Of a DNA stretch of 51,529 nucleotides, positions 1 to 51,529 are shown one piece after another; position 1 is the first letter of the stretch; each line of letters starts with the position of its first letter. This DNA comes from Caldifarciminota bacterium (GTDB taxonomy: Bacteria; Hydrothermota; Hydrothermia; LBFQ01; DSFT01). The notes under the pieces were generated by a model, which was not told the DNA's origin, did not search any database, and saw nothing but the letters and a program-made list of their open reading frames with translations. The stretch is taken from positions 1-51,529 of the forward strand of contig JANXBH010000012.1 in NCBI GenBank assembly GCA_025060695.1, read 5' to 3'. The position numbers and the translations under genes were made by a program.

Positions 1-318
1 ATTTTATAATATCGTGTCGAATTAGGTGTTATTGATAAAATTCTTGTTTAAATTGGATATTTAATTTAAAGTTGATTACAAATAGAGATTGAGAGATATT
101 GACAAATTAGAAAAACTTCAAAGTAGTAAAGTTTTATTTTAAAGTGATTAATTAAGCAGTTGGAATTATCTATGTTAAATTGTTGTAAATCAATAAAAAA
201 TACTTTTCTTAATATGATAAATTAAATTAACGTAAATTGAATTTTTTATAGCAAAATGGTATTTTTTACCACTATTAAAAAACTAAAATATTTAAAATCA
301 ATAACTTATTTTTTTAAA

Positions 319-340
319 TTGTCAAAATCAAACTTGACAA
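319..340. repeat. short inverted repeat (TTGTCAA ... TTGACAA)
   Basis: A perfect 7-bp inverted repeat with an 8-nt spacer lies about 50 bp upstream of trm1. It could be an operator or a pair of opposed -35-like hexamers (TTGACA on each strand). No downstream T-run marks it as a terminator. Such a short repeat is expected fairly often in this base composition. Confidence 0.3.
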
Positions 341-372
341 ATTAAAATTATCTAACTGAACAAAATACACTA

Positions 373-378
373 TAAAAT
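373..378 (+). promoter_or_regulatory. -10 box (TAAAAT) for trm1
   Basis: TATAAAATTT occurs with 11 nt between TAAAAT and the ATG at 390. There is no Shine-Dalgarno sequence, so the mRNA would have a leader of only a few bases. Confidence 0.5.
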
Positions 379-389
379 TTCATATTCGT

Positions 390-1490
390 ATGCATATAAT
401 AAAAGAAGGAATTTGTATATTTCATAAACCTCAAAAGAAAGGACTTTTTTATAATCCAAGGGGCATAATATCAAGGGAATTAGGAATAGCAATACTTAGA
501 ACAGAAAGTAAAGAAAAGGGTAATATAAGCTTAGCGGAATGTATGGCGGGAGTAGGATTTAGAACAATTAGATACTATAAAGAAGCAGGAGTAAGAAATA
601 TTGCAGCAAATGAAGGGAATATAGAAGCAATAGAATTTTTAAAGGAAAATCTAAAACTAAATGAAATTCCCGAAAATGAAATTAAAATTACGAATATGGA
701 CGCAAAAAAATTTTTATTAGAAAGTGCAATAAATGGAAATAGATTTGATGTTATAGACTTAGATAGTTTTGGTTCACCTTCGGAGTATATATTTAGTGCA
801 GTATTAGCACTAAAAATAGATGGATTAGTATATTTTACCTCTACTGATGGATTTACACTGTGTGGACTAAAAAAGGAAGCAAGTATTAGAAACTATGGAG
901 TTCATACTATAAATAGCAAGTTTTGTCATGAACTTGGAGCAAGGGTTGTAATTAGTCAATTTATGAAGTGTGCAGGAAATTTAAGTATGCACTTTGAACC
1001 AGTTATTACCCTATATGATGGATATGCATGGAGAATAGCTCTAAGACTTAAAAAAGGTGTAGAAAATGCAAATTTTGATAAATTTGGGTATGTAGTATAT
1101 AATTCAAAAACCAAAGAATATAAGCTCTATAATGAAAACTACATAGATACAAGCGGTTTAATATGCGGTCCAGTTTACCTTGGAAATATACATGATAAAG
1201 AATATGTAAAAAAACTTCTTGAAGTTTCCAAAGACTTAACCAATGTAAGGAAAGTTTTAGAAAAAATAATAAACGAAGAAGATATTCCACTTTATTATAA
1301 CTATCAAGAAATTTGCGATATAATATCTATAAGTCCTCCACCAAGAAAGAAAATAATAAATAAACTTAGAAAACTTGGCTATATAGCAAGTGAAAGCCAC
1401 TTTAGTCCATATAGTATAAAAACTAATGCAAGTTATGAAGAATTTATAAAAGTTCTAAAGTCTATCAAACCATCTAACAATATGATATAA
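390..1490 (+). CDS. trm1: tRNA (guanine(26)-N2)-dimethyltransferase, Trm1 family
   Basis: Trm1 makes N2,N2-dimethylguanosine at position 26 of tRNA, using S-adenosylmethionine. Family features seen are the SAM-binding block ECMAGVGFRTIRYY (residues 50-63), the acidic NEGN turn (74-77), the catalytic-type block DLDSFGSP (123-130), and the conserved TDGFTLCG and SKFCHELG segments. Two oddities: the usual DPFG/DPYG proline is Ser126, and the C-terminal zinc-knuckle cysteines of archaeal homologues are missing (only CGPVYLG remains where the knuckle would end). The family is standard in archaea and eukaryotes but rare in bacteria (Aquifex has one). The 366-aa length fits. The 3' end overlaps the convergent peptidase gene by 36 bp. 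Assignment is confident; activity is inferred. Confidence 0.9.
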   Translation: MHIIKEGICIFHKPQKKGLFYNPRGIISRELGIAILRTESKEKGNISLAECMAGVGFRTIRYYKEAGVRNIAANEGNIEAIEFLKENLKLNEIPENEIKITNMDAKKFLLESAINGNRFDVIDLDSFGSPSEYIFSAVLALKIDGLVYFTSTDGFTLCGLKKEASIRNYGVHTINSKFCHELGARVVISQFMKCAGNLSMHFEPVITLYDGYAWRIALRLKKGVENANFDKFGYVVYNSKTKEYKLYNENYIDTSGLICGPVYLGNIHDKEYVKKLLEVSKDLTNVRKVLEKIINEEDIPLYYNYQEICDIISISPPPRKKIINKLRKLGYIASESHFSPYSIKTNASYEEFIKVLKSIKPSNNMI

Positions 1491-3362
1491 CCTTTCTACT
1501 CTATGTTTCGGTTTTCCACTTCTTGAAAGTTCATGACTTTCATCAGGAATTACAATAAGCTTTACCTCTTTATTTAAAATCCTTAAACCAGTAAATAATT
1601 GTTCTGCCTGCTCTAAAGGACATCTATAGTCCTTATCTGTATGTAAAATTAAAAGTGGTGTTTTTACATTTTTTAAATTAAAAAGAGGAGACCTTTTGAT
1701 GTACTCTTCAAAATTATCAAATATATTTCCACCTATTTCACTATCACCAAAAATCCAACCAATATCACTTGTTCCAAAAAAGCTTAACCAATTGGATATA
1801 CTCCTTTGAGTAAGAGCAAGCTTAAATCTATCAGTTCTCGTTATTATTAAATTCGTCATAAAACCTCCATAACTTCCACCAGTTACACCAATCCTATCTT
1901 TATCAATATCAGCATATCTTTTTAATACCTCATCAACAAACTCCATTATATCCAAATAGTCCCTATTTCCATAGTCTTTTACTATTCTATTTGCAAACTC
2001 AAAACCATAACCATCCGAACCCCTCGGATTAGAAAACATTACATAATACCCTTGATGTGCAAGAAGATGAAACTCAAACATAAATGCATAACCATAGGCA
2101 GTCCTTGGACCTCCATGAATTTCCAGTATAGCGGGATATCCACTATCTAACTTTTTATTATCATGATACGGCTTTAGAACAAACCCCTCAACTTCAACAC
2201 CGTCTGAGGACTTAAATTTTATATATTCTGGCTCCTTTAACTTATAACTTTTAGAAAACCCCTCATTAAGGCTTGAAATTTTCTTTTGATTAATATAAAC
2301 TTCTCCACAATTAGTAAAACTTTGTCTTATATGATAAACATTTCCCTGACTATCTATATCAAAGCTTTCAACCGAAAAATCACCATAAATTAATTTTTCT
2401 ACTTTTCCATCTTTTAAAACACATAAACTACATCTTGGACCATCAGTCATTAGAAAGTATATATTTTGCTCCCCGTCTAATATAAATAGTTCTTGATTGT
2501 TAGAAAATCTACTATCTGAATTTAAACTATTGTATGGATTTCTATCCAAGTTAGGAGTTAAGTCAACTACTTTACCCTCTTCTATTTTATAAAAATGTTT
2601 TATTTCCGAAAAGTCCTTATTTCTCTTTGAGCCCAAAAATATAATCTGGTCATTGTATATTTCAAACGCTGCCACATCCCAATTACCATCCAAAAGTCTC
2701 TTAATTTTCCTCGTATTTATATCGTATTGATAGATATACGAATAAACCTTATAATCCCAATCATCTTCTAAGTTTGAAATAAAATATAACTTGTTTTTCT
2801 TTAGCCTTAGATTATATAAAGCTCTATCCGATTTAAAAAGCAGCTTCTTTTTCCCTGTTAAATCAAGCAAATAAACTTCATTTATGTAATTTTCAAAGTA
2901 TCCAACATTGTCGTACTTATACGAAAGCCTTTCAATTATGTGTATATCACTATCCTTTTTATATGGACTATCTATATTTTTCTTTTTTGGTTTTATGAAC
3001 AATATCTTATTATCTTCAGTCCAAAAGAATTCACTAATTCCTTCTTTTTCATCAGTTAACTTAATTGGCTCAAAAATTCCTGCTTTAAAATAGTAAATTT
3101 GAAGACCTTTATCTTTTACCCCATGCCTATCAGAAAGAAAAGCTAAAAATCTTTTGTCTTTTGAAACCTTCGGACTTACATTTCTTTTTCCTTCATAAGT
3201 AATTCTTTTAATACTCCTCTTGTTTGCCATATATAAATGACTAATATAACCATTTTCTTTTTCATCCATGTACGAAACTACAAAAATGGCGTAGTTTGAA
3301 AATACTTTTATGCTTCCAAGGAATTTAAGCTTAAATATATCTTTTTCAGTCAGTTTTTTCAT
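1455..3362 (-). CDS. S9-family prolyl oligopeptidase / acylaminoacyl peptidase
   Basis: This is a 635-aa cytoplasmic serine peptidase with no signal sequence. It has an N-terminal beta-propeller of WD/TolB-like blades (about residues 1-370) and a C-terminal alpha/beta-hydrolase domain. The nucleophile motif is GGSYGG (Ser497), the likely acid is Asp578 in HTDKDYRCP, and the histidine is His610 in DESHE. Such enzymes trim short or acylated peptides. Its ATG lies inside the last codons of the WG-repeat gene (17-bp overlap). A CTTTAAAAT box 9 nt before the ATG suggests it can also be transcribed on its own. The 3' end overlaps trm1 convergently. Confidence 0.93.
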   Translation of the reverse strand: MKKLTEKDIFKLKFLGSIKVFSNYAIFVVSYMDEKENGYISHLYMANKRSIKRITYEGKRNVSPKVSKDKRFLAFLSDRHGVKDKGLQIYYFKAGIFEPIKLTDEKEGISEFFWTEDNKILFIKPKKKNIDSPYKKDSDIHIIERLSYKYDNVGYFENYINEVYLLDLTGKKKLLFKSDRALYNLRLKKNKLYFISNLEDDWDYKVYSYIYQYDINTRKIKRLLDGNWDVAAFEIYNDQIIFLGSKRNKDFSEIKHFYKIEEGKVVDLTPNLDRNPYNSLNSDSRFSNNQELFILDGEQNIYFLMTDGPRCSLCVLKDGKVEKLIYGDFSVESFDIDSQGNVYHIRQSFTNCGEVYINQKKISSLNEGFSKSYKLKEPEYIKFKSSDGVEVEGFVLKPYHDNKKLDSGYPAILEIHGGPRTAYGYAFMFEFHLLAHQGYYVMFSNPRGSDGYGFEFANRIVKDYGNRDYLDIMEFVDEVLKRYADIDKDRIGVTGGSYGGFMTNLIITRTDRFKLALTQRSISNWLSFFGTSDIGWIFGDSEIGGNIFDNFEEYIKRSPLFNLKNVKTPLLILHTDKDYRCPLEQAEQLFTGLRILNKEVKLIVIPDESHELSRSGKPKHRVERLYHIVRWFDRL

Positions 3363-4896
3363 AATTTGGAAATTTTAAAGTCTTTATATAAGTAAATCCT
3401 TCATCAGAAACAACTTTATATACATCTTTATAAAACCTATATATAAAGCGATATTTTGTGTCAATCAATTTTCCACCTTCTAAACTATAAAGACCAAATT
3501 TACCATTCCTTACTAATCTAATATTTCCCAGTTCATCCACGTTATCTATATAATCAAATATGGGCTCTAAAACTAATTCCAAATTACGATTTACTAATCC
3601 CCACTTATAATTAACTCTAAATTTCAAAAAATTCCCTACCACTTCAAAACTATCTATATTAGAAAAAAGCTCCCTAAATTTTCTATCAAAAAGTATCCAT
3701 TTATAATGTTTTTTTGCAATTACAAAATTATCAATTATTTTGATACTATCGTATTTAAAGTCTAAAACAATCTTTCCGTAAGTATCTATTGCACCAAAAA
3801 AATTTCCAACTTGGGCTATAATTATGCTATCTAAAATTTCAACAAAATCCAACTTAAAGTTCTTATATATCCATTTATTTCCATCAAAGAAAACAAATAT
3901 ACCATTACCGTATACCATGTCTTTAAACTTTATGTCAAATACTATATTTCCTTGTTTATCTAAAACTCCTTTTAGAGTATCCTTCCTTACCAAAAAATAG
4001 TTATCGGCTAAATATACAACTTCATCAAACTCTGGCTTTGTTATCTCCTTTCCATCATAACTAACTATACCCCACTTTCCATTTAATTTATATTTTAAAA
4101 AACTACTCCCATTTAATTTAGCTATTCCTTCATATTTTGGATAAATAACTACTTTTCTATCCAATTCCATCAAGCCCCATTTACCACTACTTTTAAACCA
4201 AACCATATTAAGAAAGTATAAAATTTCTTCGTATTCATTAGGTATTATAGTTTTTCCTTTTAATGTCATTAATCCCCATCTTCCATCTAAACTTACCTCT
4301 ACAAAGCTATCCTTAATCTCACTTATACCATCAAACTTAATTGGAATAATAAATTTTCCATTTTTTGACAAAATACCATACTTAGCACCCTCACATCTAT
4401 TAAAAATATCACATTCTCCTCCTTTTGAAACTAAAAATAAACTATCACTTAGTTTCATAAAGTTATTAAATTGAGTTTCGTATACTATTTCTGCCATTGA
4501 ATTAGTAATACCCCACTTATTACCAATTCTATAAAATATAAAATTCTCGTCAACAACTATAATTTCATCTAACTTCGCAGGAATAACTATTCTTCCATCC
4601 TTTCTTAGTAAGCCAAATTTATAATCTCTTTGAAATATTGCATAGTTATTGATAAAACTACTTATCCACTCTAAATTACTTATCAAGATTTTTCCCCTAT
4701 AATCTATTAGTCCCCAATACCCACCATTACAATCGTCTTTAAAATCACATACACCACCTATATTAAACCTTGCAACGCCATTCTCAAAATTTGAAACATA
4801 TGAAAACTTCTCTTTCTTTGTAAATAGCACATTTCCAAGACTATCCTTGAAAATCCAAATTGAGTCTAATTTAAAGGGTAAAATAAACAGAGTAAT
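3346..4896 (-). CDS. WG-repeat protein, probable non-canonical start
   Basis: The protein is built of about ten WG-type beta repeats: phrases such as KWGLMELDRKVVIYPKYEGI and GKWGIVSYDGKEITKPEFDE recur roughly every 40-50 residues. Such proteins form solenoid or propeller-like binding surfaces; the ligand is unknown. The first repeat (IWIFKDSLGNVLFTKKEK) begins upstream of the GTG at 4830, the only ATG/GTG/TTG candidate. I therefore extend the gene to an ATT at 4896 (or CTG at 4890), giving a short hydrophobic start ITLFILPFKLD. This lies 6 nt after the stop of the upstream secreted protein. The exact start is uncertain; the repeat assignment is firm. Confidence 0.78.
   Translation of the reverse strand: MTLFILPFKLDSIWIFKDSLGNVLFTKKEKFSYVSNFENGVARFNIGGVCDFKDDCNGGYWGLIDYRGKILISNLEWISSFINNYAIFQRDYKFGLLRKDGRIVIPAKLDEIIVVDENFIFYRIGNKWGITNSMAEIVYETQFNNFMKLSDSLFLVSKGGECDIFNRCEGAKYGILSKNGKFIIPIKFDGISEIKDSFVEVSLDGRWGLMTLKGKTIIPNEYEEILYFLNMVWFKSSGKWGLMELDRKVVIYPKYEGIAKLNGSSFLKYKLNGKWGIVSYDGKEITKPEFDEVVYLADNYFLVRKDTLKGVLDKQGNIVFDIKFKDMVYGNGIFVFFDGNKWIYKNFKLDFVEILDSIIIAQVGNFFGAIDTYGKIVLDFKYDSIKIIDNFVIAKKHYKWILFDRKFRELFSNIDSFEVVGNFLKFRVNYKWGLVNRNLELVLEPIFDYIDNVDELGNIRLVRNGKFGLYSLEGGKLIDTKYRFIYRFYKDVYKVVSDEGFTYIKTLKFPNYEKTD
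3372..3377 (-). promoter_or_regulatory. -10 box (TAAAAT) for the S9 peptidase gene, inside the WG-repeat CDS
   Basis: CTTTAAAATTT lies 9 nt upstream of the peptidase ATG on the minus strand. It is encoded by the codons for Thr-Leu-Lys-Phe near the C-terminus of the WG-repeat protein. Confidence 0.5.
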
Positions 4897-4902
4897 AAAA
4901 GT

Positions 4903-6954
4903 TTAAAACACACTAACTCTATATATTTTTTCTTTGAGCTTTATAACATAAACCCCTGACCTTAATTTAATATCAAAAATATCATATTCACTAAGTTTTC
5001 CTGAATGCAAAAGCCTTCCAGAAGCGTTATATATTGAAAAATCATACTTGTTTTTTGATAAATTCTCAATAATTATCTTATTTTTTCTTACCATAACCTT
5101 AAGACTTTCGTTAGTATCTATCGGAACTTGTATATATGGACTAAATAGAATATATCCACTTCTTGGAGGAACTATAATCTTTTCACCTTTTCTATGCAAA
5201 ACGAAATTATGGTCCAAATAGTTTCTATCTATAGTGTAAGAATACGAGTTCAAAGTATCTAAGTTTAAAAATACAATACCATCAGTAAAATTCCTCTTTA
5301 AAAATACAAAACCCCTACTTGTATCACTATACGAATAAACTTCGTATTTCCCCTCAGGTTTTCCTATAGGAAGGTAGTAATACTTTGGGTAAATAGGGCA
5401 ACGATATTGACATTGCCTCTTATCAGAAGTATCGTGTATTATAAAATAAGTATTCTCATTACTTACTATATAAAAAGCGGAAACTGTGTATAAAAGCTGC
5501 TGTTCATCCTTTACACCAGCCGCAATCATATATATTTTCTCAGGATATTTTGTAATAAACTTAATAATATCATACGTAGTTTTTGGATTAACATAGATGC
5601 CTGCACCATATTCGCATGCAGCGGTAAAACCGCATACAAAATAAGCATCAAGATACGGATTATACAAAGTGTCAAAGCCCATATTACCTAATAGTGAAAT
5701 ACCTGTCCTATTTTTAAGATTTGCAATAAAATCAAGATGTTTTGCTTTTCTAATAGGTCTATTTTCATAATCAGGAGAACTATCTGGAATCATGAAAACC
5801 ACGTGGGCACAATTATCAAGAAAAATATTATCTGGTTTTATATAAGTATAAGCACTATCGTATATCCACTTTAAATTTCTGTAAAATACATTTCTACAAA
5901 CTTCTCCATCATTTCCAAATCTTACAAAAGGCTCAAATTGAAAATTATTGTCATCGTACTTCCACCAGTGTCCAACCCTTTTACCATTTTTATCCGTTAT
6001 AAAGCACCAAGCAAGTGAATCATTAATATAGGAATAAGGATATAAATCTCCTAAACCTAAAAAGTTAGTTGGTTTATCACATATAGTATCAGCTCCAACT
6101 CTTCTACAAAGAACGACAGCAGCACTAGTCATTACATAATGGGAAAATAACGCCTCAGGTTTAAGTGTTTTATATGGAACTATATTTGGTAAATCAAGCC
6201 TAAACATGTCATGCATAGCAAGATCCGTAATCCAGTCCATTCCCTTCGGAGGACCATGCAAACTTACTAATTTTAAATTTGACTTTCTAAATCTTGGTAA
6301 AGTCGTATATTCATTTTTAATCTTGGAATATATTCTTAAATTATCCATCCATAGTTTAATTTTGTTTTGACCATCCTTGTTGACAATAAGTCTTACATGC
6401 GGTCTAATAATCCAAATAGTATCCCTCATCTTTAATGAATATTTAATAGTTCTCCAGTTAGTATTGTATCTAATTGTATCAATAACAATAGTAAAATTAT
6501 TTACTTGAGTAAATAGCACAACTGAAACATTATTTATGCTATCAATCTTAATATCGAACAAAATCTCAATACTATCTACAAATCTTGGATAGTTTTGCTT
6601 AGTCCTAAAAGTATCTAAACTTGGAAGCATAAAAGTTATAGTTCTGTTTTTATTGTCAGAACCACTTCTATTAAAATAAATAAACTGACTGCCTTTTCCA
6701 GAAGAAAAATCTTGCCTATCTACAAAAGCTTTTACATATGGTTTAATAGTATCGTCTCCATAAAAGAATACTCTCATAGATAATACTATATTAGGAAAAA
6801 GTGTATCTCTTGGTATGGGCTTTCGATTGTAATAGTATCTATCTATATACTCCATTTCACCAAAACCTGCAACGTAGTTTAGTGGTGTTTCTATAGATAA
6901 TGAAAAATTAGGTAAAACCACAAAACTTATTAAGCAAAGCATTATTTTTCTCAT
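4903..6954 (-). CDS. secreted putative glycoside-hydrolase-like protein with C-terminal sorting tail
   Basis: This 683-aa protein has an N-terminal signal (MRKIMLCLISFVVLPNFSLS). A beta-rich region resembling a carbohydrate-binding jelly roll follows (about 60-210). The central region (about 230-560) resembles hypothetical TIM-barrel glycosyl hydrolase families of the GHL type, with DNIFLDN at 375-381 as a candidate acidic site and many aromatic residues. The last ~65 residues form a Por/T9SS-type tail (DFSIYNASGRLLHSG ... GVYVIKLKEK). The substrate cannot be read from sequence. A TAAAAT box stands 7 nt before the ATG, so the message should be leaderless. The hydrolase call is tentative; secretion and the tail are well supported. 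Confidence 0.65.
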   Translation of the reverse strand: MRKIMLCLISFVVLPNFSLSIETPLNYVAGFGEMEYIDRYYYNRKPIPRDTLFPNIVLSMRVFFYGDDTIKPYVKAFVDRQDFSSGKGSQFIYFNRSGSDNKNRTITFMLPSLDTFRTKQNYPRFVDSIEILFDIKIDSINNVSVVLFTQVNNFTIVIDTIRYNTNWRTIKYSLKMRDTIWIIRPHVRLIVNKDGQNKIKLWMDNLRIYSKIKNEYTTLPRFRKSNLKLVSLHGPPKGMDWITDLAMHDMFRLDLPNIVPYKTLKPEALFSHYVMTSAAVVLCRRVGADTICDKPTNFLGLGDLYPYSYINDSLAWCFITDKNGKRVGHWWKYDDNNFQFEPFVRFGNDGEVCRNVFYRNLKWIYDSAYTYIKPDNIFLDNCAHVVFMIPDSSPDYENRPIRKAKHLDFIANLKNRTGISLLGNMGFDTLYNPYLDAYFVCGFTAACEYGAGIYVNPKTTYDIIKFITKYPEKIYMIAAGVKDEQQLLYTVSAFYIVSNENTYFIIHDTSDKRQCQYRCPIYPKYYYLPIGKPEGKYEVYSYSDTSRGFVFLKRNFTDGIVFLNLDTLNSYSYTIDRNYLDHNFVLHRKGEKIIVPPRSGYILFSPYIQVPIDTNESLKVMVRKNKIIIENLSKNKYDFSIYNASGRLLHSGKLSEYDIFDIKLRSGVYVIKLKEKIYRVSVF

Positions 6955-6961
6955 AAATAAA

Positions 6962-6967
6962 ATTTTA
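6962..6967 (-). promoter_or_regulatory. -10 box (TAAAAT), 7 nt before the ATG at 6954
   Basis: TTTTAAAATTTTATTT runs directly into the ATG at 6954. The 7-nt distance from TAAAAT to the ATG places the transcript start at the A of the start codon. Confidence 0.55.
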
Positions 6968-7042
6968 AAACTAACTCTAAGTACTTTGAAATCAAAGTTA
7001 TTTTAAGAATATACAAACTTGATTGTTAAAAACTATACAAGA

Positions 7043-7048
7043 TAAAAT
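7043..7048 (+). promoter_or_regulatory. -10 box (TAAAAT), 7 nt before the ATG at 7056
   Basis: GATAAAATTTCGGCT precedes the ATG at 7056. TTGATT lies 18 nt upstream of the box and is a plausible -35. This favours 7056 over the in-frame TTG at 7023, which lies upstream of the -10 box. Confidence 0.55.
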
Positions 7049-7055
7049 TTCGGCT

Positions 7056-8420
7056 ATGATTACTATAACCATAATTTCATATGTAGTCAGTAGCAAGGTT
7101 TATAGTTTAGATGGTTCAGAGTTAGATACAACTATATACTTTTACTCAAAACCATCCTCTGAATCTCCTAATTATGGTGCAAACTTAACTACTGATAATC
7201 CTTTTGGTATATTCTATAATAACAACAGAATAATCATTGCAGCAACTTATAATTCTCGTATGGGTATAGTTTTCGCTGATACCATGGGTAATTCAACTTC
7301 GCTTATAACATATAGCTTCTCAGGAGCTCCCATTGGCACATCTCAATTTGGTGTTCATGCAGTTCAAACACAAGATAGCGGCTATATACTACTTGGATAT
7401 GGCCCCTTTCCTGATACATTAGGTTTAATTGTTCTAAAAGTAGATAGAGATGGTAATCCCATTTGCTCAAGAATAATAAGAGCTCAAAGAAGAATAAGAC
7501 CAGCAGATATGGTAGGAGGAATATACGAAGATATAAACAGAAACATTATTATAGTTTCAACTACAACGTCAGGAAGTAATACTTTATTTAAAGGTGTAGC
7601 AATAAAATTGGATCAAAATTGTAACTTAATTAGCTCTTTTCTTCTTAGTGCAGGACCTATAAATTTTGCTATTGCATCAGTCATTCAAGATAATAATGGA
7701 AATTATATAATGGCAGGTTCCGGATTAGATATTGCTGCTATGGTAATATCAAGATTCTCACCAACATTCTTTCCCGTAGATTTTAAATACATTAGAACCT
7801 ATCTTGGAAATTCTAATACTTTCAGCCCATATCTCTTACCAAGATTCATTTTAAAAGAGCAAAACGATATAAAAATCTTTGGATATAGAATTGGAACGAA
7901 TACTATTTGCTCTTGGGGACCAAATTTAGCTCAAAATCTTTTTGCATATTCAATGAATGGTAATTGGATAAAGGGTTATTCTATATTTTCAAAACATGTT
8001 TCAACCACAATACCTATGATACAAGGAACAGGTAAAAATGCGGTTTCTACTAATGGTTATATATACTTTCCTGCATTTTACTTTAGAGCTATATTAGATT
8101 GCGACGCTGGTAATTTTGATGCAGCACTGATTAAGATACAAAGTTCAAGTGGTGATATTGTTAAATATTGGACGTTCTTTGGGGCAGATGATCCTCAAGG
8201 TGATCCACCAATAAGAGAGGATTTTAACAACATTTTTAAGAATACACTAATCAGAAATAACTCAATTTATATAAATGAGCTTCACGGGTCAGTAATTGCT
8301 TTAAATAAACTTAATGCCGACACTCTATGCAGCATCCATTATGATAGTGTTTTTTCATATAACGTAAATTATGTTCAAAGTTCTTGGTGTGAGATAACAG
8401 ACGGTGCACATCTTCATTAA
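7056..8420 (+). CDS. secreted propeller-type protein, main part (frameshifted before its tail)
   Basis: The start MITITIISYVVSSKVYS looks like a short signal peptide and is preceded at 7 nt by a TAAAAT box. The body carries repeats of the pattern 'DSGYILLGYG ... LIVLKVDRDGNPI', like the bladed repeats of the proteins at 10431, 19767 and 40392. The frame closes at 8420, but the missing C-terminal region continues intact in another frame (8393-8704). One lost base between about 8393 and 8418 restores a protein of roughly 550 aa. The cause may be a real mutation or an assembly error. The function of these propeller proteins is unknown; cell-surface display is inferred from the tail. Confidence 0.7.
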   Translation: MITITIISYVVSSKVYSLDGSELDTTIYFYSKPSSESPNYGANLTTDNPFGIFYNNNRIIIAATYNSRMGIVFADTMGNSTSLITYSFSGAPIGTSQFGVHAVQTQDSGYILLGYGPFPDTLGLIVLKVDRDGNPICSRIIRAQRRIRPADMVGGIYEDINRNIIIVSTTTSGSNTLFKGVAIKLDQNCNLISSFLLSAGPINFAIASVIQDNNGNYIMAGSGLDIAAMVISRFSPTFFPVDFKYIRTYLGNSNTFSPYLLPRFILKEQNDIKIFGYRIGTNTICSWGPNLAQNLFAYSMNGNWIKGYSIFSKHVSTTIPMIQGTGKNAVSTNGYIYFPAFYFRAILDCDAGNFDAALIKIQSSSGDIVKYWTFFGADDPQGDPPIREDFNNIFKNTLIRNNSIYINELHGSVIALNKLNADTLCSIHYDSVFSYNVNYVQSSWCEITDGAHLH

Positions 8421-8704
8421 CAATATACACACCGAATGTTCAAGTAGTTCAAGTCCCGCTAAATACGCTATTAGATTGTGAGATAAACATAACCCCCGTT
8501 GCAGATAAAGAAAACAAGTGCAAAGATATTCCATATAAAGTAGTGGGTAAAAATATAGAATTACAGAGGGAAAGCGAATATAGTATTTTTTCAATAGACG
8601 GGAAAATTACATTATCTGGAAAAGGCAAAAGCATTAAAATGACAAAGGAAGGGATTTACATTCTAAGACTCAACGGTAGAAGTTTTAAAATTATAGTAAA
8701 ATAG
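8393..8704 (+). pseudogene. out-of-frame C-terminal part of the 7056 gene, with sorting tail
   Basis: This frame is open from 8393 to the TAG at 8702-8704. It encodes a linker (SSLTIYTPNVQVVQV, then DCEINITP) followed by the tail EYSIFSIDGKITLSGKGK and EGIYILRLNGRSFKIIVK. It has no start of its own and completes the protein begun at 7056. Adding one base near GGTGC (about 8403) gives a continuous reading ...ITDGCTSSLTIY.... The stop overlaps the GTG of the next gene by one base (TAGTG). Confidence 0.75.
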
Positions 8705-9630
8705 TGGCAGATTGGATAAGAAAGTATCTTATATTAAAGGAATATGAAAGTGGAATTAGTATAAAGGAAATATCAGAAAAATACGGATTATCTAAAAATT
8801 CAATATATAAGATAATTAAAGAAAAATGGTATCCTAAAATTACAGAATTAGACCAACTAATCTATAATTTTGTTCAAGAAAAACTCATATTAGACCATAG
8901 AATTATTTCCAAACATTTCAATATTTCAGAAAAATTAGCGAAGAATATTTTAGCTAAACTTGGTTTTCTTAGCACTCGATTTTCAAATAAAGAGGAAAAA
9001 TTCATAATTGAGCTCATAGAAAAAGGACTAGTTAACGATGCTGTTGAGATTGTTAATAGAATAAAAAAAGAACCGAGTTTAATTCTTATGAAATATCTAA
9101 AAGAGCATATGGAACATTTGGAAGACAGATTAAAAATAACGTTGATTTGGTATAAGTTTGCAAGTTTTGAGGAAGTAGAAAGGTTACTTAACTACATTGA
9201 AGAACTACTATTGTCCTTAAAAGAAAGGAAACAAGGCTTTTGGATGATTGAACTGTTATCTATAAAGTGTATACTTTTATGGAATATGGAAAAATTTAGA
9301 GAAATTATAAAAATATACAACTTCGTTAAGGATAAAATAGATATACTACCCACTTATGTTTCCTCAAGATTTCTATCCACTTACTCTATGGCTCAGATAG
9401 CCTACAACAATAAAACAGAATTTCAAACAGCTCTAAAAAAACTACAAAAACTATCAAAAAAATGTAGAGAGAGCCTGATAAGATACACAATAGTTTTAAT
9501 TAACTATGGTAATATTCGCAGAGCAATGAACTTGGTAGAGAAAGCTGAATTAGATATTCCTATTAAAATAAACTTACTGTTTGAAAATGGACACTACGAA
9601 AAGGTCATAGAAGAACTCAATCTTAAATAG
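8704..9630 (+). CDS. HTH plus helical-repeat protein, N-terminal part (frameshifted)
   Basis: A GTG start overlaps the preceding stop by one base, so the gene is probably translationally coupled to the secreted protein before it. Residues about 18-40 form a helix-turn-helix (ISIKEISEKYGLSKNSIYKI), and a second HTH-like segment follows around 60-90. The rest is all-alpha and looks like TPR-type helical repeats (EEVERLLNYIEELLLSLKER; EKFREIIKIYNFVKDK). The frame stops at 9630 and resumes one frame over at 9627. A single extra A in CTTAAATAG (9622-9630) restores a protein of about 555 aa. It could be a transcriptional regulator; the target is unknown. Confidence 0.65.
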   Translation: MADWIRKYLILKEYESGISIKEISEKYGLSKNSIYKIIKEKWYPKITELDQLIYNFVQEKLILDHRIISKHFNISEKLAKNILAKLGFLSTRFSNKEEKFIIELIEKGLVNDAVEIVNRIKKEPSLILMKYLKEHMEHLEDRLKITLIWYKFASFEEVERLLNYIEELLLSLKERKQGFWMIELLSIKCILLWNMEKFREIIKIYNFVKDKIDILPTYVSSRFLSTYSMAQIAYNNKTEFQTALKKLQKLSKKCRESLIRYTIVLINYGNIRRAMNLVEKAELDIPIKINLLFENGHYEKVIEELNLK

Positions 9631-10370
9631 AAAGATTTTCAAATTACTACAACCTATCTGTAAGCTATTTACTAACTGGAAACATTGATAAATCAAAAGA
9701 AACAATAACAAAAGCCTTTGATTCTGTCCAAAAAGAACTTGGACTTGTTAGGCATTACTATTACTCATATTTGATGTTATACTACTCTATAAATAATGAT
9801 ATTGATAATATGAGAAATATCCTAATTGAGTTATGTCAAAGTTCTAACATTGTTCAATCAAGATTCTATAAAGCAATCTTAGAAAAAAATTGGAAACTAT
9901 TAGGCTTTACTCTCAGAGAAAGATTACTTAAACTATATTTACAAGGAAGGATAAAACGAGCAGTTAAGTTTGCAAAGAAATATGGATTGTTTTTTTTACT
10001 ACATAAGATATCTTTAATATCAAAGAAGTCTATAAGACTTTTGAATCATATAGAAATAGAAAAAGTTTTAAAATTAAAAAATACAAAAGTAGCTGTCTTG
10101 TATATCTTAAGAAAAAGTCCTAAACTAAAAATTGGCTCAAGAACAATGTATTTGAAATATAATAACAAATGCATTAATTTAATTAGACTTTTGATAAGAA
10201 GAAGTATTCCACTATATACAGTAGACAAAAGCGCTTTAAGTTATATTCAAAAAACATTAGGTTCTATAATAGATAAAAAGAACGGTGTTCTTTTAGTCAA
10301 AGTAAAAGTTCACTCTGATTTTGAGGAACTAAAACATCTCTTTGAGATAGCAAATAAAATAAAACTATAA
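9627..10370 (+). pseudogene. helical-repeat protein, C-terminal part of the same frameshifted gene
   Basis: This frame is open from 9627 and reads IERFSNYYNLSVSYLLTGN and onward, the same alpha-helical repeat style as the segment ending at 9630. The only start-like codons are internal (TTG at 9771), well inside the repeats. I read it as the second half of one gene broken by a one-base deletion, not as an independent gene. The C-terminus (residues near GSIIDKKNGVLLVKVKVHSD) is not recognisable. Confidence 0.65.
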
Positions 10371-10430
10371 TCCTTTTTTAAACTCGCTAATCTCAGAGTT
10401 AAATTTTATTCTAAAATCTACCGAAAATAT

Positions 10431-11978
10431 TTAAATTCTTACCTTAATTACCCCAAACTTATCAGTTTTAATCATATATAAACCACTCCTATTTAGTTTT
10501 ACAGATTTACCTTCACCACTTAATACAAGCCTCCCGTCAACTGAAAAAACCTTATATTTGACATCGTATTTAAAAATAACTTCATTCCCCCTTATAGCAT
10601 AATAACAATTAGTATCAGTATTTTCACTCGTAATCACTTGGTCACTGCAAATACTAGCCTGAGAAAAAGCAGGTCTAGTTGTATCATATTGAATATCTGT
10701 TTGAATTATAACTTCATTTGGGTTAATATCTATTAGATTTAAATTATAAGCTTCTTTTGTTAATAAGATATCCGAGTAAGTTAGCAAAGACGTAAAGTCC
10801 CTAAAGTAAGAAGCGTTGCAGGTTTGTAGATTGTATGAATATAAAGTTCTGTATACTGTATACATCGGCATTACAAGTCTTGTTCCAGAAAATAAATAAC
10901 CATTATCTATTTTTAGAATTTCCCGATAATTCAAATAACCATCGGTAAAATTCCTTTGAATACCAACATAATTTGATAAAGGTATACCACTCATCTTATT
11001 CAGCTTAAGAGGACAAGCAAAAACATCAAGAAATACTGTGGTAGTACCATCTCCATTATCTACCACTTTGAGTAAACCACAACTTCCACCAACAACTATA
11101 GTATTGCCGTCTATAAGACCATCAAAAAAATCATCAGTCATAGTATCACTTGGAATACCATAGTATTTTGACCAAAGTACATTGTGATTCCCATCCAATA
11201 ATACTATCAAACCATCAAATGGATTAGAAATAATATTGTCGCCCTGGTTAGGATCAGGGAAAACAATACTACCAACAATTAAAAAATTCCCATCATATAT
11301 CTTTAAACTCCGAGGAATAAGTAGAGAACCATTATGCTTAAACTTAGTAGAGCTAATTAATATACCAGAGGTATCAATAACTGACAAAACTATAGCACTA
11401 TCTCCAGAACCCGAAGTAAAATAAAGCTTGCCATCTTTATATACTGAAGATAAAATACCTACATTTAAAAGTTTGAGCCATTTCACACTGCCATCGTAAC
11501 CTAATCTCATAATAAATCCTGAGCCTACAACCAACCTACCATTACCATCATCCACTAACCTTAAAACGTACTTAAATTTCAAAGAATTATGAATGTAAAC
11601 TTTTCCTGAGTCCAAAAGTTCATAATTTCCAGATATATAGTATAATGCTGGATATGCTGGATCACTTGAGTATATACTTCCATATGAACCAACAACTACC
11701 AAATTACCATTTTGCAGAACTATACCATCATTAAAAATTAATTCACCACTTGGCAATTTCCTAAAATGTATACTATAAGTTATATTACCCTGATTATTCA
11801 GTAACAATATAAATCCCCTCTGTGCTCCACCCGCACCCGCTCGACCGATTACTATAGATGAAGCTGGATCATACTTTATCGTTCTAAAGCCATAAACAGG
11901 TTGAGCAGAGTTTCCAAACTTAGCAGAATACTCTTTTTGATAGACTGACACTTGTGAAATCATAAACAGCGTTATCAT
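10431..11978 (-). CDS. secreted propeller-type protein with C-terminal sorting tail
   Basis: The start is fixed by a strong Shine-Dalgarno (AAGGAGG) 5 nt upstream of the ATG at 11978. Upstream in-frame codons lie in the leader. The N-terminus MITLFMISQVSVYQKEY is an unusually short hydrophobic signal. The body has repeats of the kind 'NGNLVVVGSYG' and 'DGNFLIVGSIVFPDPNQGDN', a bladed structure shared with the 7056, 19767 and 40392 proteins. The tail reads KYKVFSVDGRLVLSGEGK and SGLYMIKTDKFGVIKVRI. Length is 515 aa. The role is unknown; export and surface sorting are inferred from the two ends. Confidence 0.75.
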   Translation of the reverse strand: MITLFMISQVSVYQKEYSAKFGNSAQPVYGFRTIKYDPASSIVIGRAGAGGAQRGFILLLNNQGNITYSIHFRKLPSGELIFNDGIVLQNGNLVVVGSYGSIYSSDPAYPALYYISGNYELLDSGKVYIHNSLKFKYVLRLVDDGNGRLVVGSGFIMRLGYDGSVKWLKLLNVGILSSVYKDGKLYFTSGSGDSAIVLSVIDTSGILISSTKFKHNGSLLIPRSLKIYDGNFLIVGSIVFPDPNQGDNIISNPFDGLIVLLDGNHNVLWSKYYGIPSDTMTDDFFDGLIDGNTIVVGGSCGLLKVVDNGDGTTTVFLDVFACPLKLNKMSGIPLSNYVGIQRNFTDGYLNYREILKIDNGYLFSGTRLVMPMYTVYRTLYSYNLQTCNASYFRDFTSLLTYSDILLTKEAYNLNLIDINPNEVIIQTDIQYDTTRPAFSQASICSDQVITSENTDTNCYYAIRGNEVIFKYDVKYKVFSVDGRLVLSGEGKSVKLNRSGLYMIKTDKFGVIKVRI

Positions 11979-11981
11979 TTT

Positions 11982-11989
11982 TACCTCCT
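11982..11989 (-). promoter_or_regulatory. strong ribosome binding site that sets the start at 11978
   Basis: On the minus strand AAGGAGGTAAAA leads into the ATG. It is a full anti-SD match at good spacing, so the longer upstream in-frame extension is not used. Confidence 0.8.
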
Positions 11990-12003
11990 TGTAAAGCAAG
12001 AAA

Positions 12004-12009
12004 ATTTTA
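12004..12009 (-). promoter_or_regulatory. -10 box (TAAAAT) with a short SD-containing leader
   Basis: TTATTAAAATTTTC lies about 25 nt before the ATG at 11978. Transcription starting about 7 nt downstream would give a leader of roughly 18 nt that holds the AAGGAGG. Confidence 0.45.
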
Positions 12010-12111
12010 ATAAACAATATTAGTTTGTGCCTATACACTATAACATAGTAAACAATAAGGATTTTGAAATAGCTATTAATTTTTGCCAATTTTTTTAAAA
12101 ATTAAGACTTT

Positions 12112-13476
12112 TTATGAATTAACCATAAGCTCAGCTATCTTATAAACATCACCTGCACCAAGCGTAATTATTACACTCTCAGCATCCTTATATTTTGATA
12201 AATATTCCACAACTTCACTTTTATCGTTAAATAACTTACAGTCTCTTGAAATTTCAGAAAGCTTATTATATATAAGTTCAGATGATACACCAGCTATAGG
12301 TTTTTCACCTGCACTATATATAGGTAGTAAAATAACTTCATCCGCTATGCTTAAAACTCTTGCAAAGTCGTTATATAAAAATTTAGTTCTTGTATATCTG
12401 TGTGGTTGAAATACTACTACTAATTTTTTGTTTTTAAAATAATTTCTTGCAGTATTAATAACACTTTCTATTTCGGTTGGATGATGACCATAGTCGTCTA
12501 TTAATATACTTTTTCCAAAATATCCCTTAATTTCAAATCTTCTTCTTACGCCTGTAAATTCATATAAACCTTCAATAGCACTTTTTAGTTCTAAATCTAA
12601 GTCATATGCAACCGCTATTGCGGACAGAGAATTTTTTATATTATGAATACCTGGAACTCTAAGTCTTACTTTTGAAACGAATCTATTACTTATATATAAC
12701 TTATAGCTTGAACCAAAATCCTCTATTTCTATATTCCTTGCATTAATAAACGCATTGTTATCTATACCATAAGTAATTATCCTCTTTTCAACAAAAGGAA
12801 TAATGTCCCTATTGTTAATATCGTCAAGATTTATAATAACCGCACCATAAAATGGGACACTATTAGCAAACTCTAAAAATGTCCTTTTTATATCTATTAA
12901 ATTTTTGTAAGTATCAAGATGCTCTCTATCAATATTCGTAATTACTGCAATTGAAGGAAAGAGTCTTAAAAATGACCTATCTGACTCGTCCGCTTCCGCT
13001 ACTAAAAAATCACTTTTTCCAAGCTTCACAGTTCCTTCAATACCCTTTAGTATACCTCCTACAATAATAGTAGGTTCCAATTCTCTAATTGCATAACCTA
13101 TCATACTTGTAGTTGTAGTTTTTCCATGTGCTCCGCTTACTGCTATTGAGAACTTTACGCGCATTATCTCTGCAAGCATTTCAGCTCTTGGAATTATTGG
13201 AATACCAAGCTCCTGAGCCTTTAAAAGCTCTGGATTATCAAAGCCAATAGCTGATGAATATACCAAAATATCCTTATCTAAGACATTATCTACACTATGC
13301 TCATAATAAACCTTTATTCCTAAATTTTCAAGTCTTATAGTTGTATCTTTTCTTGAAATATCGGAACCGCTAACTATAAAGCCAATATTGTGCAAAACTT
13401 CCGCAATACCACTCATACCGACACCACCAATACCTACGAAGTGTATCTTTTTATACCGTGTTTTTAACAGAAGCAT
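12112..13476 (-). CDS. murC: UDP-N-acetylmuramate--L-alanine ligase
   Basis: MurC adds L-alanine to UDP-MurNAc, the first amino acid of the peptidoglycan stem, in the cytoplasm using ATP. The N-terminal Rossmann motif is HFVGIGGVGMSG (12-23), the P-loop is SGAHGKTTTT (114-123), and the family ends in the usual C-terminal domain (FQPHRYTRT; ITLGAGDVYK). The 454-aa length is standard. Its start overlaps the end of the upstream mscS-type gene by 26 bp, so the two are probably cotranscribed. No internal Met is a better start, since the nucleotide-binding motif begins right after. Confidence 0.96.
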   Translation of the reverse strand: MLLLKTRYKKIHFVGIGGVGMSGIAEVLHNIGFIVSGSDISRKDTTIRLENLGIKVYYEHSVDNVLDKDILVYSSAIGFDNPELLKAQELGIPIIPRAEMLAEIMRVKFSIAVSGAHGKTTTTSMIGYAIRELEPTIIVGGILKGIEGTVKLGKSDFLVAEADESDRSFLRLFPSIAVITNIDREHLDTYKNLIDIKRTFLEFANSVPFYGAVIINLDDINNRDIIPFVEKRIITYGIDNNAFINARNIEIEDFGSSYKLYISNRFVSKVRLRVPGIHNIKNSLSAIAVAYDLDLELKSAIEGLYEFTGVRRRFEIKGYFGKSILIDDYGHHPTEIESVINTARNYFKNKKLVVVFQPHRYTRTKFLYNDFARVLSIADEVILLPIYSAGEKPIAGVSSELIYNKLSEISRDCKLFNDKSEVVEYLSKYKDAESVIITLGAGDVYKIAELMVNS

Positions 13477-14467
13477 CTTTTAAATATATACTCCTTGTTG
13501 GAAATGGAATTTCTATATTCTCAACATCATATTTTTTCTTTAAAGCTCTTATAAATTCATGCCTTACTAAAGTTTGATAATTTATATCTACAACTTTCAA
13601 TACTACTATAAAGTTTATACTATAGTCTCCAAAACTTGTAAATCTTATAAAAGGAATAAAGTCTTTGTCTGCACCTTCTATATTTTCTTGAATGTATCTT
13701 GCAACTTCTATTGTAATCCTTTCTACCTTATCTAAATCCACACTATAACTAACACCAATAGGAACATTTATAAACAAGTGAGTTTGTGGTTTTGAATAGT
13801 TTATTATAATAGAATTTACAAATTTATTATTTGGGACTATTACCAAGTTATTGTCAAGTCTCTTTACTACAACATTCATCCAAGTAATATCTTCAACAAA
13901 ACCTTCATTTCCATCTTCAAGTCTTATATAATCACCCTTAGATATCTTTCTTGAAGCAATTAGATTTAAGCCTGAAAAGAAGTTTGATAGTGTTCCTTGT
14001 AGTGCAAGTGAAATAGCAAGCCCACCAATACCTAAGGTAGTTATTAAGTGCATAACCGGAAATCCAAATATACTAAGCACTGTTATTAGACCCAGTATTA
14101 TTACTATTGCTCTTATTAGACCAAATATTAGACCTGTTGGAGGAAGTGTAAAACTTGTTTTTCTTAGTTGATAGTCAACGAATTTTACCAAAACTTCAGA
14201 AATTGCTAATGTTATTGAAAGTATTAAAATAGCTGATATTAATTTTTCTATTAAAGCAATATGTTTAATATTCTTATCAGCGGAAAGATAAATTGATAAG
14301 TAGAGTGAAAGTGCTATAGACCAAAATATTGATGGAATTTTTAATATCCTATAGATAGTTTCAAAATTATTAGATTTTTTTAAAAGTTTAAGAATTACTG
14401 AACGAAGTGTTAAGAATATGAATAGTGAAATACTAAAAACTAAAATGAAGTGAAGAAAAACTTTCAT
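13451..14467 (-). CDS. MscS-family mechanosensitive ion channel
   Basis: This 338-aa protein has several N-terminal membrane segments, then the pore-lining helix and beta domain typical of MscS (GLAISLALQGTLSNFFSGL, then GDYIRLEDGNEGFVEDITW and VVVKRLDNNLVIVPNNKF). MscS channels open on membrane tension and release solutes during osmotic downshift. It is the first gene of a pair with murC. The ATG lies 10 nt from a TAAAAT box shared with the divergent SDR gene, and only 21 bp separate the two start codons. Confidence 0.93.
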   Translation of the reverse strand: MKVFLHFILVFSISLFIFLTLRSVILKLLKKSNNFETIYRILKIPSIFWSIALSLYLSIYLSADKNIKHIALIEKLISAILILSITLAISEVLVKFVDYQLRKTSFTLPPTGLIFGLIRAIVIILGLITVLSIFGFPVMHLITTLGIGGLAISLALQGTLSNFFSGLNLIASRKISKGDYIRLEDGNEGFVEDITWMNVVVKRLDNNLVIVPNNKFVNSIIINYSKPQTHLFINVPIGVSYSVDLDKVERITIEVARYIQENIEGADKDFIPFIRFTSFGDYSINFIVVLKVVDINYQTLVRHEFIRALKKKYDVENIEIPFPTRSIYLKDASVKNTV

Positions 14468-14472
14468 AAACG

Positions 14473-14484
14473 TTAAAATTTTAA
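14473..14484. promoter_or_regulatory. palindromic TTAAAATTTTAA shared by two divergent genes
   Basis: On the plus strand TAAAAT (14474-14479) is 9 nt from the SDR ATG. On the minus strand TAAAAT (14478-14483) is 10 nt from the mscS ATG. The two -10 boxes overlap, so only one polymerase could open here at a time. Confidence 0.55.
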
Positions 14485-14488
14485 AACC

Positions 14489-15118
14489 ATGAATATTATT
14501 ATCACAGGAGCAAGTTCTGGTATAGGAAAAGCAACCTATGAACTATTAAAAAAAGAGCATAATGTAATAGGTATATCAAGAAACGGACCAGATATAAAGT
14601 TAGACCTTTCAATAACTGAAAATATAAAAAACCTTGCCAATTTAGTAAATACTCAATTAGACATTCTAATTAATAATGTTGGAATTGCATATGTAAAATC
14701 TCTTGAAAAATCTGAGATTTCCGAAATTGAAGAGCAAATAAGTATAAATCTAAAGTCTGCTATTTTAGTTACGAAGGTCTTATTAGAGAAAATAAATCAA
14801 AATGGCTTAATTATAAATATTGGAAGTATAGCATCAAAGTTTGGTTTTGATAATTGGTCAGTATATAGTGCGACTAAGTTTGGCATAGGTGGATTTAGTC
14901 ATAGTTTAAGAAAAGAACTATCAAAAAAAGGCATTAGAGTTTGTCTTGTTATGCCCGGAGCAGTTTGGACTCCTATTTGGGAAAAAAATGGTTTTAAGAA
15001 AACTCAGGATATGTTAACACCAGAGGATATAGCAATGGTTATAAAACATATTATAAATATGCCCAATTATGTAAATATAGATGAAATAGTTATTACTCAT
15101 GTAAAAAGAGCTTACTAA
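14489..15118 (+). CDS. short-chain dehydrogenase/reductase (SDR)
   Basis: This 209-aa NAD(P)-dependent oxidoreductase of the classical SDR type has the cofactor motif TGASSGIG (6-13), the structural INNVG (61-65), and the catalytic Ser113, Tyr126 and Lys130 (YSATK). It is somewhat short for the family (usually 230-250 aa), losing part of the substrate loop and C-terminus. The substrate is unknown. It is transcribed divergently from mscS with no Shine-Dalgarno, so it is probably leaderless. Its stop is one base from the 3' end of the opposing tRNA-Pro gene. Confidence 0.9.
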   Translation: MNIIITGASSGIGKATYELLKKEHNVIGISRNGPDIKLDLSITENIKNLANLVNTQLDILINNVGIAYVKSLEKSEISEIEEQISINLKSAILVTKVLLEKINQNGLIINIGSIASKFGFDNWSVYSATKFGIGGFSHSLRKELSKKGIRVCLVMPGAVWTPIWEKNGFKKTQDMLTPEDIAMVIKHIINMPNYVNIDEIVITHVKRAY

Positions 15119-15119
15119 A

Positions 15120-15191
15120 TCGGGGCACCGGGACTTGAACCCGGGACCTCTGCCACCCCAAGGCAGCGCGCTACCACTGCGCTATGCCCCG
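15120..15191 (-). tRNA. tRNA-Pro (anticodon GGG)
   Basis: The cloverleaf is complete on the minus strand: acceptor CGGGGCA/TGCCCCG, D stem GCGC/GCGC, anticodon stem CTGCC/GGCAG with loop TTGGGGT, T arm CCGGG TTCAAGT CCCGG, discriminator A. CCA is not encoded. Anticodon GGG reads CCC and CCU. A CTTTAAAAT box lies 12 nt upstream of the first base. Confidence 0.95.
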
Positions 15192-15197
15192 TATAGA

Positions 15198-15211
15198 TTT
15201 AAAATTTTAAA
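15198..15211. promoter_or_regulatory. palindromic TTTAAAATTTTAAA between tRNA-Pro and the E1-beta gene
   Basis: The minus-strand TAAAAT (15204-15209) sits 12 nt before tRNA-Pro. The plus-strand TAAAAT (15200-15205) sits 16 nt before the ATG at 15222. One palindrome may serve both divergent units. Confidence 0.5.
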
Positions 15212-15221
15212 GTAGTTTCAT

Positions 15222-16193
15222 ATGACTTTAATGAACATGGCACAAGCAATAAACAATGCACTAAACTTAATTATGGAAAATGACGATAAAGTTATAGTAT
15301 TTGGAGAAGATGTTGGGAGACTTGGAGGAGTATTTCTTATTACAGAAGGATTAATGGATAAATTTGGAAAAGAAAGAGTATTTGATACACCTATTAGTGA
15401 AGCGGGAATAGTTGGAATGGCTATAGGTCTTGCGATTGGAGGCTATAAACCAATATGCGAAATTCAATTTTCAGGGTTTTCATATTTATCCTTCAACCAG
15501 ATTATTTCCCATTTAAGCAGGTGGAAGTTTAGGAGTCATGGAAGATTTAAGATGAATTTAATAATAAGGATGCCAAATGGAGGAGGAGTAAAAGCCCCAG
15601 AACTACATTCTGAAAGTATTGAAAGTTATTTAATGGCAACACCGGGAATAAAAATTTTATATCCTTCAAATCCTTACGATGCAAAGGGACTTTTAATTAG
15701 TGCTATTGAAGATGGAGAACCTATAATATTCTTAGAACATATTAAACTATACAGATACGAAAAAATGCAAGTGCCCGAGGATTACTATAAAGTTCCAATT
15801 GGGAAGGCAAATATTATAAAAGAGGGAAAAGACGTTAGCATAATAACTTATGGATATGGAACCATACTTGCAAGGGAATATAGTAAAATTTCTCATTATG
15901 ATATTGAAATTATTGATTTAAGAAGTTTAATACCATTAGATGAAGAGACTATATACAATAGTGTAAAGAAAACAGGAAGAGTAGTAATAATATCTGAAAC
16001 ACATAGAACTATGTCAGTTGCAAGTGAAATATCTTCAAGAATCTCAGAAAACATAATAGAGTATTTATATGCACCGATTATAAAAGTTTGTGCTTTAGAT
16101 ATACCATATCCACCATCTATGCTTGAAGAACAATACTTACCGAGTATTAAGGATATAGAAAATGCGGTAAATTTTGTAATAAATTATGAATAA
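15222..16193 (+). CDS. pdhB: 2-oxoacid dehydrogenase E1 component, beta subunit (pyruvate dehydrogenase type)
   Basis: This 323-aa protein aligns in style with PdhB/BkdB: VFGEDVGRLGGVFLITEGL at the N-terminus, FDTPISEAGIVGMAIGLA, and EIQFSGFSYLSFNQI. It forms the thiamine-diphosphate E1 heterotetramer with an alpha subunit and decarboxylates pyruvate or a branched 2-oxoacid. No alpha subunit, E2 or E3 gene is nearby, which is unusual, since alpha and beta are normally adjacent. Substrate is undetermined (pyruvate versus branched-chain). Its end overlaps the next gene by 8 bp. Confidence 0.9.
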   Translation: MTLMNMAQAINNALNLIMENDDKVIVFGEDVGRLGGVFLITEGLMDKFGKERVFDTPISEAGIVGMAIGLAIGGYKPICEIQFSGFSYLSFNQIISHLSRWKFRSHGRFKMNLIIRMPNGGGVKAPELHSESIESYLMATPGIKILYPSNPYDAKGLLISAIEDGEPIIFLEHIKLYRYEKMQVPEDYYKVPIGKANIIKEGKDVSIITYGYGTILAREYSKISHYDIEIIDLRSLIPLDEETIYNSVKKTGRVVIISETHRTMSVASEISSRISENIIEYLYAPIIKVCALDIPYPPSMLEEQYLPSIKDIENAVNFVINYE

Positions 16194-17106
16194 ATATTTT
16201 TTAATTTCCATAGATACAGAATGCGACAAAGACAAAAAATGGCGTATAATAAAACCTTTAAGTTTTATAGGGATTTACAAGGGGATAGAAATTCTTGAAA
16301 GGATTTTTGAAAAATATAACATAAGAGCAATTTATCTTTTAAGTCCTGAGGTAATGAAAGACAAAAAAAGTGTATTGATTTTTAGAGATTTACAAAAGAG
16401 AGAAGTTGAGCTTGGTACACATTTGCATGGGGAATTTATAGAGCCGTATGAAAACTATAGTGTGGAATATGCCATGGAATATGCAAGTAGTTATAGTGAT
16501 GAAATTGAGTTTGAAAAATTAAAAAATTTAACAAATTTATTTTTAGAAAGCTTTGGGACTTTGCCTTTTAGTTATAGAGCAGGTAGATTTGCAATTAGTG
16601 ATAGAACATATAAATTTTTAAGTAATTTAGGCTATAAGGTAGATAGTTCAGTTGTCCCATTTTTAAAAATTTCAAATATTGACCATACTCAAAAACTTGA
16701 CTATCCATATTTTGTTGACAATATATTAGAAATCCCTGTTAGCGTATTTTCAAGAAACCCGAAGTTATATAGAATTCTGAGAAATTCAAGATTATACGAG
16801 TTAAGATTTTTTAGAAGAATATTAAATAAAATTCTTAAGGTAATTTGGATTAGACCTTCGCACTATAGTTTTTACGAGATGAAACTTGGAATAGAATTAT
16901 ACGAAAAAAAATACAGAGAAAAGGATATTTTTATAAATGTGATGTTTCATAACATTGAAGTAATTGATGGCTTAAGCCCATATAGTAGTAAATTCCTATT
17001 AGAAAATTTACATTTACTTTTGGAATATTTCTTGAAAAATGAATATAAAAACCTAACTTTTAAAGATGCTTACAATATAATCGTCTCAAAAACTTTAAAA
17101 TTTTAG
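16186..17106 (+). CDS. polysaccharide-deacetylase-like (NodB-fold) protein
   Basis: This 306-aa protein opens with FLISIDTECDKD, where the Asp of the carbohydrate esterase family 4 fold sits after a beta strand (Asp10). It later has the metal-ligand pair in LGTHLHGEF and the SYRAGRFA segment typical of the NodB-like fold. Such enzymes remove N- or O-acyl groups from cell-wall or extracellular glycans. No signal peptide is evident, so it may act on a cytoplasmic lipid-linked glycan. It overlaps the E1-beta gene. Its last codons (KTLKF) contain the TAAAAT box of the next gene. Confidence 0.82.
   Translation: MNKYFLISIDTECDKDKKWRIIKPLSFIGIYKGIEILERIFEKYNIRAIYLLSPEVMKDKKSVLIFRDLQKREVELGTHLHGEFIEPYENYSVEYAMEYASSYSDEIEFEKLKNLTNLFLESFGTLPFSYRAGRFAISDRTYKFLSNLGYKVDSSVVPFLKISNIDHTQKLDYPYFVDNILEIPVSVFSRNPKLYRILRNSRLYELRFFRRILNKILKVIWIRPSHYSFYEMKLGIELYEKKYREKDIFINVMFHNIEVIDGLSPYSSKFLLENLHLLLEYFLKNEYKNLTFKDAYNIIVSKTLKF
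17094..17101 (+). promoter_or_regulatory. -10 box (TTTAAAAT) for rlpA, inside the deacetylase CDS
   Basis: CTTTAAAATTTTAG lies with TAAAAT (17096-17101) 5 nt before ATA 17107 and 8 nt before ATT 17110. These are the only plausible starts for the gene that follows. The spacing matches other leaderless genes in the window. Confidence 0.5.
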
Positions 17107-17736
17107 ATAATTCTTACTTTATTTTTTTATCCAGAAGTAGAAGAAGGTTATGCAGAAGTATATGCTAAAAAGTATGAAAACAAAAAAACTGCATCAGGTG
17201 AAATTTATAAATCTAATTTATTTACAGGAGCACATCCCTACCTTCCGTTTGGGACAATAGTAGAGGTAATAAATTTAAAAAATGGGAAAAAGGTAAAACT
17301 TAAGATAAATGATAGATTTATTCCAAAGGGAAATGTAATTATTCATCTTTCTGAAAAATCTGCCAATGAATTAGAAATAAAAGGAAAGGGTAAAGTTAGA
17401 TTAGTTGTAAAGTCTATTCCAGAAGGAAAAGAGAAATTTATTCAAAGAGGGTATGCAAGCTGGTATGGAGGTAAATTTCATGGCAGGAAAACCGCATGTG
17501 GTATTGTTTTTGATACATACAAGTACTACGCAGCACACAAGACACTACCCTGTGGCACTATTTTAAAAGTCACTAATCTAAAAAATAATAAATCAGTTGA
17601 AGTAAAAGTAGTAGATAGAGGTCCTTTTAAAAAGGGAAGAATAATTGACCTATCTTATATAAGTGCAAAGGAGTTAGGAATAGTTTCAAGTGGGGTTGAA
17701 CTTGTTGAGATTGAAGTATTAAAATGGCCCTATTAG
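17107..17736 (+). CDS. tandem RlpA-like double-psi beta-barrel protein starting at ATA/ATT
   Basis: The open frame of 209 codons contains no ATG, GTG or TTG at all, yet it encodes two clear RlpA/DPBB domains. Domain 1 (about 14-102) has GYAEVYAKKY, TASGEIY, LPFGTIVEVINLKNG and NDRF. Domain 2 (about 113-204) has GYASWYGGKFHGRKTACG, AAHKTLPCGTILKVTNLKN and VVDRGPFKKGRIIDLS. RlpA proteins bind or cleave peptidoglycan glycans lacking stem peptides. Domain 2 keeps the acidic pair Asp170/Asp181; in domain 1 the second acid is His80, so it may only bind. The N-terminus IILTLFFYPE is a very short signal. The gene lies between the deacetylase stop and the MFS gene, overlapping the latter by 13 bp. Confidence 0.85.
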   Translation: MILTLFFYPEVEEGYAEVYAKKYENKKTASGEIYKSNLFTGAHPYLPFGTIVEVINLKNGKKVKLKINDRFIPKGNVIIHLSEKSANELEIKGKGKVRLVVKSIPEGKEKFIQRGYASWYGGKFHGRKTACGIVFDTYKYYAAHKTLPCGTILKVTNLKNNKSVEVKVVDRGPFKKGRIIDLSYISAKELGIVSSGVELVEIEVLKWPY

Positions 17737-18893
17737 TTTTAACGCAGTTTTTCGTAGGTTTAGCAGACCAAATTTATATTAGTGTAATACCATTTTTAGT
17801 TATTACAATTGAAATGCATAATGCTTCTTTAAAAGCAGGTATAGTAAGCTTTATAGAGACATTACCTTTTTTAACTATTAGCTTTCTTGCAGGTATATTA
17901 GCAGATAGGTATAACAAGAAACTATTACTTATTATTTCTGCATTCTTTTCAGGTCTTTTTCTTTTAACCATTCCTATATTTAATTATCTTGGAAAGTTAA
18001 ATTGGATAATCATTGCAATCACAGGATTTTTAGTATCTTCATTTGCTACACTTTATCCTCCTGCAAGAGATGCTCTTATTCCATATTTAGTAAAAGATAA
18101 GGATAAACTATTTTACTACAATGCGATTGTTCAGAGCTCCTATCAATTTGCACTTTTTCTGGGAGGATTAGTCCCTCCAATTGTCCTATTCCTTAGAAAT
18201 GACCTTGTATTCTTAGTCCTTATAGATGCATTTGTGCTAATAGTCGCTTCAACTTTTTTATTTCCCATAAGATATAGTGAAAATGCTAAATTTAAAGAAA
18301 AAATCTCATTAACCGAAGATTTAAAATCATTTATTACTATATTAACGGAAAATAGGTCGGTGCGTTTACTTGTAATTTTAACTGCATTAGACAATTTCTT
18401 TATAATGGGTCTTGTTACTATTGGCGCGAGTCTATATATTAAAAACTATCTATCACTTGGTGCAAGGGAGTTTGCAATATTCAATGCGGTTCTATCACTT
18501 GGCTGGTTTATTAGTGCAATTATTATATCTAAACTAAAGCTTGATGAAATAAAAATGTTAAAACTGGGAATATTTTTAGATGGATTTACATATATTCCAC
18601 TTTTTTTTGTAAAAGACTTTGGCTTGTCTTTGATTTTTATATTTATTCATGGACTTGTAATTCCACTAATTACAGTATCAAGAACTACTATTATTCAAAA
18701 ATATGTGAATGAAGAAATTAGGGGAAGGGTATTCTCGTTAATTTATATTGCTGTTATTGGGTTTATGTCTATTTCAGGTTTATTTATGGGTTTTCTTGGT
18801 GAGTTTTTAGATGCAAATTATCTATTCTTGGTAGGAGGAATAGGTGGTTCTATTGTGGGTATTATGAGCTTTTACTTTAAAATTTTCAAGTGA
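17724..18893 (+). CDS. major facilitator superfamily transporter
   Basis: This 389-aa integral membrane protein has about twelve hydrophobic helices. It carries the MFS loop signature between helices 2 and 3 (GILADRYNKKLLL) and a related VSRTTIIQKYVNEEIRGRVFS loop in the second half. It resembles the MFS_3 / enterobactin-exporter-like group, a drug or small-molecule efflux type; the substrate is unknown. The ATG lies inside the end of rlpA. Its final codons (FKIFK) contain the TAAAAT promoter of the next gene, and its stop overlaps the GTG of that gene. Confidence 0.87.
   Translation: MALLVLTQFFVGLADQIYISVIPFLVITIEMHNASLKAGIVSFIETLPFLTISFLAGILADRYNKKLLLIISAFFSGLFLLTIPIFNYLGKLNWIIIAITGFLVSSFATLYPPARDALIPYLVKDKDKLFYYNAIVQSSYQFALFLGGLVPPIVLFLRNDLVFLVLIDAFVLIVASTFLFPIRYSENAKFKEKISLTEDLKSFITILTENRSVRLLVILTALDNFFIMGLVTIGASLYIKNYLSLGAREFAIFNAVLSLGWFISAIIISKLKLDEIKMLKLGIFLDGFTYIPLFFVKDFGLSLIFIFIHGLVIPLITVSRTTIIQKYVNEEIRGRVFSLIYIAVIGFMSISGLFMGFLGEFLDANYLFLVGGIGGSIVGIMSFYFKIFK
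18876..18883 (+). promoter_or_regulatory. -10 box (TTTAAAAT) for the M50 protease gene, inside the MFS CDS
   Basis: ACTTTAAAATTTTCAA leads into the GTG at 18890 with 6 nt between TAAAAT and the GTG. There is no Shine-Dalgarno. Confidence 0.5.
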
Positions 18894-19483
18894 ATTTCTT
18901 AGAAATACTTTATTACTTGCCTGCAATATTAATAGGTATTACTTTCCACGAGTATGCGCACGCACTTGCAGCAGACAAACTTGGAGATTATACGCCAAGA
19001 CTTGAAGGTAGATTAACTTTAAATCCTATTAAGCATATTGACATTATTGGTTTTATTGCACTTTTAATATTTCATTTTGGTTGGGCAAAACCAGTCCCAG
19101 TAAATATATATAATCTTAGAAATCCTCCAAGAGATATGATAATAATAGCATTTGCAGGTCCTCTATCAAATATTATAATTGCATTTATTTCTTTTGTTTT
19201 GTTGAAATTTTTATCAGATAGTGAGGTATTAAAATTCCTATTAAGTTCGACTATAACGATAAATATATTTCTTTTTGCATTTAATTTAATTCCACTTCCA
19301 CCACTTGATGGATGGAGAATACTAAGCGGTTTTTTCCCAAATTTAATGTTTAATAGAAATCTTGAAATATATGGTTTTATAGCACTACTATTTATTATAT
19401 TCTTCCTAAAAGGTCTAATATCAAGCTATCTGTTCTTTGTTTATTCATTAACTATAGGTATTTTCAAAATTATAGTGCCTTGA
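18890..19483 (+). CDS. site-2 protease family (M50) membrane metalloprotease
   Basis: This 197-aa polytopic membrane protein has the zinc motif HEYAH (His20, Glu21, His24) in helix 1 and the second metal-binding segment PPLDGW in a later helix. This is the short YwhC-type M50 family, which cleaves within the membrane; substrates are unknown. The N-terminal membrane helix starts directly at the GTG. The GTG overlaps the MFS stop (GTGA), and a promoter box precedes it at 6 nt. Confidence 0.9.
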   Translation: MNFLEILYYLPAILIGITFHEYAHALAADKLGDYTPRLEGRLTLNPIKHIDIIGFIALLIFHFGWAKPVPVNIYNLRNPPRDMIIIAFAGPLSNIIIAFISFVLLKFLSDSEVLKFLLSSTITINIFLFAFNLIPLPPLDGWRILSGFFPNLMFNRNLEIYGFIALLFIIFFLKGLISSYLFFVYSLTIGIFKIIVP

Positions 19484-19766
19484 AATATTTAAATTTATGC
19501 TTTAAAATTGTGAGCGGAGGTGAGAATATAATATGGTTAATAAGTGAGATTGTAAATCCATATGTAATGGAGAGAGATATAAATAGAATGAGTGTAGAGA
19601 TATACGATGATAACTGGCATAATTATAAAAAACTCACTTGGAAATAATCTAACTTTCATAAAATACGACAACTTCAAAAAAGCCATATATATGAAATTAC
19701 AAAACTACTCAGTAGAAGATTCATTGAAAGTGGTGAAATTACTTGAAGAGAAAGGAGTAAATAACT
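19484..19766 (+). other. intergenic stretch with promoter box and remnant small ORFs
   Basis: This 283-bp stretch has no full-size gene. It holds a CTTTAAAAT box (19503-19508), an SD-like GGAGGTGAG (19516-19524), and two overlapping small frames that read like one broken gene (see the next entry). It ends in the AAAGGAG ribosome binding site of the secreted protein at 19767. Confidence 0.5.
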
Positions 19767-19783
19767 ATGTTGTTCGTCATTAG
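19510..19783 (+). pseudogene. small protein gene, apparently frameshifted
   Basis: Frame 1 (GTG 19510 to stop 19647; or ATA 19528/19531 after the GGAGGTGAG) reads IIWLISEIVNPYVMERDINR and then EIYDDNWHNYKKLTWK. Frame 2 (ATG 19607 to stop 19783) reads NNLTFIKYDNFKKAIYMKLQ and EDSLKVVKLLEEKGVNNYVV. Removing one base at TGGAAATAATC (near 19645) fuses them into one charged protein of about 85-90 residues. I do not recognise it. Its end overlaps the start of the secreted protein at 19767, so it could be a small coupled upstream gene. It may also be two real short ORFs. Confidence 0.4.
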
Positions 19784-21353
19784 TGTGCAAATGTGGTCAG
19801 GACTGAGAACCTTTGGTGGAGCAAATTGGGACCAATTATGGGGTGTAGACTTCAATGCACCAGGAAATAGAGTAGTTTCAAATCTTTTCTCAATGACATA
19901 TAAAATAGACAATAGCACAGGTTCTGATTTTGTAGTAATAGTGACTACACCATTTGGAACAAGTATATGGGAAAGAGTAGTAGGTAGGTCAAACATGAAT
20001 GAATGGTCATACAAGATAACATACGATAATGCAGGAAATCCAATAGTTGGAGGTGTAAGCTGTGTCCCAAGTGGTGGTCCTTCAAATTGTCAGCTTTCAG
20101 GAAGCACAAGAGCCTTTGCTATTAAGTTAAATGGGACAAATGGAAGCTTTCTATCTGCAAGAGATATTGCATCAAGCTGGGGAACAGCCGATTGGGTAAG
20201 GATAATGTCCATTAATAGCACAAGTGATGGAGGATTCGTAGTAGCGGGAGATGTTTACTACGACTCATGGACTGGGGATATAGATGGTTTTGTAGCCAAG
20301 TTTGATGCAAACATGAACTTACAATGGGCAAGAGCAGTAGGAACAACAAGTGTTGAATGGCTAACAACAGCTTTTCAGACAACTGATGGAAATATTGTAG
20401 TTATCGGACCATCTTTTTATGAAATATGGGTTGCAAAGTTCAATGTAAGTAATGGAAATACCATATGGCAAAGAAGATATCCAAGAACCTACTATGATGA
20501 TGGAGTAGGTAAATACTTTACTTGGGGTAAGCCTGCATCTGATGGAGGAATTATCATAGCAGATGAGATTAGTGGAGGAAATAATAGAGATGTTCTGTTT
20601 TTAAAACTAAATTCAAATGGCGATTTTGTATGTGCAAGAAGGATTGGTGGTACAGGACATGATGCAGGTATAGATATAGTAGAAGGAGCAGATTATTACT
20701 ACTTAGCAGGTTTTTGGAACTCTTATGACTTATTTTATGCAAGGTTTGATAAGACAAATTGTAATTTAGTAGGAAATGTTAGATATATTCTATCAGGTAA
20801 TGATGAGTCTGCGAGGGCTATTGATATTAGAAGCTCATCAAATGTTCCATATGTTGCAGGTTATACAAATAGACCTGATTGGACTGCTGGTAATTATGAT
20901 GGTTTATTAGCAGCAGATAGTGGTATTCAAGATACTTGCTATTGGAGGAGTCTAACTCCTTCAACTAATGTCTCAGTTTCACTTTCAGCAAGTGGAAGTT
21001 GGGATATTTACGGAAATCCAATAACTGTAAGTTCGGCAACTTATACTGCCAATAGTGTTAATACTAATAAAACTGTAGCTTGTGGTTTATTAACGCCTGT
21101 TAACACATCTGAAAAATATGAAGATTGCTATATTTCAATATCAAGAAACGGTAAATTTTTAAATATCAGGTCAAAAAATAAGCAAGATATAGATATAAGC
21201 ATATATTCAGTAGATGGAAGGCTCGTCTATAAAAAGGAAATTAAAAACTTTGAAGGTGAATTTAGTGAAAGATTAAGTCTATTAAAAGGAATATATGTAG
21301 TTAGCATAGCTTATATCGGAGGAAGGTTAATTAAACAAATTGTAGTTAAGTAA
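19767..21353 (+). CDS. secreted propeller-type protein with C-terminal sorting tail
   Basis: The ATG is set by AAAGGAG 11 nt upstream and an in-frame TAA at 19758. The N-terminus MLFVISVQMWSG is an extremely short hydrophobic signal with no basic residues. The body is built of bladed repeats such as 'TSDGGFVVAGDVYYD ... DGFVAKFDANMNLQWARAVG', also found in the 7056, 10431 and 40392 proteins and resembling SBBP/delta-60 repeats. The tail reads DISIYSVDGRLVYKKE and KGIYVVSIAYIGGR. Length is 528 aa. It is followed after 12 nt by a second tailed protein, so the two probably form an operon. Function is unknown. Confidence 0.8.
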   Translation: MLFVISVQMWSGLRTFGGANWDQLWGVDFNAPGNRVVSNLFSMTYKIDNSTGSDFVVIVTTPFGTSIWERVVGRSNMNEWSYKITYDNAGNPIVGGVSCVPSGGPSNCQLSGSTRAFAIKLNGTNGSFLSARDIASSWGTADWVRIMSINSTSDGGFVVAGDVYYDSWTGDIDGFVAKFDANMNLQWARAVGTTSVEWLTTAFQTTDGNIVVIGPSFYEIWVAKFNVSNGNTIWQRRYPRTYYDDGVGKYFTWGKPASDGGIIIADEISGGNNRDVLFLKLNSNGDFVCARRIGGTGHDAGIDIVEGADYYYLAGFWNSYDLFYARFDKTNCNLVGNVRYILSGNDESARAIDIRSSSNVPYVAGYTNRPDWTAGNYDGLLAADSGIQDTCYWRSLTPSTNVSVSLSASGSWDIYGNPITVSSATYTANSVNTNKTVACGLLTPVNTSEKYEDCYISISRNGKFLNIRSKNKQDIDISIYSVDGRLVYKKEIKNFEGEFSERLSLLKGIYVVSIAYIGGRLIKQIVVK

Positions 21354-21365
21354 AGGAGGTTAAAA

Positions 21366-23117
21366 GTGTTATTCTTGATTATCTCGCAAGCACCTATTGA
21401 CGCAGCAAATGGAACATGGTTGAAACTAAGGGGGTCTCAGAGAAATACAGGAGTACAGCTTTTGAGAGGAAACTTCGGAAATAATACTAATGGTTTTGTC
21501 CTTAAATGGTGGTATAATTTTCTTAATAATTCTCCCGACACTTATAAATGCTCGAACCTTCAAGGGAATGATTTGGAGTGCGGTTGTGAAGCTGAACCTG
21601 CTATATATGACGTAAATAATGATGGGATAAATGATGTAATATATACATGGTCTGATTCTTTATCTAATCATACTGCGTCTGTAAAGGCATTGAATGGTTC
21701 TAATGGAAGTATTTTATGGGACTTTGCCCCCACTAATTTTGGTTCTCACCAAGGACCTGCAATAGGAAATGTAAATGGTGCAAACGCTGGACCAGAGATC
21801 GTAGTTTTACAGCATAAACAGAATAGAATGCATATCTTAAGATTGAATGGGACAGAAATATGTAATGCTTCTCTTTCTAATGCTGCTCTGTATTCATCTC
21901 CTATAATAATTCCAGATATTAGCGGTGATGGTCTTGCTGATATTGTTTTTGTCTATACTGAAGTTCCGAATTTTTCCTGCCTTAATCCACTTGGCTGCCT
22001 TGTAATTGTAGCCTATAGAGGGAACTGCTCCCAAATATGGGTTAGAAGGATAAGTTTAGCCTTTCCTCATACAAGTATTCCCCCACTTGCTACTATTGCT
22101 TACGGCAACTTAGGAAATAATGGTAATAGACTCTATGCATTATCTGCAACAGGACTACTTGTTGCTTTAAACCCAGTTAATGGCAATATAATATGGCAAT
22201 TTAACATGCCTTCATCAGGAGGAGGATATTGGAGTACTCCCGCAATTGGAGATTTTAGAGGACCAGCTGGAAATGGTGATGAAATGATTATTACAAACTA
22301 CGATAATTATGTATATTTAGTAGCAGATAACGGAAATTCCGCTAATATTATATGGGTTGACACTCTTGGAGGTAGCCCACCATATAATGTAAATACCTCT
22401 GTCGGTGTATGGGATGTAGATAATGACGGATGTGACGATTATATCTTTGGTTATTCTCAGTTCTCTCTATTACCAAGAGCCACCGCCAGAAAGGGAAATA
22501 ACAAACAAATAATATGGGATATTCAATTACCCGATGCACCTGGAGCTATACCATCTTACCATAGCGGTGCCCCAAGAATAGCAGATCTCGTTCCTTCAAA
22601 TACTGGCATGGAAGCTGTAATATCAACCGGTTACACTCCTTCTGAGAATTCAATATATCTAATAGATTTAGATAATGGAAATATTATTTGGCGCTTTCGA
22701 GCTATCAATCATATACCACAAGGTGCCACGTTTGAGGGAGGAGCAATTGCTGATATAGATGGTGATGGGTGTTCTGAGATTATAAACTTACCTTCGTTTA
22801 ATAATAATGCAAGAGTTGTCGTTCTTGACGATCCATCTAATAGTTCAAACTGCGGCACTATAACTTATGTTAAGCCAACTTGCTCAGTTACACCCGTTGG
22901 ACACGATGAGAAAAACGAGAAAGACGAATTTAATCTTACTTTAACGAAAAACGGTTTTATAGCTTACTCCAATATTAAAAGAGATTGGAAGATTATATCA
23001 AGTGATGGAAGGGTAATTGAAGAATTTTACAATACTGAGAGAATCTCCTTGAATTTAAAGAAAGGATTTTATATTGTAAAATCTGGTAAAACTTCCAAGA
23101 AAATAATAATACACTAA
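21366..23117 (+). CDS. secreted FG-GAP/VCBS-repeat propeller protein with C-terminal sorting tail
   Basis: The GTG start is fixed by AAAGGAGG 6 nt upstream and a TAA just before it. The N-terminus is MLFLIISQAPIDAANG, again a very short signal. Calcium-type loops DVNNDGINDV, DISGDGLADI, DVDNDGCDDY and DIDGDGCSEI mark FG-GAP/VCBS blades of an integrin-alpha-like propeller. Several cysteines suggest extracellular disulfides. The tail reads DWKIISSDGRVIEEF and KGFYIVKSGKTSKKIIIH. Length is 583 aa. Such proteins bind surfaces or glycans outside the cell; the ligand is unknown. The stop is shared in a CTAA overlap with the convergent hydrolase gene. Confidence 0.83.
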   Translation: MLFLIISQAPIDAANGTWLKLRGSQRNTGVQLLRGNFGNNTNGFVLKWWYNFLNNSPDTYKCSNLQGNDLECGCEAEPAIYDVNNDGINDVIYTWSDSLSNHTASVKALNGSNGSILWDFAPTNFGSHQGPAIGNVNGANAGPEIVVLQHKQNRMHILRLNGTEICNASLSNAALYSSPIIIPDISGDGLADIVFVYTEVPNFSCLNPLGCLVIVAYRGNCSQIWVRRISLAFPHTSIPPLATIAYGNLGNNGNRLYALSATGLLVALNPVNGNIIWQFNMPSSGGGYWSTPAIGDFRGPAGNGDEMIITNYDNYVYLVADNGNSANIIWVDTLGGSPPYNVNTSVGVWDVDNDGCDDYIFGYSQFSLLPRATARKGNNKQIIWDIQLPDAPGAIPSYHSGAPRIADLVPSNTGMEAVISTGYTPSENSIYLIDLDNGNIIWRFRAINHIPQGATFEGGAIADIDGDGCSEIINLPSFNNNARVVVLDDPSNSSNCGTITYVKPTCSVTPVGHDEKNEKDEFNLTLTKNGFIAYSNIKRDWKIISSDGRVIEEFYNTERISLNLKKGFYIVKSGKTSKKIIIH

Positions 23118-24013
23118 TATATACTAATTCCTCTTTCTCTTGAAATTGTAATAACTTGTGCTTTTAAATTTTCTCTAAATGCATGTATAGGTTGTCTAAT
23201 ACGTTTCTTACTATGTATTTCTTCGGTTAAAAAATCTAAAACTTTTTCAAAATTACTAATATTTTTTATGGCATTTTCTATTATCTCTACATATTCATAA
23301 GTTGTTTTTAATGAATCTTCTAAATATCGTTTTATATTTTCTCTTCCAAAAATCAAGTGCTCATGAGGAAGACCTAAAATTTCTATATCCAATTTCATAA
23401 TCTTTTGAATACTATTTATATATTGACTTAAGCTTGAGAGAAATTGAGGTAAAATATATGTATCATCACTATTTGGGACACCACAAGCTTCACCTGGAAT
23501 AATTACTTTCCACGGCAGTATGTAGTAAGATACTGAATCTCTTGTATGACCGGGAGTTTCAAGAAAGTGTATTTTTATATCTTCAAAATCCAAAATATCA
23601 CCTTCTTTAACTTCATCAGTAATTTCAAAACTTTTAAAACTATAGTTTAGTAGCGGATTTAACACCTTTAGCTCAATTTTATTTAAGTTTTCAATTAAAC
23701 TAAGTGCCCTTTGACTACTAAATACATTTTTTATATAGCTATGCGCAAAAATTCTTTCTACAATAAAGCTTTCTAAAATTATTGGAACTCCACCTATGTG
23801 GTCATAGTGAGAATGCGTAATTAATAAATAATTTATCTTTTTAATACCCATGTTTTTCAAAAAGTCCCTTAGCTTATATCCATAAAATGCAGTTCCCGTA
23901 TCAATCAAAATATTATTTCCATGTGCACTTATATAATACATGTATGCATAGGCATTTCCAAGAACTTTAAAATTTTTATCAATCTCAATAACTTTAAATT
24001 CAAGTTCTCTCAT
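23114..24013 (-). CDS. metallo-beta-lactamase-fold hydrolase
   Basis: I choose the ATG at 24013 (MRELEFKVIEIDK), 11 bp after the stop of the upstream amidohydrolase; the longer frame overlaps that gene. The zinc motif is HSHYDH (67-72 of the 299-aa protein), followed by PGHTRDS and a C-terminal helical region (EIHSKKRIRQPIHAFRENLK) resembling an added helical domain of glyoxalase II-like or lactonase-type members. The substrate is unknown; a thioester or lactone is possible. It is last in the korA-korB-amidohydrolase cluster. Confidence 0.87.
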   Translation of the reverse strand: MRELEFKVIEIDKNFKVLGNAYAYMYYISAHGNNILIDTGTAFYGYKLRDFLKNMGIKKINYLLITHSHYDHIGGVPIILESFIVERIFAHSYIKNVFSSQRALSLIENLNKIELKVLNPLLNYSFKSFEITDEVKEGDILDFEDIKIHFLETPGHTRDSVSYYILPWKVIIPGEACGVPNSDDTYILPQFLSSLSQYINSIQKIMKLDIEILGLPHEHLIFGRENIKRYLEDSLKTTYEYVEIIENAIKNISNFEKVLDFLTEEIHSKKRIRQPIHAFRENLKAQVITISRERGISIY

Positions 24014-24026
24014 ATTCTTCCATACC

Positions 24027-25463
24027 TTAGTAATTTGTGTTATAAAACGAATAAGGAGTTTTATCTTCATATGAAGTATATAATAATTTCATATTTTCAT
24101 CTAAAACTATGATGTCTGCGTAATAGCCTTTTTCTATTTTCCCAATTTTATCTTCCATAAACAAAAACTCAGCACCTGCAGTTGAATATAAATAAAGTGC
24201 ATCCTCTAAGCTAATTCTTTCAGTTTCTATAAAATGCTCTACAGCACCTTGAATTCCTAATATTGGGTCTAATGGCATAGTATCACTCCCAAATGAAAAC
24301 TTTACATTCTTATCTAACATAGTTTTATATAAATTGCATCTTTTTAAAGTTTCATAACTTAATTTTTTTGCATACATATTATCGTATCCTCCCCATAGTT
24401 TTACAAAGTTTGGCTGACAGGATATGTAAATATTCAGCTTTGAAGCAAGTTCTATGTCCTCATAGTATGGAAACTCAAAATGTTCTATTCTATGCCTTAA
24501 ATAATTTTCTTTAACATTTAACTTAAAAACCCTAATAAACTGATTTATAGCCTTTTCGCCAATAGCATGTGCTAAAAGTTGCACCTTATATTCCTGACAC
24601 ATATTCAATATATATGCAAGTTCTTCGTCAGTCTTTAGTAAAACATCATGAGTCCCACTTCCTACTGAACCATCTAAGAAAATTTTCATTCCAAGAAACT
24701 TAAGATAGTCATCGCCAAAATTGTACTCCAAGCCTACATTTTTTACATACTCAAAAAATCTTTCGTATAAAACTATTCCTACTCTTAACTTAAGTTTTCC
24801 TTCTCTTTTTAATTCCTGATATGCCCTAAAACTATTCACATTTGTAATATCTACTATACTTCTTATACCAAAACTTAAGGCAATTTCTTGTGCTTTTAAT
24901 ATACCTTCCTTTATTTCATCAATGCTTGGTTTAAATATTTCATATATATTTAAAGGTAATTTCTCAAGAGCTATACCAGTATTAGTATCCAATCCTTCTA
25001 TACTTCCTATAATTTCAATAGCTTTTGAATTTAATATAGCTTTATGCCCGCATACTCTTTTAAATATTATAGGCTTTTTATTTGAAATTTTGTCTAAATC
25101 CTCTTTTGTAATATTGCTATCATCTTTCCATTTACTATCATCATACCCAACAAATATGTACACATCCCTTTCATTTTCCTTTATATATTCACTTGCAAAG
25201 TCAATAACGTCTTTCTTTAAAGTAAATTTATTTAAATTTGGTTTAGATAGACTTATACCATAACTAGAAAGATGAGTATGGGTATCTATAAATGAGGGCA
25301 TAAGTATAGTATTTTCTGGAAATGTCCTTACAGGAATATGAGTAATTTCACTTTCAAATGCATCTAAGATATCAACTATTTTACCATCCTCTACTAAAAT
25401 CGCAATGTTTTCTAATAATTTATTTCCTAAAAGTGTTTTGTGAGCTATAAGTATTTCTTTCAT
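24027..25463 (-). CDS. amidohydrolase family 3 (YtcJ-like)
   Basis: This 478-aa metal-dependent hydrolase of the amidohydrolase superfamily has the metal ligands DTHTHLS (His62, His64), LAHAIGEKAI, the RIEHFEF strand and SFGSDTMPLDP near the end of the barrel. The N-terminal beta-sandwich closes with the C-terminal segment (GKIEKGYYADIIVLD). YtcJ-type enzymes hydrolyse N-acyl or amide bonds; the substrate cannot be read here. The start overlaps the korB stop by 4 bp (ATGA), implying coupling with the ferredoxin oxidoreductase. It may act on a product linked to amino-acid fermentation. Confidence 0.9.
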   Translation of the reverse strand: MKEILIAHKTLLGNKLLENIAILVEDGKIVDILDAFESEITHIPVRTFPENTILMPSFIDTHTHLSSYGISLSKPNLNKFTLKKDVIDFASEYIKENERDVYIFVGYDDSKWKDDSNITKEDLDKISNKKPIIFKRVCGHKAILNSKAIEIIGSIEGLDTNTGIALEKLPLNIYEIFKPSIDEIKEGILKAQEIALSFGIRSIVDITNVNSFRAYQELKREGKLKLRVGIVLYERFFEYVKNVGLEYNFGDDYLKFLGMKIFLDGSVGSGTHDVLLKTDEELAYILNMCQEYKVQLLAHAIGEKAINQFIRVFKLNVKENYLRHRIEHFEFPYYEDIELASKLNIYISCQPNFVKLWGGYDNMYAKKLSYETLKRCNLYKTMLDKNVKFSFGSDTMPLDPILGIQGAVEHFIETERISLEDALYLYSTAGAEFLFMEDKIGKIEKGYYADIIVLDENMKLLYTSYEDKTPYSFYNTNY

Positions 25464-26350
25464 TCAAATTGTTTTAAGTATTCTAAATATTCCTCCTTTA
25501 TTTCCAAACTTGACTTTATAGGTGGAATATCTTTTATATATTGAGTTTCTCCTGATGGTACTCCTTCCTCAATGAATATAATTCCAACAGGAATTTTTCC
25601 TCTACTCTTAACTTCCTTTACTTTATCTATTGCCTCCAATCTATCGTGAACGTTGTAATCTCTTTTTCCACCCTTAGATTCATCTACATATTCAATATGC
25701 TCCCTATACCATTCGTAAGTATTAAATCTATTAAATGTTACGCAAGGTGATATATCGTCAATAAATGAAAATCCCTTATGTTTTATGCCTTCAATGAAAA
25801 TTTTTGGTATTATTGCTCCATCTCCTGAAAATGTTCTTGCAACAAAAGTTGCTCCATTTGAAAGCGCTATCATAATTGGGTCAATAGGGCTATCCTTAAC
25901 TCCATATGGTGTTGAAGATGTAATATGACCTATTAAACTTGTAGGTGAAGCTTGTCCTTTTGTCAAACCATAAATTTGATTATCCATTACAATATAGGTT
26001 ATATCTATATTTCTTCTACATGCATGTATAAAGTGGTTTCCACCTATCGCAAAACCATCACCATCCCCTCCAACTGCAATTACTGTTAAATTTGGATTTA
26101 CTAACTTTATAGCTTGAGCAACGGGCATAGTCCTTCCATGAATACCATGAAAACCATATGCCTTTATATAGTCTGATAATTTACCGGAACAACCTATACC
26201 CGAGACTACTACAACCTCATGTGGCTTTATATTTAGTTCTGCAAGAGCTTTTTTAAGCCCAAGTAATACTGCAAAATCCCCGCATCCTGGACACCAAGTA
26301 GGAAAATGGCTATCAAAATCTGTTGGTTTCAATTTAGTCTCAACTGCCAT
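25460..26350 (-). CDS. korB: 2-oxoacid:ferredoxin oxidoreductase, beta subunit
   Basis: This 296-aa subunit binds thiamine diphosphate and one [4Fe-4S] cluster. Cluster cysteines are visible at 20, 23 (WCPGCG), 54 (GIGCSGK) and 203 (SPCVTFN). The TPP motif is GGDGDGFAIGGNH (94-106) followed by MDNQIYGLTKGQ. With KorA it oxidises a 2-oxoacid to an acyl-CoA and reduces ferredoxin; 2-oxoglutarate or a general 2-oxoacid is likely, but specificity is inferred. A strong AGGAGG precedes the ATG, which follows the korA stop by one base. Confidence 0.95.
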   Translation of the reverse strand: MAVETKLKPTDFDSHFPTWCPGCGDFAVLLGLKKALAELNIKPHEVVVVSGIGCSGKLSDYIKAYGFHGIHGRTMPVAQAIKLVNPNLTVIAVGGDGDGFAIGGNHFIHACRRNIDITYIVMDNQIYGLTKGQASPTSLIGHITSSTPYGVKDSPIDPIMIALSNGATFVARTFSGDGAIIPKIFIEGIKHKGFSFIDDISPCVTFNRFNTYEWYREHIEYVDESKGGKRDYNVHDRLEAIDKVKEVKSRGKIPVGIIFIEEGVPSGETQYIKDIPPIKSSLEIKEEYLEYLKQFE

Positions 26351-26351
26351 G

Positions 26352-28142
26352 TTATACCTCCTTAGCTTCTTGTAAAATAACCTCTTTTACTTTCTCTACA
26401 ATATCACCCGGAGTAAATCCTCTACCATCGTATTTTCTTAAACTTTCTATCTTTTCATGATTTGAATAGTTCATCTTTATTACATTAGAAAACTGACCCT
26501 GGGCATTTTGCTCAACTACTATCACTTTATAACAACTATCTATGAAAGAATTGATTTTTTCTTTATCTAATGGCCATAAAGTCCTAATTTGTAAAAACTT
26601 TACCTTAATATTTTCTTTTTCAAGTCTTTCCATTGATTCCATTATTGGTCCATATGTAAATCCAAAACCAATCAAACCTACATCTCCCTCGCCAAATATT
26701 AAATCTTCTGGTAAATCATTACTATTTCTTGCAGTTTGATATATTTTTCTTATTCTCTTTTCAAGCATCTGACTTCTTTTCTTAGGATCTTCAGTAGTAT
26801 ACCCATCTTCTTCATGTTCATTGGAATTAGCTGTAAATATACCTCCTTCCATTCCAGGTATGGTCCTCGGAGAAATACCATCTTGCGTTATCTTGTATCT
26901 TAGATATTTTTCTCCTCTTGATATCATTTCATTTAACTCTTCTTGAGTTAGCGCTTTCCCTCTTTCTATTTTTATATCCTTTATATTAATCTCCTCAATA
27001 GGAATAGTGTATTTATTTTGTGCAAGAACTTGGTCTGCAAGTAAAATTACTGGTGTTTGGTATTTTTCAGCAAGATTAAATGCAATAATAGCAAATTCAA
27101 ACATTTCTTTAACATTTCCTGGTGCTATTACTATTCTTGGTGCATCTCCATGACCTCCAAAAATTGCATGATAAATATCTGACTGTTCTACCTTTGTAGG
27201 AAGACCTGTAGATGGTCCTGCTCTTTGAGATAAGTATATTACTATTGGTGTTTCGTTCATTACCGCAAGACCCAAGGTTTCAGTCTTTAATGACATACCC
27301 GGACCACTCGTCCCAGTCATGGCTCTAACACCTGCATAACCTGCACCGAGTGCAAAATTTATAGATGCTATTTCATCCTCAGCTTGAACTACTACACCTC
27401 CGTATTTTGGTAGTTCCTCTGAAAGAATTTCAAGCACTTCACTTGCTGGTGTTATTGGATAACTTGCATAAAATCTACAACCACCAGCTATAGCACCAAA
27501 TGCCAATGCTTCATTACCCATTATAAAATATGTTCTAATTTTTTCCTCTACCTCCTCAACTATATAATTATCTTGTTTCTTTATGTTTTCTTTTGCATAG
27601 TTATAGCCAACATTAAAAGCTTCTAAATTTTTATCTGCAATCTTTTGACCTTTTGTTTTTAAAAAGTGTTCGTATATTATGTTCTTTGCTCTTTCATAGT
27701 CAATACCAAGTAAATATACAATAGCTCCGACTGAGATAATATTTTTTATAACTTCAAGCCCAAGCTGATTCTTTGCAATTGATTGTAGTGGAATATAGTA
27801 ATAGTATATATCTTTTCTTATAAGTTCACCAGTTAGCTCCTCATTCGAGTTATCATAAATAATTACACCATTCTCTATTACATCGTCAATATGGAGTTCT
27901 ACATTTTTTCTATCAAAAGCAAGTAAATAGTCTAATTTATCTTTTCTACCATAGTAAATTCTCTTTTCATTTGCTCTAAGCGTAATATTAGTTGGTAAAC
28001 CTCTAATATTTGAAGGAAAATCCTTATATGTGACAAGCCAAAGGCCTAAGTTCTTAAAGACTTTTGATAGAATATCAGCGGTAGTTAAACTTCCATCTCC
28101 TGCTCTTCCTGCTACTCTTATGGTTATATCATTTTTTATCAT
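26352..28142 (-). CDS. korA: 2-oxoacid:ferredoxin oxidoreductase, fused gamma-alpha subunit
   Basis: This 596-aa protein has an N-terminal gamma domain (about 1-180; RVAGRAGDGSLTTADIL is typical) joined to the alpha pyrimidine-binding domain (from about 205; YFIMGNEALAFGAIAGGCRF, YPITPASEVLEIL, TSGPGMSLKTE). The pair with korB forms the KorAB-type enzyme of anaerobes. It makes acyl-CoA and reduced ferredoxin, or runs in reverse for reductive carboxylation. The ATG is 9 nt from a CTTTAAAAT box with no SD, so the operon message is probably leaderless at its 5' end, while korB downstream uses a strong SD. Confidence 0.95.
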   Translation of the reverse strand: MIKNDITIRVAGRAGDGSLTTADILSKVFKNLGLWLVTYKDFPSNIRGLPTNITLRANEKRIYYGRKDKLDYLLAFDRKNVELHIDDVIENGVIIYDNSNEELTGELIRKDIYYYYIPLQSIAKNQLGLEVIKNIISVGAIVYLLGIDYERAKNIIYEHFLKTKGQKIADKNLEAFNVGYNYAKENIKKQDNYIVEEVEEKIRTYFIMGNEALAFGAIAGGCRFYASYPITPASEVLEILSEELPKYGGVVVQAEDEIASINFALGAGYAGVRAMTGTSGPGMSLKTETLGLAVMNETPIVIYLSQRAGPSTGLPTKVEQSDIYHAIFGGHGDAPRIVIAPGNVKEMFEFAIIAFNLAEKYQTPVILLADQVLAQNKYTIPIEEINIKDIKIERGKALTQEELNEMISRGEKYLRYKITQDGISPRTIPGMEGGIFTANSNEHEEDGYTTEDPKKRSQMLEKRIRKIYQTARNSNDLPEDLIFGEGDVGLIGFGFTYGPIMESMERLEKENIKVKFLQIRTLWPLDKEKINSFIDSCYKVIVVEQNAQGQFSNVIKMNYSNHEKIESLRKYDGRGFTPGDIVEKVKEVILQEAKEV

Positions 28143-28151
28143 AATTCTAAA

Positions 28152-28157
28152 ATTTTA
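28152..28157 (-). promoter_or_regulatory. -10 box (TAAAAT) for the korA operon
   Basis: CTTTAAAATTTTAGAATT runs into the korA ATG with a 9-nt spacing. A second, separate copy 12 bp away serves the divergent ftcD. Confidence 0.55.
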
Positions 28158-28168
28158 AAGCATTACTT

Positions 28169-28174
28169 TAAAAT
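28169..28174 (+). promoter_or_regulatory. -10 box (TAAAAT) for ftcD
   Basis: ACTTTAAAATTTTATG lies 11 nt before the ATG at 28186; no SD is present. Confidence 0.5.
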
Positions 28175-28185
28175 TTTATGTTATT

Positions 28186-29622
28186 ATGAAAATCCCATTA
28201 ATTGAATGCATTCCAAACTTTTCAGAGGGTAGAAGAAAAGAGGTAATTGATGCAATTGTAGATAGTGCAAATATCCTTGGCATTGAAATTTTGGATATTC
28301 ATTCCGATAAAGATCATAATAGAAGTGTTTTAACACTTATTGGTGTTCCACATCAGGTAGAAGAAGCAATTTTAAATATGTTTGAAAAAGCAATAGAGTT
28401 AATAGATTTAAATCAACATACTGGAACTCATCCAAGAATTGGTGCAATTGATGTAGTACCAATAGTTCCAATTAGAAATATATCTATTGATGAAGCGGTA
28501 AAACTTTCAAGAAGGTTGGGAAAGAAAATATACGAAAGATTTGGTATTCCTATATTTTTTTATGAGCACTCTGCAAAAAGACCTGACCGGAAAGACTTGC
28601 CAAGTATTAGAAATATCGGTTTTGAAAGATTAAAAGAGGAAATAATTTATGACGACTATAGAATACCTGATATTGGAGAGAGAAGGCTTCATCCAAGTGC
28701 GGGAGCAACAGTTATAGGTGTAAGAGATTTTTTAATAGCTTACAATATTCTCATTGATACAGATGATATTGAAGTTGCAAAAAAAATAGCATATAAAATA
28801 AGAGAGAAAACTGGTTATTTTAAGGGTATTAGGGTTATTGGCATGTTCCTTGCTGAAAAGAAAAAATGTCAAATATCTATAAATGTATATCAACCTGAAA
28901 TAGTAGACTTGGATATTCTACTATACAATGTAGAAAAACTTTCTAAAATTTATGGGACAAGAGTTTTAGAAAGTGAAATTGTTGGTCTTGCTCCATATGA
29001 GAATATAGAAAGGGTATTTAAAAATACACTGAAAATTAGAGATAATGTAAAGAATTTAGCAATAGAAAAGAGAATTTTTGATAATGTAGATGAGCTAAAA
29101 TTACTAATATCTTCAATTGGTTCAAGAATGCCAAATATGGGAGGTGGATTAGCAGGTGGTATTTCATTAGCACTTGGTATTAGTTTATGGAGAAAAGCAA
29201 TGTTAATTTCAAAAGATATTAATTATGACATTAAAAAGATAGACCAATACATAGATAAAGCTTTAAATTTATCTAAAAAAGACAGTGAAGCTTTTGAGAA
29301 ACTATTAAAAGAAAAGAACTTTGAAGCACTTGAGTCATGTATTAATGTCTCAATGGATTTTGCCCATGTTTGTATAAATGTGTTAAATGATATAGAAACT
29401 ATAGTTGAAAATGTAAGTGAAGATATTATTAGTGATTTAGGAATAGCATTGGAGTTAATAAGAAGTGCTCTAAATTCTTCAAAATACAATATTCTAATAA
29501 ACTTAAAACACTCCGAAAATGAAGAATATAACAGAAGTGTATTGAATAATTTTAGGCAAATTGAAGAAAGGTTTATATTTTTATACGAAGCTTTAACTTC
29601 AAAAATTTCATTAAGGTTATGA
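28186..29622 (+). CDS. ftcD: bifunctional glutamate formimidoyltransferase / formimidotetrahydrofolate cyclodeaminase
   Basis: The N-terminal formiminotransferase (about 1-300) starts with IPLIECIPNFSEGR and has HPRIGAIDVVP with His82, the position of the catalytic histidine in the mammalian enzyme. The C-terminal FTCD_C helical domain (about 300-478) has MPNMGGGLAGGISLALG, typical of cyclodeaminases. Together they move the formimino group from formiminoglutamate to tetrahydrofolate and release ammonia, giving 5,10-methenyl-THF (histidine degradation and one-carbon supply). Many bacteria split these activities; here they are fused as in animals. The stop overlaps the purL ATG (ATGA), linking folate one-carbon supply to purine synthesis. 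Confidence 0.94.
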   Translation: MKIPLIECIPNFSEGRRKEVIDAIVDSANILGIEILDIHSDKDHNRSVLTLIGVPHQVEEAILNMFEKAIELIDLNQHTGTHPRIGAIDVVPIVPIRNISIDEAVKLSRRLGKKIYERFGIPIFFYEHSAKRPDRKDLPSIRNIGFERLKEEIIYDDYRIPDIGERRLHPSAGATVIGVRDFLIAYNILIDTDDIEVAKKIAYKIREKTGYFKGIRVIGMFLAEKKKCQISINVYQPEIVDLDILLYNVEKLSKIYGTRVLESEIVGLAPYENIERVFKNTLKIRDNVKNLAIEKRIFDNVDELKLLISSIGSRMPNMGGGLAGGISLALGISLWRKAMLISKDINYDIKKIDQYIDKALNLSKKDSEAFEKLLKEKNFEALESCINVSMDFAHVCINVLNDIETIVENVSEDIISDLGIALELIRSALNSSKYNILINLKHSENEEYNRSVLNNFRQIEERFIFLYEALTSKISLRL

Positions 29623-31760
29623 AATTTGGTTTTACGAAGGAAGAATGGGAAAGAATTATAGAGATTTTAGAAAGGGAGCCAAATGAAATTGAAGTTGGTA
29701 TCTTTAAGCTTAATTGGTCTGAACATTGCTCTTATAAAACCTCAAAAATATTTTTAAGAGAACTTCCTACGAATTCTGATAGATTAATTTTAGGTATTGG
29801 TGAAAATGCAGGGGTATTGAAACTAAAAGATAATTACGTGATATCATTTAAAGTAGAAAGTCATAATCATCCTTCCGCTATTGAACCATTTAATGGCTCC
29901 GCAACAGGAGTGGGAGGAATAGTAAGAGACATTTTATCTACAGGTTTAAGACCAATAGCACTACTTGATAGCTTAAGATTTGGAAATTACAGAAGTTCAA
30001 AAACGAGAACACTATTAGATGGAGTTGTAAGGGGTATTAGTTTTTATGGAAATTCTATCGGTGTGCCCGTTGTAGCAGGTGAAGTATATTTTGAGGAGTG
30101 CTATGAAGATAATCCAATTGTGAATGTAATGTGTGTAGGTATTGGGAAAATTTATGACGTAAGAAGTTCTATTGCAAAGGGGATTGGAAATAGCATTATT
30201 ATATTTGGAAATCTTACTGGCAGAGATGGTATCGGCGGTGCAGCATTTGCAAGCGAAGTCTTAAAAGACCAGGAAGATTTATCTGCTATTCAAATTGCTG
30301 ATCCATTTACTGAAAAGCTTTTAATTGAAGCAATAAGTGAAATTGTAAAATTTAAAGAACTTATTGCAATTCAGGATTTAGGGGCAGGTGGCTTATCTAC
30401 CGCTATACCTGAAATGGCAAGAAAAGGAAACTTAGGTATTAAATTATATTTAGATAAAGTCCCAGTTAGGTCAAAGGACATGAAACCCATAGAAATTTTA
30501 CTTTCGGAAAGTCAAGAAAGAATGCTAATATGCGTAGAAAAAGGAAGTGAAGAGAAATTTTTTAAAGTATTTGAAAAATGGAATTTAAACTATGCAGTTA
30601 TTGCGGAACTAATAGAGGAAAAAAAGTTCTTAGTTTATTACAATAATAATTTATTAGGAGATATTCCCATAGATAGGATGTTTGATGTGCCACTAAGAAT
30701 ATATAGTATAAAAACACCACATGTAAAAAAGGAAAACTTTGAAGTTTTAAGCAAAAATTATAATTATGGCGAAGTTCTATTAAAACTTATAAGTTCAGAA
30801 AACCTATGCTCCAGGTTTTCCATATACGAGCAATATGACTACATGGTAGGTACGGATACTATATTAGAGCCCGGTTATGGAGATTGTACGGTATTAAGAA
30901 TAAAAGATGAAGATTTTGGTATTGCGGTGAAAATTGATGGGAATGGTAGATATATATATTTAGATCCATATGAAGGAAGTAAAATTGCAGTTTATGAGTG
31001 TGCAAGGAATCTTTCTACAGTTGGTGCCATTCCCATTGGTATAACCGATAATATTAACTTTCCAAATCCTGAAATTGAGGAAAACTATTACTATTTTAAA
31101 CCTATGGTGGAAGGTTTAAGAGATAGTGCCAAAAAACTAAACATTCCATTTATTTCTGGAAATGTATCCTTATATAACGAAAGTAGTAAAAGTAGAATTT
31201 ATCCAACCATTACAATTGGAATGGTAGGTTTAGTAGAAAATATTGAAAATGTAAGAAGATTGAAAATTTACGAAAATGATAGCATTTACTTAGTTGGTAA
31301 AATGGAAGGAAATATAGGAGGAAGTGAATTTTTAAAAGTTCTGTTTAATTTTGTTGGTGGTAATTTAGATAAAGTAGATGACGATTTTGAGATAAAATTA
31401 CAAAGAAGCATTATTCATTTAGTTAAGAATGGAATTGCAAGCTTTGTTAAGGACATATCTGAAGGAGGGATACTAATTGCTATATCAGAGGCATTGATAA
31501 ATCAAAATAAGGGAGCAAGTTTATTTAATTTAAGAGAAAGTTTGGAGTTTTTGTTTGGAGAATGGCAAAGCAGATATATAATATTTACATCTAAAAATGA
31601 AGAATTAGAAGACTTTTTAAAATCTCAAAATATTACTTTTTTGGAAATAGGAAAAGTGAAAGAAAACACTTTAGAGTTTCTTGGCTATAAGATTGAAATA
31701 GAAAATTTAAGGAAATTTTATTTTAGAAATTTAATCCCCCAGAAGGGGGATAGAGATTAG
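29619..31760 (+). CDS. purL: phosphoribosylformylglycinamidine synthase subunit II
   Basis: This 713-aa small-type PurL needs PurQ and PurS partners. Conserved features are [13 protein letters not shown] near the N-terminus, [20 protein letters not shown], and the duplicated AIRS-like halves with the second ATP-type region ([17 protein letters not shown]). It converts FGAR to FGAM in purine biosynthesis using ATP and ammonia. It is translationally coupled to ftcD. The last codons carry a GC-rich hairpin, and the stop is shared with the convergent groEL (TTAG). Confidence 0.96.
31734..31751. terminator. hairpin at the convergent purL/groEL ends
   Basis: ATCCCCC AGAA GGGGGAT forms a 7-bp stem with a 4-nt loop in a very AT-rich background, right at the meeting point of two convergent genes. 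On the minus strand it is followed by TTAAATTTCT. It lies within purL coding sequence. A bidirectional terminator is plausible, although the T-run is weak. Confidence 0.5.
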
Positions 31761-33391
31761 TATTCTTCAGGTATGTTAGGTGTTAACTTCTCCTTTTCTT
31801 TTTCCTTCTTCTCTACAACAATAGCTTCAGTAGTCAGTAGTAAACTACTAATTGAAGAAGCATTTTGAAGTGCTACTCTTTCTACCTTAGTCGGATCAAT
31901 TATTCCCTTCTCAAGCATATCTACATACTCTCCAGTTAGTGCATCAAATCCTATATTCGGATTTTCCTTAGTTCTCTTCTTTACTTCCTCAACAACTAAT
32001 GAACCTTCATATCCAGCATTATACGCAATTTGCTTTAGTGGTTCCTCAAGTGCCTTCTTTACAATCTTTACTCCAATTTTCCTATCTCCTTCAATTTCAC
32101 TTTCTAACTTTTCAAGAATTCCAATAGCTCTTATGTATGCAGTTCCTCCACCTGGAACAATACCCTCTTCAACAGCAGCTTTTGTAGCATGTAGAGCATC
32201 TTCAATCCTTGCTTTTCTCTCTTTCATTTCAGTTTCTGTAGATGCACCAACGTATATTACCGCAACACCACCAGAAAGCTTTGCTAACCTCTCTTGAAGT
32301 TTTTCTCTGTCGTAGTCGCTCTTAGTTTCCTCAATTTGCTTTTTAATTTGCCTAATTCTTGCATCAATATCTTCCTTTCTTCCAAATCCTTCAATAATTG
32401 TAGTATTTTCCTTATCTATTACTATCTTCTTTGCCTTTCCTAAATCATCAATTCTTACATTTTCAAATTTCATTCCCGTTTCATCTGAAATTACTATTCC
32501 ACCAGTAAGTATAGCAATATCTCTTAACATTTCCTTTCTTCTATCACCATATCCAGGTGCTTTAACTGCTGCAACTTGTAATGTCCCTCTAAGCTTATTT
32601 ACAACTAATGTGGCAAGTGCCTCACCTTCAACTTCTTCCGCTATAATTAGTAATGGTTTTCCGGTTTGGATTACTCTTTCAAGAACTGGAAGAATCTCTC
32701 TGATTGAGGACAATTTCTTATCGGTAATTAGTATATATGGATTTTCAAATATAACTTCCATTTTCTCTGCATCAGTTACAAAATAGGGAGAAATATATCC
32801 TCTATCAAATTGATAACCATTTACTACCTCTACATATGTTTCAATGCCTTTTCCTTCTTCAACTGTAATAACACCGTCACTTCCTACTTTCTCCATCGCT
32901 TCAGCAATTTTTCTTCCTATTTCGCTATCGTTGTTAGCAGATATAGTAGCTACCTGCTCAATTTCTCTGCTAGTTTCTACTTTCTTTGATATATCCCTTA
33001 GAAATTCTACAACTTTTTCTACTGCTAAGTCTATACCTCTTTTTACTTCAGTAGGATTAGCACCTGCAGTAACCATCTTTACACCTTCACGATAGATGGC
33101 TTCTGCAAGAACAGTTGCAGTAGTTGTCCCATCACCTGCAACATCAGAAGTCTTAGATGCAACTTCTTTTACAAGTTGAGCACCTACATTTTCAAAAGAG
33201 TCATCAAGCTCAATTTCCTTAGCAACAGTAACACCATCCTTAGTGATAGTAGGAGAGCCAAATTTCTTTTCAAGTATTACATTTCTACCCGCAGGTCCAA
33301 GAGTAACTTTTACCGCATTTGAAAGTTTCTCTACACCTCTTAAAATTGCTCTCTGAGCTACTTCATTATAAATCATCTCTTTTGCAGCCAT
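31757..33391 (-). CDS. groEL: 60-kDa chaperonin GroEL
   Basis: This 544-aa chaperonin has all family landmarks: [18 protein letters not shown], the ATPase motif [13 protein letters not shown], and [11 protein letters not shown]. It folds proteins in a double ring with GroES. The C-terminus ends [12 protein letters not shown], without the flexible Gly-Gly-Met tail usual in bacterial GroELs. A strong AAGGAGG precedes the ATG. It follows groES by 15 bp on the same strand. No CIRCE inverted repeat is seen upstream of the operon. Confidence 0.98.
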
Positions 33392-33406
33392 GTCGTTACC
33401 TCCTTT

Positions 33407-33718
33407 TTATTCTTCTATAATACCAAGAATTTCATCTTCTCTCATTATAAGCAATTTTTGATCTCCCATCTCAACCTCTGTCCCTGCATATTTAGAGAAA
33501 ATTACTATATCACCTACATTTACATCCACAGGTATAACCTTTCCATCTTCAGTTTTTCTACCTGGACCAACTGCAAGAACTCTTCCTCTTTGTGGTTTTT
33601 CCTTTGCTGTATCAGGTATGATGATACCGCCTTTTTTTACTTCTTCCTCCTCTATTCTCTCAACTACGATTCTATCTCCAAGGGGCTTTATCTTAATTTT
33701 TTGTTCTACCCTCACCAT
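33407..33718 (-). CDS. groES: 10-kDa co-chaperonin GroES
   Basis: I start at the ATG at 33718 ([19 protein letters not shown]), because an AGGAGG stands 5 nt upstream of it and the extra 20 upstream residues are not GroES-like. The 103-aa protein has the mobile-loop region ([20 protein letters not shown]) and the roof and core strands ([25 protein letters not shown]). It caps GroEL. The operon is preceded by a TAAAAT box with a leader of about 20 nt, one of the few leadered messages in this window. Confidence 0.97.
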
Positions 33719-33747
33719 TTTTAACCTCCTGTTTTGTGAGGATGAAA

Positions 33748-33753
33748 ATTTTA
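33748..33753 (-). promoter_or_regulatory. -10 box (TAAAAT) for the groES-groEL operon
   Basis: CCTTTAAAATTTTCATCC lies 29 nt before the groES ATG. The leader holds ACAGGAGG. No CIRCE element (TTAGCACTC-N9-GAGTGCTAA) is present. Confidence 0.5.
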
Positions 33754-33783
33754 AAGGACAAGTTAACCTTTTATGCAAACTGT

Positions 33784-34836
33784 TTATTTTATCAACTTGG
33801 CATATATCGAGAGTATTGAACCAAGAAATACAGAAAAGAGCACGAATACTGCTGCAATAATCTTAATTTCTTGATGCTCAATAAAATAAACTGAAAATAC
33901 TGAGAACTCACCTCTTGGTGCCATAGTTAAAAGAGTTCTTATGATAACCCTTTTATTACCAATTTGAAAGAAATTTATAATTTTTATGAAAATTGACAAT
34001 ATAAGTAGAACAAAAGCAAGAGAAATATGAAGTAAGTTTAAATTTCCAAGCAATGTACCTTTTAAAATATATCCAAAACAAAAGAAAAACGCTATAAATA
34101 TTATCTCTCTTAACACTGAAATGTGGTTTTCAAAAAATCCCTCATAAGTATCAGATATAACTATACCAAGAATAAATGCACCAATTGGAGAATCCAAAAT
34201 AAAAGTTGAGGAAATTATTAAAAAAAATGTGACTACTAAAAAAAATTCTCTTTCCAATGAAATGAGGAACTTTACAAATTGCTTGATTTTATTTCTAAAC
34301 TTAAAATTAATTGCTATTGCTAATACTACAAGTATTGCATTTAGAATTGGGAAATATGAACCTTTTAAAATACCGATAAAGACACCTAAGAAAATATCCT
34401 CAAGTATTAATGTTATTATGATAAAAGGTGTTTCTAAATTTGCTAATCTCTTTGTGCTTTGGAGAATTTTCACAATAACCATAGATGAACTTGGATATAG
34501 TATTAAAGAAAAAATAAAAGCACTTCTTAAATCATTAGATATAGTATATGCAACTGTTGTTCCAAGGACAAAAAATATAGTAAATGTAAAGAAATTACCC
34601 CAAAATGATTGTCTTATATACATATGGATTTTATTGTAGGAGAATTCAAAACCAATAAAAAAAAGCAAGACAGAAATGGCAAGTTCATTTATAATCTCTA
34701 TAATTTCAAGTTCAATATGTATAAAAAAGGATGCAATAAAGCCAGAAATAATATAAGATAAAACTAATGGAACCTTTAAAGCATAAAATACAACTGAAAC
34801 GATGAAAATAAAGAAAATTGAAATTAATAATTCCAT
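33784..34836 (-). CDS. cation:proton antiporter, CPA2 (KefB/NapA-like) membrane part
   Basis: This 350-aa polytopic protein has about ten to twelve hydrophobic helices in the Na+/H+ exchanger fold: [49 protein letters not shown] (with the acidic pair region), and [21 protein letters not shown]2 members exchange Na+ or K+ for protons. It ends without a regulatory TrkA/RCK domain. The start overlaps the lipid-kinase gene by 13 bp. A TTTAAAAAT variant of the promoter box stands 6 nt before its ATG inside that gene. Confidence 0.9.
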
Positions 34837-35684
34837 TTTAAAATTTTTAAAGCATTTTTTAATGTAGTAATATCATATATTCCTTCATCTATTTCAAAAG
34901 CTTCTCCGTCGTAATGGGCAGGCAGTTTTGTATTAATTTCAAACTTTATATTTTCAAATTGACCGTATATCGTATATTTATCGCTTAAATGCTTTCCCTT
35001 TAGGACTTTAGAAACTTTAAATAGTGTCAAAAAATATGGAACATTCTTAAAAATTACCATATCCATTAAACCATCGTTATTTTTTGCATTAGGAAATATC
35101 TTTATACCATGACCTTCAATCTGGCTTAAACCTACATGAAAAGATATAGCTTTTCCTTCATAAATATTCTCTACTTTGATATAAAATGGTTTATAGTCAA
35201 AAAATATACTCTTTACTATGGAAACTTTATAACTGCCTAAACTTTTTACATTTTTTGCTACTGAACCTGAAATTCCTATTCCAAATGAATTAAAAAAGAA
35301 AGTGTCAATCCGCTTGATGTAGCAAACATCGACATAACTATATAGTATTTCCTTGTTCTTTATAGCTTTAATAAGTTTTTGAAAATCTATATTTTTCCAA
35401 TTACTTTTTGAAAAATCATTTCCTCTTCCTGCAGGTATAACTAATATCGCCATATTTCTATTTATGACTTTTCTTGCAACACTATTTACAGTGCCATCTC
35501 CTCCAAATACTACTAAATCATTTATACTATTCTTCTCAAATTCAGATAGAATTTTATCAACACTTTCATCAGTAAATGCAAGAATGTAATTGACTTTATT
35601 ACTCAATAGTAATTTTTCAAATTTCAATAAAATTTTTATTGCTCTTCCATTTCCTGCTTTTGGATTTGCAATTATACCAACCAA
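34824..35684 (-). CDS. diacylglycerol kinase-family (YegS/LCB5) lipid kinase
   Basis: This 286-aa protein has the N-terminal IIANPKAGNGRA and the nucleotide-binding GGDGTVNSVA motif of the DAGK catalytic domain. A C-terminal beta-rich half (GLMDMVIFKN; LPAHYDGEAFEID) is typical of YegS-like kinases. These phosphorylate diacylglycerol or related lipids at the inner membrane. The TTG start overlaps the end of the V-ATPase subunit gene by 13 bp. The exact lipid is not readable. Confidence 0.93.
   Translation of the reverse strand: MVGIIANPKAGNGRAIKILLKFEKLLLSNKVNYILAFTDESVDKILSEFEKNSINDLVVFGGDGTVNSVARKVINRNMAILVIPAGRGNDFSKSNWKNIDFQKLIKAIKNKEILYSYVDVCYIKRIDTFFFNSFGIGISGSVAKNVKSLGSYKVSIVKSIFFDYKPFYIKVENIYEGKAISFHVGLSQIEGHGIKIFPNAKNNDGLMDMVIFKNVPYFLTLFKVSKVLKGKHLSDKYTIYGQFENIKFEINTKLPAHYDGEAFEIDEGIYDITTLKNALKILKWNY
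34843..34849 (-). promoter_or_regulatory. -10-like box (TAAAAAT) for the antiporter, inside the lipid-kinase CDS
   Basis: CTTTAAAAATTTTAAA runs straight into the ATG at 34836. It is encoded by Leu-Lys-Ile-Leu-Lys at the C-terminus of the upstream protein. It has one A more than the usual box. Confidence 0.4.
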
Positions 35685-36688
35685 ATCAGGTAATTTTCCG
35701 CTTCATGTCTTGGAACTTCTCTTTCTATTGAAATAGCAACAATTCTTAAATTCATAATCTCAACCTCAAGCCTCGCAATATACGAGAGTATTGGTCCAAT
35801 ATCTAAAAAATTCGTATTTTTTAAACGATAAGTATAGTTATATATATAATTTTCAATTTTTCTTTCTATCTTTACTATTTCTCTCTCGTTTTTAATAACC
35901 TCCCCATATGGAGTTTCTCTTAATACATTCAGCGCATCATTATAACTTTCTGCACTTGCTAATTTACTTAGTTCGTCGCGTGAAAGATTTCCCCCTCCGA
36001 TAAATTCCATCTTGTTTGAAGGACTAATACCTTCACTAATTAGTATAAGAATAGAAACAATATTTCTTAAGTCAATGTGCATACCAAGTATTATTCTCAA
36101 AGGTTCTAACCCTTCCATACTCGAAACTAAATAAGACATCTTCCTATAAAACTCATTATATAAGTAAAACTCTGCACTTCTTAAATCCCCTTCCCTTAAA
36201 AACTTATTCAATTGAGTATTTATTTCAAAAGGTAGTTTAATTCCCATAGATGCTAATTTATCTAATACTTCATAAGGTTCATTAGTGTTTAGTAATTCTT
36301 TGATTCTTTCTCTACTAATACTTCCAAATGGCATAATTCCTTCAAGTATTTCGCTATTACTAAACTTGCTAAATTTCCCTCTTATAATAGTAAGTATATT
36401 GTATAAATCCCATCTTGATAAATAAATCTTTAAGATTCTTCCAATATCTTTTCCCGAAAACCTTACAATCCTCTCAATCTCATAAGAAAATGCATTTTTC
36501 AATACTTCAAGAAAGCTATCTAAGTCCTCCTTTTTCACCTTAGAAATATATTCATTATACCAAGTACCTCTTAAATAATTTATCAGTTCAGAAAGATTGC
36601 TATAACCTAGAACTTCCTTAAATACTTCAGTAGGTAAAAGTTTTGAACTTCTATAAAGCACTCTTGTATTTACATATTCAAAAATCAT
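35672..36688 (-). CDS. V/A-type ATP synthase subunit C (NtpC / AC39-like)
   Basis: This 338-aa all-alpha protein shows the three-repeat pattern of the V-type ATPase subunit C, which sits between the central stalk and the membrane rotor: SYEIERIVRFSGKDIGRIL, LSRWDLYNILTIIRGK, and the repeated 'LGMHIDLRNIVSILILISEG' block with LRETPYGEVI. No other ATPase subunit is in the window, although these genes normally lie together. It leads a set with the lipid kinase and antiporter, so an ion-gradient link is possible. The ATG is 10 nt from a CTTTAAAAT box. Confidence 0.82.
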   Translation of the reverse strand: MIFEYVNTRVLYRSSKLLPTEVFKEVLGYSNLSELINYLRGTWYNEYISKVKKEDLDSFLEVLKNAFSYEIERIVRFSGKDIGRILKIYLSRWDLYNILTIIRGKFSKFSNSEILEGIMPFGSISRERIKELLNTNEPYEVLDKLASMGIKLPFEINTQLNKFLREGDLRSAEFYLYNEFYRKMSYLVSSMEGLEPLRIILGMHIDLRNIVSILILISEGISPSNKMEFIGGGNLSRDELSKLASAESYNDALNVLRETPYGEVIKNEREIVKIERKIENYIYNYTYRLKNTNFLDIGPILSYIARLEVEIMNLRIVAISIEREVPRHEAENYLIWLV

Positions 36689-36698
36689 AGTTGCAGAA

Positions 36699-36704
36699 AT
36701 TTTA
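36699..36704 (-). promoter_or_regulatory. -10 box (TAAAAT) for the V-ATPase C / lipid kinase / antiporter unit
   Basis: TTACTTTAAAATTTC lies 10 nt before the ATG at 36688; no SD is seen. Confidence 0.5.
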
Positions 36705-36720
36705 AAGTAATATTAAACCT

Positions 36721-36726
36721 TAAAAT
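36721..36726 (+). promoter_or_regulatory. -10 box (TAAAAT) for era
   Basis: CCTTAAAATTTTACAATT leads into the GTG at 36736 with a spacing of 9 nt; no SD is seen. Confidence 0.5.
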
Positions 36727-36735
36727 TTTACAATT

Positions 36736-37638
36736 GTGAAAGGTGGTTATATTGCAATTATTGGAAGACCAAATGTAGGAAAATCAAGTTTACTAAATGT
36801 TTTAGTAAATGAAAAGTTATCTGCGGTTAGCCCAAAACCACAAACAACTCGCTTTAATCTATATGGTATATTAAACTATGAAGATGCACAATTTATATTT
36901 ATTGACACACCGGGCATAATAAAAAAGGTTCATGATAAATTAGATAAAGCAATTTTAGATGAAATAAAGAATGCTATATTCGATGCTGATGTATTAGTTT
37001 TACTAGTAGAACCAAAACTACCTGACGAGGAGGACTTAAAAATTATCGAACTACTAAAAGCAACTAAAAAACCCACTATTTTAGCTATAAACAAGATAGA
37101 TCTAATAAAGGATAAAAGAATACTACTACCTATAATGGAGAATTACTCCAAACTATTTGAATTTAAGGAAATTATACCAATTAGTGTTTTAATGCGAGAT
37201 GGTATAGATATACTTTTAGAACAGCTACGAAAATATTTACCAAACTTAGAAGCTCCATATTATGATGAAGATATAATAACAACCAAACCTTTAAGACAAA
37301 TCGTTGCGGACATTATAAGAGAGAAAGTATATCTTCTATACAAAGATGAAATACCATACGCAACAGCTGTAAAAGTTGAAGAATACATAGACCCTGAGGA
37401 GCATCCTGAGGAGAAAAGGGATAAAGTATATATTAGAGCAATAATCTATGTAGAGAAGGATTCTCAAAAGGGTATAATTATTGGTGAAGGTGGAAAGAAA
37501 ATAAAAGAGCTCGGCACAAAAGCAAGAAAGGAAATTGAAAGATTAATTAATAAACCTGTTTATTTAGAACTTTGGGTAAAAGTTAGAGAACATTGGAGAA
37601 GAGATGAAAGTTTTATAAAATCCCTAAATAGCATATAA
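36736..37638 (+). CDS. era: GTPase Era (16S rRNA assembly)
   Basis: This 300-aa two-domain GTPase has G1 GRPNVGKS (10-17), the effector region KPQTTR (34-39), G3 DTPG (57-60) and G4 NKID (119-122). The C-terminal KH domain (GIIIGEGGKKIKELGTKARK) binds the 3' end of 16S rRNA. Era checks small-subunit maturation. It starts with GTG behind a leaderless-type promoter. The stop overlaps the transpeptidase start (TAATG). Confidence 0.97.
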   Translation: MKGGYIAIIGRPNVGKSSLLNVLVNEKLSAVSPKPQTTRFNLYGILNYEDAQFIFIDTPGIIKKVHDKLDKAILDEIKNAIFDADVLVLLVEPKLPDEEDLKIIELLKATKKPTILAINKIDLIKDKRILLPIMENYSKLFEFKEIIPISVLMRDGIDILLEQLRKYLPNLEAPYYDEDIITTKPLRQIVADIIREKVYLLYKDEIPYATAVKVEEYIDPEEHPEEKRDKVYIRAIIYVEKDSQKGIIIGEGGKKIKELGTKARKEIERLINKPVYLELWVKVREHWRRDESFIKSLNSI

Positions 37639-38603
37639 TGTTTTTACTTTCATTTTTGCTTTTAAAATCAAAAAGCATATACTGGTCAATAGATCAGAAA
37701 CTTCAAAAATTAGCTGACAGTATTTTATTAGAAAACTCCAAATATTATAAATATTCAGCAATTTTAGTCGCTGAAGTAAAAACAGGAAGGATAATTGCTA
37801 TTTCTTGCTATAAAGGTGATAAATTAGACTACAATATATGTTTTAATGAGAAATTCCCATCCGCATCACTATTTAAAATAACTACTGCAATTGCAAGTAT
37901 TGAAATTTTAGGTCTTAATAGTGATGACCCTATTTTCTATGTAGGTAAAATCTATAGCAACAAACCATATGTATGGTTATCTAATGGAAATACTAAAGTC
38001 CAGACACTTAAATTAGCTTTTGGTCTTTCAAATAATCCTGCATTTGGCAAATTAGCCACACTAATAGGTAGATGGAGATTATATGAATATTCAAGGAGAT
38101 TATTTTTTGAAAGTTATTATCCAATAGATGACTTTTCATTGGCACTTATGGGGGCTGGTTTTATAAACAGCTACATCACACCAATGAACGCACTAAAACT
38201 TTCGCTTAGTCTTTCAAATAAAGGTTTAATAAAATCTATCACTTTAATAGATTCTATACCAAATATTTATTACTATAATGTAAAAATTGAAGGAAGAGTA
38301 ATGGAAGAAAAAACATTTTATGAATTAAAGGAACTATTTAAAGAAACTGTAAAAAATGGAACTGCAAGCAAGTATCTAAGAAATTACGATGTTGGTGGTA
38401 AAACTGGTTCTCTCTCTGATAAAATCCATGGAGGTTATATTGAGTGGTTTATTGGATTTTTACCTGTAGATGAACCGAAATATGCATTTGTAAGCATGAG
38501 TGTAGAGAAAAAATATAACAACAAATTATCGCCTATACTAAATATAAAACCAATCATTGAATTTCTTAGTAAGAAGAATAATTTTATTTGTTGCTTTCCA
38601 TAA
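37638..38603 (+). CDS. penicillin-binding transpeptidase-domain protein
   Basis: This 321-aa protein is reduced to the transpeptidase domain. The active-site serine motif is SLFK (Ser77-Lys80), the second motif is SNN (131-133), and the third is KTG (255-257). The N-terminus MFLLSFLLLK is a very short hydrophobic anchor or signal. It cross-links or trims peptidoglycan outside the inner membrane. It lacks the N-terminal pedestal of high-molecular-weight PBPs. It is coupled to era and followed by an HPr gene with its own promoter. Confidence 0.88.
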   Translation: MFLLSFLLLKSKSIYWSIDQKLQKLADSILLENSKYYKYSAILVAEVKTGRIIAISCYKGDKLDYNICFNEKFPSASLFKITTAIASIEILGLNSDDPIFYVGKIYSNKPYVWLSNGNTKVQTLKLAFGLSNNPAFGKLATLIGRWRLYEYSRRLFFESYYPIDDFSLALMGAGFINSYITPMNALKLSLSLSNKGLIKSITLIDSIPNIYYYNVKIEGRVMEEKTFYELKELFKETVKNGTASKYLRNYDVGGKTGSLSDKIHGGYIEWFIGFLPVDEPKYAFVSMSVEKKYNNKLSPILNIKPIIEFLSKKNNFICCFP

Positions 38604-38610
38604 ATTACTT

Positions 38611-38616
38611 TAAAAT
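38611..38616 (+). promoter_or_regulatory. -10 box (TAAAAT) for ptsH, 7 nt before the GTG
   Basis: ACTTTAAAATTTTAAAA runs directly into the GTG at 38624. TTGTTG lies 17 nt upstream of the box. The geometry puts the transcript start at the G of the start codon. Confidence 0.55.
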
Positions 38617-38623
38617 TTTAAAA

Positions 38624-38893
38624 GTGTATACAAGAAAAGTAGTAATAGTAAATAAACTTGGTATACATGCAAGACCTGCTACAAAAATCTGCGAAATTGC
38701 AAGTAGATTTAGTTCTGAAATTTATTTAGAAAAAGATGGTATAGTAGTTAGTGCAAAGAGTATACTTGGTATACTAATGCTTGTAGCACCTAAGGGAACT
38801 GAAATTACAATTAGAGCACAAGGAATTGATGAAATAGAAGCAGTTGAAAGTATTGTAAAAATTATAGAGGAAGGCTTCGGAGAGGAAATATGA
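38624..38893 (+). CDS. ptsH: phosphocarrier protein HPr
   Basis: I start at the GTG at 38624, since residue numbering then matches classic HPr: LGIHARPATK with His15 and AKSILGILML with Ser46. The 89-aa protein accepts phosphate from enzyme I at His15. Ser46 and its surroundings are of the kind recognised by HPr kinase in Firmicutes-like systems. The longer upstream frame crosses the promoter and is not used. It overlaps enzyme I by 4 bp. Confidence 0.96.
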   Translation: MYTRKVVIVNKLGIHARPATKICEIASRFSSEIYLEKDGIVVSAKSILGILMLVAPKGTEITIRAQGIDEIEAVESIVKIIEEGFGEEI

Positions 38894-40428
38894 AACTTAA
38901 AGGAATTAGTATAGTAAAAGGTAAAGTAAGTGGAAAAATATTTATAGTTGAAAGTGGAAATAATACCGAAAATATAGTTTTTAACGTTGAAAAACTTGAT
39001 AATATATTAGATAAGTATATTGAATACCTTTTGGAGGAAGTAGAAAGTTTAGACAAGAAATATAGAGAATATGCGGATTTTTATGTAAATTTACTAAAAA
39101 GTAGAAGGCTTAGAGAAAATATCAAAAATAAAGATAAAAACTTAGTAGAAGCAATTAGTTTAGCTATTGATGAATTTGCAGGTCAGTTATTAAATACTAA
39201 TATCCAGCATAATAAAGACTTATCTGATGAGTTAAAATTTTTTAAAAATGAGCTACTTGACTTTATTGAGGGAAGATTAGGAGAATTTAAAGTAGAAAAG
39301 GATAGTATAGTTATTGCAAGAAATTTAACTATAAGGCAAAGTTTAAAAATAGTAAGGGAAAAGGTAAAAGGAGTAGCACTTGAAACTAATGCCCTAACTT
39401 CGCATCCTGTATTAATTTTAAAAGATAAAGGTATTCCTACGATAATAGGATTAAAGGATATAGTAAATATAGCAAAACAATACAAATATGCAATAATAAT
39501 TGATGATGAAATTGAGCTTACCAATGAAAGAATAGAAATTCAAGAAAAGAGTATATATGTAGACTTTCAAACTGATGAATTTATTATGAAAGATGGAACT
39601 AAAGTAAAAATTCAAATAAACATAGACTTTCCAAGTGAAATAGAAAATATAAAGAATTTTGATGTAGGTCTATTTAGAACAGAATACTTATATTTAAATG
39701 GAATAATCGGGAAAAATGAGCAAAAGGACATTTACGAATATATAAGTTCAAAAATTTATCCTAAAATTCTTACAATCAGACTATTTGACCTTGGTGGTGA
39801 TAAAGTTCCCATATCCATTGAAGATAAAAATGTAAGGGGTATAAGATATTTATTGCATTACAATAGAGATCTTTTAAATAGACAAATTAGTGCTATAGTA
39901 TCTGCGAACAAATTAAAGAATATAAGAATTTTAATACCTATGGTTTCTTCAGTAGAAGAGGTCATAGAAGTAAAGAAATTAATAGATGATATAAAAGTAG
40001 GAATAATGATAGAAACTCCATCGTCTGCACTCATAACTGATAGATTTAAGAAATTTGTAGACTTCTTTAGTCTCGGGACTAATGACCTTAGCCAATACAC
40101 ACTTGCAATAAGTAGAGAAAATATAAGTTTTCAGCAATTCCATCCAAGCATATTTAGATTAATATACTACTCATATTCAAAGTCAAAACCAAAACCATTT
40201 TCTGTTTGTGGGGACATGGCAAGCAATGACTTAGGCTTATTAGCCGTTCTCTCATTCAACATTAATACTATATCCATTCCAATTCCATATTTACAGAGAG
40301 CAAAGGAAATAATTGAAAGATTAGAAAAAAACATACTTTCCGAAATTTCAAGAAAAGTTATAACCGCTTACAAGGAGGATGACATTATAAAATGCTTAAG
40401 ATACTATTTGGATTTGCTATTAAGTTGA
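38890..40428 (+). CDS. ptsI: PTS enzyme I (phosphoenolpyruvate-protein phosphotransferase)
   Basis: This 512-aa protein passes phosphate from PEP to HPr. It has the phosphohistidine loop ALTSHPVLILKDKGIPTIIG (His172), the PEP-binding barrel segments GLFRTEYLY, LRIFDLGGDK-like TIRLFDLGGDK and GTNDLSQYTLA, and the C-terminal SVCGDMASND, where the conserved Cys sits. It is about 60 residues shorter than typical enzyme I. The active loop reads TSHP rather than the usual TSHTAI. No sugar-specific EII lies in the window, so HPr/EI may be regulatory or serve a distant EII. An SD-like GGAGAGG precedes the ATG. Confidence 0.92.
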   Translation: MKLKGISIVKGKVSGKIFIVESGNNTENIVFNVEKLDNILDKYIEYLLEEVESLDKKYREYADFYVNLLKSRRLRENIKNKDKNLVEAISLAIDEFAGQLLNTNIQHNKDLSDELKFFKNELLDFIEGRLGEFKVEKDSIVIARNLTIRQSLKIVREKVKGVALETNALTSHPVLILKDKGIPTIIGLKDIVNIAKQYKYAIIIDDEIELTNERIEIQEKSIYVDFQTDEFIMKDGTKVKIQINIDFPSEIENIKNFDVGLFRTEYLYLNGIIGKNEQKDIYEYISSKIYPKILTIRLFDLGGDKVPISIEDKNVRGIRYLLHYNRDLLNRQISAIVSANKLKNIRILIPMVSSVEEVIEVKKLIDDIKVGIMIETPSSALITDRFKKFVDFFSLGTNDLSQYTLAISRENISFQQFHPSIFRLIYYSYSKSKPKPFSVCGDMASNDLGLLAVLSFNINTISIPIPYLQRAKEIIERLEKNILSEISRKVITAYKEDDIIKCLRYYLDLLLS

Positions 40429-41726
40429 ACCATCAAGATATAAGTCTTTTAAAAATTCTGGAATTAGAAAGTGGAAATATTATTGCAATAGGAAATTACA
40501 CAAATCAAAACAATGTAAACGAAATTGCAATATTAAAGATAAACAGTTCTGGAAATATTATTTTATCAAAATCCATATACGCTAACAATTATATTTCTTT
40601 TACTGATGCTGTCTATAGAAATGGAAAAATTTATATATTAGGTACAATTAATATTCAGACTCAAGGAAACAACTTGTTGTTTATAGTTATTGATACAAAT
40701 TCAAATATTATATCTTCAAAATACTATCCTATTTTAAACTATGAAATTCCAAGTGCAATTTCTATGATTAATAATAATCTTTATATTGTTGGAATAGCTA
40801 ATCCTAACAATTTCTTTAGACCATACTTTATGATTACGGATACCTTAGGAAATCCAAGATTTTTAAAACTTGGATATATATTTTATACTTTTACTAACCT
40901 TAAAAACCTATTTTTTGATGGAAAGCATATTTATGTTTATGGAGACTACTATGAAGGAAAAAGAATTTCAGCAGTATTTAAATTCGACACATTATTAAAT
41001 TTAATGGAAATTAAAAAAATTCATGCCAATTTTAATTTGCCACTTTTAGGTTTTTTTAAAAATGACGATAGTATATTCTTATTAACTGACAAACATTTAA
41101 TTATTTTTAGAAGTGATTGGAAGCCTTTATCTATTAAAAATCTTTCAATGCTTAGTCCAAAGTTTATAAATTTTCAAAATAGTATTGAAATTTTTGGAAT
41201 ATATAATAATAAGCCATTTTACTACGTATTAGACAGAAACTTCCCTATGTTAAGATATGCAAATATTAATGCAAGTAATATTAAATATGCAAAGAATTTT
41301 GTAATTTTTAACAATACACAAGATTATATATTTAAGAAAAATTCAGTATGCCACATATTCCAAGACCAACTTTTTTATCTTAGTGATATATCGCTTAATA
41401 TTACTATAGAAAATGAGATGACAAATTTAATAACATTTTCTATCCCCTATGTAGATATCCAATTATCTATAAAAGAATTAAATATTTTATTTTCAGATAT
41501 ATGTAATACATCAGTCAAAGAAGAAAAATTCCTTAAACAAATAGGAAATGAGATTTTATTCTTAGAGGACGGAGAGGTAAAGATTATAAAAGTAGACGGT
41601 TCTGTTTATGGAAAATACACTATCAAAAAGGGACAAAAGTTATCTTTAAAAAAAGGTGTTTATATAGTGCTTATGAAAACAAAGGATAAAATACATATTA
41701 AAAAATCTTTAAGTATTCTCTATTAA
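40392..41726 (+). CDS. secreted propeller-type protein with C-terminal sorting tail
   Basis: This 444-aa protein overlaps the end of ptsI by 37 bp and has an AAGGAGG 13 nt before its ATG. The N-terminus MLKILFGFAIKLNH is a short hydrophobic signal. Repeats such as 'SGNIIAIGNYTNQNNVNEIA' and 'ILKINSSGNIILSKS' match the bladed repeats of the 7056, 10431 and 19767 proteins. The tail is a more divergent version (EVKIIKVDGSVYGKYTIK; LKKGVYIVLMKTKDK). Function is unknown; coupling to ptsI is probably only a packing effect. The 3' end overlaps murF convergently by 18 bp. Confidence 0.7.
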   Translation: MLKILFGFAIKLNHQDISLLKILELESGNIIAIGNYTNQNNVNEIAILKINSSGNIILSKSIYANNYISFTDAVYRNGKIYILGTINIQTQGNNLLFIVIDTNSNIISSKYYPILNYEIPSAISMINNNLYIVGIANPNNFFRPYFMITDTLGNPRFLKLGYIFYTFTNLKNLFFDGKHIYVYGDYYEGKRISAVFKFDTLLNLMEIKKIHANFNLPLLGFFKNDDSIFLLTDKHLIIFRSDWKPLSIKNLSMLSPKFINFQNSIEIFGIYNNKPFYYVLDRNFPMLRYANINASNIKYAKNFVIFNNTQDYIFKKNSVCHIFQDQLFYLSDISLNITIENEMTNLITFSIPYVDIQLSIKELNILFSDICNTSVKEEKFLKQIGNEILFLEDGEVKIIKVDGSVYGKYTIKKGQKLSLKKGVYIVLMKTKDKIHIKKSLSILY

Positions 41727-43007
41727 ACCCTTAATAAAATCTAATATTTCTTCAAATTTCATACCTCTTGATGCCTTTAATATAACTCTCTCATTACCAG
41801 TAATATAATACCTTAAAAAATTGAATAATTTTTCTTTTTCCCTAAAGTAATAGCATTCTATTTTACCCTTTAATTCTTCGTAAGTATATCTTACCAACTC
41901 TCCAAGTAGTATAACTCTACTATGTCCTAAGTTTAAAATATACTTTGCTATCTCCCTGTGATAAAATTCCGAAAATTTACCAAGTTCAAGCATATCACCA
42001 AGAATAAAGACGTTTTTCTTTGAAGGTTTTATAGAATAAAAAAGAGCCTTAACTGAAAGTGGATTAGCATTATATGCATCATTAATAATTTGAAACTTAT
42101 CAAGATTTATAATTTCCATACGCATAGCTTCTGATTTAAAATTCTCTAATAACTTATACGGTTCTTCTATATTAAAGAAATTTGCCACTTTAAAAACCCC
42201 AATTGCATTTTCAAGCCAACCGTAATTTAAAAAATCCACAGAGTATGAGTCAAAATAAAGTCTTACTCCAACTTCAAGAAACTCGTATTTATAGTCATTT
42301 AAATCAAATGTAATAATTGTTTTATCCTTTAAATGTTTTTTATAATTTTCATAGTCCTCCTTTCTCATAAAACCCACTTTAGAATATTTAAATATACTAA
42401 TTTCTTCCTCTGCAACGTCATCAATATTTTCAAAAAACTCTAAGTGTTCAGGACCAATATTCGTTATAATTGCATATTGTGGTTTAGCTATATCTACTAA
42501 ACTCTCTACTTCTCCCTTATGATTAGTCCCTATTTCAATTATTAAAAACTCCGCATCCTCCTTCGTATTTAAAATCGTAAGTGGTAGTCCAATATTGTTA
42601 TTAAAACTTTTTGGACTTTTATATGTTTTATATAACTTTGAGAATATTGTATATAGCATTTCTTTAGTTGTGGTTTTTCCCGACGCACCACCAACAGCTA
42701 CAATTTTAGTATTCTTTAAAGAATTTTCTCTATAAAACTTGGAAATTTGAATTAGTGCATTTAATGGTTCTTCAACTATAATTATTTGCTTCGTATCTTT
42801 GTTAAAACTTTTTGAAACAATAGCACCAACAGCCCCTCTATTTAGTGCATCTAATACAAAGTCTTCTCCATTGAAGTTTTTACCCTTTAGTGCTATGAAT
42901 AATTCATTTTCCTTTATAGTCCTACTATCAACTGAAAAACCATAAATCTCTCTATCTACGCCATTAAATTCAGCGTTTAGTATATTAGCTATATCGCTAA
43001 TTTTCAA
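41709..43007 (-). CDS. murF: UDP-N-acetylmuramoyl-tripeptide--D-alanyl-D-alanine ligase
   Basis: This 432-aa Mur ligase has FSVDSRTIKENELFIALKG (24-42), the P-loop GGASGKTTTKEM (106-117), EIGTNHKGEVESL, and the C-terminal INDAYNANPLSVKAL typical of MurF. It adds D-Ala-D-Ala to the UDP-MurNAc tripeptide. A TTG start overlaps the stop of the upstream membrane-protein gene (TTGA). Length is a little below average. Confidence 0.95.
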   Translation of the reverse strand: MKISDIANILNAEFNGVDREIYGFSVDSRTIKENELFIALKGKNFNGEDFVLDALNRGAVGAIVSKSFNKDTKQIIIVEEPLNALIQISKFYRENSLKNTKIVAVGGASGKTTTKEMLYTIFSKLYKTYKSPKSFNNNIGLPLTILNTKEDAEFLIIEIGTNHKGEVESLVDIAKPQYAIITNIGPEHLEFFENIDDVAEEEISIFKYSKVGFMRKEDYENYKKHLKDKTIITFDLNDYKYEFLEVGVRLYFDSYSVDFLNYGWLENAIGVFKVANFFNIEEPYKLLENFKSEAMRMEIINLDKFQIINDAYNANPLSVKALFYSIKPSKKNVFILGDMLELGKFSEFYHREIAKYILNLGHSRVILLGELVRYTYEELKGKIECYYFREKEKLFNFLRYYITGNERVILKASRGMKFEEILDFIKGLIENT

Positions 43008-43642
43008 TCTTCTATATGTGCAACTATATTAATAAAGAAAAATATAAGAAACCAAAAAAACCTCGTTATTTCATCATAACCAAGTAAATATAGCGGGTCT
43101 CCAACAAAGAAAAATGAAAATCCAGCAAAACCAACAAACCATCTTCTTCCTAAATCACTACCAATATACAATAAAACGTCAGCTAAAAGAATAGCAAAGT
43201 TTACATTTAGAACCAAAAGAAACAAGTAATTAATAAGACGACTTTCTATAAATGCAGAAATTAGAAATGAGAATAATAAGCTTAAAGCAACTCCCAAAAC
43301 CCACGTTATTATCTTAACACCCCTTAACTCAAAACCTTGCCTTCTTAAGCCAACAAACATAAAAAGTAAAACTAATGATAAATAAAATCTTGAAATAAGA
43401 TGTAAAGTTTGAGAATTAATCATTTCTGATACAGGAAATATTAGTCCACTCATACTTAGTAAAACCCAAAACTTACCCCTTATACTATCAAGACCAATTT
43501 GAAATGCTTTTCTTATACCTGAAATTAGAAAGAGAAAACCACAAAGTATAAAAATAGTTTTGAGGAGTTGAAGGTTATAGAAAAGTGCCCATATTGCTAA
43601 AATAAGAAGTGATATATTGATAAACCTTAATATCCAAACCAT
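43004..43642 (-). CDS. integral membrane protein of unknown function
   Basis: This 212-aa protein is almost entirely hydrophobic, with about seven predicted membrane helices (NISLLILAIWALFYNL; LKTIFILCGFLFLISG; VALSLLFSFLISAF) and basic connecting loops. I do not recognise a family. It lies directly upstream of murF with coupled translation, so a link to envelope synthesis is possible but not shown. The ATG is 7 nt from a CTTTAAAAT box. Confidence 0.7.
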   Translation of the reverse strand: MVWILRFINISLLILAIWALFYNLQLLKTIFILCGFLFLISGIRKAFQIGLDSIRGKFWVLLSMSGLIFPVSEMINSQTLHLISRFYLSLVLLFMFVGLRRQGFELRGVKIITWVLGVALSLLFSFLISAFIESRLINYLFLLVLNVNFAILLADVLLYIGSDLGRRWFVGFAGFSFFFVGDPLYLLGYDEITRFFWFLIFFFINIVAHIED

Positions 43643-43649
43643 AAAACAA

Positions 43650-43655
43650 ATTTTA
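43650..43655 (-). promoter_or_regulatory. -10 box (TAAAAT), 7 nt before the ATG at 43642
   Basis: ACTTTAAAATTTGTTTT runs directly into the ATG, so a leaderless message is expected. Confidence 0.55.
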
Positions 43656-43661
43656 AAGTAT

Positions 43662-43667
43662 TAAAAT
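43662..43667 (+). promoter_or_regulatory. -10 box (TAAAAT) for the ZnuA-like gene
   Basis: TATTAAAATTTTC lies 16 nt before the ATG at 43684, giving a leader of about 9 nt without SD. Confidence 0.4.
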
Positions 43668-43683
43668 TTTCTACTATCGTAAA

Positions 43684-44451
43684 ATGAAAAAATTATTTTT
43701 CATTATATTTATTCTTTCTTGCTCTAAGATAGAAAATCCAAATATTTTAGTTTCAATTTATCCTTTAAAACTCGTTCTAAATGAAATTGGTATAAGTAGC
43801 TACGCACTTATAGATAAAGTAGTTGATATTCATAGTTTTGAGCCTTCTATAAGGACAATACTGAATGTACAAAATACCTGTGGTTTTATATATATATCGG
43901 ATAATCTTGAAACTTGGGCAAATAACATAACTTCAAAATATAAATTAGAACTTCTTGAAAATAATACGAACTTACATGCATGGACCGATCCAAAATTTAT
44001 TCTAAATAAAATGTCAGATATTGAAAGTCTTTTATTGAAGTGCAAAATAAACTATTCAAAGGATAGTATAAATAAATTAATTTCAAAGCTAAAGAAAATT
44101 GATAGTACAAACGCGAATATAGCGAGTAAAATAAGAGTAGAATATATCCTTTTTCATACTTCATTTGAACCATTTTTAAAGTCTTATAATCTAAAAATTA
44201 GAACAATTCTATTAAAAGAAGGACATGCGGATATTTTACCAAGTGATTTAGAAAAAGCCCTATCTTCAAAGGATAAAGTAATAATAAAAGAAAACTACTA
44301 TAGCGATGAATTGTTAAGGATATTCAAGGAAAAGAGCTTTAGAATTATTTCGCTCGATCCATATGGTTTTAGCTTCAAGACATATAGTGATTTTATAAAG
44401 TACATTAGCGATAGTATCTTAGGAAATACATATACCTTAGAAGAGAACTAG
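43684..44451 (+). CDS. metal ABC transporter substrate-binding lipoprotein (ZnuA/TroA-like)
   Basis: This 255-aa protein has a very short lipoprotein signal (MKKLFFIIFILSCS, lipid Cys13). It has the cluster A-I features: VSIYPLKLVL, the VDIHSFEPS ligand region, and LHAWTDP in place of HxWLDP. Further on come a long central helix with short lysine-rich segments, then the SLDPYGFSF acid. These bind Zn or Mn in the periplasm. No ABC permease or ATPase gene is adjacent, so it may be an orphan. Its third histidine site is altered. The 3' end overlaps murJ convergently by 47 bp. Confidence 0.82.
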   Translation: MKKLFFIIFILSCSKIENPNILVSIYPLKLVLNEIGISSYALIDKVVDIHSFEPSIRTILNVQNTCGFIYISDNLETWANNITSKYKLELLENNTNLHAWTDPKFILNKMSDIESLLLKCKINYSKDSINKLISKLKKIDSTNANIASKIRVEYILFHTSFEPFLKSYNLKIRTILLKEGHADILPSDLEKALSSKDKVIIKENYYSDELLRIFKEKSFRIISLDPYGFSFKTYSDFIKYISDSILGNTYTLEEN

Positions 44452-45637
44452 TAAAATTACCTAATGCTATTGCATAAAATCCGATAAACAAAGAAAATAC
44501 TAACATTGTTAAGATATCTACAATTGTACCAATAACAAAAGAAGTATTTATTTTTTTTATATCTTTCATCGCAAATGCATAACTTGTAAGTATTTTTGTA
44601 GCACTTGCAAAGGGTAGACTAATTAAATAGATTATTAAAACTACTGAAGTAATTTTTGCGTCAATTGAAGTAAAATTTCCTCTTTCATATAAAACTTTTA
44701 CTATAAACTCTGAAAAAACTGCAAAGAAAATAGTAATAGGAATTGTTATGAAAAAACTCATCCTAAGAGCTCTTCTTAAGTCTTTTATTGGTTCTTTTGA
44801 CTTTGTAAAATCTACAATTGCTATAGTAGAGATTGCTATACCTGTTATAGCAAGTGGAAAGTGAAATATTCTAAAAGCGTAGTTTAAATAGCTGATTGCT
44901 CCACTTTGAAAAAATGAAGCAAGGAATGTACTAAAAAATAGATTTATTTCATTAAATCCATAAGCCAAAAATGTAGGTAGTAGTAATTTGTAAAAAGTCT
45001 TAATCGAAGGGTTATTAAAGTCAGGTTTTTCAAATTTTTCATTTAAAAACAATATTAGAAGTATCGTTTGTACTATTACTCCAATAGTAAAGCCTATGGA
45101 AAGTGATATTTCTTTATCAAAATTTGAAAATATCCCAAATAAAACTATGGATATATTTATAATACTAGGAGCAACTGAAGTTATAAAGAACTTTCCTTTC
45201 GTATTCAGGACAGCAGAAAATATTGAAGAAATTGAGAAGAAAAAAAGTGAAGGTAAAGTAATATAAGTTAAAAATAATGCTAGGTTGAACTTCTCATTAT
45301 CTTTTAAAAATCCCGGAGCGGTTATAATTAATAAAGGTTTTGCAAAAATTATAAGAATAATGTTAATTATTAGAACAATTAGAGAAAACTGGATAAAAAT
45401 CGCCCATAGAAATTTTCTTGAATAGTTTGAATTTGCATAAGCGGGAATAAATGCGTTATTTAATGCTTGATCTCCCAACAAATCTCTAAATAGGTTCGGT
45501 ATTCTAAATGCAACAAAGAACGCATCTGACTTACTACTTGCACCAAGTAGATAAGCAATTACTATCTCTCTTATTAATCCTGTTATTCTACTAATAATTG
45601 TTCCAATTGAAAATAAAATTACAGATTTAAAATTAAT
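44405..45637 (-). CDS. murJ: lipid II flippase MurJ (MviN family), probable ATT start
   Basis: The N-terminus upstream of the first TTG (45481) is clearly MurJ: INFKSVILFSIGTIISRITG, LGASSKSDAFFVAFRIPNLF and RDLLGDQALNNAFIPAY follow in frame. The only start at the homologous position is ATT at 45637. It lies 6 nt from a CTTTAAAAT box; no ATG/GTG/TTG exists between the upstream stop and 45481. MurJ flips lipid II across the inner membrane. The ~410-aa length is about 100 residues short of E. coli MurJ (14 helices), so the last one or two helices are absent. The 3' end overlaps the ZnuA-like gene. Confidence 0.88.
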   Translation of the reverse strand: MNFKSVILFSIGTIISRITGLIREIVIAYLLGASSKSDAFFVAFRIPNLFRDLLGDQALNNAFIPAYANSNYSRKFLWAIFIQFSLIVLIINIILIIFAKPLLIITAPGFLKDNEKFNLALFLTYITLPSLFFFSISSIFSAVLNTKGKFFITSVAPSIINISIVLFGIFSNFDKEISLSIGFTIGVIVQTILLILFLNEKFEKPDFNNPSIKTFYKLLLPTFLAYGFNEINLFFSTFLASFFQSGAISYLNYAFRIFHFPLAITGIAISTIAIVDFTKSKEPIKDLRRALRMSFFITIPITIFFAVFSEFIVKVLYERGNFTSIDAKITSVVLIIYLISLPFASATKILTSYAFAMKDIKKINTSFVIGTIVDILTMLVFSLFIGFYAIALGNFTSSLLRYMYFLRYYR

Positions 45638-45643
45638 TTGAAA

Positions 45644-45649
45644 ATTTTA
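45644..45649 (-). promoter_or_regulatory. -10 box (TAAAAT) for murJ
   Basis: TCTTTAAAATTTTCAA runs into the ATT at 45637 with a spacing of 6 nt. Confidence 0.5.
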
Positions 45650-45661
45650 AAGATTACGCTT

Positions 45662-45667
45662 TAAAAT
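45662..45667 (+). promoter_or_regulatory. -10 box (TAAAAT) for tRNA-Arg and the following subtilase
   Basis: GCTTTAAAATTATCTTAATT lies 10 nt before tRNA-Arg. The tRNA-Gly promoter has the same TAAAAT-10-nt layout and a similar discriminator (TATCTCACTT). Confidence 0.55.
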
Positions 45668-45677
45668 TATCTTAATT

Positions 45678-45751
45678 GCCCCAGTAGCTCAGGAGGATAG
45701 AGCGGTGGCTTCCTAAGCCATAGGTCGGGGGTTCGAATCCCTCCTGGGGCG
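45678..45751 (+). tRNA. tRNA-Arg (anticodon CCT)
   Basis: The cloverleaf is complete: acceptor GCCCCAG/CTGGGGC, D stem GCTC/GAGC, anticodon stem GTGGC/GCCAT with loop TTCCTAA, T arm GGGGG TTCGAAT CCCTC, discriminator G. CCA is not encoded. It reads AGG, common in this genome. It ends 2 nt before the ATG of the subtilase. Confidence 0.96.
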
Positions 45752-45753
45752 CT

Positions 45754-48522
45754 ATGCTAATCTTTCTATGGAATTTACAGATAGACCCAAAGTTATGGGT
45801 TATCCTTGAAAAAACCCCACAAGATGCACCAATTGAGCTCTTTATAGTCCTTAGAGACCAGCTTCTACTACCTGAAAATCTCAAAGTTTCTCCTAAGGAA
45901 AAAATTTCAATACTACAGAACTATCATTATAGTTCACAAAGGAATCTTGTAGAATTTCTAAAATCCTCTTCAGATGTATACGAGATTAAGCAATTCTGGG
46001 TTGTGAATGCGATTTATGTAAAGATAAGAAGGTCCGCTTTTGAAAGGCTGTTTTTGAATAGACAAGATATAGATATAATATATCATGATTGGGATAATTT
46101 TAAAATTGTTGCTCATAAATCTAATGATAATAATACTTATGCTGCAACTTGGAATATAGCTAGAATAAAAGCTGATAGTGTATGGATAGTTCATGGCTAT
46201 ACTGGTAATGGTGTAATTATAGGCAACTTAGATACAGGTGTAGATCCTAATCATCCTGCACTAAGTGGTAAAATCCTCACTAATTACTGGAGAGATGCAG
46301 TAAATAATCAGGCAAATCCTTATGACGATAATGGTCATGGTACGCATACGATAGGAACAAGTGTAGGTGGTGATGGATTGGGACCATTTGTAAATGATAT
46401 AGGAGTTGCACCAAATGCAAAAGTAGTGGTATGTAAGGCTTTTAATGCTTCAGGTAGTGGCTCAAATAGTGCAATTACTACTTGCGTTCAACATTTTACG
46501 GATGTAAAGGTAAATAGCGGAGTTAACATAGTTGCAGTGAATAATTCGTGGGGTGGAGGTGGTGGAAATACTTGGCTTTGGAATGCAATATGGAATGGTT
46601 GGAGGGCTAACAATATAATTCCTGTTTTTGCAGCAGGAAATAGTGGTCCTGGAACTGGAACCGTAGGTAGTCCTGGGGATTATCCTATTGTAATTGCTGT
46701 TGGAGCTACAAATTCATCTGATAATATTGCAAGTTTTTCAAGCAGAGGACCAACTCCCAGCTCAAGTCCTTACAACAATACAAATTATTGGTCAAGAAGT
46801 GACTGGAACTACTTTAAACCTGACATTGCGGCACCGGGTCAAGGAGTTCCTTCGTCAGTTCCAGGAGGAGGTTATCAAAGTTGGGATGGAACATCTATGG
46901 CAACTCCACATGTGACAGGCGTAATTGCATTAATGTTTGAAAAGAATCCTACTTTAACTTATAGTCAAGTATATTTAATTATAACTGATTATGGTAGAGT
47001 TAGACCATCAGGTTGTGGAAATACTTGGCCAAATAACAACTGTGGATGGGGTAGAATAGATGCACTCTTAACTATTCAAAATACTCCTTCAAATACAATT
47101 CCCAATGTAATAGTTCTAAGTCATGCTCTTCAAGACGCAAATGCTAATGGTTTTTTAGATCCAGGTGAAAACGTGAATTTAGACATTACTATTAAAAATA
47201 ATGGTGGTGCTGATGCCTATAATGTAGTTGCAAATCTAACAACTACAAATCCTTCAAAAATCAACATCATAGATAATACGATAAACTTTGGAAATTTACC
47301 TTCCAACACTACAAAAAGCGGTTCCGCCATAAATGATATATTTAGATTTCAAGTTAGCCCATCAGCCCAAATAGGAGATACCGCAACTTTAAGAATTACA
47401 ATAAATTATACTGATGCAGGTAATAACTCACATCAAAAGGTTCATAATATTCCAATTACAGTTGGACAACCTCCTCTTTCAATAGTAGATATAGATACAG
47501 GAACAGTTCTTTTAAGCTTACCCGATAATGGTTCTTTAGGTTATCCCAATACTTCACAAACACCAGGAAACGGTTTTAGATATCCTAAGAATGCAAGTAC
47601 TTCTTTATATTATGCTTCTTTTGGTTTTGGAAATTCTTCAAGTTATCTTGTAGATAATTTTTATAATTCTTCTTCTAATGATAATGATATAAAAAGAGAA
47701 TTTGGTATTTACAATAGCAGTCTCTTCGGAGGTCCAATATATGGTCATGAAGAGTATGTCCTCACATTATCTGATGGTAATTTTGCATCACCAAGAAATA
47801 TAAAAGCTCATTTAATAGCATATGGAAGATTAAACTCACCATTTGTCTTTTTAAGATATAGACTTAAAAATGAAGGAAATAGTGCTTTAAATAATGTTTA
47901 TATGGCAATATTTTCTGATTTTGATTTAGGTAATAGTTATTCAAACGATAATGCTAATACTTTTGTTTGCAATACTGGACAAGTAAAGGGTGGTGCATTC
48001 ATGTCTTCAAGTGATTTTAATGGATATGTAGGAATAGTCTTAGTTAGCGGTAGCTGGGGTAGCGCAAGAGTTGCACGTCATAATCCCTGGCCATACAACG
48101 AAAGTTTCAAGTGGGGTATGATAACTGGAACAAGTGGTCAAACAAGTGGAACTAATGCTGACTTTTCAGTGTCGGTTTCATCAGGTCCATATAATCTAAA
48201 TGTTGGTGATAGTGCGGTAGCAGTTTTTGCATTTTTTGGTTCTCCAAATCAACCAGATTGTAACATCACCGATATTGCAGAAAAGGAATATGCTAACTTG
48301 TTATTTAGATTTAGCTATACTGATAATAAGCTAAAACTTGTTTTGCCGTTTAGTGATGAGCTTAGAATAAGCATATACTCATCATCTGGAAGATTAGTTT
48401 TTAATAGTGTATATAAGCTTAAGGAAGGTACAAACGAAATTCCAATAAAACTTTCAAAAGGTATTTATGTAATCTCATTTAAAGGTAATAAGATAAACAA
48501 AACTTCTAAATTCGTAAACTAA
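45754..48522 (+). CDS. S8 subtilisin-like protease with inhibitor-type propeptide and sorting tail
   Basis: This is a 922-aa secreted protease. An I9-like propeptide lies at about 25-115 and the catalytic domain at about 135-440. The triad is Asp160 (GNLDTGVDPNHP), His195 (NGHGTHTIG) and Ser381 (GTSMATPHVTG), with oxyanion Asn296 (AAGNSGPG). A CARDB/DUF11-like beta domain (PNVIVLSHALQDANANGFLD; NGGADAYNVVANLTTTNP) and a further beta region follow. The tail reads RISIYSSSGRLVFN and KGIYVISFKGNK. The N-terminus MLIFLWNLQIDPK is extremely short as a signal. The ATG begins 2 nt after tRNA-Arg with no SD. The stop is shared (CTAA) with the convergent AI-2E-family gene. Confidence 0.92.
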   Translation: MLIFLWNLQIDPKLWVILEKTPQDAPIELFIVLRDQLLLPENLKVSPKEKISILQNYHYSSQRNLVEFLKSSSDVYEIKQFWVVNAIYVKIRRSAFERLFLNRQDIDIIYHDWDNFKIVAHKSNDNNTYAATWNIARIKADSVWIVHGYTGNGVIIGNLDTGVDPNHPALSGKILTNYWRDAVNNQANPYDDNGHGTHTIGTSVGGDGLGPFVNDIGVAPNAKVVVCKAFNASGSGSNSAITTCVQHFTDVKVNSGVNIVAVNNSWGGGGGNTWLWNAIWNGWRANNIIPVFAAGNSGPGTGTVGSPGDYPIVIAVGATNSSDNIASFSSRGPTPSSSPYNNTNYWSRSDWNYFKPDIAAPGQGVPSSVPGGGYQSWDGTSMATPHVTGVIALMFEKNPTLTYSQVYLIITDYGRVRPSGCGNTWPNNNCGWGRIDALLTIQNTPSNTIPNVIVLSHALQDANANGFLDPGENVNLDITIKNNGGADAYNVVANLTTTNPSKINIIDNTINFGNLPSNTTKSGSAINDIFRFQVSPSAQIGDTATLRITINYTDAGNNSHQKVHNIPITVGQPPLSIVDIDTGTVLLSLPDNGSLGYPNTSQTPGNGFRYPKNASTSLYYASFGFGNSSSYLVDNFYNSSSNDNDIKREFGIYNSSLFGGPIYGHEEYVLTLSDGNFASPRNIKAHLIAYGRLNSPFVFLRYRLKNEGNSALNNVYMAIFSDFDLGNSYSNDNANTFVCNTGQVKGGAFMSSSDFNGYVGIVLVSGSWGSARVARHNPWPYNESFKWGMITGTSGQTSGTNADFSVSVSSGPYNLNVGDSAVAVFAFFGSPNQPDCNITDIAEKEYANLLFRFSYTDNKLKLVLPFSDELRISIYSSSGRLVFNSVYKLKEGTNEIPIKLSKGIYVISFKGNKINKTSKFVN

Positions 48523-49586
48523 AACCTTGGGGGCACTTGCCCCTCATTAAAAATAAAGTTTTTTATTAAAACCGCAAGCGGAACTGCTAAGAAAAATCCA
48601 AAAATACCAAGTAAAGCGGTTGAAATAGTAAAAGAAACAATTATTAATGTAGGTTCTATTTTAAAAGTGTTTCCCATAATTTTAGGTGTTAAAATTGTAG
48701 TTTCAACTAAGCTATCTATAAGAAACACTATTGCAAGCTTAAAAAGGTCAAATAAGACATTTCCAGATGACGCAAGAGTAATTATTACTGAAATTATAAC
48801 AGTTATAGCAAAACCTATGTTTGGAATAAGGTTAAAAAAACCTGCAACTATTGCAATAACGTTTGCATAATTTATAGAAAATATTAGGCAAAGAAAATAA
48901 ACCAAAAGACCAACAATAGTTGCGCTAAGCAACTGAATTCTTATATACCTCCCTAAAATACCTATAGTATATTCAAGACCAGAAGTATTAAACCTTTTAC
49001 GAACTAAATTCATAATTCCTCTATAGTCAGATAGTAGATAAAATGATAAAATTATGCCTATTATGATATAAAAAACAATTGTGAATGTAGAAGCAAATAC
49101 ACTGAAAATTTGACTAAGATATTTACCAATGTTTTCAAAAAAAACCTTAATTTGTAGCTCTATTTGATACCTAACATTCTCAGGAAAATAGTTGTAAACA
49201 TTTTTCAAGTTTTCAAAAATCTTTTGTTTTTCCAAAATAAGAATATTTGCTATATAGTAGACAAATAATGAAATAATGCCCATTGATATAATTATAATAA
49301 TAAAAGAGCTAATCCCCCTTGGTATTCTAAATCTTAATTGGAAATAATCAACTACAGGCAAGAAAATAAGAGTAACTACTATAGCTACTATAAATGGAAT
49401 TACCGCTATTGAGAGAATTTTCAAGAATATAATAACTGCTATTATTACAGAAAATCTATATGCTTCTTTTTTATTTTCTATTCTAAAGATAATTGCCGAA
49501 AGTGTTGCTAATAAGAAACCCGCCGTTATTTTTGAAAATGATAGAAATAGTGATATAACAAGAGATAAAATTGCAAGCCAAATCAT
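48519..49586 (-). CDS. AI-2E family transporter (PF01594-type permease)
   Basis: This 355-aa membrane protein has about eight helices. The family features are the long central amphipathic segment (QKIFENLKNVYNYFPENVRY), the GRYIRIQLLSATIVGLLVYF stretch, NLIPNIGFAITVIIS, and the C-terminal TPKIMGNTFKIEPTLIIVS. Members export small molecules; despite the name many do not carry AI-2, and some are Na+/H+ antiporters. It is the last gene of the tRNA-Gly/rplS/sco unit (12 bp after sco). Confidence 0.9.
   Translation of the reverse strand: MIWLAILSLVISLFLSFSKITAGFLLATLSAIIFRIENKKEAYRFSVIIAVIIFLKILSIAVIPFIVAIVVTLIFLPVVDYFQLRFRIPRGISSFIIIIISMGIISLFVYYIANILILEKQKIFENLKNVYNYFPENVRYQIELQIKVFFENIGKYLSQIFSVFASTFTIVFYIIIGIILSFYLLSDYRGIMNLVRKRFNTSGLEYTIGILGRYIRIQLLSATIVGLLVYFLCLIFSINYANVIAIVAGFFNLIPNIGFAITVIISVIITLASSGNVLFDLFKLAIVFLIDSLVETTILTPKIMGNTFKIEPTLIIVSFTISTALLGIFGFFLAVPLAVLIKNFIFNEGQVPPRF
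48530..48543. terminator. hairpin at the convergent subtilase / AI-2E-family ends
   Basis: GGGGC ACTT GCCCC forms a 5-bp GC stem followed on the plus strand by TCATTAAAAATAAAGTTTTTT. It lies inside the last codons of the convergent permease gene. It probably ends the subtilase transcript. Confidence 0.5.
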
Positions 49587-49597
49587 TGTTCTATTTA

Positions 49598-50137
49598 TTA
49601 TTCTATTTTTTTAATATCACTTAGAATTTCATCTATATTTAATTCACTTCCTTTATAATTCTTTCTAATTCTACCTTTACCATCTACAAGACTAATTCTA
49701 TCAGTATGCGTTATAAAATAGATTGTATCAACATTAGTTGGTTGTTTTATTGCAACTACATTAAACTCCTTTATTAAATTTTCCGCCTCTTCTCCTGTTA
49801 GCAAAATCCACCTACTAAAATCTAATTCTCTAATATTTGCATATTTTTTAAGAACCGATGGTTTATCTCTTTGCCAATCAAATGATACTAAAACAAAAAG
49901 CAAGTTCTTTTCATTAGTTTTTTTAGATAATTTTATCATATTTTCTGTAATCATTGGGCATATATCTGGACAGCGAGTATATATAAATCCAATAATTAAT
50001 TTTTTGCCTTTATAGTCAAGAGGAAAATTAACTAACGATGAATCTTGATTTAGTAATTTATAATTTCCTTTAATTTCAGAGATAACTGGTAATTTTTGAC
50101 ATGAAATGAGGAGAAAAATATATATTAATACCTTCAC
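49598..50137 (-). CDS. SCO1/SenC-family thioredoxin-fold lipoprotein
   Basis: This 179-aa protein has a short lipoprotein signal (MKVLIYIFLLISCQK, lipid Cys13). The copper-binding Cys pair is TRCPDICP (Cys56, Cys60), with the distal His in ITHTDRISLVD (His144), the canonical Cu ligands of SCO proteins. They act in the periplasm in copper delivery to cytochrome oxidase or in thiol redox. No oxidase gene is in the window. A GTG start overlaps the rplS stop (GTGA), and AAGGAG lies just before it. Confidence 0.93.
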   Translation of the reverse strand: MKVLIYIFLLISCQKLPVISEIKGNYKLLNQDSSLVNFPLDYKGKKLIIGFIYTRCPDICPMITENMIKLSKKTNEKNLLFVLVSFDWQRDKPSVLKKYANIRELDFSRWILLTGEEAENLIKEFNVVAIKQPTNVDTIYFITHTDRISLVDGKGRIRKNYKGSELNIDEILSDIKKIE

Positions 50138-50520
50138 TCCTTTAGTTCCTTAAATTTTTTCCTCATTTCTTTCTCTGATAAGTTCCTTACGAATGTTAAA
50201 ACCGCTCTCTTCGGTTTATGTCTTTTCACTACTTCTATTTTTTCAATAGTAGGTGAGTATATAGGAAAGATTCTTTCAACACCTATACCTTGGCTAACTT
50301 TTCTCACAGTTATAGTTTTCCCTACACCACTTCCTCTTATCTTTATTATCATACCCTCGTATGGTTGTATCCTTGTCTTTTCTTCCCATTTTCTTGTTTT
50401 CTGATTGTATCTTGTTTCAGTTACCCTTACATGAACTCTCACAATGTCCCCAGGCCTAAAACGCGGTATATTCTTAATAAAGTTTTTTTCTATTTCTTTT
50501 ATTAACTCTTGTTTATTCAT
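50134..50520 (-). CDS. rplS: 50S ribosomal protein L19
   Basis: I start at the ATG at 50520 (MNKQELIKEIEKNFIKNIP), because the upstream in-frame codons lie inside tRNA-Gly. The 128-aa protein has FRPGDIVRVHVRVTE, QPYEGMIIKIRGSGVGKTIT, VRKVSQGIGVERIFP and SPTIEKIEVVKRHKPKRA, all standard for L19 at the 30S-50S interface. The ATG lies 3 nt after the tRNA-Gly 3' end, with no Shine-Dalgarno between them. Confidence 0.97.
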   Translation of the reverse strand: MNKQELIKEIEKNFIKNIPRFRPGDIVRVHVRVTETRYNQKTRKWEEKTRIQPYEGMIIKIRGSGVGKTITVRKVSQGIGVERIFPIYSPTIEKIEVVKRHKPKRAVLTFVRNLSEKEMRKKFKELKE

Positions 50521-50523
50521 AAA

Positions 50524-50595
50524 AGCGGGCGACGGGATTTGAACCCGCGACCCTCTGCATGGCAAGCAGATGCTCTACCACTGAGCTACGCCCGC
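50524..50595 (-). tRNA. tRNA-Gly (anticodon GCC)
   Basis: The minus-strand cloverleaf has acceptor GCGGGCG/CGCCCGC, D stem GCTC/GAGC, anticodon stem TCTGC/GCAGA with loop TTGCCAT, T arm GCGGG TTCAAAT CCCGT and discriminator T. CCA is not encoded. It reads GGC and GGU. It sits 3 nt upstream of rplS on the same strand. Confidence 0.96.
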
Positions 50596-50605
50596 AAGTG
50601 AGATA

Positions 50606-50611
50606 ATTTTA
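50606..50611 (-). promoter_or_regulatory. -10 box (TAAAAT) for tRNA-Gly and the rplS unit
   Basis: CCTTTAAAATTATCTCACTT lies 10 nt before the first tRNA base. The box directly follows the terminator hairpin of the preceding protease gene. Confidence 0.55.
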
Positions 50612-50614
50612 AAG

Positions 50615-50632
50615 GAGGGCTATATAGCCCTC
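50615..50632 (-). terminator. palindromic terminator hairpin after the second subtilase gene
   Basis: GAGGGCTATATAGCCCTC is a perfect 18-bp palindrome (7-bp stem, ATAT loop) that touches the stop codon of the protease. On the minus strand it is followed by CTTTAAAATT, which is also the -10 region of tRNA-Gly. Confidence 0.6.
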
Positions 50633-51529
50633 TAATCCTTTATGAATTTATCAACTAAAACTGCTCTTCTTTCTTTATATATGCTTATTACATATATACC
50701 TTTACTAAACGAACTTATATCAATCTTAGAAATTCCTGATGGAATGTATTGGTCTAATACTTTTGCACCCTTAATATCGTAAATCCTTACAAGTATTGGC
50801 TCTATACTGTTAAATACAATACTATTCCCTATCCTCTCATATATTTTACCCTTAATATCTTCATCATTTGAAACAGCTTGCTGACAAATACCACCAGATA
50901 CGACAAGAGCATACCTTTGAGGACCATTCGGCACATTCTGACCAATCACTCTTATCGTATATACCGTATCCTTCGGCGGTATTATCCTCACTACCTCCCA
51001 ATTATTCACAATGTCAACTATATTCACATTCATCCTCGTAGTGTCTATATCATTACTCAAAGGCGCTGTAGGTCTCACATTACCATTCCAAAAATCACTC
51101 CCCTTCTCTACTCTTAAATTCAAATTGTTCACCAAACAACCTACCTGCGTTGTATTGCAATTAACATTACCAGGATAATCACTCCATACTAATACTACCC
51201 TCGTTAACATATTCTTGCATAAACTTATAGTATATGTATGCGTCTGTCCAGTCGCTATACCACTCGCATTATCTACAAAATATATCCTCGATTTTCTTAT
51301 ATTGGATGAATCAGCTAAATTTAACCAATTGTCTTCTGGTGTAAAATACATAACGTTATCTAATACTAACCTACCAACCCCCTCATTGCCATTTGGTGTA
51401 GGATTGTTAGATGCATTATTCTCGTTTCCCTGAGCAACATCACCATCCCTTGAAATAGGCACAGCACTCGCTAATATACTCGCCTTTACCAACGCACTTG
51501 ATGGATTTATTGGCGGAGCAGAATTCTTC
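50632..51529 (-). CDS. S8 subtilase (KP-43-like), C-terminal part with sorting tail; cut by the window end
   Basis: The frame is open to the window edge and runs upstream of the TTG at 51492 (PPINPSSALVKASILASAVP). It shows the conserved region just after the catalytic Ser in KP-43-type subtilases (NPSSALVKA), then GNEGVGRLVLDN and a beta-sandwich with Thr/Asn-rich strands (LTRVVLVWSDYPGN; CLVNNLNLRVEKGSDFWNGN). The tail is VRIYDIKGAKVLDQY and SKGIYVISIYKERRA. The triad and propeptide lie outside the window. The cysteines suggest extracellular disulfides. Confidence 0.87.
   Translation of the reverse strand, partial: KNSAPPINPSSALVKASILASAVPISRDGDVAQGNENNASNNPTPNGNEGVGRLVLDNVMYFTPEDNWLNLADSSNIRKSRIYFVDNASGIATGQTHTYTISLCKNMLTRVVLVWSDYPGNVNCNTTQVGCLVNNLNLRVEKGSDFWNGNVRPTAPLSNDIDTTRMNVNIVDIVNNWEVVRIIPPKDTVYTIRVIGQNVPNGPQRYALVVSGGICQQAVSNDEDIKGKIYERIGNSIVFNSIEPILVRIYDIKGAKVLDQYIPSGISKIDISSFSKGIYVISIYKERRAVLVDKFIKD

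Follow-up and report, generated by a model that had tools for sequence, protein, structure and literature searches.

Initiation on near-cognate codons is best known from mitochondria, and infC of Escherichia coli has a natural AUU start on an autoregulated message with a leader and a Shine-Dalgarno sequence. A 2010 report by Baudet on Deinococcus deserti is said, in its title, to describe an unusual use of non-canonical initiation codons. By that title alone, it resembles the present case in having non-canonical starts in a bacterium with many leaderless messages, and the priority of non-standard leaderless starts relative to D. deserti is uncertain. Human mitochondrial messages are leaderless or have leaders of 1-2 nt, start on AUG, AUA or AUU, and in many cases owe their 5' ends to the excision of tRNAs (PMC9361522). 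In Mycobacterium, only ATG and GTG work on leaderless messages, and ATT works only behind a Shine-Dalgarno sequence (PMC4633059). The accessible portion of a report on Propionibacterium acnes gives the leaderless starts as AUG (68%), GUG (29%) and UUG (3%) (PMC3848588), and that of a report on Deinococcus-Thermus describes leaderless messages whose -10 motif lies some 6-7 bp upstream of the start (PMC12340547).

The window (the whole stretch of DNA analysed, 51,529 nucleotides) contains an RlpA-like frame (17107-17733, stop TAG 17734-17736) with no ATG, GTG or TTG in its 209 codons and an in-frame stop directly 5' of it, so that nothing standard can serve as a start. The first-pass annotation had claimed as much, and reading of the frame confirmed it. 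The features of the locus are as follows, where the gap is the distance in nt from the AAAAT of the box to the start codon.

16186-17106, forward strand: upstream open reading frame of 306 amino acids, in the same frame as rlpA; the RlpA frame follows immediately on its TAG (17104-17106)
17092-17103, forward strand: predicted leaderless promoter (-10) box ACTTTAAAATTT (PWM), with core CTTTAAAAT at 17093-17101; overlaps the last codons of the upstream frame
17107-17109, forward strand: ATA, candidate start at gap 5, a gap with ATT/ATA precedents in other genes
17110-17112, forward strand: ATT, candidate start at gap 8, a gap with precedents in the ATA starts of coaX and the inositol monophosphatase (IMPase) gene
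17107-17736, forward strand: RlpA-like open frame, 209 codons plus stop, without ATG, GTG or TTG (sequence, PF03330, TIGR00413)
about 17146-17421 (extent approximate), forward strand: first, more divergent DPBB domain (PF03330)
17443-17706, forward strand: second, canonical DPBB (RlpA) domain (PF03330, residues 113-200; match to 4avr)

The frame had been called intact and clearly coding, and profile matches bear this out: PF03330 (DPBB) matches two stretches of the protein (E 5.8e-39), best at residues 113-200, and the score of 210 bits for the TIGR00413 rlpA profile exceeds the cut-off of 82. The PA4485 structure 4avr matches residues 114-205. Judged by its DPBB domain with the RlpA signature, the protein is a member of the RlpA family (septal ring lytic transglycosylase), with a predicted lytic transglycosylase activity. 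Its N-terminus, as read from the sequence, has about 7-9 hydrophobic residues, which is short for a signal peptide. The predicted N-terminal hydrophobic stretches of exported proteins in the lineage look very short in general (7-12 residues), as at rlpA (17107-17145), its same-genus orthologue (L002 5001-5040) and an lptC-like gene on G000:C55. The upstream 306-residue frame (16186-17106) had no Pfam match. Elsewhere in the window, the end of a large open reading frame (19767-21353) resembles, by eye, a type IX secretion sorting domain.

The genome under study (G000) is metagenome-assembled, in 77 contigs. We read 1.396 of its 1.497 Mb (93%) as stretches, in which a simple, custom-made codon-score caller identified 1,281 genes; within this 93% of the genome, rlpA was the sole called gene without any standard start codon in frame. 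Only 2.8% of all codons are standard starts, and two genes of at least 200 codons lack an internal one, compared to 0.4 expected. We rejected the absence of internal ATG, GTG and TTG as a signal in itself, as it is compatible with chance; what is remarkable is the missing start and its recurrence in a same-genus relative, not the lack of internal starts. The earlier remark that gene callers would miss this gene applies to callers limited to ATG, GTG and TTG.

A box identical in kind to that of rlpA, with the consensus (A/G)CTTTAAAATTT, emerged as a sharp motif from the regions upstream of ATG genes. The gap to the ATG is mostly 6 or 7 nt and at most 11 (distribution 5-11, peak 6-7, 258 ATG starts). 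At a box score of at least 10 and gaps of 6-11, the box precedes 331 ATG, 62 TTG and 37 GTG starts. Because it is also found upstream of tRNA genes (30 of 41, gap 7-17), the box is a promoter element rather than a ribosome-binding site, and by its distribution it is a genome-wide -10 element of predicted leaderless messages. Where leaderless genes diverge, the short region between them holds two CTTTAAAATTT boxes, inverted and back to back, as upstream of the same-genus rlpA, and inverted boxes occur in 132 of 155 divergent pairs (neighbour within 250 nt) versus 2 of 104 co-directional ones. We considered and rejected inverted upstream boxes as a special element, as they belong to the divergent neighbours.

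The rlpA box scores 17.5 of a possible 18.03 in the PWM. It had been described as standing 8 nt before the ATT and as matching that of other leaderless genes, and both statements hold: the core (17093-17101) places the ATT at gap 8 and the ATA at gap 5, and the box recurs genome-wide before several hundred starts. No Shine-Dalgarno sequence was found in AAAACTTTAAAATTTTAGATAATT, the sequence before the rlpA start. Neither candidate is ideally placed, because gap 5 is rare for ATG starts (3 of 258) and gap 8 is off the peak. The ATT (17110-17112) aligns without a gap with an ATT of the same-genus orthologue, and both spacings have precedents at other non-standard starts. The annotation's proposal that rlpA starts at ATA 17107 or ATT 17110 is supported; the two codons cannot be told apart.

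We compared rlpA with its orthologues in a same-genus species (G001) and in a sister genus (G002 and G003). The same-genus orthologue, which is 80% identical, likewise has none of the standard starts among its first 54 open codons: the frame opens GCT TTA AAA TTT TCT ATT ATC TTT, and the first standard start is the ATG at codon 55. It carries the same box, CTTTAAAATTTT, with ATT and ATC at the candidate positions. In the sister genus, a related box, ATCTAAAAT, is followed by an ATG at gap 7, and the alignments of protein and box agree within one or two codons. The proposed comparison with relatives finds no standard start at the rlpA position in the same-genus species and ATG in the sister genus. 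Between the two same-genus species, dN/dS is 0.136/1.06 (about 0.13) overall, indicating purifying selection. For the part of the frame that precedes every standard start codon in both species, it is 0.067/0.95 (about 0.07), which argues that this part is translated.

Given these observations, it is highly probable that rlpA is a working gene whose leaderless message is translated from AUA or AUU, in a genus that tolerates near-cognate starts. The RlpA frame could instead be made by read-through of TAG 17104-17106 or by re-initiation coupled to the upstream frame, which ends in the same frame directly before it. Neither process can serve in the same-genus species, because the upstream neighbour there is a tRNA-Leu on the other strand; a TAA closes the rlpA frame shortly before the box, and the start is equally non-standard. 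This divergent tRNA also speaks against a fusion to an upstream ATG in relatives, which was named beforehand as a possible refutation and is absent. With a near-perfect leaderless promoter box right at the rlpA start as well, we consider read-through or coupling very improbable.

Leaderless initiation on AUA or AUU at rlpA would not be an isolated case. The annotation had presented such a start as unusual for an envelope gene. About 20 of the 1,281 called genes seem to begin on ATT, ATA, ATC or CTG, with one perhaps on GTA, either behind the box, just after the 3' end of a tRNA, or behind a Shine-Dalgarno sequence. Those behind the box include the following.

polA: CTG, gap 7; strong box, no standard start near
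coaX: ATA, gap 8; strong box, no standard start near
inositol monophosphatase gene: ATA, gap 8; strong box, no standard start near
lepB: CTG, gap 7; strong box, no standard start near
MFS transporter: ATA, gap 6; strong box, no standard start near
ABC ATPase: ATT, gap 5; strong box, no standard start near
LptC-like gene: ATT, gap 7; strong box, no standard start near; name from a weak match or the sequence
GT9 glycosyltransferase (heptosyltransferase-like): GTA, gap 6; open frame G000:C4 38671-39585, forward strand; strong box, no standard start near; name from a weak match or the sequence
mfd: ATC; weaker box
mtnA: ATA; weaker box
DMT-like gene: ATT; weaker box; name from a weak match or the sequence

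Ten genes, excluding rlpA, combine a strong box with no standard start nearby, and eight of them have ATT, ATA, ATC or CTG at gap 5-8, compared to 1.7 expected; the P value of about 2e-5 is only indicative, because this class of codons was chosen only once the data had first been inspected. The remaining two are a tRNA gene, which is a false positive, and the gene with GTA. Windows shifted by -9 to +24 nt contain 0-3 such codons in the same set. The alignment of orthologous starts is independent of the P value, and a 305-kb sample of the same-genus genome independently gives the same picture of non-standard starts.

A second example, murJ, lies within the window.

44405-45646, reverse strand: murJ open frame with stop (TIGR01695), the second gene of the window with an apparent non-standard leaderless start
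45635-45637, reverse strand: ATT, apparent murJ start at gap 6, aligned with ATT in the same-genus species; the frame has no standard start until codon 55
45642-45653, reverse strand: predicted leaderless box TCTTTAAAATTT of murJ (PWM 13.7)

Counted from this ATT, residue 3 of MurJ matches position 3 of the TIGR01695 profile. The same-genus murJ also has ATT, at gap 5 and followed by 33 codons without another start, and the sister genus has an adjoining TTG. Other genes show a similar exchange at aligned positions: lepB has CTG, TTG and ATG across relatives, mfd has ATC versus GTG, the LptC-like gene ATT versus GTG, the ABC ATPase ATT versus ATG, and the GT9 gene GTA, TTG and TTG. The inositol monophosphatase gene keeps its ATA in the same-genus species, there at gap 5, with no standard start for 199 codons. 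The GTA of the heptosyltransferase-like gene aligns with TTG in three relatives; GUA is two mismatches away from AUG.

The start of rlpA could also lie downstream of both candidates, on an even rarer kind of start codon such as the CTT at gap 11, with the protein otherwise as described from its second residue on. Some encouragement for this comes from the GT9 gene, where GTA is the sole near-start at the box and aligns with TTG in relatives, so that codons beyond ATN and NTG may also work. Nearly all other cases are one mismatch from ATG, and such a start at rlpA is as improbable as read-through or coupling. Slightly less probable still is a pseudogene or an assembly error in which the start codon was lost or misread. 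The fragmented, metagenome-assembled genome would allow this; the frame, however, is intact under a dN/dS of about 0.13, and about 20 genes, including some that are essential in other bacteria, share this pattern, and only at this position. A chance base error hiding an ATG, another refutation foreseen by the annotation, is unlikely because the independently assembled same-genus orthologue also lacks a standard start. Least probable is a programmed frameshift from a short upstream frame with a normal start, as in prfB. Such cases exist, since prfB is itself one of the start-less frames found in this genome, and near 17180 there is a slippery A AAA AAA run in another frame. A shift there would skip conserved residues under selection, and in the same-genus species the sequence that separates the tRNA from the rlpA frame has no ATG, GTG or TTG in any frame.

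For the preferred reading, initiation of rlpA on AUA or AUU, RNA polymerase would start a few bases after ACTTTAAAATTT, giving a message that begins at, or 1-3 nt before, ATA 17107 or ATT 17110. The ribosome would then start on AUA or AUU, presumably with the ordinary fMet-tRNA(CAU) and one mismatch. More generally, near-cognate starts (AUU, AUA, AUC, CUG) would be used chiefly on messages whose 5' end adjoins the start codon, whether that end is set by a promoter or by removal of an upstream tRNA; use after a Shine-Dalgarno sequence would be less common. What the sequences show directly is that rlpA lacks a standard start and has the box, that its protein is under selection and that starts align in relatives; the rlpA transcription start, initiation itself, the use of fMet-tRNA and secretion of the product are what we infer.

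No missing factor explains the AUU and AUA starts, because IF3 (infC, over the profile cut-off), TilS, a standard initiator tRNA and a standard-looking 16S anti-Shine-Dalgarno sequence are all present. Loss of IF3 was therefore rejected, as were an unusual initiator tRNA and loss of the anti-Shine-Dalgarno sequence. We also rejected the reading of AUA as Met, given TilS and the three CAU tRNAs found, as in ordinary bacteria; it would in any case leave ATT and CTG unexplained. E. coli infC resembles our cases in its AUU start and differs in its leader and Shine-Dalgarno sequence, and infC here starts not on AUU but on TTG behind the Shine-Dalgarno sequence AAGGAGGT (G000:C55, L175 1489-1491).

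Human mitochondria, with AUA and AUU leaderless starts and tRNA-cut 5' ends, offer the closest parallel (PMC9361522). They differ in being organelles with an altered code, whereas this genome has TilS, a standard initiator tRNA and an anti-Shine-Dalgarno sequence, and seems to use CUG too. As in Mycobacterium, a start codon at the 5' end would define the frame; in contrast, TTG, ATT, ATA and CTG seem to work leaderless here, and the use of AUU, AUA and CUG would be new relative to Mycobacterium because only ATG and GTG initiate there (PMC4633059). P. acnes shares non-AUG leaderless starts, although the accessible portion of that report gives no AUU, AUA or CUG (PMC3848588). In Deinococcus-Thermus, too, the -10 motif lies beside the open reading frame and leaves no room for a Shine-Dalgarno sequence; the box here is CTTTAAAATTT, and the accessible portion of that report describes standard starts such as GTG and mentions no ATT or ATA (PMC12340547). 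It is possible, if somewhat doubtful, that this genus of free-living bacteria translates in a mitochondrion-like mode: promoter boxes and cutting at tRNA 3' ends would produce leaderless messages, and the codon at the 5' end would act as start, AUU, AUA, AUC, CUG and GUA included, its position counting for more than its identity. The best-studied leaderless systems accept only AUG and GUG, whereas AUU, AUA, AUC and CUG appear here in many genes, including polA, murJ, lepB and coaX, which are essential in other bacteria, and these starts are kept or exchanged with AUG, UUG or GUG between related species. If true, this would be a bacterial parallel to mitochondrial initiation and would make recognition of leaderless start codons directly testable with natural messages. 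In genomes of this kind, gene callers restricted to ATG, GTG and TTG would then cut genes short or miss them.

Genes without the box also emerged when we screened for coding sequence 5' of the first standard start. The screen returned prfB, as expected from its programmed frameshift, and thus detects start-less frames of other origin as well. Behind a Shine-Dalgarno or similar sequence are bamA (CTG; CTG in the same-genus species, TTG in the sister genus), a second glycosyltransferase gene (ATA; ATA in the same-genus species, ATG one codon on in the sister genus) and, less certainly, an agmatinase-like gene (ATT) and pcm (ATA). Other genes directly follow a tRNA: rdgB after tRNA-Tyr (CTG) and a glycosyltransferase gene after tRNA-Val (ATA) keep both codon and tRNA in the same-genus species and have ATG in the sister genus, and a HAD phosphatase gene after tRNA-Leu (CTG) has ATG in the same-genus species. 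Processing of tRNA 3' ends would in such cases make leaderless messages, as in the tRNA punctuation of mitochondria. Across this genome, a coding frame starts within -3 to +12 nt of the 3' end at 20 of the 34 tRNA genes without a following tRNA, compared to 3 of 41 in a control at the 5' end leaving on the other strand. These junctions are partly conserved in the same-genus species, and two lie in the window, at 45678-45752 (forward strand) and 50524-50595 (reverse strand).
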